From contig NZ_JALJRB010000005.1 in NCBI RefSeq assembly GCF_022968795.1, positions 124,001 through 188,000 on the forward strand: a stretch of DNA of 64,000 nt, given 5' to 3'. The translations under genes and the position numbers were made by a program. The notes under the pieces are model-generated. The model worked only from the letters and a program-made list of their open reading frames with translations, did no database searches and had not been told where the DNA came from. The DNA comes from Desulfatitalea alkaliphila (lineage in GTDB: Bacteria; Desulfobacterota; Desulfobacteria; Desulfobacterales; Desulfosarcinaceae). Numbering within the stretch: the stretch's first letter is position 1; the number at the start of each line of letters is the position of its first letter. Below are positions 1 through 64,000 of the stretch, one piece after another.

Positions 1-706
1 CTTTAACAGCGGGAAGATTGAACACAAAGGCCCGCAACAATCGCTGCGGCAGCCACGGGTTCCGGTAGCGGATTTCAAAATCGACGGTTTTCAAATCGGG
101 ATCCCGACCTTCCCACCGGATCTCCACATCGCGGGCACCGGTCAGGGCGGCATAGGCATGAAACACGCCCGCATGCCAATCCATGGCGAAATCGTCGACC
201 ATGATGCCCACATAATGCACCAGCCGAATCACCGTACGGGTCTTCCGGTTCTCCAGCAGCAGAATATCTTTGGTTCGGTTGAACTTGTTGGATTCCTTGA
301 CAATGCGTTTGAGCAGTTGCCGGGGCCCGACCAAGGGGGCCAAGAAGAAAGCGGATCGACGAACCGGGTGGGATTGGTGCGCGATGCGGCCGATGGTGTA
401 CCCCAGTCGGGGTTCGGGAATACGGGTTTTGATCGCCTTGTAGAAGGCCATCATGAAGCGGTTGGAGAACCAATAGCGCCCATCGACCAAATGCTCGATG
501 GCCACTGGCTCGCACTGTTGGGTTCGCAGGTTGACCACAGAGAACGGTATCGGTTTGTTCACGGCCGCGAGCATGGCCGGCAGATCGATCTCTGGATGAT
601 GCTCCTGCAAATAGCGGATGATCCAGACGGTGTTCAGCGCCGACACTTGCAAGGGCATGGGTTTTGCGGCGTTATCGCCCTCCGGGGTGGGTGCTGCCCG
701 TGTCAC
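1..706 (-). CDS. N-terminal part of an unassigned sensory protein (runs off the window)
   Basis: An open reading frame runs from a GTG at 706 (GGGG about 8 nt upstream) through base 1, giving 235 residues with no stop; an ATG at 658 is an alternative start. The protein begins MTRAAPTPEGDNAAKP and contains WIIRYLQEHHPEIDL and DGRYWFSNRF. Residues alternate normally, without low-complexity stretches, and no kinase, cyclase or DNA-binding domain is visible yet. It starts 14 nt after the receiver/anti-sigma gene, so the two are probably co-transcribed with the sigma factor gene. From memory, similar N-terminal regions occur in sensor kinases of Desulfobacterales, so a kinase may follow outside the window; that is an inference. 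Confidence 0.7.
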   Translation of the reverse strand, partial: MTRAAPTPEGDNAAKPMPLQVSALNTVWIIRYLQEHHPEIDLPAMLAAVNKPIPFSVVNLRTQQCEPVAIEHLVDGRYWFSNRFMMAFYKAIKTRIPEPRLGYTIGRIAHQSHPVRRSAFFLAPLVGPRQLLKRIVKESNKFNRTKDILLLENRKTRTVIRLVHYVGIMVDDFAMDWHAGVFHAYAALTGARDVEIRWEGRDPDLKTVDFEIRYRNPWLPQRLLRAFVFNLPAVK

Positions 707-720
707 GCGTGCATCCCCGT

Positions 721-1458
721 TCAGGCCGGCAAACGCGATGGGAAACCCGCCGCACGACGCACGCAGTCCAGCAGCCGGTCCGGATCGTCCTTGGTCACAT
801 AGCCGAAGGGCCGGTAACGGCTTTCGATGTCTTCGCGCACAAAATCACCGGGATAACCCGTGTTGAAGATGATGGGAGCTGAATGTCCCGCGGCCCTCAA
901 ACGGTCGGCCACATCCAGCCCGTTGAGGTCGGCCATCTTGATATCCAAAACAATGGTGCGGATATTTTCGTCAATGCGCCGAAGCGCTTCACGCCCACTG
1001 CCGCAGGCGGTGACATGAAACTCCATCGCCAAGGTATCGGTAAGGGCGCTGAGGTAGAGCACATTGTCGTCCACAATGAGCACGTGGGGCCGCGGATCGG
1101 CAGGTGCCGCCTTCGGCTTTATGCCCAGGGAGGCCTCCACGGCCGCCAGTTCCGCCTCGAAGCCGCCGAGGGTGTCGCTATTGCCGGCAGGGGCGGATTG
1201 TATCCACTCTTTTTGCGCCGCCTGGCTGCGAACCATAGATTGCCCGGACGCCCCAACTTGCAGCGCCACCAGCTGCCTGCAATGCGGACAGTCGGCCAAG
1301 TGGGCCACCATCCACGACAGGTCCGATGCGGACAATCCACCGTCCATATAGGTGGCCACCAGGACCTCGCCGGGGCACTCCGGTGACGGCGACCGATCCA
1401 TCCGGTCATCCGCCAGGCAACCCAGCAAGCGTTCAAACGTTTTCTCCGAGGGATCCAT
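721..1458 (-). CDS. Zinc-finger anti-sigma domain fused to a response-regulator receiver
   Basis: A 245-aa protein. Residues 28-66 fit a zf-HC2 anti-sigma zinc finger: Cys28, His53, Cys57 and Cys60 in the H-x3-C-x2-C pattern (HLADCPHC). Residues 125-238 form a receiver: acidic pair Asp130/Asp131, phosphoacceptor Asp172 in VLDIKM, Thr200 and Lys223. I chose the ATG at 1458, which has GGAG 9 nt upstream; the frame is open to a GTG at 1590. Zinc-finger proteins of this type bind and silence ECF sigma factors, and the gene follows one directly. The receiver suggests that phosphorylation controls sigma binding, a plausible but unproved circuit. There is no DNA-binding domain. Confidence 0.85.
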   Translation of the reverse strand: MDPSEKTFERLLGCLADDRMDRSPSPECPGEVLVATYMDGGLSASDLSWMVAHLADCPHCRQLVALQVGASGQSMVRSQAAQKEWIQSAPAGNSDTLGGFEAELAAVEASLGIKPKAAPADPRPHVLIVDDNVLYLSALTDTLAMEFHVTACGSGREALRRIDENIRTIVLDIKMADLNGLDVADRLRAAGHSAPIIFNTGYPGDFVREDIESRYRPFGYVTKDDPDRLLDCVRRAAGFPSRLPA

Positions 1459-1618
1459 ATCCACCATCTCCGCGGGCGGACGGTTCAGCTCGCGATAGCA
1501 CTCCTGCCGCAGGCGAATTCCATTAGGAAAACAAATCCAAATCATTCCGACGTTACCAAAAAAACTCCGCCGGATATTACTCTTGGACACACAACCGATC
1601 CCATTCTTACAAGAAATC

Positions 1619-2206
1619 TTACAAAAAGCCGGCCTTGCGCACCTGATCCCGCAAACGCGCCTTGATCCGAAAGATTCGGGTATAGAGCGCGCCTTTGCTC
1701 AATCGGCACACCTCGGCCGCCGCATCGTATCCAAGGCCGTCCTCGAAAATCAGGCGAAAGGCCAACCGGTCCATATCGGGCAGTTGCGCCACGGCCTCGC
1801 GCAGGAATGCAACCGCCTCCCGATGCATCAATGCCTCATCTGCCGGCAATCGATCGTCCGCCATGGCGCTCTCCCGCTCCTCCAAGGATGCATCGGCAGA
1901 GCGGGACCGCTTCAGATGGTTCAGTACGCGCCGCACGGCCACAGTGTGCAGCCAGGTGCGCAAGGAACAACCATTGCGCCCTTGAAATGAACGCAGTTTA
2001 GCACCGTTGTGTTCAAAAAGAGCGGCAAAAAGCTCCTGGGACAGATCTTCGGCAACCCACTCACGGGGAGCGCCGCCCCAACGTCCGAGCACCGCTTGGA
2101 TGGCCCGCAAAACGCCGGGCTGGTATTGCAGGATCAGTTGTTGACGGTAACCGGGCAAATCATCCGCACAGTTTATGGCAAAATCCGCATCCGTTGATTC
2201 AGGCAT
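1619..2206 (-). CDS. ECF-type RNA polymerase sigma factor
   Basis: A 195-aa sigma-70 family protein with region 2 (about residues 25-100, including WVAEDLSQELFAALFEH and RTWLHTVAVRRVLNHLKR) and region 4 (about 130-190, with a helix-turn-helix around GYDAAAEVCRLSKGALYTRI). It would direct RNA polymerase to a small regulon under the control of the zinc-finger/receiver protein encoded next. The ATG at 2206 is preferred; a TTG at 2233 would add nine residues but has no ribosome binding site. First gene of a minus-strand set of three. Confidence 0.88.
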   Translation of the reverse strand: MPESTDADFAINCADDLPGYRQQLILQYQPGVLRAIQAVLGRWGGAPREWVAEDLSQELFAALFEHNGAKLRSFQGRNGCSLRTWLHTVAVRRVLNHLKRSRSADASLEERESAMADDRLPADEALMHREAVAFLREAVAQLPDMDRLAFRLIFEDGLGYDAAAEVCRLSKGALYTRIFRIKARLRDQVRKAGFL

Positions 2207-2524
2207 CCACGCTGTTTCCCAATCTATGGTCAAGGAGGAATTTTCGCTTCAATGCCCCGATATTAAAACCAATCAGATGCAATTGTCAAATCGCGCCGCT
2301 TGATTTCTCGAAATAATGTGTAAAAAATTTGCGCAGCGGGTGTCTTTTTTTGTAACGTCCGATCTGTTCATTCTGCCCTATCTGTTCATTCTGGATGATT
2401 CGGAAATTGATGGGTCAGGCCTGAACAAAAGGGGGTGAGAAATGGAAAGGACGGTCCATCGTCCCAGCGCGATAAGCACTCGATCGGCAACCATTTTCAT
2501 CTAAAAAAGCCATGAGGTTGACCC
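2207..2524. promoter_or_regulatory. Divergent intergenic region with a 14-nt direct repeat
   Basis: About 318 nt separate the sigma factor gene from the LuxR-type gene. ATCTGTTCATTCTG occurs twice, at 2362-2375 and 2380-2393, a period of 18 nt. This could be a tandem operator upstream of the LuxR-type gene. The remainder is AT-rich with no clear -35/-10 pair. Confidence 0.4.
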
Positions 2525-3112
2525 ATGGGTGGAATTCATCAGTTGCAGTGGATTGTTACATACTTCAGTAAATTGATCGAAACGGAAGAGGTCTATTTCG
2601 CACTATTAAACGTCCACCTGGAGGTGCTTCATCTTCCTAAAAGAACCGCCTACTTTTTGCAAAAACACTATAATACAAATGATATTGGAGGGATACCGGA
2701 GGATCTGCTGAAAACCATCCAGCGTGAAAGGCATGTTCCGGAAGACAGCGCCTCCCCCATGCCCACATTCTCTTTTAAACAATACCCGCCCGGAGGCCAC
2801 TTTCTCTGTCGCGGATTCCCCATCACCTTGAACGGTGGCAAAAACGCCATTCTTCTGAAACTGATTCCCTACGGCCCCACAGAAGATTTTTCACACTTGA
2901 CCGGTATCGGCCTCACACCCCGGGAAGTCGAACTGCTCTCGTTCCTGCCCTTGGGGTACCCTAACAGCGCCATTGCCATGGCAATGGACATTTCCGACAA
3001 CGGCGTCAAGAAGCATCTCAACAGTATTGCCGCAAAACTCAACGCCAAGGGAAGAACTGAAATCCTCTACAAAGCGATGTTGAAAAAGCGGGAGATTTTT
3101 GCACTCGCCTAA
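2525..3112 (+). CDS. LuxR-type helix-turn-helix transcriptional regulator
   Basis: A 195-aa protein. Residues 128-184 are a LuxR/GerE DNA-binding domain: LTPREVELLSFLPLG, then SDNGVKKHLNSIAAKL and KGRTEIL. The first 125 residues have no receiver signature (no acidic pair or phosphoacceptor) and are an unrecognised, probably sensory, region. GAGG lies about 8 nt before the ATG. It stands alone and is transcribed away from the sigma factor operon. The next genes are on the other strand, so its targets cannot be read from context, though the lipoprotein island and its own promoter with the duplicated 14-mer are candidates. Confidence 0.85.
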   Translation: MGGIHQLQWIVTYFSKLIETEEVYFALLNVHLEVLHLPKRTAYFLQKHYNTNDIGGIPEDLLKTIQRERHVPEDSASPMPTFSFKQYPPGGHFLCRGFPITLNGGKNAILLKLIPYGPTEDFSHLTGIGLTPREVELLSFLPLGYPNSAIAMAMDISDNGVKKHLNSIAAKLNAKGRTEILYKAMLKKREIFALA

Positions 3113-3205
3113 TGTCGGTTGTGCATTCAAGTCTTTAGGCAAAACAAAAAAAAGGGAGGCTCACACTGGGCGGTTGCCAGCTGCCCCCCCCGGATAAAAG
3201 CATTC

Positions 3206-3522
3206 TTAATGGGTACGAACCCAATCGTAAGTTGCTGCACTGCTGTAGAAGTTACCGGCTACTGAAAATGCGTTGTTGCTTGGATTGGCGGAGAGGGTCC
3301 CGCGCACAAACCTTGGTTGTTTGCGTATGCATCGAAATATCGGCTATTATCATTGTATGACCAGTTTCCATTTCCCGAATAATAATTGACGGATGGATCC
3401 ACCTCCGTATGGGCAAAAATACCATTGCCGAACAAGGTTACATCGATGTAATATGTGCTTGAATCATAGGCACTATCGGTGATGGTGATTGATTCGCCAG
3501 TTTCAGGCAAGAGCTTCCTGCA
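3206..3522 (-). pseudogene. Decayed duplicate of the beta-barrel domain of the 1551-aa lipoprotein
   Basis: This stretch matches about 8050-8360, inside the large lipoprotein gene, over some 300 nt. The protein match includes TDSAYDxSTYYIDVTL, EVDPSVNYY and FDAYANNQGLC. Relative to the source it has lost one tyrosine codon, gained four bases near 3490 (gattgattc versus gattc) and lost one C near 3299, which breaks the frame after GLC. Beyond the frameshift the original frame continues through TYDWVRTH to TAA at 3208-3206. So this is probably the 3' end of a former paralogous lipoprotein gene. No start or signal peptide is present. Confidence 0.8.
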
Positions 3523-3655
3523 CTAACACCTCCCAAGGCCTTGTTTCTTTATATCCCAACCAATTACGTTGTTTTAGGTTAACACGAGAGATATTGATAT
3601 TGAATGTCCAAGTATGCCACGTATATCTTCTATAGTCTCCCATAACAAGTTTCTT

Positions 3656-6600
3656 TCAATCCAGCTCAGAAGAAGAAATAGTTTTAACAGACAAAACGGA
3701 AGCATTTCCCGTAGGGAACACCAATATTTTTCCATAAGCGACCTGACCATCTTTAGATGAAACGGCTTGCAGGAAGCCGGACGGACCGCCCTCGATATTC
3801 GAAGAATACCAATTATTCATGCTCCCGCTACCGTCATCTAACGCAATATAGTCGTAGCCAAATGGTCGCGGTGCATAGTAGTAATCAAAATTTGTTTCCA
3901 TCCATACCATTGTAAATTCATCAATTGGAATATCAACATCAACAGATTGTTTCGCGTTGTATATCAATTCGAATTCCTCAAAGGGTGGTGGCCCATTTAT
4001 GAAATTTGTATAAGGTATCCCTCTGTACCCGTAAACATTGAAGTGTGCTTCAGATTCAGGCAGCAACGGGAACTCGCCACCACCCTCGCCACCATCGTTG
4101 AATCCGGACACCTGAACCGGTGTTAAACGATCTGTGGTTGTCCCGTCGCCAAGCTGGCCATAATTATTTCGACCCCAGGACCAAAAGGTACTATTAATAC
4201 TGCGTGCAAGACTATGAAGTCCTCCGGCAGCAATCATTTCTATTCCATGGAGTCCAGGCACGCGAACCGGTGTAAATCTGTCGGTAGTTGTACCATCTCC
4301 AAGTTGTCCGTAGTTGTTTAAACCCCATGCCCATACTGTGCCGTCATCTTTTAGAGCAAGACTGTGAGCACCTCCAGCAGAAAGACTGACTATACCATTA
4401 AGCCCTTGCACCTTAACAGGCTTGGCATTGTCATTCGTTGTACCGTCTCCAAGTTGCCCATAGATGTTCGCACCCCATGCCCATACCGTACCGTCATCTT
4501 TAAGGGCAAGACTGTGATCGGCTCCGGCAACAATGCTGATGACACCACTAAGATCTAAAACCTGAACCGGAGTAGGTCGATTAGTGAATGTCCCATCTCC
4601 AAGCTGACCACTATCATTACGGCCCCAAGACCAGACGTTGCCAAATTGAAGGGCTAGACCATGATATCCACCCGCGGCAATGCTGCGAATCTGAGAGTTA
4701 AACAATACCCGAGTCGGGACTGTGCGGCTGGAGGTTGTGCCATCCCCAAGTTGCCCATAGTCATTGGAACCCCAAGCGTAAACTGCAGAGTTCTCCAGAG
4801 CATAACTGTGATAAAAACCTGCGGCTATACGAGATGCCTTGGTTAGTTCTGACACCTGAATCGGGACTGTGCTGGTCGTGCGGTTGGTAGAAATTCCATC
4901 TCCAAGTGGCCCCCGACCCCAAGCCCATACCGTTCCGTCGCTTTTAAGGACAAGGCTGTGCAACAGGCCGGCGGACACGCTGATTCCTCCATCAAAACCT
5001 TCAATCTCTATAGGCGTAGAGCTGTCGGTCAGTGTCCCATCTCCAAAAGTACCCTCATTAGCACCCCAGGCCCATAACATTCCGTCGTTCTCAAGAATAA
5101 GATTTTGATAAAAGGCGCTTGCTGCATCAATGTGTTCGAATGTCAAAAAATGTATCCGGCACAGACTATCTGTTATGATCGGTGATCTATAAATGTTTCC
5201 AACCCATGAACCACTGCCACCGCAATCCGTAATAACTTTTGCGCCAATCAAGGGCGAGTTGGCGTCAAAGGAAAATGTTGCTGTGTTGCCGCAGTCCACG
5301 GCGTGGCGTTCATAAACACCAAGATTATTTGATGTAGTTTCAACAAAACATTGTCTTGGCGTGGACAATTCGAATGTGAAACTCACGGAACATGGTTCGG
5401 TAATTACCGGCGTTGTATAAGTATCGCCAGACCAGGAACCGCCAGGACCGCAGTTAGTTGTTGCCGGACCGCGCTCATAGCCTGCGTTGGGGCTTACGGT
5501 AAATGTTGTCATTGAGCCGTTGTTTACCGTCCGGCTATTTGGCGATACGCTGCCGCCTGTGCCTGCGCTTGCCGTAACAATAATATCGCCCTTTTTAAAA
5601 ACGAAAGTCACCGAACAGCTATTTTCAATAACCGGAGTAGTATAAACGTTACCTGACCATGATCCACCGCTTCCACAATTAGTTTCAACACTATCAATTG
5701 AAAAACCATTTTCAGGCATTATGTGAAAAGTTGTCACCGTCCCTTGCTGCACTGACCTGCTCGAAGGTGTCACACTTCCACCGCTGGTCGAATTGGTCGT
5801 GACAATATGAAGAGCGTTATTGCCAATGGAGTAAGATGCTGTGCTTACTTCTGAGATATCATGGCCGGAATATGCAATTGCCCTAAAGACCGTATCTGCG
5901 TTGACCATAATCGGCGTACGATAAGTGAAACCATTTGTGATCGTTGGTATACTTCCGTCAGCTGTATATCTTATGATTGCCCCTGGTGTTGCGGTTGAAA
6001 TAGATACATATTGTGCCGTTGAATATAGGCCTGGCGGCGGGTGATATTCGGGAGGGGCAACAAAAAGATCTGAAGTTGTGTTAACCAGTGAATAAATAGA
6101 TGTAATTTTAGTACCATTCGAAGCCCAAATACGAAAACCGTCAAAAAGAAGGCTGGTCCCTTGATGACTTTGGCCATGATGGGGCTCCTTGTTTATGCTC
6201 AAAAAATCATATACCTTTGGAGCTTCTGAATGCCTAACATCATAAAGTATCACATCATAGCTTCTACTATATTCTCCAAAATCGCTATTATAAATACCGC
6301 CACCCACCACCAAGAAGCCATTAGAAGCGGCGAAGCCGCCGATCCCCTCGATATGACTCTTAACTTCTCCAACCTTCCTCGCAACCCCTGAATTGTCAAG
6401 CCGATATATTTCGATTGGTGATTTATAGTGCCCATTTATGTAAAATCTATCGGAATCCGTTTCTAATCTACATCCCGAACATGTGATGTAGTCGACCATT
6501 TTAAAATCAGAGCTGGAATTAATATCATAAATACCCACTCCGTTAGCGTGGTTGACGACCAGATATCGCGCATCAACAACGCCTCCCTCTTTCTCGGTTT

Positions 6601-7201
6601 TGTAAGCCTCATCGATTTCGCTCGAATATACAACAAATAGATTTGAACAGTCTGAAATATTGACAACATTGAGGCCTTTAGTACCGATAATATAAAGAAG
6701 GTCGTTCTTAACTTCCATAAACTGTACGTGCCCACAAGTCGAGAGTGGAATACTATCGAGCTTGATATAGTTTGTTTCAGATGAAACATCGAAAACTGAT
6801 ATTTCATTATCTGATGACATGGCAAATAAATAGCGGCCATGGATTGCAAACGCGTTTAAATTGGTAGTGTTCAAATCAATCTTGTAATATAGCTTTCCGG
6901 TGTCCTTGTTAAGTACAGAAAGACCGATATATTCACCTACACGCGGCCTACGCTCTAATCCATAAATACGGCCGCTGGAAATCTGAGCCTGCGAATAATC
7001 AAGCCATACAAGATCTAAAGTAATGTCATTTAGATGATCAATTTTCCCGTAACGAGAATAATTGAATTGCTCGGCACCCTCGCCACCGCCGCCCCCCCCA
7101 CCTCCACCACAACCTAACACAACAAACCCAAAGAAAAGGCAGATCAGAAGAATAGGTAAAACATCATATGATCTTTTGGTCCTGCATTTTATTTTCAACA
7201 T
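3656..7201 (-). CDS. RCC1-repeat lipoprotein with LVIVD-like and bacterial-repeat domains
   Basis: A 1181-aa exported lipoprotein. The lipobox VVLGC places the lipidated Cys at residue 31 and is followed by nine glycines. Residues about 45-390 resemble LVIVD-type beta-propeller repeats. About 385-460 is a chitobiase/hexosaminidase C-terminal-type domain (TPGAIIRYTADGSIP). Three bacterial-repeat modules at about 465-690 carry GGSVxPxSR and a paired-Cys GGSWSGxxYTTP motif. Seven RCC1 repeats (about 695-1060; GTVWAWGxNxYGQLGDGTT) should close a seven-bladed propeller. A C-terminal region of about 110 residues is unrecognised. ATG at 7201 has a weak GGGG upstream. Its GC content is clearly lower than that of genes after 14.6 kb. 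Probably surface-exposed and binding protein or polysaccharide; the ligand is unknown. Confidence 0.85.
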   Translation of the reverse strand: MLKIKCRTKRSYDVLPILLICLFFGFVVLGCGGGGGGGGGEGAEQFNYSRYGKIDHLNDITLDLVWLDYSQAQISSGRIYGLERRPRVGEYIGLSVLNKDTGKLYYKIDLNTTNLNAFAIHGRYLFAMSSDNEISVFDVSSETNYIKLDSIPLSTCGHVQFMEVKNDLLYIIGTKGLNVVNISDCSNLFVVYSSEIDEAYKTEKEGGVVDARYLVVNHANGVGIYDINSSSDFKMVDYITCSGCRLETDSDRFYINGHYKSPIEIYRLDNSGVARKVGEVKSHIEGIGGFAASNGFLVVGGGIYNSDFGEYSRSYDVILYDVRHSEAPKVYDFLSINKEPHHGQSHQGTSLLFDGFRIWASNGTKITSIYSLVNTTSDLFVAPPEYHPPPGLYSTAQYVSISTATPGAIIRYTADGSIPTITNGFTYRTPIMVNADTVFRAIAYSGHDISEVSTASYSIGNNALHIVTTNSTSGGSVTPSSRSVQQGTVTTFHIMPENGFSIDSVETNCGSGGSWSGNVYTTPVIENSCSVTFVFKKGDIIVTASAGTGGSVSPNSRTVNNGSMTTFTVSPNAGYERGPATTNCGPGGSWSGDTYTTPVITEPCSVSFTFELSTPRQCFVETTSNNLGVYERHAVDCGNTATFSFDANSPLIGAKVITDCGGSGSWVGNIYRSPIITDSLCRIHFLTFEHIDAASAFYQNLILENDGMLWAWGANEGTFGDGTLTDSSTPIEIEGFDGGISVSAGLLHSLVLKSDGTVWAWGRGPLGDGISTNRTTSTVPIQVSELTKASRIAAGFYHSYALENSAVYAWGSNDYGQLGDGTTSSRTVPTRVLFNSQIRSIAAGGYHGLALQFGNVWSWGRNDSGQLGDGTFTNRPTPVQVLDLSGVISIVAGADHSLALKDDGTVWAWGANIYGQLGDGTTNDNAKPVKVQGLNGIVSLSAGGAHSLALKDDGTVWAWGLNNYGQLGDGTTTDRFTPVRVPGLHGIEMIAAGGLHSLARSINSTFWSWGRNNYGQLGDGTTTDRLTPVQVSGFNDGGEGGGEFPLLPESEAHFNVYGYRGIPYTNFINGPPPFEEFELIYNAKQSVDVDIPIDEFTMVWMETNFDYYYAPRPFGYDYIALDDGSGSMNNWYSSNIEGGPSGFLQAVSSKDGQVAYGKILVFPTGNASVLSVKTISSSELD

Positions 7202-7422
7202 AGAAATTAAACCCCATTATAGAGCTCTTCAGATTAATACCTGTTTCCTTGCCACGTAAATAGGTACCGAATTATCATTTTAATTCATCGTGCTGGTTCT
7301 GATCTCCGACCCAAGCAATAGCAATATTGAGCATTTTCCGTGTCCAATACTTGCGAAAACTCTCCTGAAGCGACACTTACTTTTACACGCTTATACACAA
7401 AGCCCAAGGACATACCACCGAA

Positions 7423-10400
7423 CTATCGAACTAGAATATTTCCAACGCGTATCTGGGCAGACTGACCATACTTAATGGGACCCCGTTGGATTTCGCCAAT
7501 ATAAACTCTGTCAAATTCTTTCACATCAATTTCAAGGTTGGAAGAATCAACAAATACACTACCATCTTGTCGGAAAATTCTAATACTCATGCTTCCACTG
7601 ACTTGATCCTTCGATATGACAACATCATACCACTCATTGATTACTGGGATAGTTGGGCTTAGGAATTCGGTGCCACTTTCTGTACGTAACGTGAACTTTT
7701 TAATAACATTGTCCGACCAGTTAATGGTGAAGCTTAGTGAATATAAATCACCACCAACGGGAAAATTCGTGCTTGAGCTGACAAAATATAGACCGGGATA
7801 ATGGCCCCAGTCTGGCTTAACTGGATTAATTGAAAATTCAATATAGAACCCATCCGACTCTTTAACAGGTTCAAAAACAGGGCCTTCTGATAGGCAATAC
7901 CACTCCGTCGTATTGTCAACCACATGAGCGAAATAACTTCCATTATCCCAGCCCAAATTGCAGACAGACGACATCCCTTCTGAGAAATGGAGTGCATACT
8001 CTGGATCAGTGTTAAAATTTTCTTGGAACCTAATCTGGCTATTCGAATCCGTTCGGACCCAATTGTATGTTGCTGCACTGTTGTAGAAATTCCCGGCTAC
8101 TGAAAATGCGTTGTTGCTTGCATTGGCAGATAGGGTCCCCGTGCACAAACCTTGGTTGTTGGCGTAGGCATCGAAATATCGATTGATTTCATTGTATGAC
8201 CAGTTTCCATTTCCCGAATAATAATAATTGACGGATGGATCCACCTCCGTATAGGCAAAAGTTCCATTGCTGGACAAGGTTACATCGATGTAATATGTGC
8301 TTGTATCATAGGCACTATCAGTGATGGTGATTCGCCAACTACCGGCAAGGTTTTCCTCAGTGATTGGTGTGCTACTACTACCGTCTACATTAAATGTCGC
8401 CGTGACGCTGCGCGCCTGATTCATTGTAACTTGGCAAGTGCCTGATCCGGAGCATTCACCGCCCCAGCCAGCGAATGTTGACCCGCTCGCCGCGTCCGCA
8501 GACAAGGAAACCGACTGACCGCCGGCAAATGAAGCGCCGCATGTTGAACCGCAGCTAATCCCCGCCGGGTTGCTGGTGACCGTGCCCTGGCCGGAACCGG
8601 ATTTGCTGACTTGCAGCGTGTGTGTGGTCGATGATGCGACAAAATCGAAGTTTACCGAACATCCTGACGTGATGGTCCCGGTGGTGTAGGTATTTCCGCT
8701 CCATGAACCGGCCGGACAGCTACCGGTTGCATTCCCGCGGGTGTACCCGGAATTGGGGGTCACCGTGAATATTGTTGCCGATCCGTGGTTAACTGTGCGC
8801 GAAGTCGGGGAAACCGAGCCACCTGTTCCCGCCGTGGCGGTAACGGTGTGCTGTGCTACGCCCGCTGTGTATGCAGAATATAGATTGGCGCCGCTGAAGT
8901 CGGCAAAAGCATGAATCATGACATACCAATACCCGGACTGAGGATTCTGTACGATGATGTGTTTACTACGATCATTACTAACCACTTTGAAGTCGGAATT
9001 TTTCGTAGTCGGACGGGTGCCATGTCTAAGGTACAAATCCGCGTTCCTAGGAGAGTCAGCGCCAGGTGTGTGCCATATAGATATTTCCAACTTTGACGAG
9101 TTTGCCGGAACGAAAAACTGGTAATAAAATTTCTCATCTTTCCGGCCACTTATGTCATTAATTGTTCCGTGGTTTGTTAGCGTTCTGTCCGACCCGCCGC
9201 CTGCTTGTACAAAGCTGAAAAACACCGAACAGTCAGATGTAATTTGCTTTGTTGTATAGGTATTGCCGGACCAGGACCCGGAGCCACCTGCACAATTTGT
9301 TGAAACAGTATTGCTCCGATTGTAACCGCTTGCGGCAATGACCGTAAAGGCTGCTGTCTGTCTGTTGCTGACCGTTTGTGTTGACGATGATGTTACAGAT
9401 CCGCCCGTGCCTGCGTTCGCACTGACGGTGTACGAAGGTGCTCTCATTGTATAATTTGCGCTTGCGACTTGCGATATGGCTGTGTCATCATAAGCAACTG
9501 CCTGGACAACGGTGTTTGTTGTAACTGAAAACGGTTCAGTGTAGATGGTTCCGTTTGTGCGTGAAGGTATGCTGCCATTGGTTGTATAGCGGATCGTCGC
9601 GCCGGGTCTCGATAGATCTACGACCAGCGCGCTGGTATATTCGCCCGCGCTTGGGCTGATCATAGGTGCACTGACAAAAGCATTATCGGGAATATCGCAC
9701 CGATTTGCTCTGTCAGAAAAAGCGTCGACCCAACGCTTCACTGCCCGAAGATCCTGGTAGGTCTGATTGGGAATCAGAACGTCTACTCCCGAATATTGCT
9801 CCTGAAACCAGCGACCGCCATTCGAACCATAATATCCTCCGTTTAATGCATTTTTTGGGGCATTTTGTATTTGAAGGCGGGTGACGTTTATGCGATTTGT
9901 ATCATTGAATGCTTTGAAATATTTATTGATAACATTCTGACTTTGTTGATTAAGCAATGCGATCACTTTTAGACCATTCGACCCTAATACGACCTCGTGG
10001 CCGGCATCTACAAGACGATTGTATAATTCTATATGTTCCCGGTTAGCTGAACCAAGGCACTCTTTCGATAACGCAGCCAGTTCGCCAGAGACATACTGCT
10101 CATCTGCAGGAAGCTTGGGGGATCTGGCAAGCAGGAGCAGCTTTTCCGCTTCCGCATAACGTGACATTTCTTGAAATACGGAACATCTTTCGGAATCGGT
10201 CATCTGTGCGGCCAGGATCGTATTTTCAATATTGCGAAATCTGGTTTCTATGTCCCCTTGGCTTAAATGGATCATTTCGTAGGCCGCCGAGGGCAACCAA
10301 AAACCAAATCCGTGTCCGTCATCGATTAGAAGGCGAGAATCGAGATATGGTTCATAATTCCCGCTACCCAACTCGTTTCTAAATTCCTCTATGAGGGCCA

Positions 10401-12078
10401 TTTTTTCGATGCCGTTTACAGGCATAACGTTTGCTATTTTTAGCGCGACAACGATTACCTTTTCACGAAGATTTTCATACTCGATTCTTGCATCTACCGA
10501 GCTAGACAAGGCTCCATAGCGAAATGAAATGCCTGCCAGTTGATTCAGGTTTTCTTCGTCCGCCCCGATTTCCATAAAGGACGCGAGCGCCCGGCTTGTA
10601 AATTTGGTAAAATACTCGATGATTTCATCATTTTCTGAAAGGCCGGCTTGCGCATCACCCTTGGGGGCTGGAACCATTGACATTCTTTTGATTCTATCAT
10701 CGTCATCAATATAATCGATAATAAAATTCTTTATGAATTCAAATGATTCCTTTGTGTTGACCATGAGTTCTTCCACATAGAAGGTCATGCCCAAATTGTA
10801 ATTGCCATTGGGCCTAATTGCCAGGAAGGTAGGCGACAAACTGCTAAGTGAAAAGGACGCCACCCCTTCAACCGGCGCAGAGGTGTCCGGATAGACATAG
10901 CGCGCTTCTTTCCCGGCTGGATCAATGTGAATCAGAATAACATCATCTGCGCTTTGGCCATCGGCAAGATTGTATGTGATGGTAACCGGTTCGTTCGGTT
11001 CACGTCCAAGGTTAACGTCATAACCCTTAAGCACGCCAACCGGCAAACCGGAAGGCAGTTGTGTCATTTCGTGAATTGTAACGTGCGCACCATCTTCAAA
11101 AGCATCATATGGAATATCAAGGCTAAGATCCGGCGCTGTGATGGTGAATTCGCCTTGCGGAATGGTCCGGGAAAATACCTCTCTGGATTCGGTAACCAAA
11201 ACAGGCAATGAAACCGTGACCGCTGAGACGCCCTTGCCTGCAAGGCTCAATGTAACATCACCAGTGGCCGGACCACCGGCGTCGACCACAACATCATTGC
11301 TGGAAACTGTCGCACCTTGAAGTCCGGTTCTCTCAACGATGGACAAGGAATAGCCTGCGAGCGGTCCAGTTCGTGGCAAAGATAATGTTGTCGATTCGCT
11401 CGCTTTAAAAATTGCTGGCCAACGAATGAATATGTATTCCCCAAGAAGATTTGCTCGACTTTGAGCGAGGCTGATTGGCGAACGATCATAGTAGGCGGAG
11501 CGAATACTTGCGGCAAAACGATCCACATTTGGATACCCGGTCGGCTGCGGATGTCCATTTCCGCCGACAGATATCATGTCGTCGAGGTATGCCGCTGATA
11601 TATCCTGGCCGTCTGCCTCTGCAAAGATCAAAAGCGCTTCCGTATAGTTGCTAATAGCGCAAAGATTAGAGGTATAGCGGTCTCCTTCGCTACGGATGTC
11701 ATCGGCTGATACGAATGAGCGTATGACAAGGTTGTTGACCGGACTTTCGGCGCTCAATACCAGATTATCATCCGCTGCCAGTGCGCTGGCTGTGATCTCC
11801 GCCTCCCAATAACCATTGGAATCAGTATTCGCCGTTGCCAATATCTGCGAGGTCTCTGCTGAAAGGACACTTACTTTTGAGTTGGACACGCCGGTGTCCA
11901 TGATTACGGAACCATATATGGTTATTGTTCTGGCTTCTTCTCCACCGCCACCGCCACTACCACCATCTCCGCCGCCACCGCCACTACAACCAGACAATGT
12001 CACCGCTGCCGTGAGGAAAAAAATCAAGTAAATCAGAACACAACAAAGGGCGTTTACCTTTCCATTCAATTTCATCAT
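7423..12078 (-). CDS. Large multidomain surface lipoprotein
   Basis: A 1551-aa lipoprotein with lipobox TLSGC (Cys31) and a Gly/Ser/Asp linker. Parts in order: a carboxypeptidase-regulatory-like beta-sandwich (about 50-110); an unassigned alpha/beta region to about 800; a chitobiase C-terminal-like domain (GATIRYTTNGSIPS, about 840-900); a bacterial repeat (GTGGSVTSSSTQTV); a pre-peptidase C-terminal-like domain (FYYQFFVPANSSKLEISIW, about 985-1075); two more bacterial repeats; a lipocalin-like barrel (TDSAYDTSTYYIDVTL), the domain copied at 3206-3522; and a concanavalin-like C-terminal region. The start has GGGAGAAG upstream. It shares repeat types with the RCC1 lipoprotein, so both likely belong to one surface or adhesion system. 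No catalytic residues were recognised. Confidence 0.82.
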   Translation of the reverse strand: MMKLNGKVNALCCVLIYLIFFLTAAVTLSGCSGGGGGDGGSGGGGGEEARTITIYGSVIMDTGVSNSKVSVLSAETSQILATANTDSNGYWEAEITASALAADDNLVLSAESPVNNLVIRSFVSADDIRSEGDRYTSNLCAISNYTEALLIFAEADGQDISAAYLDDMISVGGNGHPQPTGYPNVDRFAASIRSAYYDRSPISLAQSRANLLGEYIFIRWPAIFKASESTTLSLPRTGPLAGYSLSIVERTGLQGATVSSNDVVVDAGGPATGDVTLSLAGKGVSAVTVSLPVLVTESREVFSRTIPQGEFTITAPDLSLDIPYDAFEDGAHVTIHEMTQLPSGLPVGVLKGYDVNLGREPNEPVTITYNLADGQSADDVILIHIDPAGKEARYVYPDTSAPVEGVASFSLSSLSPTFLAIRPNGNYNLGMTFYVEELMVNTKESFEFIKNFIIDYIDDDDRIKRMSMVPAPKGDAQAGLSENDEIIEYFTKFTSRALASFMEIGADEENLNQLAGISFRYGALSSSVDARIEYENLREKVIVVALKIANVMPVNGIEKMALIEEFRNELGSGNYEPYLDSRLLIDDGHGFGFWLPSAAYEMIHLSQGDIETRFRNIENTILAAQMTDSERCSVFQEMSRYAEAEKLLLLARSPKLPADEQYVSGELAALSKECLGSANREHIELYNRLVDAGHEVVLGSNGLKVIALLNQQSQNVINKYFKAFNDTNRINVTRLQIQNAPKNALNGGYYGSNGGRWFQEQYSGVDVLIPNQTYQDLRAVKRWVDAFSDRANRCDIPDNAFVSAPMISPSAGEYTSALVVDLSRPGATIRYTTNGSIPSRTNGTIYTEPFSVTTNTVVQAVAYDDTAISQVASANYTMRAPSYTVSANAGTGGSVTSSSTQTVSNRQTAAFTVIAASGYNRSNTVSTNCAGGSGSWSGNTYTTKQITSDCSVFFSFVQAGGGSDRTLTNHGTINDISGRKDEKFYYQFFVPANSSKLEISIWHTPGADSPRNADLYLRHGTRPTTKNSDFKVVSNDRSKHIIVQNPQSGYWYVMIHAFADFSGANLYSAYTAGVAQHTVTATAGTGGSVSPTSRTVNHGSATIFTVTPNSGYTRGNATGSCPAGSWSGNTYTTGTITSGCSVNFDFVASSTTHTLQVSKSGSGQGTVTSNPAGISCGSTCGASFAGGQSVSLSADAASGSTFAGWGGECSGSGTCQVTMNQARSVTATFNVDGSSSTPITEENLAGSWRITITDSAYDTSTYYIDVTLSSNGTFAYTEVDPSVNYYYSGNGNWSYNEINRYFDAYANNQGLCTGTLSANASNNAFSVAGNFYNSAATYNWVRTDSNSQIRFQENFNTDPEYALHFSEGMSSVCNLGWDNGSYFAHVVDNTTEWYCLSEGPVFEPVKESDGFYIEFSINPVKPDWGHYPGLYFVSSSTNFPVGGDLYSLSFTINWSDNVIKKFTLRTESGTEFLSPTIPVINEWYDVVISKDQVSGSMSIRIFRQDGSVFVDSSNLEIDVKEFDRVYIGEIQRGPIKYGQSAQIRVGNILVR

Positions 12079-12095
12079 AATCCGTACTTCTCCCT

Positions 12096-12338
12096 TTACA
12101 AAGGTTGTCCCTCAGATATCGTAGCGTTTACAGCTTCCTCGGTGTCGGCAATGATAGTCCGCTCGTTTTCTATCAATCCCTTGGCTTTCCGAGCCTGTCT
12201 TAGTATGGGTTCAATATTTCCGACATTGTTCAACGTATATTGCAAATCACACAAGCATGGATAGTACCCGAATGGGTACCGTCCCTTTTTACACCACTCT
12301 TCATGGGCGAAAACAGCGGGCGGTAAATCTTCTGCATC
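12096..12338 (-). pseudogene. Cys-containing C-terminal gene fragment, no start codon
   Basis: Between a TAA at 12341-12339 and a TAA at 12098-12096 lies an 80-codon open frame without an ATG. It reads like real protein: AVFAHEEWCKKGRYPFGYY, then PCLCDLQYTLNNVGNIEPIL, QARKAKGLIENERTIIADTE and finally ISEGQPL. It contains a WC...CLC cysteine set. It lies just upstream of the 1551-aa lipoprotein on the same strand. I read it as the tail of a broken gene. I do not recognise the family securely; a recombinase-associated protein of a mobile element is only a guess. Confidence 0.55.
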
Positions 12339-12407
12339 TTATGCAATAGGGCCACCAAACTGCTCAAAGGAAATAATCACTCAACGCCGGAGTTCAAACC
12401 AAATAGC

Positions 12408-12536
12408 TCAAAGCACCCCATGGGCCCATGAGCAGCTCATCAATAGTTTTTCGATTTGATTTTTACATGGTGCCCTAATGTTATCCCTTGGCGGAAGTCC
12501 CTTTCGTTTTGGTTCGTTTTCCGTTATTGCTGCCAT
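12408..12536 (-). pseudogene. Possible N-terminal remnant of the same or a neighbouring broken gene
   Basis: A 42-codon frame starting ATG at 12536, with AAAGG 4 nt upstream, reads MAAITENEPKRKGLPPRDN and continues IRAPCKNQIEKLL to a TGA at 12410-12408. Basic N-termini of this kind are found in small DNA-associated proteins. It points the same way as the fragment at 12096-12338 and is separated from it by about 70 nt containing stops in all frames. It could be a tiny real gene, but decay is more likely. Confidence 0.35.
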
Positions 12537-12813
12537 TAACCTTTGGTACAGGACTCACGATACGATAGCACCACATACACTATTTTCCTCGAATCTCTAA
12601 AGTTACAATCTGATTTGCCGATAAGCAAAAATAACGCCTATCTTTAAGAACACATGGCAGAAGGTTCCAAAATCGAGATTTTTGCAAATCGCAATCGCAC
12701 AATTACAGACCATTACAACACTTTTCCGAGTCCTGCTAATTGATATTTGAAACCGCAAAGGCAATGTATAACTACCAACTACCCATCATATTATCTTGAG
12801 GAGGAGAAAAGAA
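12537..12813. other. AT-rich intergenic region upstream of the third lipoprotein
   Basis: This stretch between the minus-strand remnants and the plus-strand lipoprotein gene is AT-rich. No coding frame or clear promoter pair could be supported. The only certain signal is the strong ribosome binding site GAGGAGG at about 12799-12805. Confidence 0.4.
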
Positions 12814-14103
12814 ATGCTCAAACAACAATGTCCTTCATCATTTTTCCTTCGTGTGTTTTTGTCACTTATTATGATTATTATGCCTGCAATTTATGGTTGT
12901 GGAGGAGGTGGAAGTGTTGAATCGTTCAATAACAATAATGAAAGTGAGCTGCAAATTCTCAGTGATCATTTTTTTGCAACCACAACAACCGATAGTTCTG
13001 GAAAAGCCGTTCTGGACACATTTTCCTTTAATAAGGATATTGAATTGGAGGTTACAGATGAGCAGGGACATCCACTCTCAGAAATTGCTGTAGAGTATGA
13101 GCAAAATGAAGGTGTTGCTACAATAGCTGTATATGATCCGCAAGCCATCTATGCCCCTTTAATTTACGCGGTGGATCTTATTAATTCCGACCAATGGATT
13201 GTTAATAATGGCGGTCCTGCATTTGTAGTAGTATCTGGCCCAATATTGGTGGTTGGTTGCGCGTTAGCGCTTTACACAGGTTATAAAGCAGGTGATGCTC
13301 TCTATGAGCTAACAGATTTTATAATAGAAAATGTAAGTGAGGTTGACTATACCAAAACAACTATTCGTTGCACCGTTGGAGAATTAGCTTCTCAGATCCC
13401 TAATGTTGTTACATTGGCAAATCTTCCATTCGCTGTTTCAAGTAATGTTGCATTTGTTTCAACCGGAGGTTTATCTTTAGGAATAAAGAAACTCACTGTG
13501 CGAAAAGCGATTACACTTAATTTAATAGACACTGCAAATGAATCAATTATGATGCATTTGATCGGCTATTTATCGGAGATGGTTGGCAGACAAGTGGGAG
13601 AGAATGAATTGATTGAAATATCAATATTTCATTTTGCCTTCTTATTTTATGGTTCCAACGGCCTTATATCGATTGATTTTGTCAATACAGATGACCCTGT
13701 TCCGCCAATCGAACCACCAGACCCCGACCCATCTCAAATGTCAGATTTTGTCGGGACATGGACCGGGAACCTGGCATTCAACAGTAACTATGACAATGAT
13801 ACCCGTCCCATGCGAATCGAATTAGCCATATGGAATAACCAATTAGAAGGGGTACTCATTAACCAATCAAGGCCCCAAGACCAAAATGCATTAGTCGGTT
13901 ACGTTCAAAATGGTGTTTTCTACTTTAATATGCTTGTTAGCCAATCAGATAGCAACAACCCTGATTGTGCGGGTTGGGATATTGGAGGGACGCTAAGATT
14001 GGATACTGAAAAAACAGCGATGACATTCGATGCAGCAGGTTATGTGTGCGGTCCTGGTCAAATTACTTGGGGTACACTTAATGGAGTAATGAATCAACAA
14101 TAG
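12814..14103 (+). CDS. Lipoprotein of unknown function with a C-terminal lipocalin-like domain
   Basis: A 429-aa protein starting at the ATG at 12814, 8 nt after GAGGAGG; an in-frame upstream start lies before this site and is rejected. Lipobox IYGC puts the lipidated Cys at residue 29, followed by glycines. Residues about 45-110 look like a beta-sandwich (GKAVLDTFSFNKDIELEV), and 110-290 contain hydrophobic stretches (FVVVSGPILVVGCALALY). After a Pro-rich linker (PPIEPPDPDPS), residues about 308-427 look like a small beta barrel (SDFVGTWTGNLAFNSN), similar in type to the duplicated domain of the larger lipoprotein. The gene is markedly AT-rich compared with the flanking chromosome. No catalytic motif was recognised. 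Confidence 0.75.
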   Translation: MLKQQCPSSFFLRVFLSLIMIIMPAIYGCGGGGSVESFNNNNESELQILSDHFFATTTTDSSGKAVLDTFSFNKDIELEVTDEQGHPLSEIAVEYEQNEGVATIAVYDPQAIYAPLIYAVDLINSDQWIVNNGGPAFVVVSGPILVVGCALALYTGYKAGDALYELTDFIIENVSEVDYTKTTIRCTVGELASQIPNVVTLANLPFAVSSNVAFVSTGGLSLGIKKLTVRKAITLNLIDTANESIMMHLIGYLSEMVGRQVGENELIEISIFHFAFLFYGSNGLISIDFVNTDDPVPPIEPPDPDPSQMSDFVGTWTGNLAFNSNYDNDTRPMRIELAIWNNQLEGVLINQSRPQDQNALVGYVQNGVFYFNMLVSQSDSNNPDCAGWDIGGTLRLDTEKTAMTFDAAGYVCGPGQITWGTLNGVMNQQ

Positions 14104-14123
14104 CATTTTCATTAAAACTTGTG

Positions 14124-14161
14124 CCAGCGTCGGTTTTGCTTTGCAAACCACCTTTCGCTGG
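14124..14161 (+). terminator. Possible terminator hairpin after the 429-aa lipoprotein
   Basis: Nested inverted repeats: CCAGCG (14124-14129) pairs with CGCTGG (14156-14161), and inside it GGTTTTGC (14132-14139) pairs, with one bulge, with GCAAACC (14143-14149). It begins 21 nt after the stop codon. There is no T-run downstream, so terminator function is uncertain. Confidence 0.4.
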
Positions 14162-14189
14162 GGGTAACTAAACGCTGCTATACAAGCAC

Positions 14190-14230
14190 ACGTGGTGCGG
14201 GGGGATCGTGATGGAGCCCCCGCACCACGT
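14190..14230. repeat. 14-bp perfect inverted repeat in a 550-bp gene-free region
   Basis: ACGTGGTGCGGGGG (14190-14203) pairs perfectly with CCCCCGCACCACGT (14217-14230) around a 13-nt loop. A second smaller dyad, CCTCAG/CTGAGG, follows at about 14231-14260. The surrounding gene-free interval 14104-14660 contains no coding frame I can defend. Neither dyad has a T-run, so this may be a REP-like element or a structured RNA rather than a terminator. Confidence 0.5.
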
Positions 14231-14660
14231 CCTCAGCGTAAGGCTTATAGTCCTGAGGTCAGCAAAAGATAGCAGCCCCCAAGGGACCGGGATTCCCCCC
14301 TGGAAGCTACAAATGGGAATGATGATGAAAAAATAGGCTTCAAATCCCATCTATCACGTCAACTGCCACGCCGCCACAACACCTCAATGTCCAACTGATG
14401 GGCCATTCGGATGGCGGTTCTTAATTTCCTGGCTGCGGGCCAGATAGACATCGAAAGCCTGCTGGCCGCCACTATTTTGTCTTTCGACAGCCTCTATCTG
14501 TTGAGGCGGAAGAGGCTATGGGCTGACGTATCATAATGCCGAATCCGGCGGGCGCATGGCATGCAGGCGATGGGTGACACGCCACCGGATGATTCCCCAT
14601 CAGCGGTTCTCGATCAGGCGTCTTCTTGGTAGCAGGCGGCATTTGGCCGAGCGATCCTTT

Positions 14661-15512
14661 TCAGGTGGCCAAATGGCCCTCCAGCACATCGGTCAGAGCG
14701 ACAAACTCGGCCACGGTGAGGGTTTCGGCGCGGCGGCGGGGATCGATGCGGGCGGTTTGCAGCACTTGCAGGGCGGCGGCATTGTCCAGGGGCAGCAGGC
14801 CGCCGGCCAGGGCGTTGCGCAGGGTTTTGCGGCGTTGGCCGAAGGCGGCCTGGACCACCTGTTCGAGCAGGGCTTCGTCGCCCACCGGGGGATGGATGGC
14901 GGTTTTGAAGTCGATAGCCAGGACCACGGAATCCACTTTGGGTTTGGGAAAGAACAGCTCCGGCCTGACGGTGCGCAGCACGGTGATGTCGGCGCAGTAT
15001 TGGAGCATGACCGAGAGGCGGCCGTAGGTTTTGCTGCCCGGCGGCGCGCAGAGGCGGTCGCCCAGTTCTTTCTGGAACATCAGAATGGCCCGGCGCACGG
15101 CCCGGCGTTCGTGGATCAGCTTGACCAGGACCTGGGAAGAGATGTTGTAGGGCAGGTTGCCCATGACGGTGAGGGGTTGACCCATCTCGTCGGCCAGTCG
15201 GGGCAGGTCCAGGGTGAAGATGTTCTGCTCGAGCACGGTCACCTGTTCGAGGCCGTTGGCCAGCAGTTCGGCACGCAGCAGGGGCGCCAGTTGGGTGTCC
15301 TTTTCCACGGCAATGATGCGGCCGGCGCGGCGGGCGGCGGCGATGGTCAGGGCGCCCAGGCCGGCGCCGATTTCCAGCACCGCTTCATCAGGGCCGATGC
15401 CGGCCAGATCGACGATTTGGGCGGCCAGAGTGGGTTCGGTGAGAAAGTTCTGGCCCAATTCCTTGCGGGCGAGCAGGTTCCAGGCTTTGAGCAGGGTGCG
15501 TGGCGATGTCAT
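14661..15512 (-). CDS. rsmA: 16S rRNA dimethyladenosine transferase
   Basis: A 283-aa member of the KsgA/RsmA family, which dimethylates two adjacent adenosines in the 3'-terminal hairpin of 16S rRNA during small-subunit assembly. Visible signatures: KELGQNFL (residues 17-24), SAM-binding motif VLEIGAGLGALT (45-56), acidic VEKD after strand 2 (69-72), catalytic NLPYNIS (119-125) and FFPKPKVDSVV in the C-terminal half. Length is normal for the family. I start at the ATG at 15512; the frame is open to 15548, but the added residues are not typical. It points away from the next gene. Confidence 0.95.
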   Translation of the reverse strand: MTSPRTLLKAWNLLARKELGQNFLTEPTLAAQIVDLAGIGPDEAVLEIGAGLGALTIAAARRAGRIIAVEKDTQLAPLLRAELLANGLEQVTVLEQNIFTLDLPRLADEMGQPLTVMGNLPYNISSQVLVKLIHERRAVRRAILMFQKELGDRLCAPPGSKTYGRLSVMLQYCADITVLRTVRPELFFPKPKVDSVVLAIDFKTAIHPPVGDEALLEQVVQAAFGQRRKTLRNALAGGLLPLDNAAALQVLQTARIDPRRRAETLTVAEFVALTDVLEGHLAT

Positions 15513-15633
15513 GGCTTGGGGCCGCCTTTTCCTTGACTTTTGATGCACAATTCATTAGCTATCAGCTTATATGCCTGATAGTTATCAAAATATCAACTGC
15601 AACGGAAACGCAACGGGCAAGACGGAGCGCGGC

Positions 15634-16008
15634 ATGGCCAAGAAGAAGGGCAAATCGGTCAGTTTCGATGCGATGGTGAAATTTTTCATGAACAGTTACA
15701 GCATTCCCACCAAGCGGGATGTGGAGCGCATCATCGAGCGATTGGACCGGGTGGAACGGGCCCTGACGGCCTTGAGCACCAGCCGCAGCCGGCGCAATGC
15801 CGAGGCCCGCAAGGCCGAGCGGGCGGCGACGGTCACCGCAGCCGACATCGTGCTGGATGTGATCGGCCGCTATCCGGATGGGGTGGGGTTTGCCGAGATT
15901 CAGTTGCAGACCGGCCACCCGGAGAAAAAGTTGCGCAATATTCTTTTCCGTTTGCATAAGCTGGGAAAGATCCAACGCAAGCGCCGCGGCGTCTATCTGC
16001 AGGCTTGA
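15634..16008 (+). CDS. Small winged-helix protein with a phasin-like helix
   Basis: A 124-aa basic protein beginning MAKKKGKSVSFDAMVKFF. GGAG lies 6 nt before the chosen ATG at 15634; the frame is open further upstream, but those residues (NINCNGNATGK) look non-coding. Residues about 10-45 form an amphipathic helix (PTKRDVERIIERLDRVERAL) like those in phasin-type regulators. Residues about 65-124 look like a winged helix (IVLDVIGRYPDGVGFAEIQ, then LHKLGKIQRKRRGVYL). It may bind DNA or RNA; function unknown. It is 46 nt from the protease gene and on the same strand, so co-transcription is possible. Confidence 0.7.
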   Translation: MAKKKGKSVSFDAMVKFFMNSYSIPTKRDVERIIERLDRVERALTALSTSRSRRNAEARKAERAATVTAADIVLDVIGRYPDGVGFAEIQLQTGHPEKKLRNILFRLHKLGKIQRKRRGVYLQA

Positions 16009-16054
16009 CCTCCCCGCCTTGTGTTTTCCCTGAACCTGTAACGAAAGCAGCCCC

Positions 16055-19042
16055 ATGACCCCGACCAACGACCGACCTTCGACCCCCGAGCTGACCGTGG
16101 GCCAGGAGATCCATGGCTATCGCGTCATTCGCATCACCCCGCTGCAGGCGATCGATGCGACCCTCTTTCTGCTGGATCACATGGCCACCGGCGCGCGGCA
16201 TCTGCATATCGCCAAGGCCGACGCGGAGAACGCCTTCGGCGTGACCTTCAAGACGGTGCCCACCGATTCCACGGGGGTGGCCCACATCCTGGAACACACG
16301 GTGCTGTGCGGCTCGGAGAAGTATCCGGTGCGCGACCCGTTCTTCTCCATGCTCAAGCGCAGCCTGAGCACCTTCATGAACGCCTTCACCGCGTCGGATT
16401 GGACCATGTATCCCTTCGCCACCCAGAACCGCAAGGACTTCTACAACTTGCTGGATGTCTATCTGGATGCGGCCTTTTTTCCGGTGATCGACGAATTGAG
16501 CTTCAAGCAGGAGGGCCACCGGCTGGAGTTGGAAGGGGAAGGCGAGCAACGGCAGCTGGTGTACAAGGGGGTGGTCTACAACGAGATGAAAGGGGCCATG
16601 TCCTCTCCCGACCAGGTGATGAGCCGCTCTTTGCTCAACGCCCTCTATCCGGACACCACCTACGGCAACAATTCGGGCGGCGATCCGGCGGTGATTCCCA
16701 CCTTGACCCACGCCCAACTCAAGGCCTTTCACCGGCGCCACTACCACCCGAGCAACGCCTATTTCTACACCTATGGCGATCTGCCCCTGGTGGACCATTT
16801 GGCGGTGATCGCCGACAAGGTGATGGGCCGCTTCAGCCGCATCGATCCCAACACCGAGGTGGCGGGCCAGCCCCGCTGGAGCGCGCCGCGCACCGCGCGC
16901 TACACCTATCCCCTGGCCCCCACGGAGGACCCGGTCAAACACAGTCAGGCCGGCCTGGCCTGGCTGTTGTGCGACATCCGCGACACCTTCGAGGTGCTGG
17001 TGCTGGCGGTGATCGAACAGGTGCTGTTGGGCAATCCGGCCTCGCCGTTGCGCAAGGCGCTGATGGACTCGGGGCTGGGCAGCGCCCTGAGCGACGCCAG
17101 CGGCTTCGACGCCGACAACCGGGACACCCTTTTCGCCTGCGGCCTCAAGGATGTGGACGAAACCGATGCCGAGGCGGTGGAGCGGATCGTGTTGGACACC
17201 TTGACGCGATTGGCAACGGAAGGCATCGACCCGGAAATGACCACCTCGGCCATTCATCAGATCGAGTTCCACCGCAAGGAGGTGACCAACACCCCCTACC
17301 CTTACGGCCTCAAACTGCTGCTGATGAGCATCGGCAGTTGGCTGCACGGCGGCGATCCGGATCGCATCCTGCAGCTGGACGCCGATTTCGAACGGCTGCA
17401 CCGCGAGATCGCCGCCGGCCCCTTTCTGGAAAAACGCATCCAAACCTATTTCCTGGACAACCCCCACCGGGTGCGCATGGTGCTGGCACCGGACCCGCAG
17501 CAGGCGGCCCGCGAACAGGAACAGGAGCGCCGGGAGTTGGCACAGCGCCTGGCGCAATTGGATGACGCGGCGCGGCGCAAGATCGAAGAAGATGCCCGAC
17601 TGCTGCAACAGCGCCAGGAGAGTGAAGAGGATGTCAGCAGCCTGCCCACGCTGGCGCGCTCCGACATTCCCCCCGAGGTGCAAACCTGCGCCCCCACCGC
17701 CTTGGATGGCGAACTGCCCTTGTGGCACTATGCCCAGCCCACGTCGGGGATCTACTATCTGACCGGCGCCCTCGGCGCCGGCGCCGTCGAGGACGCACTG
17801 CTGCCCTGGGTGCCTTTTTTCTGCTACGCCTTCACCAAGATGGGCACCCGCAGCAGCGACTATGTGCAGATCGCCCGCCGCACCGACGCCGCCAGCGGCG
17901 GCCTGGGGCTCAGCGCCCAGGCGCGGGCAATCTACGGCCGCAGCGGCGCGTGCCTGCCCCTGGTGCAGCTCAGCGCCAAATGCCTAACGCGCAACATCGA
18001 TCCCATGTACGGTATCGTGGAAGAGCTGATCGCCGAATTCAGCTGCCACGACCTGGCGCGTCTCAAGCAGTTGTTGGGAGAGTATCGCTCGGCCCTGGAA
18101 GCCATGATCGTACACAACGGCCACCGGCTGGCCATCTCCCTCTCCGCCCGCGGCTTCGGCACTGCCGGCGCCCTCGGCGAAACCTGGGGCGGCATCCACC
18201 AACTGCGCACCGTCCGCGAGACGGCCAAGGCGGCGGACGAGAAGGGATTGCGCGACCTGGCCGATAAACTGACGGCCATTGCCGGTTCCCTCTTTACGCC
18301 CGACAACCTGGTCATGGCCGCCGTCGGCGAAACCGAAGCGGTGGCCGCGGCCCGTTCGCGCACGCTGAGCGGTGCGACTCTGGCCGGATTCAAACGGCCG
18401 GCGCAGGATCTCACATTCGCCCTGCTGCCGCCGCAAACCGCGCCAAGGGCCTACCGGGAAGGCTGGAGCACCTCCAGCGCAGTGGCCTTCGTGGCCCTCA
18501 CCGTGCCCACCGTCGCCCTGGGCCATCCCGACGCGCCGGTGCTCAGTGTGCTGAGCAAGCTGCTGCGCTCGGTCTACCTGCATCGCGAAATCCGGGAAAA
18601 GGGCGGCGCCTACGGCGGTTTCGCCCTCTACAATCCGGAAAGCGGCCTGTTCAGCATGGCCTCCTACCGCGATCCGCACATCGAACGCACCCTCCAGGTC
18701 TATGCCGGCGCCGCCGATTTTCTGCGCGCCGCCGGATTGACCGACGAGGACATCAAGGAAGCGCTGCTGCAGGTCTGCTCTGAAATCGACAAGCCCGATC
18801 CGCCCGGCGCCGCCGCCCGCAAAGCCTTCCTGCGCCGGGTGGTGGGCCTGGACGACGACACCCGCCAGGCCTTCAAACAGCAACTGCTCCAGGTGACCAA
18901 GGCAAAAGCCCTGGCCGCCGCCGACACCTATCTGACCCCCGGCCGCGCCCCGACCGGCACCGCCGTCATCGCCGGCCGCGACCACCTGGAAACAGCCAAC
19001 CACCAGTTGACCGACAACCCCCTGACGCTACACACAATATAA
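16055..19042 (+). CDS. PreP-like M16C zinc metalloprotease (insulinase family)
   Basis: A 995-aa protein matching the length and layout of the presequence protease branch: two M16 halves joined by a long charged hinge (EEDARLLQQRQESEEDVSS). The inverted zinc motif HILEH is at 77-81 and the third ligand is Glu177 in YNEMKGAM. SEKYPVRDPFFSMLKRSL just after the motif is typical of PreP. The second half carries the conserved substrate-binding arm (REKGGAYGGFALYNPE). Such enzymes degrade short unstructured peptides in an enclosed chamber. No signal peptide, so cytoplasmic. A perfect hairpin begins 4 nt after the stop codon. Confidence 0.92.
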   Translation: MTPTNDRPSTPELTVGQEIHGYRVIRITPLQAIDATLFLLDHMATGARHLHIAKADAENAFGVTFKTVPTDSTGVAHILEHTVLCGSEKYPVRDPFFSMLKRSLSTFMNAFTASDWTMYPFATQNRKDFYNLLDVYLDAAFFPVIDELSFKQEGHRLELEGEGEQRQLVYKGVVYNEMKGAMSSPDQVMSRSLLNALYPDTTYGNNSGGDPAVIPTLTHAQLKAFHRRHYHPSNAYFYTYGDLPLVDHLAVIADKVMGRFSRIDPNTEVAGQPRWSAPRTARYTYPLAPTEDPVKHSQAGLAWLLCDIRDTFEVLVLAVIEQVLLGNPASPLRKALMDSGLGSALSDASGFDADNRDTLFACGLKDVDETDAEAVERIVLDTLTRLATEGIDPEMTTSAIHQIEFHRKEVTNTPYPYGLKLLLMSIGSWLHGGDPDRILQLDADFERLHREIAAGPFLEKRIQTYFLDNPHRVRMVLAPDPQQAAREQEQERRELAQRLAQLDDAARRKIEEDARLLQQRQESEEDVSSLPTLARSDIPPEVQTCAPTALDGELPLWHYAQPTSGIYYLTGALGAGAVEDALLPWVPFFCYAFTKMGTRSSDYVQIARRTDAASGGLGLSAQARAIYGRSGACLPLVQLSAKCLTRNIDPMYGIVEELIAEFSCHDLARLKQLLGEYRSALEAMIVHNGHRLAISLSARGFGTAGALGETWGGIHQLRTVRETAKAADEKGLRDLADKLTAIAGSLFTPDNLVMAAVGETEAVAAARSRTLSGATLAGFKRPAQDLTFALLPPQTAPRAYREGWSTSSAVAFVALTVPTVALGHPDAPVLSVLSKLLRSVYLHREIREKGGAYGGFALYNPESGLFSMASYRDPHIERTLQVYAGAADFLRAAGLTDEDIKEALLQVCSEIDKPDPPGAAARKAFLRRVVGLDDDTRQAFKQQLLQVTKAKALAAADTYLTPGRAPTGTAVIAGRDHLETANHQLTDNPLTLHTI

Positions 19043-19046
19043 CCCA

Positions 19047-19077
19047 GTGAAGGTGCCCGGCCCCCGGGCACCTTCAC
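19047..19077 (+). repeat. Perfect 14-bp hairpin followed by degenerate 9-mer repeats
   Basis: GTGAAGGTGCCCGG (19047-19060) pairs with CCGGGCACCTTCAC (19064-19077) around CCC. It is followed at about 19079-19124 by five degenerate copies of a 9-mer of the type AACCCAATA. There is no T-run. It may act as an attenuator or 3'-end stabiliser between the protease and exporter genes. It also means that the GTG at 19047 is part of a hairpin and is unlikely to be a start codon. Confidence 0.65.
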
Positions 19078-19136
19078 CCAACCCAAAAAACCCAATAAAC
19101 TCAACAAACTCTATAAACCCGAAAAACGCGACTCAC

Positions 19137-21494
19137 TTGACACGACTGCTCAACGCCCTCATCGATCATCGCAAGATCTGCTTCTGGTGTGCCCTGGGGG
19201 CGACGGTGGTCTGGGTTTTTTTGGCATTGCGCCTGGAGATGGACCGCCGGTTCGACGCCTTGATCGACCTGGAGGCGCCCCAGTACCGGCGTTACGCCAC
19301 CTATCTGGAACGCTTTGGTTCGGACCGGGTGATCATCGCGGCCCTCACCTCGGACAACGGCGCCGATCACCCGCCGGTGCTGGCGGGGTTGGCGCGCACG
19401 GCGGAGCGGTTGGCCCAAATACCCGATGTGGTGGCAGTGACCACCCTGCTGGACATGGCCACGGTGCAAAACGCCGGCGGCGGCATCACGCCGCGGCCGC
19501 TGGCGGCCGAAGGGCCGACGGGGCCGGTGCTGGATTACGAACTGCTGCAACGGATGCGCAGCACCTGGCCGGCGATCCATCAACTGATCTCCCTGGACGG
19601 CCGCACCCTGGGCGTCCTGATCCGTCTGCAACCCATCGACCGCCAGCAAGTGGCCACCACCGTGTTGCTGGAACAATTCCGCACCATCGTCGGCGAGGCC
19701 TTCGCGCCCCTTGCGGTGGAATTGCACATGAGCGGCGTGCCGGTCTTCCTGGAAGCGGTGAGCCGCTATAACGCCGCCCATGCCTGGCGTTTCATGCTGC
19801 TGTCGATGGTGGTGGGCTTGCTGGTGCAACTCTACATTTTTAAAGGCGTCCTTGTCCCCTTGGTGATTTTAACCATCTCCGGCACGGCCGTCCTTTGGGT
19901 CGTCGGCTTGATGGGGCTTCTGGGCATCACCTTGAACCCCGTATCCAGCATGGCCTTCGGCATGCTTCTGATCCTGACAGCCATGGCGGTGATCCACCTG
20001 GTCACCCACTATTACGACCGCTTGCGCGATACCGCCGATGGCGAAACGGCCCTGCGCGCGGCGGTGCACACCGTGGCTCGGCCCAGCCTGATGTGCGCCG
20101 TTACCACCGCCGCGGGCTTTGCCGCCATCACCCTGTGCACCATATCAGCCGTGCGCCAATTCGGCCTGATCATGGCCCTGGGCGCCATATTGGCCTTCGT
20201 CCTGGTCTACCTGCTGCTGCCTTTCCTGTTGTTGCGGCTGCCCGCCTTAACCCCCCGCGCCATCGCCCGCCGCGAGAGCGACTTGCTGGCCAGGATTCAT
20301 GAAGGACTGGGCCGCCTGGTCCTGGCCCGTCCGGGCTTGTTCGTGGCCGGCGGCCTGCTGTTGCTGGTCCTGCTGTTCATGGGCATGCCGCGCATCACCG
20401 TGGACACCCGCTTCCTGAGCCTGTTTCACGACGAAGCGCCGGAGATGGTCAGCCACCGCCTGATAAAAGAGCGTTTGGCCGATCCGGACGCCATCCACGT
20501 GATGGTGGAAACCGATCCGGACCGACCCCTCAACGCCCAAGCGCTGCTGGCCATTCAAGGGTTGGAACAAGCGCTGTTGCAACTGCCCGGCGTGACGGCC
20601 GGCCACTCCTTTTTCCGCGTGCTGGAAACCTTCCACCAGGGGCTGTTCGGCATCGATGGCGGATCGCTGTACGACTCCCCATACCTATTTCAGGAGATGT
20701 ATCGCCGGGCCCTGTCCCATCCCGACAGCCGGCGCCTGTTCGAAGGCAGTGTCGATTTCGACAGCCGCTGTTTCTGCATCTCCCTGTGGACAGAAGAGGA
20801 GAACGGCACGGATTTCGACCAACTGCTCCAGCGCATCGACGCCCTGGCCGATCAGCAGCTGCAAGGCGTAGGGCAGGTGTGGGTCACCGGCAGCCTGGCC
20901 CTGGCCCATGCCCAGTCCCAGCGGCTCATCGCCGCCCAGTCCCGCAGCCTGGCCCTGGCCCTGGTGCTCATCGCCCTGCTGTTGATAGTGCAATTCCGGT
21001 CGTGGCGCCTGGGGCTGTTGAGCCTGATTCCCAACCTCTTTCCCCTGGCCGCCCTCTTCGGCGCCATGGGCTGGCTGAGCATTCCGCTGGACAACATGAC
21101 CATCATGGTGGCGGTGGTCTCCTTCGGCCTGTCGGTGGACGACACGGTCCACTACCTGACCCATCTCAAGACAGGACTGGGCCAAGGAACGCAGGCGGCG
21201 CCAATCCGGGCCGCCCTGGCCCATGCCTATCGGGTCAGCGCCAAGGCGCTGATCGCCACCTCGGCCATCATCGTGCTCTCCTTGCTGACCTTGGGTCTTT
21301 CACCCTTCAAACCGGCGGCCGCCTTCGGGCTGTTGGCCGCCCTGGCCGCCGCCGCGGCACTGGCCAGTGATATCCTGTTCATGCCGGCCCTGATCCTTTG
21401 GTCGCGACGGCTGCAAAACACCCTCCTGGCTGGATTTCGCACTTCATCGGTGTTAAAACGAAACGAAAGTGGATCCGGGCGTTCCTTATTTTAG
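19137..21494 (+). CDS. MMPL/RND-family exporter
   Basis: About 785 aa from the TTG at 19137. The frame is open from 19047, but that part encodes the hairpin and the 9-mer repeat (NPKNPINSTNSINPKN), so I do not accept it. The protein has the RND/MMPL pattern: TM1 near the N-terminus, a periplasmic loop (DNGADHPP... to about residue 230), a block of five helices with a sterol-sensing-type region (LTAMAVIHLVTHYY), a second loop, and a second helix block with SVDDTVHYLTHL. Relatives export lipids or hopanoids (HpnN-like) or other hydrophobic compounds. The next gene makes a prenyltransferase fusion, so a terpenoid or lipid cargo is an attractive inference. The start has no good ribosome binding site. 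Confidence 0.85.
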   Translation: MTRLLNALIDHRKICFWCALGATVVWVFLALRLEMDRRFDALIDLEAPQYRRYATYLERFGSDRVIIAALTSDNGADHPPVLAGLARTAERLAQIPDVVAVTTLLDMATVQNAGGGITPRPLAAEGPTGPVLDYELLQRMRSTWPAIHQLISLDGRTLGVLIRLQPIDRQQVATTVLLEQFRTIVGEAFAPLAVELHMSGVPVFLEAVSRYNAAHAWRFMLLSMVVGLLVQLYIFKGVLVPLVILTISGTAVLWVVGLMGLLGITLNPVSSMAFGMLLILTAMAVIHLVTHYYDRLRDTADGETALRAAVHTVARPSLMCAVTTAAGFAAITLCTISAVRQFGLIMALGAILAFVLVYLLLPFLLLRLPALTPRAIARRESDLLARIHEGLGRLVLARPGLFVAGGLLLLVLLFMGMPRITVDTRFLSLFHDEAPEMVSHRLIKERLADPDAIHVMVETDPDRPLNAQALLAIQGLEQALLQLPGVTAGHSFFRVLETFHQGLFGIDGGSLYDSPYLFQEMYRRALSHPDSRRLFEGSVDFDSRCFCISLWTEEENGTDFDQLLQRIDALADQQLQGVGQVWVTGSLALAHAQSQRLIAAQSRSLALALVLIALLLIVQFRSWRLGLLSLIPNLFPLAALFGAMGWLSIPLDNMTIMVAVVSFGLSVDDTVHYLTHLKTGLGQGTQAAPIRAALAHAYRVSAKALIATSAIIVLSLLTLGLSPFKPAAAFGLLAALAAAAALASDILFMPALILWSRRLQNTLLAGFRTSSVLKRNESGSGRSLF

Positions 21495-21644
21495 GGGAAC
21501 TTCCAGCCAAACGCACCATGATGGATCGCGCCGATGCAACTTTTGGGCGAACCATCGGGTGCAATGGCCGCCGGACGGATAACGCCTGCCACGCGCCTGC
21601 GGCCTTGTCCTTGCTTTATGGCGCCGATGGAGAGTCAACAAACC

Positions 21645-23837
21645 ATGCCCGTTGAGCGAACCGCCGCCCATGCACCACCGGATTCCATGCCTTGTGAAGC
21701 GCCACATCCTGACACACCGCTGGAGTGGTGGTTTGTGCAAGGCTGGTTCGAAGGACGGCACACACCCCGGCGCCACTTTCTGTCGGTCCTGTTCAAAATC
21801 CAAGAAACATTGCCGGATGGCGCCGATACCACGGGTCATCTGCTGCTGACCTCGCACCTCGACCCCGCCACAAGGCGCCATCAATACCGCAGCGAAATCT
21901 GCCCGGCGGTGATCGACATCTTTCTGTCCAAGCTGGAATATCAGCAACGACACAACCTGGACGCCGACATCATCGCCATACTGGCCGATGAACTCCGCCG
22001 ATACGGCCCTCCCCACCCGATCCGCCTGGAATCCGCGCCGGTGCATCACACCATCGACCGGCTGGATTGTTCATGGGGCGACACACGCATCCGGCAAACC
22101 GAAAATCGAATCCACCTCCTGTACCGCTCACCGGAAGATGAAGCGATCTGTTCTTTGCACTGCGAACCCGTTTCCCACCGTTTTTTTGTGTCCGCCGACA
22201 AAGCGCGCGATTTCAAGATGAACTATGCTTGCACACCCCGGCTGACGCTGGCCGGTTCGGTCGCCGGCCAGGCGGTGCACGGCGAGGCGTGGTTCGACCA
22301 CCAATGGGGGGACCACGGCTTGCTCAACAGCGGCGCGGACAAAAAGCGGGTGCTGGGTTGGGAGTGGTTCGGCATCAATCTGGATGACGGCACGGACATC
22401 ATGCTGTATGTCAGCCGTGACATGCAGGACAACACAACGACCCTGCAACAAGCTTTTGTTTCCGATGGGATTAACGGCCCCCGACTGTTGACGGACTTCG
22501 CGGCGCATGCCACCCGAACCTGGGAAAGCGGCACCACCCGTTGCCGTTACCCGCTGGATTGGGAGCTGCACCTGCCGATGCAGGCACTCCACCTCACCCT
22601 GACCCCGCTGGCGGATGACCAGGAAATCCCGTTGTTCGGCACCATGCGCACGGTTTGGGAAGGCGCCTGCCGCGTCACGGGATTTCGCGGCCGACAGCCG
22701 GTAGCCGGTCGTGCACGCCTGGAGCTGCACGGCTATGGGTACATCCACCGCTTTCAGACCTACCTGGACCGCTGGATCGAACACATCGACGACCTGATCA
22801 AGGCGTTTCTGCCTCCCGTGTTGGACCACGACAGCTGTGCCCGCTTCGTGGACCGCCCCGAGCCCGGTGAACCGGAGTTGCACACCACCATGCTGGCCGA
22901 ACCGGTCTGGGACATGTTCAGTCGGGGCGGGAAACGGTGGCGCCCCATATTCGGTTTTCTGCTGCTCGAAGCCCTGGGTCGATCCCACAAACCCTTTGAA
23001 CAACTCCTGGCGGCCACCTTCGAATTGAACCACCTGGGCTCTCTGATTATCGACGACATCGAAGACGACTCCCTGCTGCGGCGCAAGCGGCCTTCCATCC
23101 ACCTGCAATACGGCCTCGACCTGGCCATCAACGCCGGCAACACCCTCTACATGCTGCCACTGTTGCTGCTGGAAAATCACCCGGCCCTCACGGTTGTCCA
23201 GAGGGAACAGATTTACCAAGTAATTATAAGGCATTATGTTAAGGCCCATTTCGGACAGGCCATGGACATCCACTGGTCCAAATTCATGTCCCGGGACCGT
23301 TTGGAGCACTGGCTGTCCGATGGCCTGGCGCACAAGGTGCTGCGCATGTATGCCGCCAAAACCGGCGCCTCGGTGGTGGGTGTGGCCCAAACCGCCTGCA
23401 TCATCACCAATACGCAGGGTGAAGCGCGGCGCAAGTTGATGGCTTTTGCCGAAGCCTTCGGCGTGGCGTTTCAGATCCTGGACGATGTGCTCAACTTCAG
23501 TCCCTCGCACACCTGGACCAAGACCGTCGGCGAGGATCTTGCCGCGGGCAAACCCACCTACGTGATTATCCAGGCCCTGGAGCAGGTTCGGGGAGATGCG
23601 GGCACCCACCTGCGACGCCTGATGTGGGATGCTGATTTGCGGAGCGACGCGGCCGCGCTGGACAGGGGGATTGAGATCGTCCAGCATTCAGGCGTGCTGG
23701 AACAGTGCCGGGAGGAAGCCCGGGCCATGGTGCGCGGCAACTGGGAAGCGGTGGCCGATATCCTGCGCCCCTCCGAGGCCAAAACCATGCTGCGCCTGTT
23801 GTGCGCCAACCTGACCGATCTGACCTTCGTCAGCTAG
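21645..23837 (+). CDS. Fusion: CrtC/AttH-like domain + trans-isoprenyl diphosphate synthase
   Basis: 730 aa from the ATG at 21645 (GGAGAG 10 nt upstream). Residues about 20-365 resemble the CrtC/AttH/kievitone-hydratase group: LEWWF at 26-30 and GEAWFDHQWGD at 213-223. Residues about 380-730 are a polyprenyl synthetase: GGKRWRP at 428-434, first aspartate-rich motif DDIED at 470-474, KTVGEDLAAGKPT at 626-638. The second aspartate motif reads DDVLN at 613-617, with Asn replacing the usual last Asp. Prenyl synthases condense IPP with allylic diphosphates; CrtC-type enzymes hydrate or cyclise terpenoid double bonds. A single polypeptide could therefore build and then modify a prenyl chain. The upstream exporter starts the same transcription unit. 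Confidence 0.88.
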   Translation: MPVERTAAHAPPDSMPCEAPHPDTPLEWWFVQGWFEGRHTPRRHFLSVLFKIQETLPDGADTTGHLLLTSHLDPATRRHQYRSEICPAVIDIFLSKLEYQQRHNLDADIIAILADELRRYGPPHPIRLESAPVHHTIDRLDCSWGDTRIRQTENRIHLLYRSPEDEAICSLHCEPVSHRFFVSADKARDFKMNYACTPRLTLAGSVAGQAVHGEAWFDHQWGDHGLLNSGADKKRVLGWEWFGINLDDGTDIMLYVSRDMQDNTTTLQQAFVSDGINGPRLLTDFAAHATRTWESGTTRCRYPLDWELHLPMQALHLTLTPLADDQEIPLFGTMRTVWEGACRVTGFRGRQPVAGRARLELHGYGYIHRFQTYLDRWIEHIDDLIKAFLPPVLDHDSCARFVDRPEPGEPELHTTMLAEPVWDMFSRGGKRWRPIFGFLLLEALGRSHKPFEQLLAATFELNHLGSLIIDDIEDDSLLRRKRPSIHLQYGLDLAINAGNTLYMLPLLLLENHPALTVVQREQIYQVIIRHYVKAHFGQAMDIHWSKFMSRDRLEHWLSDGLAHKVLRMYAAKTGASVVGVAQTACIITNTQGEARRKLMAFAEAFGVAFQILDDVLNFSPSHTWTKTVGEDLAAGKPTYVIIQALEQVRGDAGTHLRRLMWDADLRSDAAALDRGIEIVQHSGVLEQCREEARAMVRGNWEAVADILRPSEAKTMLRLLCANLTDLTFVS

Positions 23838-23920
23838 GGGCTCGCGATACAATAAATTCGCATTTGAGGCGCCATGATTTGGGTCGGATTGGTTTGATCA
23901 AGTGCGCTGCTTACGCCCTG

Positions 23921-24184
23921 TCAGGGTTTGGCCAGGGTGCCGATCAGTTCCCGCAGCCGCCGCGACAAGGAGTCGGGCACCTGGGCTTTACCCGCCTGGC
24001 GGCACAGGGCAACGGTGCGCTGCAGCGTGGTCATGCACACTTTGCAGGCGTGGCAGCGCTCCAGATGGGCTTCGATCTCGCGGCACAGGCTGCCGTCCAG
24101 CTCGTTGTCCAGGTATTCGGACATGCGGGCGAACAGCTCCCGGCAGCGTGGATCCGGGTGGGTATGAACAGGATGTTCACTCAT
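23921..24184 (-). CDS. Zinc-finger anti-sigma factor
   Basis: An 87-aa protein with the zf-HC2 pattern: CRELFARMSEYLDNELDG, then EAHLERCHACKVC with His and two Cys of the H-x3-C-x2-C motif. No membrane segment, so it is a soluble ZAS-type anti-sigma factor that would hold the ECF sigma factor inactive. Its start overlaps the last 8 nt of the sigma gene, a typical translationally coupled sigma/anti-sigma pair. Extra cysteines suggest a possible redox or metal trigger, but this is inference. Confidence 0.88.
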   Translation of the reverse strand: MSEHPVHTHPDPRCRELFARMSEYLDNELDGSLCREIEAHLERCHACKVCMTTLQRTVALCRQAGKAQVPDSLSRRLRELIGTLAKP

Positions 24185-24788
24185 CGTCGTAATAGCTTTT
24201 CAAGCGGTCACGCAGAAAGAGGCGCGCACGGTGCAGGCGCACTTTCACGTTGGCCGGTGTCAGGTTCAAAATTTGCCCGCTCTCCTCGGTGGAGAACCCC
24301 TCGATATCCCTCAACACCAGAACCACCCGGTACTTGTCGGGCAATTCGAGGATGGCCGCCTCCAACCGGTGCCGCAACTCGTTGTTGAGCACCCGGTCCA
24401 ACGGCAGCGCCGCCCAGGAGGGAACCGCCTGCTCCACGGCGGCTTCGTCGGCCGGCAAAAATTCATCCAGGGAGAGCTCCCGTTCGGGTGCGTATTTGGA
24501 CTTGCGACGCTTCTTGATGCAGATGCTGGCGGCGATGCGATAGATCCAGTTCTTGAACTTGGTTTCATTGCGAAAACCATCCAGGTACCTGAATACATTT
24601 AAAAAGGTATCTTGAACAAGATCCTCCGCATCGCCGGCCACGCCGCACATTTTCATTCCGAAATTGTACAGGGCCCGCTCGTAGCGCCGGACCAGTTCGG
24701 GGAACACGGCCCTCGGATCGCTTCGGGCGGCCCTTAACAATTCGGCGTCGGGATCACTCTTTGTCGGGCAACGGTTCGCTTCGCTCAT
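24177..24788 (-). CDS. ECF-type RNA polymerase sigma factor
   Basis: A 203-aa sigma-70 family protein. Region 2 includes FPELVRRYERALYNFGMKM, GDAEDLVQDTFLNVFRYL and FKNWIYRIAASICIKKRR. Region 4 includes LPDKYRVVLVLRDIEGFSTE and TPANVKVRLHRARLFLRDRL. It is translated from an ATG with AAGGA upstream and is coupled to the anti-sigma gene by an 8-nt overlap. A perfect 8-bp dyad (24798-24817) sits just upstream of its ribosome binding site and may be part of a SECIS element of the preceding gene. The first 35 nt overlap the end of that gene's UGA-readthrough frame. Confidence 0.93.
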   Translation of the reverse strand: MSEANRCPTKSDPDAELLRAARSDPRAVFPELVRRYERALYNFGMKMCGVAGDAEDLVQDTFLNVFRYLDGFRNETKFKNWIYRIAASICIKKRRKSKYAPERELSLDEFLPADEAAVEQAVPSWAALPLDRVLNNELRHRLEAAILELPDKYRVVLVLRDIEGFSTEESGQILNLTPANVKVRLHRARLFLRDRLKSYYDDE

Positions 24789-24915
24789 CTTGATCCTTGC
24801 GTGTCACCTGACACGCATCACGCATTCATGTCGAAATCCCCAATCGGGGCAGGATATAGATCTGCAACGCCAACCATCCCCCCAACACCACCAACAATAT
24901 GATCAACTCTTTCAT
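24754..24915 (-). CDS. Probable small membrane selenoprotein (UGA read as selenocysteine)
   Basis: ATG at 24915 follows AAAGGAGG by 4 nt. The first 29 codons give MKELIILLVVLGGWLALQIY then ILPRLGIST, one transmembrane helix. Codon 30 is TGA (24828-24826). The frame continues 23 codons, MRDACQVTRKDQDERSEPLP then DKE, to a second TGA (24756-24754). A hairpin begins 8 nt after the first TGA: 8-bp perfect stem TGCGTGTC/GACACGCA with loop AGGT. The loop starts 16 nt after the UGA. In E. coli fdhF the loop AGGU starts 17 nt after the UGA, as I recall it, which matches a bacterial SECIS. Predicted 53 aa, Sec at 30 and Cys at 35. If UGA is a stop, a 29-aa peptide results. The sigma/anti-sigma pair follows. 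Confidence 0.7.
24798..24817 (-). promoter_or_regulatory. SECIS-like hairpin downstream of the in-frame UGA
   Basis: On the minus strand the 8-nt arms TGCGTGTC and GACACGCA enclose the loop AGGT, with a G in the first two loop positions as SelB recognition requires in E. coli. It lies 8 nt after the UGA at 24828-24826. There is no T-run after it, so it is not a terminator. It could alternatively be an operator for the sigma gene that starts at 24788. Confidence 0.6.
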
Positions 24916-25041
24916 AGGGCCTCCTTTAAGGCTGTTCATGCCACACCTTTGAAGAGACGAGGGGCCGGTTTTGGTTACAGAACGGGGCCCGGGGTGACGC
25001 CCCCTTTGCACTGCAAATGCAAATGCATTGCTCGCGCGCCC

Positions 25042-26424
25042 TTATTGTCGCGCCCGCAGGCTGTGGGCATCGATTTCATATTTCTTGATCTTGTAGTGAA
25101 TCGCCCGGCGGCTGATGCCGAGGAGCTTGGCCGCCTCCTTCTGAATACCGCCGGTCTGCTTCAGGGCACGAATGATGGCGCCCCGTTCGGTATCCTCCAG
25201 GGAAAAGGAGTCGTCGGCCGCCGGCGCCTCGGCGGTCACGGCAAGGGTAGGCAGTCCCGACTGATGCATATCCTCGGGCCGCAGCACATTGCCGCGGCAC
25301 AGCACGATACCCGCCTCGATGGCGTTCTTGAGTTCGCGCACATTGCCCGGCCACGGATACTTGGTGATGTAATCGACGGTCTCCTTGGGCACCTGCACCG
25401 ACGGCAGGCCGCTCTGGCACGCATAGGACTGCACGAAATGCTTGGCCAGCACCGGGATATCCTCGCGGCGCTCCCGCAGCGAGGGAATTTGCAGGGTGAC
25501 GACCCGCAGCCGGTAATAGAGATCTTCGCGGAAATTGCCCTTTTTGATCTCCTGTACCAGATCCGCGTTGGTGGCCGCCAGCACCCGGCAATCGACGCTG
25601 TTCTCCTTCAGATCACCGATGCGGCGGATTTTGCGATCCTCGAGAAAACGGAGCAGGCGCACCTGCATATCGGAAGAGATGTTGCCGATTTCATCCAGAA
25701 AAAGGGTGCCCTTGTCGGCGGTATCGATCAGGCCGCGCTTGTCGCTGACCGCATGGGTGAAAGCGCCGCGCACATGCCCGAAAAGCTCGCTCTCCAGAAG
25801 GCCGGCCGGCGTGCTGCCGCAATCGACCACCACGAAGGGGTGCTTGTGGCGGGCGCTCAAACGATGGATCAAGCGGGCGATCCGCTCCTTGCCCACCCCG
25901 CTTTCGCCCAGGATCAGCACATTGACATCGCTTTGAGCCACCCGCTGCACCAGGGTGTACAGCTCTTTCATCTTGGGGCTGGCGGCGGCCTCCATGTCCC
26001 CGATCAAGGCATCCTCATCGCCGTTGCCGGCGGCGCGGGGCTGTTCGGAGAGCACTTGCCGCAATTTGTAGACCAGCTGACGCCCGTCGAAGGGCTTGGG
26101 CAGATAGTCCACGGCGCCCGCCTTGACCGCCTGCACCGCGTCGGCCACCGTGCTGAAAGCGGTCAAAAAGATGATCGGCAGCCCCGGTTGCAGATCGCGG
26201 GCTTTGGCCATCACCTCCATGCCGCTCATGCCGGGCATCTTCATGTCGGAGATCATCAAATCCACCCGGTTGTCCTTGAGCAGGCGCAGCGCCTCCTGCC
26301 CGCTTTCGGCCGTGAGGATGTTGAACCCGGACGATTGCAGGCGCGCTTCGAGCACCTGCAATACATGGGGATCGTCATCGACGATCAGAATTGAAGACGG
26401 TATTGGATTGGGCACTTGTGCCAT
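25042..26424 (-). CDS. Sigma-54-dependent response regulator, QseF/GlrR-like
   Basis: A 461-aa NtrC-family activator starting at the ATG at 26424 (GAGGA about 9 nt upstream). Receiver at about 10-125 (ILIVDDDPHVLQVLE, phosphoacceptor in MISDMKMPGMSG, Lys in LPKPFD). AAA+ domain at about 150-380: Walker A GESGVGKE, Walker B GTLFLDEIGNIS. C-terminal Fis-type helix-turn-helix (AAKLLGISRRAIHYKIKKY). The sigma-54-contact loop reads GAFTHA instead of the usual GAFTGA. With the lipoprotein and kinase genes upstream on the same strand it forms a QseE-QseG-QseF-type set, which in enterobacteria responds to envelope signals. Confidence 0.93.
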   Translation of the reverse strand: MAQVPNPIPSSILIVDDDPHVLQVLEARLQSSGFNILTAESGQEALRLLKDNRVDLMISDMKMPGMSGMEVMAKARDLQPGLPIIFLTAFSTVADAVQAVKAGAVDYLPKPFDGRQLVYKLRQVLSEQPRAAGNGDEDALIGDMEAAASPKMKELYTLVQRVAQSDVNVLILGESGVGKERIARLIHRLSARHKHPFVVVDCGSTPAGLLESELFGHVRGAFTHAVSDKRGLIDTADKGTLFLDEIGNISSDMQVRLLRFLEDRKIRRIGDLKENSVDCRVLAATNADLVQEIKKGNFREDLYYRLRVVTLQIPSLRERREDIPVLAKHFVQSYACQSGLPSVQVPKETVDYITKYPWPGNVRELKNAIEAGIVLCRGNVLRPEDMHQSGLPTLAVTAEAPAADDSFSLEDTERGAIIRALKQTGGIQKEAAKLLGISRRAIHYKIKKYEIDAHSLRARQ

Positions 26425-26542
26425 ATGGATAATTCCTCGGTCGGGCCGGCCATGGCGGTCCACCAATGGGGAATAACCCCACGGCCTTTGGTTGCCTGAA
26501 GCGATGTGGCCCGACGTTCAATGCGTCTGATGGATCAATGGA

Positions 26543-27232
26543 TCAATCGGTTGAGGGAATAGCGCTTTTTCGTTCCTGGATCCGTTGGTCGATCTTTTCG
26601 AAGGCTTCGATTTGCTGATTCAAGCGGTCGATCTCATTTTCAAGCGTCTTGATTTGATGTTCTTTGTTTTTCACCTGCTGCTCGGTGGCATCCAGACGCA
26701 GGGTCATCTGCCGCAGGGCCTGGTTGGCTTCCACCATGTACCATTTGGGCGCACCCGGGTTCGGTTGCCCATTGCCCCCCGGCGCGTCCAGATCCGGTGG
26801 CATGTGGGAAAAGACCATCTTTTCCCGAACCAGGGGCGCGAACAAGCGTGCATCCTCATAGCCGACCGCCCCGGGATCGGTATCGAGCCATGCCTCCCAG
26901 AGCGCCAAAGCCCGAGAATAATCGGATACCGTTTCGGCGGCCATCAATCGGGCGCACGCCTCACCATAAAGTGCCATGCGTGCCATGACAGGGTTGCCGG
27001 TCTGCTCGCGCAGGGTTGCAAAACGTTTGGCGGCCCCTGTGTAATCGCCTTGCGTGTAACAGCGAACCGCTTCCTCATGGGATTGCAGGGCAGGTGCCGG
27101 CAGTTCTCCCGGAGCCGTCACCGCCGGCGGTCGGACCGGCCAAGGGCAGCCGGTCACCATCAGCGTCAAACCGCAACACATTATAATAAAGGCCAAAACC
27201 GTAACCGACCGGGGTCGCTTGGCATACGCCAT
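26543..27232 (-). CDS. QseG-like outer-membrane lipoprotein
   Basis: A 229-aa lipoprotein from the ATG at 27232: MAYAKRPRSV then a hydrophobic stretch and lipobox MVTGC (lipidated Cys29). Residues about 50-130 look helical, tetratricopeptide-like (SHEEAVRCYTQGDYTGAAKR). The C-terminal part (about 165-220) is a strong coiled coil (QVKNKEHQIKTLENEIDRLN). Its place between a GlrK/QseE-type kinase and a GlrR/QseF-type regulator matches the enterobacterial glrK-yfhG-glrR order, where QseG activates the kinase from the outer membrane. Sequence similarity cannot be measured here, so the identification rests mostly on context. Confidence 0.75.
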   Translation of the reverse strand: MAYAKRPRSVTVLAFIIMCCGLTLMVTGCPWPVRPPAVTAPGELPAPALQSHEEAVRCYTQGDYTGAAKRFATLREQTGNPVMARMALYGEACARLMAAETVSDYSRALALWEAWLDTDPGAVGYEDARLFAPLVREKMVFSHMPPDLDAPGGNGQPNPGAPKWYMVEANQALRQMTLRLDATEQQVKNKEHQIKTLENEIDRLNQQIEAFEKIDQRIQERKSAIPSTD

Positions 27233-27752
27233 GTTCGGCAGCCCACCGGCAGGGGCGTTTCGGCTAAAAACTTCGGTATGGGGCATTGGCATCCAATCCA
27301 GCTCAGCACCCTGCGCAGCGCAGTGAGGTCGAGGCCATTCCGACCACAAGACCCATCCGGCCTTTCGCCCGCAGGTCCGAGGGGTGACGAAAACAATCTA
27401 TGGATTCTATATCATGTCCACCGGCATGTGCAATAGATAGTAGGGGCACGCCATGCCGTGCCCGACCCGAGGCGCGATCATGATTGCAGCGCCCGCAGCG
27501 GCGTGGCACTGGCAACGGGTTGCCAGTGTTGCGCAGCAACAAGAGGTCATGCGCATCACTCCCGAAACACCCTATATCCCCACATTTCCCTCGAACGCCG
27601 TGGGGCAATGGCTACCGGATCAAAATCCTTTCCACATGATTTCTGCACCCGATTGCCGGGCCATATCCCCCCACACATCTAAACGACAGAATTCATTAAC
27701 TTAACACTTAACACTTAAAACTTAAAACTGCCCGCAGGGCACCAAGCCGCGA
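27233..27752. other. Gene-free interval with a 32-nt direct repeat and heptamer repeats
   Basis: About 520 nt between the kinase and the lipoprotein. Positions 27474-27505 repeat 27749-27780, the last codons of the kinase gene, with two mismatches in 32 nt. Just before the second copy lie four tandem heptamers TTAACAC/TTAAAAC (27701-27728). I see no coding frame. The arrangement looks like a small insertion or a tandem duplication of the gene's 3' end that later diverged. Confidence 0.6.
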
Positions 27753-29282
27753 TCATGATTGCAACGCCCGCAGCGGCTTGCGCTTGGCGTACCAGCGCCG
27801 CCCGCCCGCCCCCTGTTCCGCGGGTGCGAACAGCGGCAGCGTGAAACTGAAGGTGGTGCCTTGTCCCACCCGGCTCTCGACCCAAATGGTGCCGCCGTGG
27901 GCCTCGACAATGTTCTTGGTGATGCTCAAACCCAACCCCACGCCGTCCAGATGCTCCCGGACGTTGGTGGCCCGATAGAATTTATTGAACAGGTTGCCGA
28001 TCTCCTCGTCCAGAATCCCCGGACCGGTATCCACCACATTAAAGGTAATCTGTTGCTGGACGGACTGCAACCCTACGCGAATCCAGATTTTAGCACCGGG
28101 CTCGGCAAACTTCACGGCATTGCCGATCAGATTGAGAAACACCTGCCGCAGATATTGCCCATCGCCCCGCACGTCCGGTGTTTCGGGCGGTATTTCGGTC
28201 ATTACATGCACCTGCTTGGCTTCGACGGAAGGCTTGAGGCTTTGCACACAATCGGCCACAAGGGCATAGGTGTCCACCGGCCCATGGTTGAGTTGCAAGG
28301 CGCCCGGTTCCAGGCGCGAGGCCTGCATCAGGTGATTGAGCAGATCGCACAAGCGCCCGATCTCGGCGCCGGCGATTTCCAAAAACTTTTGTTGCCGGTC
28401 ATTGATCGGCCCCATGACTTGCTCCTCAATCATGTTGACCGATTCGCGGATGGAAGTCAACGGGGTGCGGATCTCATGGCTCAACATGGAAATGAAATCG
28501 GAACGCAGCTGCTCCTCCTGCCGCAATCGATCGGTCATCTCATTGAAGGCCGCGGCCAGCTCGCCCAATTCGTCCTTGGAGTGAATTTGCAACGGGGAAC
28601 TGGAACGATTCTTGGTGATGGAACGAATGCCGCGCATCAGCTCTTTGAGAGGACGGATCATGGAATAGGAGAGGAACACCACCCCCAAGAGCCCCACCAG
28701 GCTGGCGATCCCCAATCCGATCAGCGCATTGTGGGCCGACTGCACGCCCCTGCGATTCAGCTCGCGGGTGGCGTTTTCCACCTCCAGGGAGTTCTCCAGG
28801 CGGGCGGCCGAGATCTGCTCGATCCAATCGTTGATCACCGTCTCGGGGATCCAGAGGGTGCCTCCCGGCGCCACGGCCTCCGGGGGCGGCTGCGCCGTCG
28901 CATCCACCGGCATGGGCGGAAACTGTTCATAGGCATCGGCCACCGTCTGCCAATGGGGCGACAGGTCGGCACCGTGATCGGCCAGTACCAGCACCCGGTT
29001 CAGGCCGGCCTCGAACTCCTGGCGGGCACGGATGAAAAATTCGAGATAGTCCTGGCGCTGCAGGAGTTGGTATTTTTTCTCATTCTCTTCCATGCTGATC
29101 AGGTTTTCCAGCATGCGCTTGGACAGATCCGAGACGGCGTAGTTTTTACTGACGATGCTTTCAGAGAGGTGAACCACTTGCTGAAAGTTGACATAGAGCA
29201 ACAGTATCGTGCCGTAAAAGAAGGCCACAATGGCAAAAAACCAGATCAGCAGCTTGCCCGTAATTCCGTAGCTTGGGTCCAT
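27753..29282 (-). CDS. Membrane histidine kinase with HAMP domain, QseE/GlrK-like
   Basis: A 509-aa sensor kinase. TM1 at about 10-32 (LLIWFFAIVAFFYGTILLLY), a periplasmic region of about 150 residues, TM2 at about 183-206, HAMP (MIRPLKELMRGIRSI), the phosphoacceptor His in ISMLSHEIRTPLTSIRES, and an ATPase domain with NLIGNAVKFA, DTGPGILDEE and GVGLGLSITKNIVEAHGG. It should autophosphorylate and transfer phosphate to the regulator encoded two genes downstream. The kinase core and gene order fit GlrK/QseE. The C-terminal tail (WYAKRKPLRALQS) is basic, and its coding end is duplicated at 27474-27505. Confidence 0.92.
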   Translation of the reverse strand: MDPSYGITGKLLIWFFAIVAFFYGTILLLYVNFQQVVHLSESIVSKNYAVSDLSKRMLENLISMEENEKKYQLLQRQDYLEFFIRARQEFEAGLNRVLVLADHGADLSPHWQTVADAYEQFPPMPVDATAQPPPEAVAPGGTLWIPETVINDWIEQISAARLENSLEVENATRELNRRGVQSAHNALIGLGIASLVGLLGVVFLSYSMIRPLKELMRGIRSITKNRSSSPLQIHSKDELGELAAAFNEMTDRLRQEEQLRSDFISMLSHEIRTPLTSIRESVNMIEEQVMGPINDRQQKFLEIAGAEIGRLCDLLNHLMQASRLEPGALQLNHGPVDTYALVADCVQSLKPSVEAKQVHVMTEIPPETPDVRGDGQYLRQVFLNLIGNAVKFAEPGAKIWIRVGLQSVQQQITFNVVDTGPGILDEEIGNLFNKFYRATNVREHLDGVGLGLSITKNIVEAHGGTIWVESRVGQGTTFSFTLPLFAPAEQGAGGRRWYAKRKPLRALQS

Positions 29283-29746
29283 AAAGTTTGCTCGTCCGCC
29301 TGTTTTACCTCCCCACGGGATCGGCGCCCCGGGCCGGCACCAAATGCCGCCCCTGTCCCATGGAGGAAGCCCACTCTAGCAGAATCGTTGCCACAAATCA
29401 ATTTGGATGGAAGTGCGAAATTCCAGCGGGACACGGCACCACAGTGCCACCGATAAAAACGCGCTTGGCAATATCGAAATCGGGATCGGGATCGCTATCG
29501 AAAACCAGGCGGCACACATGGCAAAAATGGTACTCAAATGGGAAAATTTGGGTAGGATTTCTGTCCCCCCGGCCATGGTCGGCAAACCGCAAACCCGCTG
29601 TATCGGCAAGGCCGGCGCCGGTTGCCGGGCATCGGCCCCCGGTCACCGGACAGCGGCATATAAATTGCTGGCTGAAAAAATACGGCATGCGCCGTGACAA
29701 ACCGCGGCACGGACCGACAGCCGCCCAACCGAAAGGAGCTGCAACC
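29283..29746. other. Gene-free interval
   Basis: About 460 nt between the divergent kinase and the small ERR-motif gene. Open frames here have no ribosome binding site and unconvincing composition. I see no strong promoter pair or hairpin. The kinase promoter should lie here. Confidence 0.4.
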
Positions 29747-29935
29747 ATGATCAGCGGGGCCCTATCCCGGCAGCAGGACGAAAGACGACTCAGCATAGAA
29801 AGGCGTCGGTTTTGTTACTCCAATCATATCCCCGAAAGACGCTCGGGCCACGAGCGGCGCAACACGCCTGCGGCTTTCGAAAGCGACGCCACAATGCCGG
29901 TGCGACTGCAACTGATCCGTCCGCACACGCGGTAA
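29747..29935 (+). CDS. Small basic protein with a double ERRSG-type motif
   Basis: A 62-aa protein. The ATG at 29747 follows AAAGGAG closely, a strong ribosome binding site. Its sequence has paired basic motifs: DERRLSIERRRFCYSNHIP and ERRSGHERRN. Similar ERRSG..DRR motifs recur in short proteins and protein tails of Desulfobacterota, from memory; their function is unknown. It probably stands alone, transcribed away from the kinase. Confidence 0.65.
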   Translation: MISGALSRQQDERRLSIERRRFCYSNHIPERRSGHERRNTPAAFESDATMPVRLQLIRPHTR

Positions 29936-30121
29936 ACGACCCGGCGGCGGAAACTGCGATAAGGTGATCCCGCCTTCAGCCCCCCACCCACTTTCCGGTC
30001 CGACCAACCCACCCGGCCGGCCGCAACGTAGCCGTGCCCAATTCTTGAACCGCCTGCGTTGAAGCGCAATGCTTGCACTGTATCGTATTCTGCGAGAATA
30101 GCAGAAGGCGACGCATTCCCC

Positions 30122-30150
30122 TTGACTTGAACACCGCCAGAGGCTAAAAA
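30122..30150 (+). promoter_or_regulatory. Candidate sigma-70 promoter
   Basis: TTGACT (30122-30127), a 17-nt spacer, and TAAAAA (30145-30150), about 70 nt upstream of the repeat-protein gene at 30223. The -10 box is a weak match. Confidence 0.4.
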
Positions 30151-30222
30151 AGCCACCATATCGGCACCAGCGATTATGCCACCCCCGCCCACTTGCTTGA
30201 TACCGCCTTAACGGAAAGGAAG

Positions 30223-30645
30223 ATGATGCTGCGATTGGGCGCGCCACCCACCGAAACCAGGGAAATGGACCTGGACGATATTTTTTTCGCCCGTCTGAAG
30301 CTCTTGTTGATCATGGCCAAGGCCTATCTGAATGGCTGGCCCATGGGCGAACAGCGGCGCCAAGCCATGTTGGCGAATGCCCGCCATGTGGAAAGCGAAT
30401 CCATTGATCTGGGCCGACTGGCGGAAGGATTGCACCCCGGGGAGAGCCCACCACCCGCGCCCACCGAATTCGATCACCTGTTTTATCAACGTGTTAAATT
30501 GTTGGCCATCATGATCAAGGCCGTGGCCAAAGGCTATCCCATGGGCGAACAGCGCAAACGCGCCATGCAGGAAAACTTGGACGCCATTTGCCAGACCCTG
30601 ATTCTCAACCGGGGCGAAGCGGACATGGCCTTTTTGAAGGTGGCG
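30223..30645 (+). CDS. Small protein with an internal tandem duplication, unknown function
   Basis: 141 aa from ATG at 30223, preceded by GGAAAGGA. Two copies of a roughly 36-residue unit occupy 21-56 (FFARLKLLLIMAKAYLNGWP then MGEQRRQAM) and 87-122 (FYQRVKLLAIMIKAVAKGYP then MGEQRKRAM), joined by a Pro-rich linker. The units are amphipathic helices ending in a conserved G[WY]PMGEQR[RK]xAM turn. It may form a helical bundle or dimerise. The receiver gene starts a few nucleotides after the stop, so the two are likely one operon and the small protein may work with it. The frame could start at 30193, but that start has no ribosome binding site. The stop codon ends at 30648. Confidence 0.75.
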
Positions 30646-30654
30646 TAAACGCCT

Positions 30655-31104
30655 ATGGACAGCACCCGGGCCTCGACACGCTGCAACATCGTGATCGTGG
30701 ATGACGACCAGCTGGTGCGCGACTTTGCCGCCCATGCCGTGATTTTCCATACCAATCGCCGGATCGTCGCCTTGGAAAACGGGTTCGACGGTTGGCAATA
30801 TATCCAAAACCGGCGCCACGAAGTCGACATGGTTATCGCCGACGCCCATCTGCCGGACATGGACGGCCTGGAATTGCTCACCCTGGTCAAGCAGGACGAT
30901 CCCGGCAAACGCTTTATTCTCACCTCAAGCAACGGAACCCATGAACAAACCGCCGGCCGGCTGGGCGCCGATGCCTTTCTGGCCAAGCCCTACGACGTGC
31001 AAGACCTGCTGCGCATCATCCAGGAGCTGGTCCGCACCCACGGTGCCACCCGGCCGACGCAAGCCACCATCGCTTTTCCGACACCCGACCATAAGCCATC
31101 TTGA
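30655..31104 (+). CDS. Response-regulator receiver protein
   Basis: 149 aa, essentially a stand-alone receiver: IVIVDDDQLVRDFAAHAVIF (acidic residues at 16-18), phosphoacceptor Asp63 in VIADAHLPDMDG, ILTSSNG (Ser/Thr switch) and AKPYD (Lys). No output domain; the tail of about 30 residues is disordered. It follows the duplicated-unit protein by 6 nt. No kinase lies beside it on this strand, so its partner may be one of the kinases in the neighbouring minus-strand operons. Confidence 0.9.
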   Translation: MDSTRASTRCNIVIVDDDQLVRDFAAHAVIFHTNRRIVALENGFDGWQYIQNRRHEVDMVIADAHLPDMDGLELLTLVKQDDPGKRFILTSSNGTHEQTAGRLGADAFLAKPYDVQDLLRIIQELVRTHGATRPTQATIAFPTPDHKPS

Positions 31105-31215
31105 TTCAACGAAACCTCTTTCGGTGCCGATCCCGATAGCGATTTGGATTTGGATGATATCGACATGGAATGCGCATCTTTTTCAGTCAGCGGTGCCGCT
31201 CTGCAGCCCTTTGCT

Positions 31216-31243
31216 TTGACAGACGTTACCCGCTTGTTATAGT
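31216..31243 (+). promoter_or_regulatory. Sigma-70 promoter of the DUF4124 gene
   Basis: TTGACA (31216-31221), 16-nt spacer, TATAGT (31238-31243). The expected start of transcription, near 31250, is about 47 nt before the ATG at 31297. Good match to both boxes. Confidence 0.65.
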
Positions 31244-31296
31244 TTGAAAAAGAGGCTGCGACAGGTTGCCGTGGGACAAACGTCCGGGAGGTTGAT

Positions 31297-31761
31297 ATGA
31301 AAATGCGAATCTGGTGGCTGGTGGGGCTTTGCCTCATTCTGAGTGTCACGATCATGAACGCGGACACCATTTACACCTGGACCGATGAAGAGGGGGTCCG
31401 CCGGTTCAGCGACCAGCCCCCGACCGAGGCCGCCGATGTGGAAACATTTGCGGCCGAGCCCGCCGCCCCGGCGGATCCGGGCGCCCGCGACAGCTATCTG
31501 CGCATGCTGGAGGAGGCCGAACAAGATCGCCGCCGGCTTGAAGCCCAGCGGGAGCAGGAAGCGGCCGAGGCGGCCCGCAAGGCCGAAGAGGAGGCCCGGG
31601 CACGGCGCCAGGCGCGCATCGAGGCCGAACGGGAACGGTTGCAACGGCAAATCGACGAACTGAACAACCGCATGTTGGGCCCCTATTTCAGCCAGGGCAT
31701 GCGCCAAGCGCAAATCGATGCCATCCAAGAAAAGATAGATGCCTTGGAAACGGAGGAGTGA
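31297..31761 (+). CDS. DUF4124-containing exported protein with a coiled coil
   Basis: 154 aa. A signal-type N-terminus (MKMRIWWLVGLCLILSVTIM) is followed by the DUF4124 core DTIYTWTDEEGVRRFSDQPP (about 23-42). Then comes a long charged coiled coil (AEEEARARRQARIEAERERL) to about residue 125. Ribosome binding site GGGAGGTTGAT precedes the ATG. DUF4124 proteins are periplasmic and of unknown function. It is transcribed alone from the promoter at 31216-31243 and converges on the minus-strand signalling operon. Confidence 0.85.
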   Translation: MKMRIWWLVGLCLILSVTIMNADTIYTWTDEEGVRRFSDQPPTEAADVETFAAEPAAPADPGARDSYLRMLEEAEQDRRRLEAQREQEAAEAARKAEEEARARRQARIEAERERLQRQIDELNNRMLGPYFSQGMRQAQIDAIQEKIDALETEE

Positions 31762-31773
31762 GGCTCGCCCGCA

Positions 31774-32229
31774 TTAATCCTTGTGATTGCCGTTACTGCC
31801 CGACTGGTCTCCGGCAGTGCCTCTCGAACGCGCCATCCGGATCTTGCTTTCCAATGTTTGCCGCCGCCGGAAAGCCGCCTCCGCCTTGTGAATCAGATGG
31901 TTGATATCCGTCGGTTTCATCAAAAAATCGAATGCCCCGTTTTCCATACCTTCAATGGCGGATTCAACAGTTGCGTGGCCGGTCAACATGATCACCTCCG
32001 CCATGGGGAATCGGCGCTTGATCTCCCTGAGTGTTTCTATACCGTCCATGCCCGGCATCTTGACGTCCAAAACCACTACTGGAAAATCAATATCCAACAA
32101 CATTTCAAGTGCTTGCCTTCCGCTGGAGGCGGTTTTAACTTGATATCCAAGACGCCTGAGCAGTTTGCTTGTGGTGCTCAAAAACCGCTCTTCGTCGTCG
32201 ACAAGCAGTATCACCATGTCCTTTTCCAT
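31774..32229 (-). CDS. Stand-alone response-regulator receiver
   Basis: 151 aa from ATG at 32229 (AAGGGTGG upstream). Receiver core: VILLVDDEERFLSTTSKLLR, phosphoacceptor in VVVLDVKMPGMDGIETL, MLTGHAT and LMKPTD. A short basic tail (TLESKIRMARSRGTAGDQSG) has no recognised output domain. Last gene of the minus-strand kinase/permease/CBS operon, where it may accept phosphate from the kinase and act as a phosphate sink or connector. Confidence 0.9.
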   Translation of the reverse strand: MEKDMVILLVDDEERFLSTTSKLLRRLGYQVKTASSGRQALEMLLDIDFPVVVLDVKMPGMDGIETLREIKRRFPMAEVIMLTGHATVESAIEGMENGAFDFLMKPTDINHLIHKAEAAFRRRQTLESKIRMARSRGTAGDQSGSNGNHKD

Positions 32230-32330
32230 GGCCACCCTTCTTACCTTGATCCTTTGGAGGTGGCACCGGCAAGGGCGAATCTGGCGGACACCCTCGCCGG
32301 CCATTCACACCCGGTGCACACGAGCGATGC

Positions 32331-33233
32331 TCAGGGCCGCAACACACGCTCGATTTCGAAAAAGAGATCCTGCTCGCGCAGTATGCCGACCACCTCGCCG
32401 CCCCGCATCACCACCATGCGCCGCAGGGCGCGCGTCACAAAACTATAGGCCGCCTCCATGAGGTTGGCATCGTCGTTGATGGTTTCGGGCACCGGTGACA
32501 TGATCTCGCTGACCGGCCGCTTCGCCAACAGCGCCACTTCACGGTTGAAAGCCCCGCGCCAGAACATGGGGGAGTATTGGATGGCATCGGCCATGGAGGG
32601 TTTGGGGGCGGCAAGATATGCCGGCATGATGGCCCGCAGCAGATCCAAAATGGCCAGCACCCCTTTAATGCGCCCCTGACGGTCGAACACGACGATTGAA
32701 CGGTGGCCGGTCTCCATCAAACGGCTGGTACAGGCCGCCGCGCCGAAGGAGGCGCGCAACTGTTTCACCGCCTCGCCCACGCTCTGTTGCTCGTCTATGG
32801 TGGTGTACTCGCCGATGGGGACCATGGCGTCCCGCACCAGTTTCTCCTCCCGCGGTTTGTCGTGCCCGGCAAAGCGGAAGGCTTCGTCCACCTTCGAGGA
32901 CAGCAAGTCGATGTCGCACGGCTTGGACAGGTAATCGAAAGCGCCTTGGGCCAACGCCTCCTTGGCCGAGGGCATTTTGCCATGCCCCGTAAGCATGATG
33001 ACCGGCAGATCGGGCTGGCGCTCCTTTATCTTACGCAGTACCTCATGGCCGTCCATGCCCGGCATTTTGACATCCAACACGACCACGTCCGGTTTCTCCG
33101 TCAGCTGCTCGAGCGCCTCTTCCCCGGTCGCCGCCATTATTGTCTCGAAACCTTTCTTTTGCAATATTTTCTGGGTGGTGGCCCTGAACTGGGCCTCATC
33201 GTCCACCATCAAGATGCGAATTCCTTTCGTCAT
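32331..33233 (-). CDS. Receiver fused to a CBS-domain pair
   Basis: 300 aa. Receiver at about 5-118 (RILMVDDEAQFRATTQKILQ; VVLDVKMPGMDG; MLTGHG; LSKPCD) followed by two CBS modules at about 135-200 (VRDAMVPIGEYTTID; HRSIVVFDRQGRIKGVL) and 240-298 (VSEIMSPVPETINDD; VVGILREQDLFFEI). No DNA-binding or enzymatic output. CBS pairs bind adenosyl nucleotides and often gate transporters, so this protein may tie the anion permease to phosphorylation and energy charge. Ribosome binding site AAGAGGAG. Its paralogue is at 39660-40574. Confidence 0.92.
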   Translation of the reverse strand: MTKGIRILMVDDEAQFRATTQKILQKKGFETIMAATGEEALEQLTEKPDVVVLDVKMPGMDGHEVLRKIKERQPDLPVIMLTGHGKMPSAKEALAQGAFDYLSKPCDIDLLSSKVDEAFRFAGHDKPREEKLVRDAMVPIGEYTTIDEQQSVGEAVKQLRASFGAAACTSRLMETGHRSIVVFDRQGRIKGVLAILDLLRAIMPAYLAAPKPSMADAIQYSPMFWRGAFNREVALLAKRPVSEIMSPVPETINDDANLMEAAYSFVTRALRRMVVMRGGEVVGILREQDLFFEIERVLRP

Positions 33234-33293
33234 TGGTCAAATCTCCTCTTGTCTCCTGTGTTGGGATATGAGGTTGGCTTGTGCATGGTCCTC

Positions 33294-33836
33294 TCAGACC
33301 CCCGCCAAGTGTTGCAGCCCATAAAACAAAAGCAGCAGCATTACAGTGGCACATAGAATCGCCCCGAAAGCCTTCCACCCCCCGATGCCGCCTGTCCTGG
33401 TCAAACCGAGACCGATCAGACCGTATTTCAAAAGCTCGGCCCAGGGTGCAAGGCCCGGAATCCAGGCGAACAGCACCACCACGTTGGCATAGGCCGTTAC
33501 AGCCAGCAACAAGGCGAAATCGAAGCGCCCCGGCGCCCAGACGCGCAACACCGGATACAGCAACGACGCGGTGATCACCGGCATGGCCAGCGCGTTGAGC
33601 ATATGCAGCCCAATGAAGATCGAACCGCCGGCCTGCATCAACAGGGATGCCGGCACACTGTGGATGATTGTCACCAATCCCATGAAAATCAGGGCGTCAC
33701 GCAAGCGCCTGGTGTCCGCCAGGGTCCCAAAAAAAACGCCCGGCCGCACAAGCAGTTGACCGACATCCTGGAAAAACCGTCGCCCCATGGATGGCCGGCA
33801 GCAGGTTGGGTTGAATTGGGTGCTTTCAATCGTCAT
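33294..33836 (-). CDS. Yip1-family multi-span membrane protein
   Basis: 180 aa from ATG at 33836 (GGAAAGGCGAG upstream). It has the Yip1 layout: a soluble N-terminus ending in FFQDVGQLLVRPGVFFGTLA, then about five hydrophobic helices (LIFMGLVTIIHSVPASLLM, AMPVITASLLYPVL, FALLLAVTAYANVVVLFAWI, LCATVMLLLLFYGLQHL). Function of bacterial Yip1 proteins is unknown. It lies 26 nt from the permease stop, so it is co-transcribed with it. Confidence 0.85.
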   Translation of the reverse strand: MTIESTQFNPTCCRPSMGRRFFQDVGQLLVRPGVFFGTLADTRRLRDALIFMGLVTIIHSVPASLLMQAGGSIFIGLHMLNALAMPVITASLLYPVLRVWAPGRFDFALLLAVTAYANVVVLFAWIPGLAPWAELLKYGLIGLGLTRTGGIGGWKAFGAILCATVMLLLLFYGLQHLAGV

Positions 33837-33861
33837 TGTTCTCGCCTTTCCGCCGCGCATG

Positions 33862-35715
33862 CTAATATCCAGGCAGGCCGGGAAAGCCCATCCAAGACCA
33901 GTAGGTGGATGCCAGTAGCATTAGCCCGGCCATGTTGGTAAACCAAAGAATGATGCCCACCCGCAGGAAGTCCTTGGGTTCCAAATAGCCGCTGGCATAA
34001 ACAATCGCGTTGGGCGGGGTCCCGATCACCAAACAGTAGGCAAAGGATGAGGCGATGGAGGTGCCCATGGCCACGAAGGGGATCATCGAGGTGCCGGGAT
34101 GAACGATGCCGGCCATCGCCAATGTCACCGGCCCCACCGCCGCGCATGCCGGACCATCGGCCATGAGCTGGGTCATCAAGCCGACGATGATGTTGCCCGA
34201 CAACAACAATCCCAGGCCTTCCCCCAATCCCAGGGGCGCTGTAAGATTCAACATGGTCTGCGCGATCCAATAGGCACCACCTGTCTCCACCAGAACACGG
34301 CCGAAACAAATGGCCCCGGCGTACAACCACACGACCCCCCAATCCACGCGGGTTTGATAATCGCGCCAGTTAACGACCCCGGCAAGGATATAGGCGATAC
34401 CGCCCATCACCGCCAGTACGCCGATGCCGAAACGAATGCCGGTCCATTGCAGGATCAGATTCTTTTCCGTGACCCAGGTGAAAAGCATCACCACAAAGAT
34501 CACCACGGATATAATTTGGGGGCGGGTCCAACCGCCGCCGTCTTTATTGACCTCGCTCTTTACCACCGTCATGGCGTGGGACAGATCGGTGATCGCGGGT
34601 TTGAAGCGCCAGTTGATCACAATCCAGGTGATGGGCATCAGCCACAGCAACAGAGGCGCACAGTACATCACCCACTGCCCGAAACCAATGGATACGCCGA
34701 ACATATCCTCGGCGTAACTCATCATGATAATATTGCGGGCGGCACCTGAAGGCGACAAGGATCCGCCCAGGTTGGCGGCCATGGCCACCGTGATCATCAA
34801 CATCTTGGCCAGCTCGGGGTCTTCGCGGCCGGTGGCCTGGGTGGTGGTGACATAGAGCAGGATGCCGATGGGCAGGAACATGGCCGCCAGTGCATGGTCG
34901 CTCATGAACATGGTCAAGGGTGCGATGATCAATATGATGATCATCGATATCCATCGCACATTGGGCTTTTTGAGTCGTCCGAACATAGCCATGGCGATGC
35001 GCTTGTCCACGCCGGTCTTCACGAAGGCCACTGCGAACATCAGGCTTCCCATGATGAACCAGGTGGCATCGGACCAATACAGCCCCGGCATGGTGCTGCG
35101 GTCCACGATGCCGGTGATCAGAGCAATCACACCGATACTGAAGGCCACCATGGGCAAGGGAATCGCCTCGGTCATGAAGCAGAGCACCACGAATAGCACA
35201 ATCCCGACCGCGGCCTGTACGTGGAACCCGCCCTTACGCGCCTCGACTTTCTCTCCTTCCGTCAAATCGTCAAAAGTCAATCGTTCCGTACGCAGCTCAT
35301 GGCCCCTGCGCATCAGGGCGCGGAATTCCTCGGCGGGAATGGCGCTTGCGAAGGCCCGCACCTGTTCCAAATGTTCCGGGGTCGAAGGAATGCCTTTGCT
35401 CTCGCACCAACGTTGGTTGCGGCGCAGAAATGAAGGCTGACCGAAGGATGAAGACTGCACGCTCTGCTCCATCATTCGCACCATCTGGATCTGCCACTGT
35501 TCCAACTCCCCCGTGGGGCTATTGAACAGCTCCAGGGCGAAATGGTCCTCCACATATTTCGGTCCCATGGTGTACTCCACCCCGACATCCAACATGCTGT
35601 CCGGCGTCGGCATGAGTAGTAGAGTCAAGAGCAACACCAATGGCACGGCAAAGAGTTTCCAATTGATATACTTGTCATAACCGGATACCTTGACCTTCTC
35701 CTTTTTATCGCTCAT
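33862..35715 (-). CDS. SLC13/DASS-type anion permease with a large N-terminal insertion
   Basis: 617 aa from ATG at 35715 (AAGGGAGA upstream). The first helix (KLFAVPLVLLLTLLLM, about 20-35) is separated from the rest by a soluble stretch of about 130 residues (37-165: YTMGPKYVEDHFALELFNS ... LTEGEKVEARKG). From about 165 the usual SLC13/DASS core follows: AIPLPMVAFSIGVIALITGI, MFMSDHALAAMFLPIGILL, NLGGSLSPSGAARNIIMMSY, QLMADGPACAAVGPVTLAMA and SFAYCLVIGTPPNAIVYASG. Relatives import sulfate or di-/tricarboxylates with sodium. The substrate here is undetermined. Surrounded by kinase, small membrane protein, Yip1 protein and receiver-CBS genes. Confidence 0.9.
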   Translation of the reverse strand: MSDKKEKVKVSGYDKYINWKLFAVPLVLLLTLLLMPTPDSMLDVGVEYTMGPKYVEDHFALELFNSPTGELEQWQIQMVRMMEQSVQSSSFGQPSFLRRNQRWCESKGIPSTPEHLEQVRAFASAIPAEEFRALMRRGHELRTERLTFDDLTEGEKVEARKGGFHVQAAVGIVLFVVLCFMTEAIPLPMVAFSIGVIALITGIVDRSTMPGLYWSDATWFIMGSLMFAVAFVKTGVDKRIAMAMFGRLKKPNVRWISMIIILIIAPLTMFMSDHALAAMFLPIGILLYVTTTQATGREDPELAKMLMITVAMAANLGGSLSPSGAARNIIMMSYAEDMFGVSIGFGQWVMYCAPLLLWLMPITWIVINWRFKPAITDLSHAMTVVKSEVNKDGGGWTRPQIISVVIFVVMLFTWVTEKNLILQWTGIRFGIGVLAVMGGIAYILAGVVNWRDYQTRVDWGVVWLYAGAICFGRVLVETGGAYWIAQTMLNLTAPLGLGEGLGLLLSGNIIVGLMTQLMADGPACAAVGPVTLAMAGIVHPGTSMIPFVAMGTSIASSFAYCLVIGTPPNAIVYASGYLEPKDFLRVGIILWFTNMAGLMLLASTYWSWMGFPGLPGY

Positions 35716-35800
35716 TGCTATCTCCCTTTTGCGCTTGGGCACATTTAAAATCAACCTCTAAACGCCATGGGCGCAAGATGATTGCAAATCCCACCTTGAA

Positions 35801-35938
35801 TTATCCAACCCCCAAAAACCGATTTAGAAGATAAAGGGCAATGAGAACCATTGTGGCATAGAAGTAAATTGCCCGCTCCTTTTCCCTGGATATTCGAATT
35901 GCTCCCTGTTTGAAAAACCCTTTCAATGCAGCATTCAT
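35801..35938 (-). CDS. 45-aa single-span membrane protein
   Basis: ATG at 35938 follows CAGGAGGTGCC, a near-perfect ribosome binding site. Product: MNAALKGFFKQGAIRISREK, ERAIYFYATMVLIALYLLNR and FLGVG, ending in TAA at 35803-35801. The first half is basic and amphipathic; residues about 25-43 span the membrane. It lies between the kinase and the permease, 85 nt before the latter, in the same orientation. A small accessory subunit of the permease or kinase is plausible. The frame is short enough that gene callers may miss it. Confidence 0.75.
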   Translation of the reverse strand: MNAALKGFFKQGAIRISREKERAIYFYATMVLIALYLLNRFLGVG

Positions 35939-36053
35939 GGCACCTCCTGTAAATAAATTCATTAAATTACGATTCAGCAGTCCGCGAGCGTCGAAAAGAA
36001 AGGCGCTATCCTAAGCCGCACGCCCTTCCTTCGGCCGGGCAGACCATTCCAGC

Positions 36054-37757
36054 TCATCCCACGGCACCCGCCTGGGGCAAATGGATTAAAAAAGTGGTTC
36101 CTTCGTTCTTTTGGCTCTCTACTTCCATGTGCCCGCCAAGACTGTCGACAATGCCATAGCAAACCGACAAGCCGAGCCCCGTGCCTTTGCCCACCGGCTT
36201 GGTGCTGAAAAACGGCGTAAAAACCTTTGACAAATTCTCCGGACTGATGCCGGCACCATTGTCGCTTACCCGGATGACCACCTCGGCATCCCCGTCGGCT
36301 TGAGCTGTCACCTCGAGCAATCCTCCTTCCACGCCATGTTGCTCTAAAATGGCATCCATGGCATTATTGAAAAGATTCAACAGCACCTGCTGCAACTGAG
36401 ATGCATCCGCGTTGACCGGCGGCAGATTTTCAGCCAATTTCTCCGCCACTCGAATACCGTGCACCTCCGCCTTTTTAGCGACCATGTGCAGCACATCCGG
36501 AATGAAGGACTGCAGATGCATGGGCTCGATGCGCGGCGTCGTCTGGCGCCCGAATTTCAACACCGACTGGGTTATATCCGCGCAACGGCTGACCTGCTTT
36601 TTGATCTGCGCGAATCCATCTTCTATCTCAGCCAACGTTTCCGAAGGCGGCAGTGTTCCATCGGCTTTGAGTTCCTCCATGTTCATTTCGATCAGCGCAT
36701 ACTCGCTTTTAATTATCTGCAAAGGATTGTTGATCTCATGGGCCACTCCGGCCGCCATCTGTCCAAGCTCCGCCAGGCGCGTCGCACGCACCAATTGCGC
36801 GTTGAGCTGCTGTTGATTCTGCTCTGCCGCCTGCATGCGCCGCAGGATCACTTGGGTCAGTGAAATGGCCAGCAGAATAATGCCGGCGCCGCCGACCACC
36901 AAAGTCAAAAGAATCAGGTAACCGGCGGTCCGCATCGCTGAAAAGGCGTCGGCCACCTCTTGCCGGACCACCATGCGCCATTGACCGTTTTTCAAGTCCA
37001 TGGTGAAGTAAATATATTTAAGACCGCTCTCGTCCGGACTGACGAAATAGTGCAGGCCATGATCCACTTGGGGCATAAGAAAATGGTCGGGAGACGGTTC
37101 CATCAAATTGCCGCCGGAGCGCCGGTCCGTTTGCAGAACGCCATGAGAATTCATGATGTAAGCTTCGCCGGTGCGGCCAATGCGGACATTCTTGACCAAC
37201 TCGTTGAAGAAGAAGCTATCGATGGTGGCGCGGATCACCCACCTTCGCTCACCTTCCTGGCGGGTAATGGCGATAATAAAATGGGGCACATTGCGATACC
37301 CTAAAAAGACATCGCTCACATAGGTGCCGTATTCCATCACCTGCTTGAACCACTCGGCATCCTTATATAGTATGCCCGCCAGGTGATACGGGCCTTGATA
37401 AGCCAAGTGCAGCCCCCGCTCGTCGAATATTCCCAAGTCGCCGAAAGCCGGTGATCGTTGCTGCAAGGCGATGAAAATCCGTTCTAGATTGTCCGGTTCA
37501 GCCAGTTCATCGAAGCTGTAGGTATTGAGCAGCAATTCCAAGTCGGCCTGCCGTTCGAACAGGAACCGTTCGATCATCCGACCGTGATCGGTGATGATGC
37601 GCTTCATGCTTTCGGTGGTGGTTCTTTCGATGGAGGTTGTGAAATAATAGTATCCTATACCTAGGATCAAAACCATTATCGCCAGTGGCACAAGGATCAT
37701 GCTGATCAGCAGCATGTTCTTGATTTTGGCCTGTTCCCGATTGGTGGTTGTTGTCAT
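36054..37757 (-). CDS. Membrane histidine kinase with a Cache-type extracytoplasmic sensor
   Basis: 567 aa from ATG at 37757. TM1 at 14-39; an extracytoplasmic domain of about 235 residues (40-275) of the dCache kind (DLGIFDERGLHLAYQGPYHL, WVIRATIDSFFFNELV, GEAYIMNSHGVLQTDRRSGG); TM2 at about 278-303; then a DHp domain with phosphoacceptor His in MAAGVAHEINNPLQIIKSE and an ATPase domain (NLFNNAMDAI, DNGAGISPENL, KGTGLGLSVCYGIVDSLGG). Cache sensors often bind small carboxylates or amino acids, fitting a role in sensing the anion transported by the neighbouring permeases. A sigma-54 promoter lies upstream at 37836-37851. Likely partners are the receivers at 32331 and 31774. Confidence 0.93.
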   Translation of the reverse strand: MTTTTNREQAKIKNMLLISMILVPLAIMVLILGIGYYYFTTSIERTTTESMKRIITDHGRMIERFLFERQADLELLLNTYSFDELAEPDNLERIFIALQQRSPAFGDLGIFDERGLHLAYQGPYHLAGILYKDAEWFKQVMEYGTYVSDVFLGYRNVPHFIIAITRQEGERRWVIRATIDSFFFNELVKNVRIGRTGEAYIMNSHGVLQTDRRSGGNLMEPSPDHFLMPQVDHGLHYFVSPDESGLKYIYFTMDLKNGQWRMVVRQEVADAFSAMRTAGYLILLTLVVGGAGIILLAISLTQVILRRMQAAEQNQQQLNAQLVRATRLAELGQMAAGVAHEINNPLQIIKSEYALIEMNMEELKADGTLPPSETLAEIEDGFAQIKKQVSRCADITQSVLKFGRQTTPRIEPMHLQSFIPDVLHMVAKKAEVHGIRVAEKLAENLPPVNADASQLQQVLLNLFNNAMDAILEQHGVEGGLLEVTAQADGDAEVVIRVSDNGAGISPENLSKVFTPFFSTKPVGKGTGLGLSVCYGIVDSLGGHMEVESQKNEGTTFLIHLPQAGAVG

Positions 37758-37835
37758 GTGCGACCGTTCCTTTTCGGCATCTCCCTGTAAATGGATGGCG
37801 CCCATATTTTTCGTCGGACGTGCCATGCAACTCAA

Positions 37836-37851
37836 AGCAACGGCCATGCCA
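37836..37851 (-). promoter_or_regulatory. Sigma-54 promoter of the kinase/permease operon
   Basis: Minus-strand TGGCATGGCCGTTGCT fits the -24/-12 consensus TGGCAC-N5-TTGCW with one change. The predicted start of transcription is about 70 nt upstream of the kinase ATG. A perfect 10-bp dyad CGAATATTCG lies farther upstream, at about 37874-37883. Confidence 0.75.
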
Positions 37852-38005
37852 TTCTATGCCACCCCCCCCGATTCGAATATTCGTTTTAATTACTAAGAGA
37901 TAAGGCATCCATGGAGCAAAGCATGACCGCCGTCCACGGAAATATCCAGCAGAGGGTGTCAGTGATTTTTGCACGCTGTAAATCGGACAAGGAAATCGAA
38001 ACAAA

Positions 38006-38027
38006 GGGCGCGCCTGTCGGCGCGCCC
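38006..38027 (-). terminator. Rho-independent terminator after the first DASS permease
   Basis: GGGCGCGCC (38006-38014) and GGCGCGCCC (38019-38027) form a 9-bp GC stem with a 4-nt loop. Read on the minus strand the hairpin is followed by TTTGTTTCGATTT. It lies 120 nt beyond the stop codon of the permease gene at 38149 and separates the two related operons. Confidence 0.75.
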
Positions 38028-38148
38028 TCTCTTCGCTTACTTTTTAAGGTTCTTTTGGGGTGTTGCCGCCGCCCTTGTGCCTCCCTTCAACGATTGGCGC
38101 CGCGCCGTAGATAGTGGCCGGTCCTATCGCGGTCGGCCGCCAATCAAA

Positions 38149-39642
38149 TCACTTGTCCACCACCAGCTCATACCCCGACATGGTCAACTTGGCCGGTGTT
38201 TTCATGTTGTCGATGTTTCCCGGCATATTGACCAGCGGATACCAAACCATCATGGACAAACTCAGCAGGATGATGCCTAGAAACGCCCGGAAGACAAATA
38301 CCTTGAAGGCCTCCCACTGGGTGAAATAACCGAAGCCATAGGCGATCAAGGTCGGCGGACAACCGATGACGAACAACACGAAGGTGGTGGCTAGCGGCAC
38401 GCTCATGGCGATGGGGACCACCGGTGTGCCGGCCAGGTCGGCCATGGGCACCACCACCGGCACCAGCAGGGAAGTGGCGGCCGCATTGGCCATGAAGCTG
38501 GTGATGAAAGCGCTCAACCAGGACGCACCGGCGGCCACGACCGGCCACGGCGCTCCGGTGAAAAGAGGAAATATTTGCGAGGCGATCCAAGCGCCGGCGC
38601 CCGTATCCAACATGGCGATGCCGAGGGAAAAGCCGGCCCCGAACACCATGATGGGGTTCCAGGGATACTCCTCGAGACACTTTTTCCAATCCACCACGTT
38701 GAAGATCATGCAAACAACGATGAAAAGTCCGCCGACGGCGGTGATGTGAATTTTGGTCAGATCGGTGAAAAACCAGAGCAGGAAGGTGACGCCCAGGAAC
38801 CACGAAAGCAATTTTTCGTTCCTGGTCAGCGGCGGCATCTGCGCAATGGCGATCTCCGCGGGCAACTCCTTGATCTTGGGGGGATAGATGATCCATATGG
38901 CCAGCCAGGTCGCCAGTCCAAGGAGCATGGAGGGCACGAATTGATACAGGGCATACTCCATGAATCCGATGTTGTAACCCGTGATCTGGGCGAGCAGTTC
39001 GGCCGAGGCCGGTGAGCGGCCGCTGCCCAGGAAGGTGGCACCGCCGCCGCAGGCCGAACCCAGAGGGATCACGAACATGAAATGTTTGGTGAAGTTGTTG
39101 GTCTTATCGGGGGTCAACCCCATTTTCAAAAACATGGGCATCATGGCATACAGCAAAACAATGGTGATGGTGGCGTCATGGGTCCAGGCCGCCAGAAAGG
39201 TCGCCCCCATGCACAAAGTGAAACTCAGTCGCTTGACCTTGACGCCGCCCAACTTCAACAACCCGCCCATGATGCGATTGGGCAATGTGGTTTGTCCCAA
39301 CATCACACCGAGCATGATAATGAAAAAGACGAACACCACGGAGCGGTTGGCGTAAGGCCCCCACGCTTGGGCGGCGGGTTGGATTTTCAGGACGATCATC
39401 CCGCATCCGACCAAAATGGCCGTTACGCCGATGGGGATGGCCTCGGATGTCCAAAGCAACACGATGGTGACCAGAAAAGCCAGAAAACGATGGGCGTTGG
39501 GAGACAAGCCTTCGGGGGTGGGCAACAACCAAATGATGAAGCCCACGGCAAAAGAGATGGCGATCCACATCCAGGCCAGCTTGCGACTCTTGGCGGCAGC
39601 GCCCCCTTCTTCCAGTTCCGCAATATTGATATCGACACTCAT
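38149..39642 (-). CDS. SLC13/DASS-type anion permease
   Basis: 497 aa, normal family length, starting at ATG 39642 after ATAGGAGG. Core features: AWMWIAISFAVGFIIWLLPT (TM1), ILVGCGMIVLKIQPAAQAWG, FLGSGRSPASAELLAQITGY, FMANAAATSLLVPVVVPMAD (the conserved DASS signature) and CPPTLIAYGFGYFTQWEAF. Imports sulfate or a dicarboxylate with cations by family precedent; substrate unknown. Unlike the permease at 33862 it lacks the N-terminal insertion. It is 17 nt downstream of a receiver-CBS gene, with which it forms a two-gene operon. Confidence 0.92.
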   Translation of the reverse strand: MSVDINIAELEEGGAAAKSRKLAWMWIAISFAVGFIIWLLPTPEGLSPNAHRFLAFLVTIVLLWTSEAIPIGVTAILVGCGMIVLKIQPAAQAWGPYANRSVVFVFFIIMLGVMLGQTTLPNRIMGGLLKLGGVKVKRLSFTLCMGATFLAAWTHDATITIVLLYAMMPMFLKMGLTPDKTNNFTKHFMFVIPLGSACGGGATFLGSGRSPASAELLAQITGYNIGFMEYALYQFVPSMLLGLATWLAIWIIYPPKIKELPAEIAIAQMPPLTRNEKLLSWFLGVTFLLWFFTDLTKIHITAVGGLFIVVCMIFNVVDWKKCLEEYPWNPIMVFGAGFSLGIAMLDTGAGAWIASQIFPLFTGAPWPVVAAGASWLSAFITSFMANAAATSLLVPVVVPMADLAGTPVVPIAMSVPLATTFVLFVIGCPPTLIAYGFGYFTQWEAFKVFVFRAFLGIILLSLSMMVWYPLVNMPGNIDNMKTPAKLTMSGYELVVDK

Positions 39643-39659
39643 GCGCGCCTCCTATCGAG

Positions 39660-40574
39660 TCATTGGGTGATGATGTGGACGATTTCAAAGAAGAGATCCT
39701 GCTCTCGCAAGATGCCGATGACCTTGCTGCCGGACGTGACCACCAAGCGGGTCTTTTGGGTCTTGTACAGCAGCTCCGCCACATCCATCAGGTTGGCCGC
39801 CGCATCGATCATGACCGGCGGCTCCAGGTCCAGTTCGCCGACCTTCTTATCGGCCAGTGCCTTGAGTTGAATGGAGAAAAGGCCGTATTGGTTGCCGCTG
39901 AACACTTGGGAAAAGCGAACGCTTTGGGCCATGGAGGATTGCGGCACCGACAGGTAATAGGGGCGTACCGCCCGGATCAGGTCTTTGATGCTCAGCAGGC
40001 CGCGCAGCCTTTGGCGATCATCGAAGACCAGCAGGGAACGATGGCCGGCCTCCCGGATGCGGCTGCTGGAGGCCAATTCGCTGATGGACTTGAAGAGCGT
40101 TTCCACGGCTTGCCTGACCGTGGCGTCAATCGTCACCGAAGAGTAATCTTCGATGCCGGTCATGATGTCCCGGACCTTCTTCTCTTTACGGTCCGCCTTG
40201 CTTTGCCGGACGGCATAGGCCTCATTGATCTTCGCGGCCAGCAAATCGATGTCGCAGGGCTTGTTCAAGTAATCGAAGGCGGCCAACTCTTTTGAATTGA
40301 CCGCCGATTCGAGGCTCCCGTGCCCGGTGAGCATGATGACCTGGGTCTCCGGCGCGATCTTCTTGATCTCCGCCAGCGCCGCGTGACCGTCCATGCCCTC
40401 CATCTTCACGTCCAGCACCACCACGTCCTGGGGCGCCTCACGGATGATGCGCAACGCCTCTTCCCCGCTAGCGGCAATGGTGGTCTCAAAGCCTTTCCTG
40501 GTCAGGATGGCGGACGTCTTCTCACGAAAACGCGCCTCGTCATCCACCATCATCACTTTTATCTTCTTCTTCAT
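39660..40574 (-). CDS. Receiver fused to a CBS-domain pair (paralogue)
   Basis: 304 aa from ATG at 40574 (AAGGAGA, 7 nt spacing). Receiver: KVMMVDDEARFREKTSAILT, phosphoacceptor in VVVLDVKMEGMDG, MLTGHGS and LNKPCD. CBS pair: VRDIMTGIEDYSSVTID ... HRSLLVFDDRQRLRGLL and ELDLEPPVMIDAAANLMDVA ... VIGILREQDLFFEI. The architecture and the closing ILREQDLFFEI are shared with the protein at 32331, so the two arose by duplication. It comes before the permease rather than after it. Expression is likely from the sigma-54 promoter at 40733-40747. Confidence 0.92.
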   Translation of the reverse strand: MKKKIKVMMVDDEARFREKTSAILTRKGFETTIAASGEEALRIIREAPQDVVVLDVKMEGMDGHAALAEIKKIAPETQVIMLTGHGSLESAVNSKELAAFDYLNKPCDIDLLAAKINEAYAVRQSKADRKEKKVRDIMTGIEDYSSVTIDATVRQAVETLFKSISELASSSRIREAGHRSLLVFDDRQRLRGLLSIKDLIRAVRPYYLSVPQSSMAQSVRFSQVFSGNQYGLFSIQLKALADKKVGELDLEPPVMIDAAANLMDVAELLYKTQKTRLVVTSGSKVIGILREQDLFFEIVHIITQ

Positions 40575-40732
40575 GAGTTGCTCTCCTTTTTCACAGTGCT
40601 TTGCGTTTGGGTGTCCGGCGAATGATCGCGCTGTATGACTGGATGTACCGACGGGGGCCTCCTTATTTACAGTAGATGGTTCAATCAACAGCCGGTTTCA
40701 CGGCAAGTGGTGGTGCCGGTGCGATGGCTATC

Positions 40733-40747
40733 GCAATGGCCGTGCCA
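40733..40747 (-). promoter_or_regulatory. Sigma-54 promoter of the RR-CBS/permease operon
   Basis: Minus-strand TGGCACGGCCATTGC matches TGGCAC-N5-TTGC exactly. It shares the spacer start GGCC with the promoter at 37836-37851, differing at only two of 15 positions. The predicted transcript starts about 145 nt upstream of the ATG at 40574. Confidence 0.8.
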
Positions 40748-40813
40748 TGATCAAATTCGGATCGGAAAGATTTTAATCTATTTTTTTTGTTTGATTCCAG
40801 AATGTTACAGTCT

Positions 40814-40829
40814 TGCACCAACAGGTGCA
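40814..40829. promoter_or_regulatory. Dyad TGCACC-N4-GGTGCA, candidate enhancer site
   Basis: A perfect 6+6 inverted repeat with a 4-nt centre (AACA) about 70 bp upstream of the sigma-54 element. NtrC-type activators bind such dyads upstream of sigma-54 promoters. Which regulator uses it is unknown. Confidence 0.5.
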
Positions 40830-41015
40830 TCGAAGGTGGAAGAAGTATTGTCAGCCTTTTTTACAGTCTGTTAACGAACCCCTTGCGTGTCGCAACACGC
40901 CAGGATCGACAGAAATGCAGGACAAACGGGCAAAGGTAGGAGGATGGGGCATTTGACAAGAATGTACGGCAGGCATTCATCCTGACTGAATGGATCTTCA
41001 TTCAAAAATTGCGGT

Positions 41016-41044
41016 TTGACAGGTGGCGGGCCCTTTGGTATTTT
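41016..41044 (+). promoter_or_regulatory. Candidate sigma-70 promoter of the ABC importer operon
   Basis: TTGACA (41016-41021), 17-nt spacer, TATTTT (41039-41044). The implied leader before the substrate-binding protein gene at 41429 is about 375 nt, which is long. Confidence 0.5.
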
Positions 41045-41428
41045 GAATTTACTGCAATCTGAATCTAAACGGATGTGCCGACGTTACAGCGCTCACACGG
41101 AATTGCGAGGTCCGTCATAACACACACGACCAAGCCAAACTTTCAATTCGATACAAAACAACGGCCGGCATTGTGAAACAGGCCGCCGGTTGTTCACGGA
41201 CGACCCGCACCAGACGTGCCGATGATTAAATAAGGACGTCCAGCCGTCTGTATGTGGATACACATAACGCTCGTGTGTTATTAAAATCACCTGTTCTTGA
41301 TTTAAAACATTTCGGCTTTTTGTGCGATCCAGCCAAAAGTTCCACCTGTGGCTGCATCGCCGTTCGGGACCACTGCCGGACAGCAAAGATTCCCATCCGC
41401 AAAGCCAAATCGCAAAGGAGGCAAGACG

Positions 41429-43042
41429 ATGAAACGACGCAATCGCGTGAGCCGCTCCCTCAACCCCCGTATTCGCAGCGCCATGCTCCTGCCGGCGGCG
41501 ATCCTGATACTGAGCCTTGCCTTGGCGTACACGGCATGGGCGGCGGCCGAACCGCAGTACGGGGGCACTTACCGGATTCACAGCACCCCTATCCGTTCCC
41601 TGGACCCCCACATGGAGACCGCCAGCCAGACCACCATGGTGACGGTCAACACCAACAACGGTTTGTTGTGCTTCAGCCCGGACATGACCGGTGTCGAGCC
41701 CGACCTTGCCGAAAGTTGGCGCCAAATCGACGACCTGACCTATGAATTCAAGCTGCACAAGGGGGTGCGGTTCCACGATGTACCGCCGGTCAACGGCCGG
41801 GAGCTGACCGCCGCGGACGTCAAATACAGCATCGAGCGGATCGCCGGCATGCACGGCCGCGCCTCCGACTTCAAGCACAGTTACTATTTCGAGGGCAAGA
41901 TCGACAGCATCGAAACACCCGACGACCACACCGTCATCATCAAAACCAAAAAACCCTATGCCGCCTTTCTCAAATACATCGCATCCCCCTGGTCCGCCAT
42001 CGTGGCCAAGGAGGTGGTCGAGCAATTCGGCGACCTGAAACGGCACGCCATCGGCACGGGACCTTTCATCCTCAAAGAGTATGTCATGGGCTCGCATGTC
42101 ACGCTGGTCAAGAACCCCGACTATTTCAAGGCGGGCAAACCATACCTGGACGGCATCCATATCCGCATCATGACCGACCCGAGCAGCGTGGTTTCCGCCT
42201 TCATCGCCGGCCGCCTGGACGGCGCCCAGGTCACCTACCACTTCATGCCCACCATCAAAAAGCAGGTCCCCGACACCATCGTCGAGCAGTTGGAAGGCAC
42301 CTACATGTGGACCTTGCGCTGCCCGCCCTGGATCGAAGGGGTCAAGCCGCTGCAACCCCCCTTCGACAAGCCGGAGGTGCGCCAGGCCATCGCCATGGCC
42401 ATCGACAAGCAGCGACTGCTGGAATTGGCCTGGGGCGGCTTCGGCAAGACCCAGGTGGGTCCGGTGCCCTCGGCTGCGATCTACTCCCTGTCGCAAGAGG
42501 ATCAGGTGCCCTACGACCCCGAGAAGGCCAAAGCGCTGCTGGCCCAAGCCGGCTACCCGGACGGTTTCAGCGCCGAATTGATGACCTGGAACCTGTCCTA
42601 CATGACCCAACCGGCCCAGATCCTGCAGCAGATGCTCAAGGAGGTGGGCATCGAGATCAAACTCAACCTGCTGGAGTTCGCCCAATACTTCAATCGGGCC
42701 TACCGCTTCGATTACGAGATGGCGCTGCATCTGATGACCGCCGGCGTCGATCCGGAAGAGTGGCTGATCCCCTATTACGGCAAAGTGGAGGAAGCCACCT
42801 ACTACAAGTGGAGCAATCCCGAACTGTGGGATATGATCGACCGCCAGCAGCACATCATGGACCCGGCGCAGCGCGAAACCTTGATCAAGGAGATCCAGCG
42901 CAAGGTCATCGCCGATGCGCCCAACCTCTTTCTCTACACCCAGGACCGGTTCCTCATCCGCAAGCCCAACGTGCATCTGAAACGTTACCTGCTGGATGTC
43001 CAGGGGCTGATGGGCGAGTATATCTGGATGGCGCAGCAGTAA
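41429..43042 (+). CDS. Family-5 extracytoplasmic solute-binding protein (DppA/OppA type)
   Basis: 537 aa. ATG at 41429 follows AAAGGAGG by 7 nt. A basic N-terminus and hydrophobic core (LLPAAILILSLALAYTAWA) form a signal peptide, with cleavage near AWA-AAEP. The mature protein has the SBP_bac_5 pattern: EPQYGGTYRIHSTPIRSLDP, EPDLAESWRQIDDLTYEFKL, GTGPFILKEYV and PEVRQAIAMAIDKQRLLELA. It captures the substrate of the ABC importer encoded by the next four genes. Family members bind peptides, nickel, heme or other solutes. The adjoining CoA-ester catabolic genes hint at a carboxylate-related compound, an inference only. Confidence 0.93.
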   Translation: MKRRNRVSRSLNPRIRSAMLLPAAILILSLALAYTAWAAAEPQYGGTYRIHSTPIRSLDPHMETASQTTMVTVNTNNGLLCFSPDMTGVEPDLAESWRQIDDLTYEFKLHKGVRFHDVPPVNGRELTAADVKYSIERIAGMHGRASDFKHSYYFEGKIDSIETPDDHTVIIKTKKPYAAFLKYIASPWSAIVAKEVVEQFGDLKRHAIGTGPFILKEYVMGSHVTLVKNPDYFKAGKPYLDGIHIRIMTDPSSVVSAFIAGRLDGAQVTYHFMPTIKKQVPDTIVEQLEGTYMWTLRCPPWIEGVKPLQPPFDKPEVRQAIAMAIDKQRLLELAWGGFGKTQVGPVPSAAIYSLSQEDQVPYDPEKAKALLAQAGYPDGFSAELMTWNLSYMTQPAQILQQMLKEVGIEIKLNLLEFAQYFNRAYRFDYEMALHLMTAGVDPEEWLIPYYGKVEEATYYKWSNPELWDMIDRQQHIMDPAQRETLIKEIQRKVIADAPNLFLYTQDRFLIRKPNVHLKRYLLDVQGLMGEYIWMAQQ

Positions 43043-43118
43043 CATTAAAGGCCACCGCCATGGCGTCGTCGCTGCGGCCGCGGCGGCGCCCGAAGCCACA
43101 GGGGCATGACACGCGCCT

Positions 43119-44060
43119 ATGAAACGCTATATCACCAGACGGCTCTTGCTGCTGCTGCCCACTTTGCTGCTGGTCTCCTTCCTGGTCTTTTGCATCGTGC
43201 GCATCATTCCCGGCGATGCGGTGACCCTCATGGTGGCCGAAATGGGCTTCGCCGACGACGAGGCCGAGCTGCGGGCCGTCCTCGGCCTGGACCAGTCCTT
43301 ACCCCGCCAATACTGGAACTACATGCGCAACGCCCTGCGGGGCGATCTGGGCACCTCCCTTTGGAGCGGTCAGCCGGTGCTGGAGGAGATCACCCGGCGC
43401 CTGCCCCTGACCTTTCGCCTGGCCCTCATGGCACTGTTCTGGACCTTGCTGACCGGCATTCCCCTGGGTGTGCTGTCCGCCCTCAAGCAAGACACCTGGC
43501 TCGACTACCTGCTGCGCAGCGTGTCGGTGGGCGGGCTCTCCATTCCCAGTTTCTGGCTGGCCACTTTGCTGGTGGTGTTCGGCGCCATCTGGTTCCGCTG
43601 GGTGCCGCCCATCGACTTTATCCCCTTTGGCGAAGACCCGCTGGCCAGCCTGGGCCAACTGGTGGTGCCTTCGCTGGTGTTGTCGGTGGCCCTGTCGGCC
43701 AGCATCATGCGCATGACCCGCACCATGATGCTGGAGGTGATGCGCGAAGATTACATCCGCACGGCGCGCGCCAAGGGCTTGAGCGAGTGGGTGGTGGTGA
43801 TCCGCCACGCCCTGGCCAACTCCCTGATCCCGGTATTGAGCATCATGGGCATTCAGATGGCCTTTTTAGTGGGCGGCACGGTGATCATGGAGAGCATTTT
43901 CGTTCTGCCGGGCATGGGCAAATACCTGCTGGACGCCATCACCTGGCGGGACTACCCGGTGATTCAGGGCATCAACCTGTTCATCTGCACCCTGATCATC
44001 TGCATCAATCTGGTCATCGACCTGCTTTACGGCGTTCTCGATCCACGCATCCGTTATTGA
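43119..44060 (+). CDS. ABC importer permease, DppB type
   Basis: 313 aa with about six helices: N-terminal RRLLLLLPTLLLVSFLVFCI, the DppB-type motif GDLGTSLWSGQPVLEEI, the EAA loop region (YIRTARAKGLSEWVVVIRHA), and the C-terminal TLIICINLVIDLLYGVLDPR. Forms the membrane channel with the DppC-type partner encoded next. Lies 76 nt after the binding-protein gene, in an operon of five. Confidence 0.95.
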   Translation: MKRYITRRLLLLLPTLLLVSFLVFCIVRIIPGDAVTLMVAEMGFADDEAELRAVLGLDQSLPRQYWNYMRNALRGDLGTSLWSGQPVLEEITRRLPLTFRLALMALFWTLLTGIPLGVLSALKQDTWLDYLLRSVSVGGLSIPSFWLATLLVVFGAIWFRWVPPIDFIPFGEDPLASLGQLVVPSLVLSVALSASIMRMTRTMMLEVMREDYIRTARAKGLSEWVVVIRHALANSLIPVLSIMGIQMAFLVGGTVIMESIFVLPGMGKYLLDAITWRDYPVIQGINLFICTLIICINLVIDLLYGVLDPRIRY

Positions 44061-44122
44061 TCCATTGCTGATGCACCGGCACTGATGCACCGGCTTTGCA
44101 AGACGGCTTGACAAGGACGACA

Positions 44123-45088
44123 ATGAAGAAGCAACCGCACAAGCGCACACGGGATACCATTGCGGCGCTCAAACCCCACTACCTGCCCGCTTCCGCCGAC
44201 GCCGGCGGCGCCGCGCCGCACCGCTACCACTGGCTGATCGATCTTTTCATCCAGCTGGTCAAAACCAAGCCGCTGGGCGCCTTCGGCGGCGCCCTGGTGC
44301 TGACTTTGGTACTCATGGCCCTGGCCGCACCGCTCATCGCCACCCACGACCCCAACGAGATGCACGGCATGCAAACCCTGGTGCCGCCGGGCAGCGACTT
44401 CTTCTTCGGCACCGACGCCCTGGCCCGCGACCTGTTCAGCCGCATCGTTCACGGCGCGCGGGTCTCCCTCACCGTGGGGTTGGGCGCCGTCGGGCTGAGC
44501 ATTTTCCTGGCCACGGTCATCGGTGTGCTGTCGGGCTACTTCGGAGGGGTGCTGGACACGATTCTGCAGCGCTGTGTGGATGCGATCATGTCCTTTCCCT
44601 GGCTGATCATCATGCTCACGGTGATGTCCATCCTGGGCCCGGGAACGGGCAATGTCATCCTGGCCCTGGCCCTGGCCGGCTTCGCCGGCAGTTCGCGGGT
44701 CATCCGCAGCGCGGTGCTGGCCATCAAGCACAGCGAGTATGTGCTGGCGGCCCGCTCCATCGGTTGCCGCCAACCGGCCATCCTGATCCGCCACATCCTG
44801 CCCAACGTGGCCGCCCCCATCCTGGTGCTGGCCACTCTGGGGCTGGGCAACGCCATTCTGGCCGAAGCGGCCCTGAGTTTTCTGGGCTACGGCGTGCCGC
44901 CGCCGGCGCCCTCCTGGGGCCGGATGCTCAGCGGCGACGGCCTGGACCACATGCTGCGGGGGCCCTGGCTGGTCATCTTCCCCGGCCTGGCCATCAGCGC
45001 GGCGGTGTTCGGCTTCAACATGCTCGGTGACGCCTTGCGCGATCTGCTCGACCCGCGCCTGACCGGCGGCGCGAGGGCCAACAAATGA
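44123..45088 (+). CDS. ABC importer permease, DppC type
   Basis: 321 aa from ATG at 44123 (AAGGA upstream). N-terminal OppC-N region followed by helix GGALVLTLVLMALAAPLIAT and motif FFFGTDALARDLFSRIVHGA typical of DppC. The EAA loop reads YVLAARSIGCRQPAILIRHI. The C-terminus ends GFNMLGDALRDLLDPRLTG. Its last codon overlaps the start of the ATPase gene by 4 nt (ATGA), so the two are translationally coupled. Confidence 0.95.
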   Translation: MKKQPHKRTRDTIAALKPHYLPASADAGGAAPHRYHWLIDLFIQLVKTKPLGAFGGALVLTLVLMALAAPLIATHDPNEMHGMQTLVPPGSDFFFGTDALARDLFSRIVHGARVSLTVGLGAVGLSIFLATVIGVLSGYFGGVLDTILQRCVDAIMSFPWLIIMLTVMSILGPGTGNVILALALAGFAGSSRVIRSAVLAIKHSEYVLAARSIGCRQPAILIRHILPNVAAPILVLATLGLGNAILAEAALSFLGYGVPPPAPSWGRMLSGDGLDHMLRGPWLVIFPGLAISAAVFGFNMLGDALRDLLDPRLTGGARANK

Positions 45089-46087
45089 TGCCGACACCGA
45101 TGCAAAACCAACAACAGGCCAAACCGATCCTCGAAGTCCATGGGCTGATCGTGCGCTTCACCCTGCGCGACGGCGCCCTGATCGCCGTGCGCAATGTGAG
45201 CTTCGATCTGTTTCCCGGCGAATCACTGGGGGTGGTGGGCGAGAGCGGCTGCGGCAAGTCGGTCACCTTTCTTTCGGTGATGCGCCTGATTCCCACGCCT
45301 CCGGGCAAGATCGACGCCGTGAAAATGCGCTTCAGCGGCATGGACCTGCTGGATGCCTCCAAAAGACAGATGCGCCGCATCCGAGGCAACCGGATCTCCA
45401 TGGTGTTCCAGGACCCTATGAGTTCTCTCAATCCCGTCCTGACCATCGGACGCCAAATGCGGGAAGGCATCCAGCTGCACCTGGGGCTGAGCGGCAGGTC
45501 GCTGGACGACCGCTGCATCGAGCTGCTGGACAAGGTGGGCATCTCCGCGCCGGAAATGCGCCTCAAATCCTATCCCCACCAGCTCAGCGGCGGCATCCGA
45601 CAACGGGTCATGATCGCCATGGCCTTGTCCTGCAACCCCTCCATCCTGCTGGCCGACGAGCCCACCACCGCCCTGGACGTCACCATCCAGGACCAGATCC
45701 TGCGGCTCATCCGGGACCTGACGCGGGACCTGGGCACCGCCAGCGTGCTGATCACCCACAACCTGGGGGCCGTGGCCGGCACCACCGACCGCATCATGGT
45801 GATGTACGCCGGCCGCATCGTGGAAAAGGCGCCCACCCCGCTGCTTTTCAAAGACCCCCGTCACCCGTATACCCAGGGGCTGTTGCGATCCATCCCGCGG
45901 GTGGACCAGCCCGCCGGCCGGCGCCTCTACTCGATCAGCGGCGCGCCCCCCGACCTGCTCCGGGAGACCATCCAAGGTTGCGCCTTCGCCCCGCGATGTC
46001 CCCTGGCCGAGGAACAATGTGTGGCGCAGGCCCCCTCATTGGAGCCCTTCGCTCCCGAACATCTGGTATCCTGCTGGAAGGCCGCCG

Positions 46088-46107
<20 letters not shown>
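45085..46107 (+). CDS. ABC importer ATPase, DppD type
   Basis: 340 aa. Walker A GESGCGKS, Q-loop in SMVFQDPMSSLNPVLTIG, signature LSGGIRQR, Walker B SILLADEPTTALD, and a C-terminal oligopeptide-transporter region with GCAFAPRCPLAEEQC. It energises transport together with the DppF-type subunit. The GIRQR signature (rather than GQRQR) is a modest variant. Confidence 0.95.
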
Positions 46108-47074
<967 letters not shown>

Positions 47075-47155
47075 GCATCCGGCCGTACAACGTCTGGCCG
47101 TTCCCGCAAACCGCCGCGCGGAACGGGCGTCAAAGCGCATACAAAGGGGAGTTGA

Positions 47156-47977
47156 ATGGACCATCGCCGGCGCCGTCCGACCAGATCGGTCTTTAATTTT
47201 ATCCCACTTGACGATATGGTGTTGGCGGATCTCAACAACGCCATCGTTGCGCGCATGGCGAAAACCAACCGACAGCGGAAAGCGGATGTGCCCATGACCT
47301 ACGCGGAGTTCAGCAAACTGGTGACCATCTCCAAAAAGGATATATTCCAGGAAACCATCGCGGAAAACCGCGAAACCATGCGGGTGAAAAAAGAGAAGAC
47401 CGTTGCCAAGAATCTGGAAAAAATCTTCAGCGCGGTCTTGAAAATCAGCAATCGCAAGGGGTTCAAGGCCATGAGCATGCGCGACCTGAGCCGCGAAAGC
47501 GGCCTGAGCATGGGGGCCCTGTACTCCTACTTTTCCAGCAAGGACGAGCTGCTGGAGATCCTGCAGCACCAGCGGCGCTCCATTTCCGAACGCATTCTCA
47601 GGGAACGGGTCAATGCGGCCGGCACGGCACCGGAAAAGCTCAAGGCAGCCATTTTCACCCACCTCTATCTGAGCGAAGCCATGCAGCCGTGGTACTATTT
47701 TTCCTTCATGGAGGCCAAGAACCTGAACAAGATCGAACGGGAAAAGGCGGTGGCCGGCGACCTGAACCTGGAACGGGTGTTCGAAAGCATCATCCAGCAA
47801 GGGCACAAAGAGGGGGTGTTCCGCGCCCAGAACCCCCAATTAACGGCCAGTACCATCCAGGCCATGCTGCAGGACTGGTACCTCAAGCACTCCAAGTTCG
47901 CCAAACGCAACATCACGGTGGACCAATACGCCCAATTCGTGCTGGATCTGCTGACCGCCTTTCTGGCCAAAAAATAG
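47156..47977 (+). CDS. TetR-family regulator with an 80-residue N-terminal extension
   Basis: 273 aa. ATG at 47156 follows AAGGGGAG by 4 nt. The TetR helix-turn-helix is at about 85-135 (NLEKIFSAVLKISNRKGFKA then LSRESGLSMGALYSYFSSKD), preceded by about 80 residues that are not part of the usual fold. The C-terminal ligand-binding half is normal. Regulators of this kind often sense acyl-CoA or aromatic ligands and repress the adjacent catabolic genes. A palindrome at 48044-48057 in front of the dehydratase gene is a likely operator. Confidence 0.9.
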   Translation: MDHRRRRPTRSVFNFIPLDDMVLADLNNAIVARMAKTNRQRKADVPMTYAEFSKLVTISKKDIFQETIAENRETMRVKKEKTVAKNLEKIFSAVLKISNRKGFKAMSMRDLSRESGLSMGALYSYFSSKDELLEILQHQRRSISERILRERVNAAGTAPEKLKAAIFTHLYLSEAMQPWYYFSFMEAKNLNKIEREKAVAGDLNLERVFESIIQQGHKEGVFRAQNPQLTASTIQAMLQDWYLKHSKFAKRNITVDQYAQFVLDLLTAFLAKK

Positions 47978-48043
47978 AACGAACGCTCGATTTTATTAAT
48001 TGACACGCATTTGGACCCCTGGTAATATTCCGGGATTCACCCT

Positions 48044-48057
48044 ACCATTATAATGGT
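48044..48057. promoter_or_regulatory. Palindromic candidate TetR operator
   Basis: ACCATTATAATGGT is a perfect 14-bp palindrome. With flanks it forms a wider imperfect dyad, ATTCACC at about 48035 and GGTGAAT at 48055-48061. It lies between the TetR gene and the dehydratase gene, about 110 bp before the latter's start. Confidence 0.55.
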
Positions 48058-48165
48058 GAATGGCCCGGCTGGATCGCAGGTCGTCGGACCCCGCGCGGCG
48101 AGTGATGACACCGATCCCGCCCACAAACACCCAGTTTGCCGGCCACGGCCGGACAAGGAGGCGCC

Positions 48166-49662
48166 ATGAGGAGCAAGCAGGACTACATCGACGGCCTGGC
48201 CAAGATGAAGCGCAACATCTATTTCAACGGCGAGCGGATCGATCGCGTCGACCAACGCCAGATGGATTGCATCAACACCATCGGCACCACCTACGACGAA
48301 GCGGCCAAGCCGGAAAACCAGGAGCTGTGCACCGCCATCTCCCATCTGACCGGCGAACGCATCAACCGCTTCAACCACATTCACCAGAACACCGACGACC
48401 TGCACAAAAAGCAGGACATGACCCGCATGCTGTGCCAGAAGGTGGGCGGCTGCATCCAGCGCTGCATGGGCATCGACGCCACCAACGCCATCTACAACGT
48501 CTCCTACGAGGCGGACAAGATGAACAACGGCGCCACCGAGTATCATGAAAACTTCAAGAAGTGGCTGACCCGCTTCCAGAGCGAGGACCTGATCGGCTGC
48601 GCGGCCCAGACCGACGTCAAAGGCGATCGCATGCTGCGGCCCGCCGATCAGCCCAATCCGGGCGCCTATGTCTACATCAAGGAGCGGCTCAAGGACGGCA
48701 TCGTGGTGGAAGGGGCCAAGCTCCACATCTCCGAGGCCTCGGTGGCCGATGAAGTGCTGGTGGTACCCACCCGCGCCCTGCGGCCCGAGGACAAGGATTA
48801 CGCCGTGGCCTTCGCCGTGCCGGGCGACTGGGACGGCCTCAAACAGGTGGTCACCATTCACAACCTGCGCCCGCGCGAGCATTACAAACGGGGCTTCGTG
48901 CCCGGGGCCACCGACTCCTACATGATTTTCGAAAATTGCTTCATCCCCTGGGAGCGGGTCTTTCTGGCCGGCGAACATCAGCACGGCGGCGTGCTGGCCC
49001 TGCTGTTCGCCCTGTTCCACCGCCACTCCTATTCGGGCTGCAAGCCGGCCATCGGCGACATCATCCTGGGCAGCGCCGCCCTGGCCGCCGAGGTGAACAA
49101 TGTGCAAAAAGCTTCCCACATCCGGGAAAAACTGGCCGAAATCATCATGACCACCGAGCTGGGCTATGCGGCCGGCTATACCGCCTCCGACCTGGGCAAA
49201 CCCGAGGTGTACATCCCGGGCGTCGGCTTCATGCCTTACGGCCCCGGCTCCTACATTCCCAACTCCATCTATTGCAACGTGGGCCGCTGTCTTACCGGCG
49301 AAGCGGTCTACCGCGAAGCGGAAATTCTGTGCGACATCGCCGGCGGCGTGGTGGCCACTTTTCCCCACGAAAAGGATTTCGCCAATCCGGAAACCCGGGA
49401 CCTGCTACTCAAGTACACCCAGCGCAACCCCAACATGCCGGTGGAGGACCAGGCCCAATTCTGGCGCTACCTGGGCGACAGCCTCTGCTCGGCCACCGGC
49501 GGCATCAACTGCGTGGGCAACTACCACGGCGGCGGATCGCCGGTCATGGAACAGATCGCCATCACCACCCAGTACGATATCGAGTCCCGTAAAAAGCTGG
49601 TGCGCCACATCGCCGGCATGAGCGAAGGGGACCGCGAGGTATTCAGCAAGAAGCAAAAATAA
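48166..49662 (+). CDS. 4-hydroxybutyryl-CoA dehydratase / vinylacetyl-CoA isomerase family
   Basis: 498 aa from ATG at 48166 (AAGGAGG upstream). A member of the HpaB/AbfD flavin family. The residues that hold the 4Fe-4S cluster in Clostridium 4-hydroxybutyryl-CoA dehydratase (Cys99, Cys103, His292, Cys299) have counterparts with the same spacing: Cys96, Cys100, His285 and Cys292 (LCQKVGGCIQRC; HRHSYSGC). HpaB monooxygenases lack these, so a radical dehydratase is the best call. Known enzymes turn 4-hydroxybutyryl-CoA into crotonyl-CoA; the exact acyl substrate here is not certain. It heads a plus-strand series of CoA-linked genes. Confidence 0.88.
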   Translation: MRSKQDYIDGLAKMKRNIYFNGERIDRVDQRQMDCINTIGTTYDEAAKPENQELCTAISHLTGERINRFNHIHQNTDDLHKKQDMTRMLCQKVGGCIQRCMGIDATNAIYNVSYEADKMNNGATEYHENFKKWLTRFQSEDLIGCAAQTDVKGDRMLRPADQPNPGAYVYIKERLKDGIVVEGAKLHISEASVADEVLVVPTRALRPEDKDYAVAFAVPGDWDGLKQVVTIHNLRPREHYKRGFVPGATDSYMIFENCFIPWERVFLAGEHQHGGVLALLFALFHRHSYSGCKPAIGDIILGSAALAAEVNNVQKASHIREKLAEIIMTTELGYAAGYTASDLGKPEVYIPGVGFMPYGPGSYIPNSIYCNVGRCLTGEAVYREAEILCDIAGGVVATFPHEKDFANPETRDLLLKYTQRNPNMPVEDQAQFWRYLGDSLCSATGGINCVGNYHGGGSPVMEQIAITTQYDIESRKKLVRHIAGMSEGDREVFSKKQK

Positions 49663-49833
49663 AATCGACACGATATCCCCGGCGAAATCGGCGTTCGACC
49701 GCGAAAAAGCACCCCGAAAGGGCAGAGCGGCGGACGCCGCTGCCGCCGATTCAGCCGTACCACCATGCCAAGAGCGCCGGAAGGCTTGACGGCCGTCCGC
49801 AGATGCCCTTGGCCACTATTTCTTGGAGCCCGA

Positions 49834-50637
49834 ATGTCCCAGAACAGCACCGGCCGCCTGAAGGCCAAAACCGCCATCATCACCGGCGCCGCCAGCGGCA
49901 TCGGCCGCGCCGCCGCCATCCTCTTCGCCCGCGAGGGCGCCAACCTGGTCCTGGCCGACATGCAGGCGCCGGCCCTGGCCGAAACCTTGGCCATGGTCAA
50001 GGACAACGGCGCCCAAGGCGTCACCCGCATCACCAACGTGGCCGATGAGCAGGAGGTCAAGGCCCTGATCGCCTTGGCCCTGGAAAGCTATGGCCAAATC
50101 GACATCGTCTGCAACAACGCCGGCATCACCGGTCAATACGTCGGCCCCGAAGAGTGGGAAGGCGAGGACTGGCTGCGGGTCTACAGCGTCAATGTGCTGG
50201 GAGCGGTTTACACCATCAAGCACGCCGCCCCCCACATGAAAGAAAGGCGCAGCGGCGCCATCGTCAACACCGCCTCGGTGGCCGGCATCCGCTCCGGCGC
50301 CGGCGGCAACGCCTACAGCGCCAGCAAGGCGGCCTTGATCAACTTCACCATGACCGCCGCCTGCGACCTGGGCGGCTACAATGTGCGCGTCAACGCCGTC
50401 TGCCCCGGTCTGATCGAAACCGGCATGACCAAGCCGGTGTTCGATTACGCCCGCTCCAAGGGCAAGGAGGAAAAGTTGGGCAGCCGCTGCGAGCTGCGGC
50501 GCTATGGCCGACCGGAGGAGGTGGCCGCGGCCATCCTGTTCCTGGCCGGCGACGAAGCGAGCTACATCACCGGCCAGGCCCTGCCCGTGGACGGCGGCAA
50601 CACCGCTTCCCTCAATTTGCCGGGCATGAAAGTGTAA
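49834..50637 (+). CDS. SDR-family NAD(P)-dependent oxidoreductase
   Basis: 267 aa from ATG at 49834 (GGAG, 5 nt spacing). Classical SDR: TGAASGIGRAAA (nucleotide binding), NNAGITG, catalytic Ser in NTASVAG, and YSASK with Tyr and Lys. The acidic residue after strand 2 (LADMQ) suggests NAD rather than NADP. The C-terminus AVCPGLIETGM and ITGQALPVDGGNT is typical. In this cluster a hydroxyacyl-CoA or alcohol dehydrogenase role fits, but SDR sequence alone does not define the substrate. Confidence 0.92.
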   Translation: MSQNSTGRLKAKTAIITGAASGIGRAAAILFAREGANLVLADMQAPALAETLAMVKDNGAQGVTRITNVADEQEVKALIALALESYGQIDIVCNNAGITGQYVGPEEWEGEDWLRVYSVNVLGAVYTIKHAAPHMKERRSGAIVNTASVAGIRSGAGGNAYSASKAALINFTMTAACDLGGYNVRVNAVCPGLIETGMTKPVFDYARSKGKEEKLGSRCELRRYGRPEEVAAAILFLAGDEASYITGQALPVDGGNTASLNLPGMKV

Positions 50638-50748
50638 GCCGGCTGCGCCGGACCTATTACAGCCGGACCTATTGCAAACGAAGTGCCGAAGGGCGGCCCG
50701 CGGCCGCTTCGCGATGGACATTGAACAGGACGAATAAGGAGAAAAGCC

Positions 50749-51903
50749 ATGGCCCGACCCGTTTTGCGAACCCCTTTGTGTGACATGCTCAATATCGAGT
50801 ATCCCATTCTCAGCGCCGGTATGGGACCGACCCTGATCGGCGAGAAAACCGGCGCGCCGGTGGAACTGGTGGTGGCGGTTTCCGAAGCCGGCGGCCTCGG
50901 CGTGCTGGGCGGCAGCGGTTATACGGTGGAAGAGCTGCGCGAGGCAATCCGCGAAATCAAGAAACAGACCGACAAGCCCTTCGGCGTGGATCTGCTGCTG
51001 CCCAAAAAACTGGACCTGGACGGCGGCATGGGCAGCAAGCAGGTGGAAAAGCTGCCTCTGCAGGCCATCCTGGAGACCATTCCCAAACCCCACAAGGATT
51101 GGGTCAATAAGATCAAGACGGAAATGGGCCTGCCCGATACGCAGATCATGGTGCGCATGAACACCACCACCATGCGGCCCAAGGAATCGGTGCAGGTGTG
51201 CATCGAAGAGAAGGTGCCCCTGTTCTGCGCCGGTCTGGGCAATCCCGGTTTCATGGTGCCCGAGGCCCACGCCAACGGCATGAAGGTGCTGGCCATCACC
51301 GGCAACGCCAAAAACGCCAAACGTTTGGCCGAGGCGGGCATCGACTTGCTGGTGGCCCAGGGCCACGAAGGCGGCGGGCACACCGGCCGCATCGGCACGA
51401 TGGCATTGCTGCCCGCCGCCATGGACGCCGCCGCGCCCGTGCCCCTACTGGCCGCCGGCGGCATCGGCGACGGCCGCGGTATCGCCGCCGCCCTGGCCAT
51501 GGGGTGCACCGGCGTCTGGATCGGCACCCGGTTCCTGGCCACGGATGAGGGCGGCGCCCTGCCGGTCAACAAGCAGCGCATCCTCTCCTCCACCGACGAG
51601 GACACCCGCGTCAGCACCGCCTACACCGGCAAAACGCTGCGCGCCAGCTACAACAAGTTTCACGACCTGTGGGCCGAGTCGGGCCTGGCGCCCCTGCCCT
51701 TCCCCACCCAGGTGATGATCTCATCGGCCCTGTTGGACGGTTTCATCGCTGCTAACAAGGACGAGTACGTCGGCGGCCTGGCCGGACAGATTTCCGGCAT
51801 CATCAAAGAGATCAAACCCGCCCGCCAGGTGCTGGAAGAGATGGTCGCCGAAACCGTCGACATCCTGGGCCGCCGTTTGCCCCAGACCGTAAAAGTCAAA
51901 TAG
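50749..51903 (+). CDS. Nitronate monooxygenase / FabK-like flavoprotein
   Basis: 384 aa; ATG preceded by AAGGAGA. TIM-barrel FMN protein of the 2-nitropropane dioxygenase family: YPILSAGMGPTLIGE, SEAGGLGVLGGSGYT, AQGHEGGGHTGRIGTMALLP, and PLLAAGGIGDGRGIAAALAM with WIGTRFLAT. Members oxidise alkyl nitronates or, as FabK, reduce enoyl-ACP. The following ferredoxin gene and the CoA-ester context favour an oxidoreductase acting on an acyl thioester, but this cannot be decided from sequence. Confidence 0.88.
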   Translation: MARPVLRTPLCDMLNIEYPILSAGMGPTLIGEKTGAPVELVVAVSEAGGLGVLGGSGYTVEELREAIREIKKQTDKPFGVDLLLPKKLDLDGGMGSKQVEKLPLQAILETIPKPHKDWVNKIKTEMGLPDTQIMVRMNTTTMRPKESVQVCIEEKVPLFCAGLGNPGFMVPEAHANGMKVLAITGNAKNAKRLAEAGIDLLVAQGHEGGGHTGRIGTMALLPAAMDAAAPVPLLAAGGIGDGRGIAAALAMGCTGVWIGTRFLATDEGGALPVNKQRILSSTDEDTRVSTAYTGKTLRASYNKFHDLWAESGLAPLPFPTQVMISSALLDGFIAANKDEYVGGLAGQISGIIKEIKPARQVLEEMVAETVDILGRRLPQTVKVK

Positions 51904-51916
51904 GAGCGCACCCCTC

Positions 51917-53011
51917 ATGACCTCGCCCGTCTACACACGCCTGCGCGAACAGCTGGACCAATACTCGGTGGGCTATCCCGCCACCGCCTCGGGGATCGAA
52001 CTCAAAATCCTGCAGCGCCTCTTCACCGAGGAAGAGGCGGCCCTCTATCTGGACATGACCATGATGCTGGAAACCCCGGAGGAGGTGGCGACACGCACCG
52101 GCGCCGACCCCGCCGTCATGGCGCAGATGCTGGAAACCATGGCCGCCAAGGGCCTTTTGTTCCGGCAACGGCGGCCCGATGAGGTACGTTACGGCGCCGT
52201 GGCTTTCGTCATCGGTTCCTACGAGTTTCAGCTCAAGAACATGGATCGCGAGCTGGCCGAAATGGTGGAACAATACCTGGAGGAGGGCTTGCTCGATTTT
52301 ACGCCGGGCAAGAACATCCTGCCCCTGCGCACCATCCCCATCCGGCAAAGCATCCCCGTTTCCCACCCGGTGGCACCCTACGCCCAGGCCCGGGAGATCA
52401 TCATGAAGAAGGACAAAATCGCTCTGGCTGACTGCATCTGCCGGGTGCAGCAGGGACTGCTGGACAAGGGGTGCGACAAACCCCTGGAGGTGTGTCTCTC
52501 CTTCGGCTCCCATGCCGAATATTACGTGGAAAACAAGATGGGTCGTTTCATCAGCCAGGAAGAGGCCCTGGCCGTGCTGGATGTCTGCGAAAAGGCCGGC
52601 CTGGTCAACCAGCCGGCCAACATGGTCAACCCCGGCGGCATGTGCAACTGCTGCGGCGACTGTTGCGGGGTGCTGCGTTCCCTTTCCAAATTGCCCAAGC
52701 CGGCCGAGGCGGTGCACAACGACTATTATGCCGTGGTGGACGCCGACCTTTGCACCGGCTGCGAAACCTGCATGGACCGCTGCCAGATCGCGGCCATCAC
52801 CATGAACGACCAGCCGGCCGCCGTGATCGACCGGGACCGCTGCATCGGCTGCGGCTTGTGCGTCACCACCTGCCCGGTCGAAGCCATCCGCCTGGAACTC
52901 AAGCCCGCGGAGCAGCAGCTCAAACCGCCGTCCAGCGGGCGCAAACTGATGACCCGCACGGCCAAGGTGCGGGGAACCTCCTTGATCCCGCTTTCCATGA
53001 TCGATCAATGA
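51917..53011 (+). CDS. Winged-helix and double 4Fe-4S ferredoxin protein
   Basis: 364 aa; AGGAG upstream. Residues about 25-95 resemble a winged helix (LTEEEAALYLDM-like, EVATRTGADPAVMAQMLETM). Then come two further Cys sets, ADCICRVQQGLLDKGC with a later Cys, and GGMCNCCGDCCG. Two classical ferredoxin motifs follow: CTGCETCMDRCQIAAI and CIGCGLCVTTCPVEAI. So up to four clusters may be bound. Genes of this build are frequent in sulfate reducers. It lies 13 nt after the flavoprotein gene, and may pass electrons to it or to the dehydrogenase steps. It is soluble, with no signal peptide. Confidence 0.88.
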   Translation: MTSPVYTRLREQLDQYSVGYPATASGIELKILQRLFTEEEAALYLDMTMMLETPEEVATRTGADPAVMAQMLETMAAKGLLFRQRRPDEVRYGAVAFVIGSYEFQLKNMDRELAEMVEQYLEEGLLDFTPGKNILPLRTIPIRQSIPVSHPVAPYAQAREIIMKKDKIALADCICRVQQGLLDKGCDKPLEVCLSFGSHAEYYVENKMGRFISQEEALAVLDVCEKAGLVNQPANMVNPGGMCNCCGDCCGVLRSLSKLPKPAEAVHNDYYAVVDADLCTGCETCMDRCQIAAITMNDQPAAVIDRDRCIGCGLCVTTCPVEAIRLELKPAEQQLKPPSSGRKLMTRTAKVRGTSLIPLSMIDQ

Positions 53012-53691
53012 GCAATGGAAACCACGAAAGGGTATTGCAACAATTCCGGGACTTGACTATAAAGCGGAACATCCCGGCCGTATGCGCCACCCGGCCACCA
53101 AATGGAAATTGATCCAACAACGACCGCGTATGCATGCCCGGGCCCCTGCGGTCCGGCATGCACGCGCATATGCAGGCCCCGACACAAGGCCGAAATGTAT
53201 AATTGAAACGGATGTGCACCATCACCCGGAACCGTCAGCCGAACACCGCAAAGGCACCGGACCGAACATCGATCTGCAACATCCCCGATTTGCCATGCAA
53301 AAGCCGTTGGACAACACAAAACTGAATGCCTGCCTTGTCGCCCCGAACTCTGTCGGACGCTGCGGGCCCACGCCCCATGTCCTCGACGGGGCCGGCCGGC
53401 GGGACCTGCTGGTCCATGGTATGGCGGCCTTCACGCCGGAGAATCCGGCCGAGGGAATCAACGGGGAGTGCTACGGTCAGCGCCAAATGACGGGTTATGC
53501 GACAGGCTGGGACAATCGGTGCAACGGCGTGCGCGCGGGCTGGGAGGAGGACAGCCGATGATCGTGCATGCAATGGATTATGGCAACAGGATGATTTTGG
53601 CGTTCACGTGCGCGTTCCGGCGCCCAGCGGGTCCGGGAACGGGTACGATTCGGCAATGGATGCAGATTGACTGAAAGATCAGGAGGCGCAA
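53012..53691. other. 680-nt gene-free region with inverted repeats
   Basis: Open frames here lack good ribosome binding sites and have a random-like composition rich in Arg, Pro and His. A palindromic zone at 53132-53161 contains GCATGCCCGG and CCGGCATGC, which pair with one bulged C. No T-run follows. The ligase gene probably has its own promoter here, but no convincing -35/-10 pair was found. Confidence 0.5.
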
Positions 53692-55365
53692 ATGGAAACA
53701 CGGATCTGGCACGACCACTACGATTTCAGCGTTCCGCCCACCGTTCGATATCCCCGCATTCCGGCCCATGAATTGCTCAACATCGCGGCCAACACCATGC
53801 CCGACAAGGCGGCCCTGAACCTGTACGGCACCGAGCTGACCTTCTGGCAGGTGCGCCAACAGACAATGCGCATGGCCAACGCCCTGGCCGGGCTGGGTGT
53901 GAAAAAGGGCGACCGGGTCGCCGTCCATTTGCCCAACAGCCCCCAGTATGTGATCGCCTATTATGCCGCCATGTCCCTGGGCGCCATCGTCGTCAACCTC
54001 AATCCCATGTACACCGCCGAGGAGCTGACGGCCATCGCCGGCAACACGGGCATCAACACCCTGTTCACCTTCGACCTGGTGCTACCCAACATTCAGGCAT
54101 TGTGCGCCGCGGTGGAAATCCCCCATGTCATCGTCACCCGGGTCACCGACTACATCGACGGGTTCGGGGTGAGCACCGCCGCCGACTTGCAACTGGCCGA
54201 AGGGTGGCACCATTTTTCCGCCCTACTGGACAGCAGCACCCGCACCATTCCCCAGAAAATCAACGTGCTGCCGGCAGACCCGGCCCTGATCCAATTCACC
54301 GGCGGCACCACCGGCGTACCCAAGGGGGCCGTGCTGACCCACGGCAACATCATCGCCGCCACCTTGCAGGCCAGCCTCTGGGGATCGTACCTGAACAACA
54401 TGACCCCGCCGGAAAAACGCAGCGTGCTGGCCATACTGCCCTTTTTCCATGTCTACGGCGACATCATCGTGCTCAACTGGGGCATGCTCAACTGTGCCAC
54501 CCAGTACCTGGTGCCGCGCTTCGACATCGAGGAGATCATGGGGCTGCTGGCCGGCATCGAGCGCATCCAGTTTTTTCCCGCCGTGCCCACCATGATCAAT
54601 GCCATTCTCAACCACCCCAAGGCCGAGTCCATGGAATTGGGCAAGAAATTCGGTCTGCTCAACAGCGGCGGCGCCCCTTGCCCCGTGGGCCTGATCGAAC
54701 GCGCCAAGGACCTGGGCGTGGCCTTCAGCGAAGGATGGGGCATGAGCGAAACCACCTCCACCGGCACGGCCAACCCCAACCTTGGGCTCAAGAAACCGGG
54801 CAGCATCGGCATTCCCATCTGCGACACCGACATCAAGCTGGTGGACCCCAACGACGGTGTGACCGAGGTTGCGCCGGGCGAGCGGGGCGAGCTGCTGGTC
54901 AAGGGCCCCCAGGTGATGCAGGGCTACTGGAACAACCCCGAAGAGACCGCCAATCAGCTCAAGGACGGCTGGCTCTACACCGGCGACGTGGCCGTGCAGG
55001 ACGAGGACGGTTACATCTTCATCGTGGACCGCACCAAGGACATGATCATCGCCGGCGGCTACAACATTTATCCGCGGGAGATCGACGAAGTATTGTTCCG
55101 CCACCCCAAGGTGGCCGAGGCCGTGGCCGTCGGCGTGCCCGACGAATACCGGGGCGAAACCATCAAGGTGTTCGTGACCCTCAAGCCGGGCCAGAGCGCC
55201 ACCGAAGAAGAGATCATCGATTTTTGCAAGGACAAACTGGCACCCTACAAACGGCCCAAGATGGTGGAGTTCCGCGACACCATACCCAAATCGGCGGTCG
55301 GCAAGGTGCTGCGCAAAGTACTGCGCGCCGAAGAGGAAGCCAAATTGAAAGGTTCATCCTCCTGA
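53692..55365 (+). CDS. AMP-forming acyl-CoA synthetase (FadD-like)
   Basis: 557 aa; ATG preceded by AGGAGG. ANL-family adenylate-forming enzyme: P-loop-like [72 protein letters not shown] and C-terminal catalytic Lys in [11 protein letters not shown]. Activates a carboxylic acid to its CoA thioester with ATP. The chain-length or substrate type cannot be told. As the first committed step it would feed the acyl-CoA enzymes encoded nearby. Confidence 0.93.
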
Positions 55366-55446
55366 TGGCGCGTGTGAATCCGGAAATCCCGTCCCAATTT
55401 TTTGCGGGATTCTTTTTATCATCCATTCAACCAAGGAGAGAAAAAC

Positions 55447-56655
55447 ATGTCGGAAAGAGAAGTCGTATTTGTTGATGCCGTAAGAACCGCATTCGGCCGC
55501 ATGGGCGGTACCCTGCGCGACATCCCCGCCACCAAGCTGGCCAGCATCGCTATCAAGGGGTTGTTGGAAAAGACCAAGATTCTGGAAAAGGGCAAAGTGG
55601 ATAGTGTCTTCATGGGTATCGCCGCCCACTGCTCCGTGGCCGTCAACCCGGCCCGCTGGGCACTGCTGGACGCCGGCCTGCCCTACGAAACTTCCGCCTC
55701 CTACGTGGAGATGCAGTGCGGCTCGGCCATCGACTCCATCAACCACGCCGCCTGGAAAATCCTCTGCGGCCAGGCCGATGTCATCATTGCCGGCGGCTCC
55801 GAGGCCTACAGCCAGATCCCGGCCAAGTTCTCCATGTCCAACCCGCCTTACAAGTTGATCCCCCCCATGCCCCTGCGCCTGACCCTCTCCCCGAAGGACG
55901 AGGAAGCCATCGGCATGGGCCTGACCGCCGAAAACCTGCAGAAGATGTACAACATTCCCCGCGAGGCATCGGACGAATTCGCCTACAACAGCCAGATGCG
56001 GGCCAAGCACGCCATGGAAAACGGTTACTTCGACGATGAAATCGTTCCTGTCACCTTCCCGGCCACCCGCAAGACCCCCGAAGTGGTGTTCAAGGTGGAT
56101 GAGCACCCGCGTGCCGACACAACACTGCAAGGGCTGGCCAAGCTGCCCCCCGCCTTCACCAAGGACGGCACCGTCACCGCCGGCAACGCCTCCGGGCGCA
56201 ACGACGGCGGCGCCATGGTGCTGATGATGACCGCCGAAAAGGCCAAGGAACTGGGCTACACCCCCATGGCCAAATGGCTCAGCGGCGCCGACTACGGCGT
56301 GGATCCCAAAATCATGGGCATCGGCCCGGCCTACGCCCTGCCCATCGCCCTCAAGCGCGCCGGCATCAAGCTCTCCCAGTGCGACGTCATGGAGTGCAAC
56401 GAAGCCTTCGCCGTGCAGAACCTGGCCGTGATCAAAGAGGTGGAAAACCTGACCGGCGAAAAAGTGGACATGGACAAGTGGAACCCCAACGGCGGCGCCA
56501 TCGCCTTCGGCCACCCCAACGGCGCCTCCGGCGCCCGCGTCTGCATGTTCGCCATGCGTGAGCTGATCCGCCGCGGCGGCCGCTACGGCTTCTTCAGCTC
56601 CTGCTGTGGCGGCGGTCTCGGCGTGGCCACCGTGATCGAAAACCTGCAGCGCTAA
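55447..56655 (+). CDS. Thiolase (acetyl-CoA acetyltransferase family)
   Basis: 402 aa from ATG at 55447 (AAGGAGA upstream). Catalytic Cys91 in VEMQCGSAIDSI, GHPNGASGAR with the active-site His, and the second catalytic Cys in SSCCGGGLG. Cleaves 3-ketoacyl-CoA with CoA to acetyl-CoA and a shortened acyl-CoA, or condenses acetyl-CoA. Length is normal. It is the last gene of the cluster, 81 nt after the ligase, and is followed by a terminator. Confidence 0.95.
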   Translation: MSEREVVFVDAVRTAFGRMGGTLRDIPATKLASIAIKGLLEKTKILEKGKVDSVFMGIAAHCSVAVNPARWALLDAGLPYETSASYVEMQCGSAIDSINHAAWKILCGQADVIIAGGSEAYSQIPAKFSMSNPPYKLIPPMPLRLTLSPKDEEAIGMGLTAENLQKMYNIPREASDEFAYNSQMRAKHAMENGYFDDEIVPVTFPATRKTPEVVFKVDEHPRADTTLQGLAKLPPAFTKDGTVTAGNASGRNDGGAMVLMMTAEKAKELGYTPMAKWLSGADYGVDPKIMGIGPAYALPIALKRAGIKLSQCDVMECNEAFAVQNLAVIKEVENLTGEKVDMDKWNPNGGAIAFGHPNGASGARVCMFAMRELIRRGGRYGFFSSCCGGGLGVATVIENLQR

Positions 56656-56681
56656 AAAAGCACCAGCACCGACGCAAGATA

Positions 56682-56715
56682 CAATGCCCCGGAACCCTTG
56701 GGATCCGGGGCATTG
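56682..56715 (+). terminator. Rho-independent terminator after the thiolase
   Basis: CAATGCCCCGG (56682-56692) pairs with CCGGGGCATTG (56705-56715) around a 12-nt loop. CTTTTCCCTTT follows. It lies 27 nt beyond the thiolase stop and closes the plus-strand catabolic cluster. Confidence 0.85.
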
Positions 56716-56738
56716 CTTTTCCCTTTATAGGGGCCAGT

Positions 56739-56813
56739 AAGGGGACGCCCTTTATATTTTTATATTTCTGCCTTTTTTGGGCAGAAATATAAAAATATAA
56801 AGGGCGTCCCCTT
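56739..56813. repeat. 34-bp perfect inverted repeat
   Basis: Arms at 56739-56772 and 56780-56813 are perfectly complementary with a 7-nt loop (TTTTTTG). Each arm begins AAGGGGACGCCCTTTATA and continues AT-rich to CTGCC. The GGGGACG/CGTCCCC ends recur at 62829-62906. It lies between convergent genes. It could act as a bidirectional terminator, but its length and shared ends suggest a REP- or MITE-type element. Confidence 0.8.
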
Positions 56814-56830
56814 TTACACGAGAAGGGCTG

Positions 56831-59275
56831 CTATCCCGCCGCCCGCATGAGGCCGTCTATCGGGCCTTCTTCCTGAAACATGCGCCACATCCCCAGAAAG
56901 GCATTTTCGAAGGATCGCTTTTCCATGCCGGCGCGGGCGGCACGCCCCATTGACCTGCGTCGGTCGCCATCGACGACCAGGGTACGGATCGCCGCCAACA
57001 GGCTTTCGGCGTCGTCGCGCCGGCACACGATGCCGGTCCGGTCGGGGATCATGTTTTCGGCAGGACCGCCGCAATCCGAGACCACAACCGGCAAACCGGA
57101 GGCCTGGGCTTCCAGCACGACATTGCCGAAGGTGTCGGTGGTGCTGGGAAAAACGAAGATATCGCTGGATGCATAGACCGCGGCCAGCCGGTCGCCCTCC
57201 AGATAACCGGTGAACCAGCAGGGCAGACCGTGCATCGCAGTGCGCATCTCCTCCAGATAGGGGCCATCGCCCACCACCACCAATTGCACCTTTTGCCCTT
57301 CGGTCACCAACTGCCGGAATACCCGGGTCAGCAGATGCAAATTCTTCTCCTTTGAAACCCGCCCCACGTATAGCAGCTTGACACCGTCCGCCTGCACGAA
57401 CCGCTTGTGCAACAGCCCGTTGCGCTTGGCCGGGTGGAAACGCTCGACGTCGATCCCCCTTGGGTAGATGCGGATTTTTGTCGGATCGATCCCTTTTGCA
57501 ACCAGCTCGTCTTTTGTACTGCGCGACGGCGCATAGATGGTGTCGAGCTGATCGTAGTACCAGATCACGTACTTCCAGGCCAACTCGGCGATGGTGCTGT
57601 CCCCCGTAAGAATTTGGGCATACTGGGGAATGGCGGTGTGATACGTGCCGCTGATGGGCAAATTGAGAATGCGGGCGATTGCCAGGGCTGCCAGCCCCAG
57701 GGGGCCGGGGGTGGCGGTGTGGATTTGATCGATTTGGTTCTCGTAGCAATAGGCCAGCATGTCCAACAGGGGTGGGTAGAAAATCTTCTGCTCTGGGTAC
57801 TCCGGCAGACAATAGGTGCCGATGGGCTGGAAGTTGCAGACGCCGGGCATTTCCGATGCCTCGTCGTCTTCCCGGCAGGTGATCAGCGTATAGGATTTGT
57901 GATTTTTCAGCGCCGCCTGTACCTGCTGCTGCAAGGTGAGGGCCACGCCATTGACTTCGTAAAAGGTGTCGGTGAAGTGGGCCAGACGAAAATCGTCCTC
58001 CGTTGTGCTATCCGGCGCCGGACAGAAGCGCCGCTGCAATGCCCGGCTGAAGAGCCGATCCTTGGAAAATTGAGCATAAGCGACAAAATAGGGGGCCAGC
58101 AGGGTGTAAAGCCCACCGGCCGATCCGATGGTGGAGAAGATATTGAACACATTGGCGCCGGACAAATTATCGAGCAGGTGATCGCCGAAATGGCGCATCA
58201 CACCCTTTGATGCACGATTGACGAAGGCGTGCCACTTGCGCTCTTTGGTATCGCCCCCCGCCGCCATATCGTCTCCGGCGAAGAACGACGGGTCCTCATG
58301 CATCAAGTGCGCGCTTTCGTGACGCAGCAAGTGCAGCAGCGAGTCGGTCAAGGGTGCCTCGGCCCGCCTCTCCTTGCGATGCTGCCAAAACAGGTAGACC
58401 CGTGCAAACAGGCCGGTGTGCCCGTCGGCATCCGGCCGCAACTGGCGATCCATGAAACGCAACAGCGCATCCTTGTCGGTGTACCGGTCCAGGTCGAATT
58501 TACTGCGATAGAATTGATAGGCGATGCTGTAAAAGTTGTGTCCCATGGTCAGGGGGGTGGCCGGCCGACTTTCGATGCGCAGGATCGGAATCGTCCCTGG
58601 ATCGTTGAGCGCCGCAGGTGTTTCGGCATGGCCGATGTCGGTGAAGGTGTGCGCGATGTTCAAGCCGCTGTGATCATCGGAGCCGGCCCACAAGTACTTC
58701 TGCCACGGGTCCGGATAATGGGGCGCCAAATCGTGGCGCTCACTGAGCCGTACCATGATGTCCGGCGTCAATCGCCCCACCACCTGGCGCAAACAGTCGT
58801 TCTCCCGGGGACTGCGGGCACCGTTGAGCTCCAGGTGCTGAAACAGCAGCAGCAATCGCTCCACGTGGTCCATGGTCAGCAAACCGTTGACGGCGAACAG
58901 CGGATGGGCCGCGATGGCGATGATCCGCTCCCGATGCAGATAGGCCACCAGGTCGAAGATGTTCTCGCGCACCTTCTGGATTTCACGGTGCTGTGCTTCG
59001 CTGATATGCAAGGCCAGGACGTGGATTTTACACCCGTTGTCGGGAAAATAGGTCGTGATCTCCTCGCTGATGAAGGCGCCGGGCAAATGGGCGATTTCCA
59101 GGGCGCCGTCGATGCAGTTGTGGTCGGTGATCGTGACATGGCTCATGCCCCGGCGTTTGGCGGTCTGGTAAAGCTTCAAGGGTTCGGTGAAACTCTCCGG
59201 GCACCCCATCTTCTGCAAAATCCATTGGCTTGGGCGTTTCGAGTGTTTCGAGTGCACATGAATGTCGATGCGCAT
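56831..59275 (-). CDS. PHP-domain protein fused to a GT4 glycosyltransferase
   Basis: 814 aa from ATG at 59275, with AAAGGAGG 7 nt upstream. Residues about 1-230 are a PHP metallophosphoesterase-like domain: DIHVHSKHS (His6, His8), ITDHNC (Asp51, His52), AAHPLF and AGSDDHSG. An unassigned middle part (about 230-400) follows. From about 420 a GT-B glycosyltransferase of family 4 appears: HTATPGPLGLAALAIARIL, IYPRGIDVERFHP, LLYVGRVSKEKNLHLL and FPSTTDTFGNVVLEAQASGL. The D-x7-E version of the donor site is typical of the SQD2/mannosyltransferase branch. The pairing implies glycosylation coupled to phosphoester handling in lipid or polysaccharide synthesis. It is divergent from the glycosidase-like gene. 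Confidence 0.88.
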   Translation of the reverse strand: MRIDIHVHSKHSKRPSQWILQKMGCPESFTEPLKLYQTAKRRGMSHVTITDHNCIDGALEIAHLPGAFISEEITTYFPDNGCKIHVLALHISEAQHREIQKVRENIFDLVAYLHRERIIAIAAHPLFAVNGLLTMDHVERLLLLFQHLELNGARSPRENDCLRQVVGRLTPDIMVRLSERHDLAPHYPDPWQKYLWAGSDDHSGLNIAHTFTDIGHAETPAALNDPGTIPILRIESRPATPLTMGHNFYSIAYQFYRSKFDLDRYTDKDALLRFMDRQLRPDADGHTGLFARVYLFWQHRKERRAEAPLTDSLLHLLRHESAHLMHEDPSFFAGDDMAAGGDTKERKWHAFVNRASKGVMRHFGDHLLDNLSGANVFNIFSTIGSAGGLYTLLAPYFVAYAQFSKDRLFSRALQRRFCPAPDSTTEDDFRLAHFTDTFYEVNGVALTLQQQVQAALKNHKSYTLITCREDDEASEMPGVCNFQPIGTYCLPEYPEQKIFYPPLLDMLAYCYENQIDQIHTATPGPLGLAALAIARILNLPISGTYHTAIPQYAQILTGDSTIAELAWKYVIWYYDQLDTIYAPSRSTKDELVAKGIDPTKIRIYPRGIDVERFHPAKRNGLLHKRFVQADGVKLLYVGRVSKEKNLHLLTRVFRQLVTEGQKVQLVVVGDGPYLEEMRTAMHGLPCWFTGYLEGDRLAAVYASSDIFVFPSTTDTFGNVVLEAQASGLPVVVSDCGGPAENMIPDRTGIVCRRDDAESLLAAIRTLVVDGDRRRSMGRAARAGMEKRSFENAFLGMWRMFQEEGPIDGLMRAAG

Positions 59276-59527
59276 AAGATGGCCTCCTTTGGCGGTTATT
59301 CGCATTGACCCTTCAATTGCCCCACGAAGATTAGAACGGGATTAGGATTGCAATAGAATTTGATGAAGACGCACCTTTTTTCGGGCAGTAGGAATGGTAA
59401 TGACCAAAGAGCTCCGCATGCCGTTGTTGGGGTCATCCGTGTGTGTTAGATTTGTGTTAGAGAATGGTTCGGCAAAAGTGAGGCCGCTGCAATACACCTT
59501 GCCGGCGGCCTTCCGGGAGAGATGGCG

Positions 59528-62359
59528 ATGAGACCCAAAACATTACGACGCCGTGTCGGCACGGCCTGCTTGATCGGCGCCGCCGGCCTGCTGCTCCTGG
59601 CGGCGGTGGCCCATGCCTTCCTGCAGCGTCCTTTGTCGTCCGATCACGCCATCCACATCGCCTTCGGTTTTCACGTGAACCTTTACCACTCTTTTCGCAA
59701 CGACACCAACGATGCCTCGGGCTTCGGCCAGGACATCCGGGTCATCCGCCACATCATCGACGCCCTGGACCGCCTCAATGCGCAGGGCGTCCCGGTCAAA
59801 GGGGTGTGGGACTTCGACAATCTCTTCTCCCTGGAGGAGATCCTGCCCCGCCACGCGCCGGACATCATCGAAGCCATCCAGCGACGGGTCCGCCACCATG
59901 GCGATGAAGTGATCCTGATGTCCTACAACAACGGCATGGTGTCGGCCATGACCGCCGACGAACTGCGCACCGCCATGGCATGGGCGGTGTCCAATCCGCA
60001 GCGCAGCGGCGTGGCCGATCTCTTTGACACATACAGCCCCATCGTACGGCCCCAGGAGATGATGACCACCCCGGGCAGCTTCGCCATCTACCGCGAAATG
60101 GGCATCCAGGCGGTGGCTCTCTACTACAGCGCCACCCCCTTCGATGCCTTTCGGGTTTTCACGCGCCCCCTGAGCCCGGCCGAGGCCCACAACCCGATCC
60201 TTTACCACGATCCCCGCACCGGGGAAGAGATGACCATCGTGCCCACCTACCATTTCGGCGATCTGGTGGACCAGGTCAGCCTGCGCCGTTGGGTCAACCG
60301 CCTGCGGGCCCTGCAACTGCGGGGAGAGCTGAACCACGACGCCCTGATCTTCATCAACTACGATGCCGACTCGGAGTTGTGGGGCGGCATCGATCTGCCC
60401 CGCGGCCTGCGCTGGCTGCCCAACACCGGCGGCATCGAAGCCCTGGTGCGGGAAGTGAGCGATCTGGAATATGTCCGCTTCACCACCGTCGGCGAATACC
60501 TTGCCGACCGGCCGCCCGTGGGCACCTTCCATTTCGGCCAGGACACCGCCGACGGCAGCTTCAACGGCTACAGCTCCTGGGCCGAAAAGGCCGACGCCAC
60601 CCGCTACTGGACCAGCATCGAACGCAACCGCCGGGTGTGCGCCGCCGCCCGCCGCGCCACGGCCCTGTCGGCGGATGACGCGATAAAAACAAGAATCAGC
60701 GCCATGATCGAACAGGCCGTGCAACTGCGCCTGCGGGCCCTGTCCACCACCCATTTCGGCATGGCCACCCCGTTTCTCGCCGCCCAGCGGCAAGAGGTGG
60801 CCGATGCCTTGCTGACCGACCTCGACCGTCTTTCCGAAAACCTTGAGCAGGCCCTGAGAACGCACTTGCAACAAACATTGAACGACCAGGCGCCATCCGA
60901 CGATAATCGAGCGGAACGGTTGGACACCCTCATGGTGATCGGCACATCACCGGCGGCCGACAGCGGCGGCCATCGCTTTATATCCATGCCGCTGCCCGCT
61001 GCAACCGATATGCGTGGCCGCTTTCACCTGACGGGCACCGACGGTGTTCCCATTGTGGCCGTGCCTTTAGGCATCACCCCGGACCGTTGCGGCGCTCATC
61101 GGCACCTTTTTTATATCGACAATGCCCGGGGACTGGCCGATGGGGTGTATGGCCTTTATCGTTCCAAAACAAATCCCGCGAACAACGCGCTGTCGCGTGG
61201 AGCCGTGTCGGCGTCCCACCATGGGTTGGCCAACCAACGGCTTACCGTTCGCCTGGACCATCAAGGCGAACCGGAAGGCATCTACCTCGACGGCCGGCGC
61301 CAGGTGGAAGCCGGTAGCCTGTTGCCGCACCTGGTCTATGCCGGCCGGCGCATCGAAGTCACCGATCTGGTGGTAACGACACACACGGCGGCCGACGGCG
61401 GATCGGCCACCCTTGCACTCAGCGGCACGCTGCCGGCGCCCGGCGCCGACGCCATCTCCAATGGCCGGATGGTGTATCGCCTGAGCGTCGCGGCGCACCT
61501 GCCCTATCTCTTCCTGGAAGGCCGCCTGACCTACCCCGCCACCGCGACGACGGACCGGATCAAACCCGGTGTGCCGGGCCTGGAGCGAACGGCGGACCTG
61601 CGCTGGGAAGAGACAGCCCCGGCGGAGATCCGTTTCGCACCCCGCGCCACGCCGCGGCAGCCGCCCCGGGTGCTCAAGCACAACTACCTGGGCGTGACCA
61701 GCGCATACGCCCTGGACTACTTCCGCCATGACCGCCGCAACCTTGACCTGGACAATGTCAACAACCACATCACGGCGACCTATGCGGCCGTGGTCGCCGA
61801 CCGACACGGATTGGCCCTGGCCATGGACACCGGCCTGCAAGCCAACTTCGCCTTCGCCCCCATGCGCATGGCGCACGAAGCGGACAGCGACACCCTGGCC
61901 GTGAAGATCAATCCCTTCGGCACCTACCACGGCCGGCAATACCGTCCACCCACCACCGGCAACGGCCACGGCTTCGAAGCGACCCTGCAGGCCGGCGAAC
62001 AGTTCGCCGCCTCGGCCCCCACCTTCAACGGGGTCTCGCAGAATTTCGGCCTGATGCTCGCCTTCTTCCATGGACCGGAACTGCCCGCCGATCTCCAACG
62101 CGATCTGATCGCCTACGCACGACAGCCGCTGGTCTTCTCCATGCGGCATGTGCCGGCGGCGCCTTCCCGTAAAGAGACCACCGCCGCCGCGCCCTGCGGC
62201 CAAATCGAACACCGGCAGGCGGACGCACGTCTGCAAGACGATAACCGGATCCGGGCCAACAAAACCGTCCCCGCCCATCAGCCGGAGATGCCCCTTTTGC
62301 TCGGCCTGCGGGTGGTGTGGGCCAATCTGCGCGCCCTGCTTGCGGCGCATTTTCGCTAA
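59528..62359 (+). CDS. Membrane-anchored or secreted glycosidase-like protein (GH57/GH38 fold)
   Basis: 943 aa from ATG at 59528 (GGGAGAG 6 nt upstream; another ATG at 59522 is too close to it). One N-terminal helix (ACLIGAAGLLLLAAVAHAFL) is followed by a catalytic-type domain: HIAFGFHVNLYHSFRNDTND, WDFDNLFSLEEILPRHAP, SYNNGMVSAMTADELRTAM and IFINYDADSELWGGIDLPRG. This resembles GH57/GH38 barrels acting on alpha-glycans or mannosides. The C-terminal half is beta-rich (VVTTHTAADGGSATLALSG). The catalytic nucleophile was not fixed. The opposite-strand PHP-glycosyltransferase suggests one polysaccharide or glycolipid system. Confidence 0.65.
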   Translation: MRPKTLRRRVGTACLIGAAGLLLLAAVAHAFLQRPLSSDHAIHIAFGFHVNLYHSFRNDTNDASGFGQDIRVIRHIIDALDRLNAQGVPVKGVWDFDNLFSLEEILPRHAPDIIEAIQRRVRHHGDEVILMSYNNGMVSAMTADELRTAMAWAVSNPQRSGVADLFDTYSPIVRPQEMMTTPGSFAIYREMGIQAVALYYSATPFDAFRVFTRPLSPAEAHNPILYHDPRTGEEMTIVPTYHFGDLVDQVSLRRWVNRLRALQLRGELNHDALIFINYDADSELWGGIDLPRGLRWLPNTGGIEALVREVSDLEYVRFTTVGEYLADRPPVGTFHFGQDTADGSFNGYSSWAEKADATRYWTSIERNRRVCAAARRATALSADDAIKTRISAMIEQAVQLRLRALSTTHFGMATPFLAAQRQEVADALLTDLDRLSENLEQALRTHLQQTLNDQAPSDDNRAERLDTLMVIGTSPAADSGGHRFISMPLPAATDMRGRFHLTGTDGVPIVAVPLGITPDRCGAHRHLFYIDNARGLADGVYGLYRSKTNPANNALSRGAVSASHHGLANQRLTVRLDHQGEPEGIYLDGRRQVEAGSLLPHLVYAGRRIEVTDLVVTTHTAADGGSATLALSGTLPAPGADAISNGRMVYRLSVAAHLPYLFLEGRLTYPATATTDRIKPGVPGLERTADLRWEETAPAEIRFAPRATPRQPPRVLKHNYLGVTSAYALDYFRHDRRNLDLDNVNNHITATYAAVVADRHGLALAMDTGLQANFAFAPMRMAHEADSDTLAVKINPFGTYHGRQYRPPTTGNGHGFEATLQAGEQFAASAPTFNGVSQNFGLMLAFFHGPELPADLQRDLIAYARQPLVFSMRHVPAAPSRKETTAAAPCGQIEHRQADARLQDDNRIRANKTVPAHQPEMPLLLGLRVVWANLRALLAAHFR

Positions 62360-62372
62360 GGGCTCACGCAAA

Positions 62373-62642
62373 CTATGCCGTGATCTTGGAATAGCCGCGA
62401 CATTCAGGGTAGGCAGCACAACGAAACCGAATCCGGCCGCTTTGACGGCGATACACGTGCATCGCAGATCCACACAACGGACAGCGGGGCCGCTGCGCCA
62501 TGGGCGGAGACGACTGCTTCTTGACCGGAACGAACTGGCGGTTGCACATCAGGCACAGGAAGCGCTGCTTGCCGTTCTTGATCCTGCCGTAGGCATAGAG
62601 CGCGTCCGCACCGCACCGCGGGCATCTGATGGTTGCCGCCAT
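62373..62642 (-). CDS. Double zinc-ribbon protein, InsA-like
   Basis: 89 aa from ATG at 62642 (AAGGGAGGG upstream). First zinc ribbon: RCPRCGADALYAYGRIKNGK then FLCLMCNRQF. Second: RCPLCGSAMHVYRRQSGRIR then CAAYPECRGYSKI. The first resembles the transposase zinc-ribbon/InsA N-terminal type, the second the C4 ribbons of topoisomerases. It may bind DNA or RNA. No transposase gene accompanies it. The frame extends to 62909, but those codons are not convincing and cross the repeat. Confidence 0.75.
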   Translation of the reverse strand: MAATIRCPRCGADALYAYGRIKNGKQRFLCLMCNRQFVPVKKQSSPPMAQRPRCPLCGSAMHVYRRQSGRIRFRCAAYPECRGYSKITA

Positions 62643-62810
62643 GGCCCTCCCTTGCGATTCCATAAAGCAAACTATTAAGCCGGATTTATTAGGCGAGAAT
62701 GAGCATACGGTCAGAAATGGGTTTGGATGGGCCACCCAAGAGGAAAACCCCAACCCACCGCTACAGCGCACGGCCCTGACGATCCGTTGTTGGCCATGAG
62801 GTTCGTGTGG

Positions 62811-62935
62811 GGAGGGACGCTGTGTGGAGGGACGCTGTTTCAATGTTGCAATCAGGCGGAAATTGCAATTATAAATATCAACGATGAAACAATGCAACAG
62901 CGTCCCCATTAGAGACGTCCCCTTTAGACGACATT
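62811..62935. repeat. Palindromic GGGACGC repeat element
   Basis: GGGACGCTGTT (62829-62839) is matched by AACAGCGTCCC (62896-62906), with further imperfect pairing inside. The left arm is itself partly duplicated in tandem (AGGGACGCTGT at about 62813 and 62828). A further GACGTCCCCTTTA follows at about 62914. The same GGGGACG/CGTCCCC ends flank the 34-bp repeat at 56739. I take this as one copy of a dispersed palindromic repeat family. The 415-nt interval 62643-63057 has no gene. Confidence 0.65.
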
Positions 62936-63057
62936 AGGCCCCACCTGTCGAAGCCCTTTCTTGAAAACACACTTGCAACGGTGTAGAAGAAGCCCCTGAT
63001 CGCAAGATGTGCCGGACGATCGGCAATGCGCATGGAGTGGACCGAATCGTGGAAACA

Positions 63058-64000
63058 ATGACCATCGGCTTGACGCCGGGCGGGAATCTGCGGTTACACG
63101 CGCCTGAGCAGGCGGGGGCGCCGGCGTCCAAAACCGCGGCGACGCTGGCCAAGGCTTTCGCGGAGGACTGGCGCGAGGGGTTGTTCGCCCTGGCGGCGGA
63201 AAAAATCGCCACCGATGGGCAACCCACCCTGCGTTTCTGGCAACAGATGGCCGACCGCTTGCTGACCGCGTTGTGTCATATCCCCGACGAACAGACCAAC
63301 TTTGAAATCCCGCCGCCGCCCGCCGCGGAGTTGCAGGCGCTTTCCCTGGCGCCGCCGCCCATGCCCGGCGGCGAGTACCTGTCCGAGGAACGCCTGGCGG
63401 CGATCTGGCACGCCCTGGCCCAATGGACCATGACAGCGACGGCCGAGGCCGGCGGGCCGGCGGCCTTGCTCCAACTGCGGGCGCCCAAATGGCGCCAGGT
63501 GGGCCGGGTCTGTTTTCACTTGGCGGAAAACAAGAAGGATCCGGACCGCCCCTTCGCCTTCATGGCCACCTATGCCACCGGTTTCGGTGCCGCGGGCCAA
63601 CTCAAGCATCTGCCGTTGGGCAAGGCATTGGATCAATATGCGGGTAGCAACAACCAGGCCGCGCTGATCAAGCTGCTGGCTCCGGTGCACCAGGCCGCGG
63701 AAAGCTGCGCCTGGGTCGCCGATATCGTCAGGGACGGGACGATTTTCCGGCCCATGGCCTGGCGGCCGGAACAGGCCTACCGCCTGCTGCAAAGCGTGCC
63801 GGTGTTGGAACAAAGCGGTCTGTCCGTGCGGCTGCCCGACTGGTGGAAAAAGAGGCCCCGGCCGCGGGTTTCGGTGAGCATCGGCAACCAGACCAAGACT
63901 GTTCTGGGCGCCGGCGCCATGCTCGATTTCGACGCCCGGGTGGCGGTGGGCGACGCACACCTGAGCCCCGAGGAGCTCGCATCGCTGCGCAACAGCGGTG
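63058..64000 (+). CDS. N-terminal part of an SNF2-family helicase (runs off the window)
   Basis: 314 residues are visible from ATG at 63058 (GTG at 63049 is an alternative). The sequence begins MTIGLTPGGNLRLHAPEQ and includes AKAFAEDWREGLFALAAEKI, WWKKRPRPRVSVSIGNQTKT and LGAGAMLDFDARVAVGDAHL followed by SPEELASL. This matches the N-terminal region that precedes the ATPase in bacterial SNF2/Swi2 helicases, as I remember it; the DEAH motor would lie outside the window. Such proteins remodel nucleoprotein complexes. No interruption is seen in the visible part. Confidence 0.75.
   Translation, partial: MTIGLTPGGNLRLHAPEQAGAPASKTAATLAKAFAEDWREGLFALAAEKIATDGQPTLRFWQQMADRLLTALCHIPDEQTNFEIPPPPAAELQALSLAPPPMPGGEYLSEERLAAIWHALAQWTMTATAEAGGPAALLQLRAPKWRQVGRVCFHLAENKKDPDRPFAFMATYATGFGAAGQLKHLPLGKALDQYAGSNNQAALIKLLAPVHQAAESCAWVADIVRDGTIFRPMAWRPEQAYRLLQSVPVLEQSGLSVRLPDWWKKRPRPRVSVSIGNQTKTVLGAGAMLDFDARVAVGDAHLSPEELASLRNSG

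Follow-up and report, generated by a model that had tools for sequence, protein, structure and literature searches.

Single-pass membrane selenoproteins that carry Sec in the tail after the helix are represented in eukaryotes by SELENOK and SELENOS, and the predicted peptide described here has the same arrangement, although the two eukaryotic proteins are longer and their Sec lies close to the C-terminus, and no sequence relation between them and the peptide is claimed. For prokaryotes, table 1 of a recent review lists 119 known selenoprotein families, and the limits given there for the bSECIS hairpin are a loop of 3-9 nt with a G in the first two loop positions, a distance of 16-37 nt from the UGA and an MFE of -7.5 or lower (PMC13188914). 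Methods for the discovery of selenoproteins lean on abundant Cys relatives (PMC13188914, PMC12013277), and the authors of the deep-learning screen deep-Sep stated that proteins may be lost when they have no Cys relatives (PMC12013277). According to its main text, deep-Sep screened Desulfosarcina ovata, with no new gene, and D. widdelii, with one, and reported DG, DW and DF as unnamed hypothetical selenoproteins of Desulfosarcina and Desulfosediminicola (PMC12013277); the review gives GUxG and GxU as the motifs of DG and DW and refers to NCBIfam models named for DG, DW and DF (PMC13188914). An FmdB-family selenoprotein was described in the GOS study with a CxxU motif (PMC2398784) and is given with UxxU in the review table (PMC13188914).

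The window analysed here is a stretch of 64,000 nucleotides from Desulfatitalea alkaliphila (contig NZ_JALJRB010000005.1, positions 124,001 to 188,000), which belongs to the order Desulfobacterales, class Desulfobacteria, of the phylum Desulfobacterota. An initial annotation had proposed a small selenoprotein gene in this window and left its strand unstated; the gene lies at exactly the proposed coordinates on the minus strand (Table 1), and the TGA at codon 30, the frame of 53 codons up to a second TGA and the Cys five residues after the first were all as it had described them. The product of readthrough would be MKELIILLVVLGGWLALQIYILPRLGIST-U-MRDACQVTRKDQDERSEPLPDKE, whereas annotation would end the gene at the UGA. 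AlphaFold2 returned a single helix followed by a loose tail (mean pLDDT 68, pTM 0.35), with pLDDT values of 89 and 87 for the helix block up to residue 20 and lower values beyond. The protein encoded by the anti-sigma factor gene matched zf-HC2 and scored 39.3 bits against the RsrA model TIGR03988, below the cut-off of 62.5. A comparison of 1 kb around the peptide gene with a plasmid collection gave no match. Elsewhere in the window, the region 25042-29282 on the minus strand, immediately upstream of the genes for the peptide and the ECF factor, encodes a histidine kinase, a protein of 268 aa with no match in Pfam, and the NtrC-type regulator, in an order that we take to resemble GlrK-QseG-GlrR, and a gene at 21534-23837 on the plus strand fuses CrtC/Lipocalin_9 domains to a polyprenyl synthetase.

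Table 1. The predicted selenoprotein gene and its surroundings, in window positions.
Feature	Position	Strand	Remark
Selenoprotein gene (predicted), 53 codons	24754..24915	(-)	second stop TGA at 24756-24754
ATG start of the peptide gene	24915-24913	(-)	
Ribosome binding site AAAGGAGG	24920..24927	(-)	4 nt before the ATG
Predicted Sec codon TGA (codon 30)	24826..24828	(-)	same position kept in relatives
Cys codon, conserved	24811..24813	(-)	5 residues after Sec
Predicted helix, residues 2-24	24844..24912	(-)	AlphaFold2
Bacterial-SECIS-like hairpin, 8 bp	24798..24817	(-)	loop AGGU at 24806-24809
ECF sigma factor gene	24177..24788	(-)	first 35 nt shared with the end of the selenoprotein gene
Zinc-finger anti-sigma factor gene	23921..24184	(-)	zf-HC2; after the ECF gene
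NtrC-type sigma-54 response regulator gene	25042..26466	(-)	upstream of the peptide gene

In a first protein search, run with readthrough of stops, 85 of 97 genomes had the peptide (E <= 5e-5, the genome of the window counted), with one TGA inside every match and two matches extending into the terminal stop. Relatives were then detected by a profile of 29 rows in 305 of the 389 genomes of the class (E <= 0.01), and among the class matches listed, every genome was of the same order as the source and every match had the TGA. Across the phylum, the same profile found relatives in 166 of 395 genomes and a broader profile of 71 rows in 171 of these 395 sampled species, four of which gave only matches weaker than 1e-5. 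The TGA was present in every listed phylum match of the broader profile; three of the listed phylum matches of the 29-row profile showed no TGA because the match stopped just short of it.

At the level of single loci, the TGA was kept in all 30 loci read first and in all 100 phylum loci outside the order, where it stood 25-31 codons past the chosen start; these 100 were taken down the list of matches outside the order, some from already-taken genera being passed over. After removal of four duplicates and of repeat copies of order loci, 151 distinct Sec loci were obtained, 46 of the order and 105 others. Locus parsing sought the TGA and lost no locus, a looser TGA pattern having found 67 of 67 order loci and all 100 phylum loci having been parsed. 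The family motif of this one-helix peptide is LP[KR]xGxxTU. Thr directly preceded the TGA in 146 of the 151 loci, and Cys followed it at +5 in 129 and at +6 in 13 (together 142/151), only at +10 to +21 in five and not at all in four. Both the in-frame UGA and the coding sequence after it are thus conserved. One branch (L129, L164 and L171) has tails such as TULxPxNRQ, in which Sec is kept and no Cys follows soon after.

Forms with Cys in place of Sec were searched for with a DNA pattern over genome contigs that cover 84,980 species with one genome apiece; the TGA twin of this pattern finds 88 of the 100 phylum loci and 66 of the 67 order loci. Thirteen stretches matched the Cys pattern, and ten of them were judged true relatives: four from deltaproteobacterial MAGs, three from Myxococcales, two from Gimesia and one from another planctomycete. 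The remaining three were dropped, L187 for a stop inside the match and L185 and L189 for having no hydrophobic stretch before it. The profile gave a single stop-free match in each of the ten Cys-form genomes and showed no TGA copy in them. The Cys relatives run on through this position, and four of them carry a PTCMSGAC tail. A selB gene above cut-off was found in three of the ten genomes, those of the Myxococcales, and the other seven were without one. Cys forms exist and are rare in this search, whose pattern fixes Trp and other positions so that divergent Cys forms would escape it. In two Myxococcales proteins, the Cys form runs on into a DUF302 domain (L193:4444-4977 and L196:6095-6613, both on the minus strand).

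The hairpin that the initial annotation had described after the TGA was reproduced by folding the 42 nt that begin with the TGA: the stem of 8 bp starts 8 nt and the AGGU loop 16 nt after the TGA, a hairpin of the bSECIS type. By itself, it is only modestly unusual (-13.0 kcal/mol, z = -2.25, with 6 of 200 shuffles as stable), yet it is conserved across relatives, and this conservation is what exceeds chance. We counted such hairpins under the published bSECIS limits (PMC13188914) and a stem of at least 4, with and without the energy limit, using as controls 284 TGA stops of ORFs of at least 150 aa in the same loci and the ten Cys relatives. With no energy limit, a hairpin was found at 125 of the 151 Sec loci, against 41 of the 284 TGA stops and 2 of the 10 Cys relatives, leaving 26 Sec loci that missed the criteria; with the limit of -7.5 kcal/mol, the respective counts were 107/151, 26/284 and 2/10. 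An earlier count of 139 of 155 loci, against 38% of shuffles, included four duplicate loci and had no stem minimum, and 125/151 is preferred to it.

Two hairpin designs dominate, one with the AGGU loop at 16 nt and CQ-type tails and the other with GGA- or GUC-like loops at 23 nt; 22 of 155 loci fit neither class and stood outside the covariation tests. The 23-nt class, with 61 sequences picked by protein motif, had 92 doubly changed cells, where shuffles had 42, and scored 0.449 for covariation, where shuffles scored 0.216. For the AGGU class (65 of 65 sequences distinct, including L125, whose hairpin differs and whose removal gave nearly the same result), the corresponding values were 39 versus 15 cells and 0.239 versus 0.131. 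None of 500 shuffles scored as high in either class, counts that are not probabilities because the shuffles do not preserve relatedness. Sliding the pairing partner lowered the scores, and neither the count of pairs showing double changes nor the count of pair types exceeded that of shuffles in either class. The stems covary, and on this comparison of sequences the hairpin is conserved as a structure. With a UGA followed at once by a hairpin of the bSECIS type and with Cys counterparts, the peptide gene is like the known prokaryotic selenoprotein genes covered by the review (PMC13188914).

The source genome contains the Sec machinery that the initial annotation had proposed to look for, namely selA and selB, both above cut-off, and a tRNA-Sec gene (selC) with the anticodon TCA. 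Two formate dehydrogenase-like genes with an in-frame TGA in a CARxUH setting were also found in this genome, both below the family cut-off. In the phylum, selB scored above cut-off in 353 of 395 genomes, and being nearly universal there, its co-occurrence with the peptide says little. At least five peptide-bearing genomes (G398, G401, G427, G474 and G709) had no selB match at 1e-40, possibly owing to incomplete assembly.

We then compared the family with described proteins. The best matches of 71 members had E values of 0.003 in NCBIfam (release of June 2026) and 0.009 in Pfam, each to an unrelated family, and no named family of either library matched above its curated cut-off; single members gave no useful match in NCBIfam or Pfam, and PDB sequences yielded nothing useful either. 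Among the 119 entries of the review table, none describes a one-helix peptide with LP[KR]xGxxTU (PMC13188914). The peptide has a different motif from DG and DW of deep-Sep and no useful match to NCBIfam, where models named for DG, DW and DF exist, and is set apart from these three by their published descriptions. A literature search showed no description of the peptide among the papers listed, and the main text of deep-Sep, taken alone, leaves room for its having been counted unnamed. As the initial annotation had proposed, the gene almost certainly encodes a new small selenoprotein, whose relatives carry the TGA, or rarely Cys, together with conserved downstream residues, and it would represent a family apparently undescribed before.

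At 29 of the 105 loci outside the order, a gene for an FmdB zinc-ribbon protein was found on the same strand within about 500 nt of the peptide gene, upstream in 15 cases and downstream in 14. All 29 genes matched TIGR02605, and all 29 run to a TGA with one or two more codons before another stop (e.g. L142:3920-4123 and L088:3086-3310). A conserved Cys precedes this TGA, as does a Phe two residues before it, in the form F[ST] in 28 genes and FK in one. Of the best 30 phylum matches to an FmdB profile, many of which are the same genes, 28 were parsed and 28 of 28 end alike, with the peptide nearby in 22 by a strict motif; this set is biased because TGA forms were the source of the profile, and a stop inside is absent from many weaker matches. 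Hairpins followed the FmdB TGAs in many cases, which is a raw, uncontrolled observation. The FmdB gene beside the peptide is a candidate for, and probably is, a C-terminal selenoprotein in its own right. It belongs to the same zinc-ribbon family as the FmdB selenoprotein of the GOS study and differs from it in that the UGA is the second- or third-last codon instead of standing in CxxU (PMC2398784) or UxxU (PMC13188914).

The other neighbours differed between the order and the rest of the phylum. Clustering placed an ECF gene downstream of the peptide gene at 23 of the 46 order loci, and the window, whose ECF gene was hidden from clustering by a longer antisense ORF, brings this to 24 when added by hand, a lower bound because ORF choice can hide genes. 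An NtrC-type regulator lies upstream at 16 of the 46 order loci. No ECF gene was found at the 105 loci elsewhere in the phylum, and most Sec loci outside the order have unrelated, unshared neighbours. By clustering, a thioredoxin gene occurs on the same strand at 7 of the 151 Sec loci and a CcdA gene at 6, on the opposite strand in four of the six, both being raw counts uncorrected for genome background; CcdA was also recognized by eye in L147 and L149. At all four deltaproteobacterial MAG loci, a CcdA-type gene begins -4 to +3 nt after the Cys gene, and two of these CcdA-type genes encode DsbD_TM and thioredoxin domains. One group of loci combines ArsR (in three examined loci), the peptide, a small Cys-containing protein, FmdB, thioredoxin and CcdA, not all of these genes being shown at each locus. 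The small Cys-containing proteins between peptide and FmdB at L142:3726-3914 and L134:3679-3876 are similar to each other (63-66 aa), and that of L142 had no Pfam match.

Taken as a whole, the best explanation is probably that the product of the gene is a selenoprotein spanning the membrane once, with Sec inserted at UGA-30, that takes part in a thiol-redox relay. Its functional parts are less secure when judged separately: a thiol-redox relay at the membrane, with the peptide as a thioredoxin-linked membrane selenol, is a tentative proposal, and control of the ECF system by the peptide is improbable. The protein of about 50 residues would be anchored by one N-terminal helix, and the conservation of the hairpin right after UGA-30 suggests that it guides SelB and tRNA-Sec in inserting Sec there. 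On average, family members carry a net charge of -0.2 in the four positions that follow Met and of +2.4 from residue 21 on; under the positive-inside rule, this pattern would leave the tail with Sec facing the cytosol. A selenenylsulfide might form between Sec and the Cys five or six residues further along and be reduced by thioredoxin, and reducing equivalents would thereby be passed between cytosolic thioredoxin and a thiol target in or near the membrane. In some lineages, such targets may be the FmdB zinc-ribbon protein and CcdA/DsbD-type transporters; solely in the lineage of the window, they might include the zinc-binding anti-sigma factor encoded with the neighbouring ECF sigma factor. 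We favour a thioredoxin-linked relay since thioredoxin, CcdA and FmdB are recurring, though minority, neighbours. The case is evenly balanced for a wider reading, in which the Sec peptide and an FmdB protein with Sec as its second- or third-last residue would form a two-selenoprotein membrane redox module, ancient in the phylum and served by thioredoxin and CcdA, with Sec normal and Cys exceptional, both proteins having been missed as selenoproteins by family libraries and the peptide apparently also by the deep-learning screen.

If the UGA were instead an ordinary stop, the gene would encode a 29-residue membrane peptide, and the conserved stretch would be some other element, for instance a regulatory hairpin or a leader for the gene that follows. 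A helix of 29 residues is a plausible small membrane protein on its own, and the tail overlaps the ECF start in the window, but the frame after the TGA argues otherwise: an in-frame stop within 12 codons occurs at none of the 151 loci, leaving at least 13 open codons at every one, whereas the other two frames have a stop within this distance at 97 and 62 loci, in a collection gathered by a protein search that somewhat prefers open tails but also accepted matches ending at the TGA. Cys relatives, among them the four with the PTCMSGAC tail, continue through the position, TAA or TAG versions of the pattern gave no match among the collected loci, and the downstream neighbours vary among loci, so that the conserved stretch is not one leader. 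Homologues that end at the TGA without downstream conservation, and a genome lacking selB and selC, either of which the initial annotation had named as counting against a selenoprotein, were not encountered. We consequently discarded a plain stop, leader or attenuator, given the open frame, the varying neighbours and the Cys relatives, and regard this explanation as hardly credible.

The alternatives that retain Sec concern its use. The initial annotation had suggested that the peptide serves the ECF sigma factor as a membrane redox sensor, and if this were the chief function, membrane oxidants would oxidise Sec, and Sec would oxidise the zinc anti-sigma factor. The overlap of the peptide and ECF genes in the window, the zf-HC2 domain and sub-cut-off RsrA match of the anti-sigma protein and the ECF gene downstream at 24 or more of the 46 order loci, the window among them, are consistent with such a sensor; the absence of the ECF gene from all 105 loci elsewhere leaves at most a lineage-specific use, means that ECF sensing is not the general function of the family, for which it was rejected, and makes a chiefly ECF-directed peptide unlikely. 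The link to the ECF factor is thus local to the order, and a membrane redox role of the peptide would fit some of the other neighbours, namely thioredoxin, CcdA and FmdB. Somewhat less improbable, though still doubtful, is a membrane-bound peroxidase or a peptide handling polysulfide or selenide, whose Sec would reduce membrane peroxides or persulfides with thioredoxin as the reductant and CcdA as a mere neighbour. The predicted position of Sec beside the membrane surface, the possible resolving Cys and the thioredoxin neighbours would suit this function, but no known peroxidase domain was found in NCBIfam or Pfam, and four Cys-form genes directly precede a CcdA-type gene.

If translated as predicted, the peptide would rank among the common selenoproteins of sulfate reducers and their relatives (171 of 395 sampled phylum species), very small, with one predicted membrane helix and with Sec in nearly every genome where it is found, and it is missing from the family libraries searched and from the review table (PMC13188914). 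It points to the linked FmdB selenoprotein candidate, and with it the use of Sec at the membrane surface would become directly testable in cultured Desulfosarcina.
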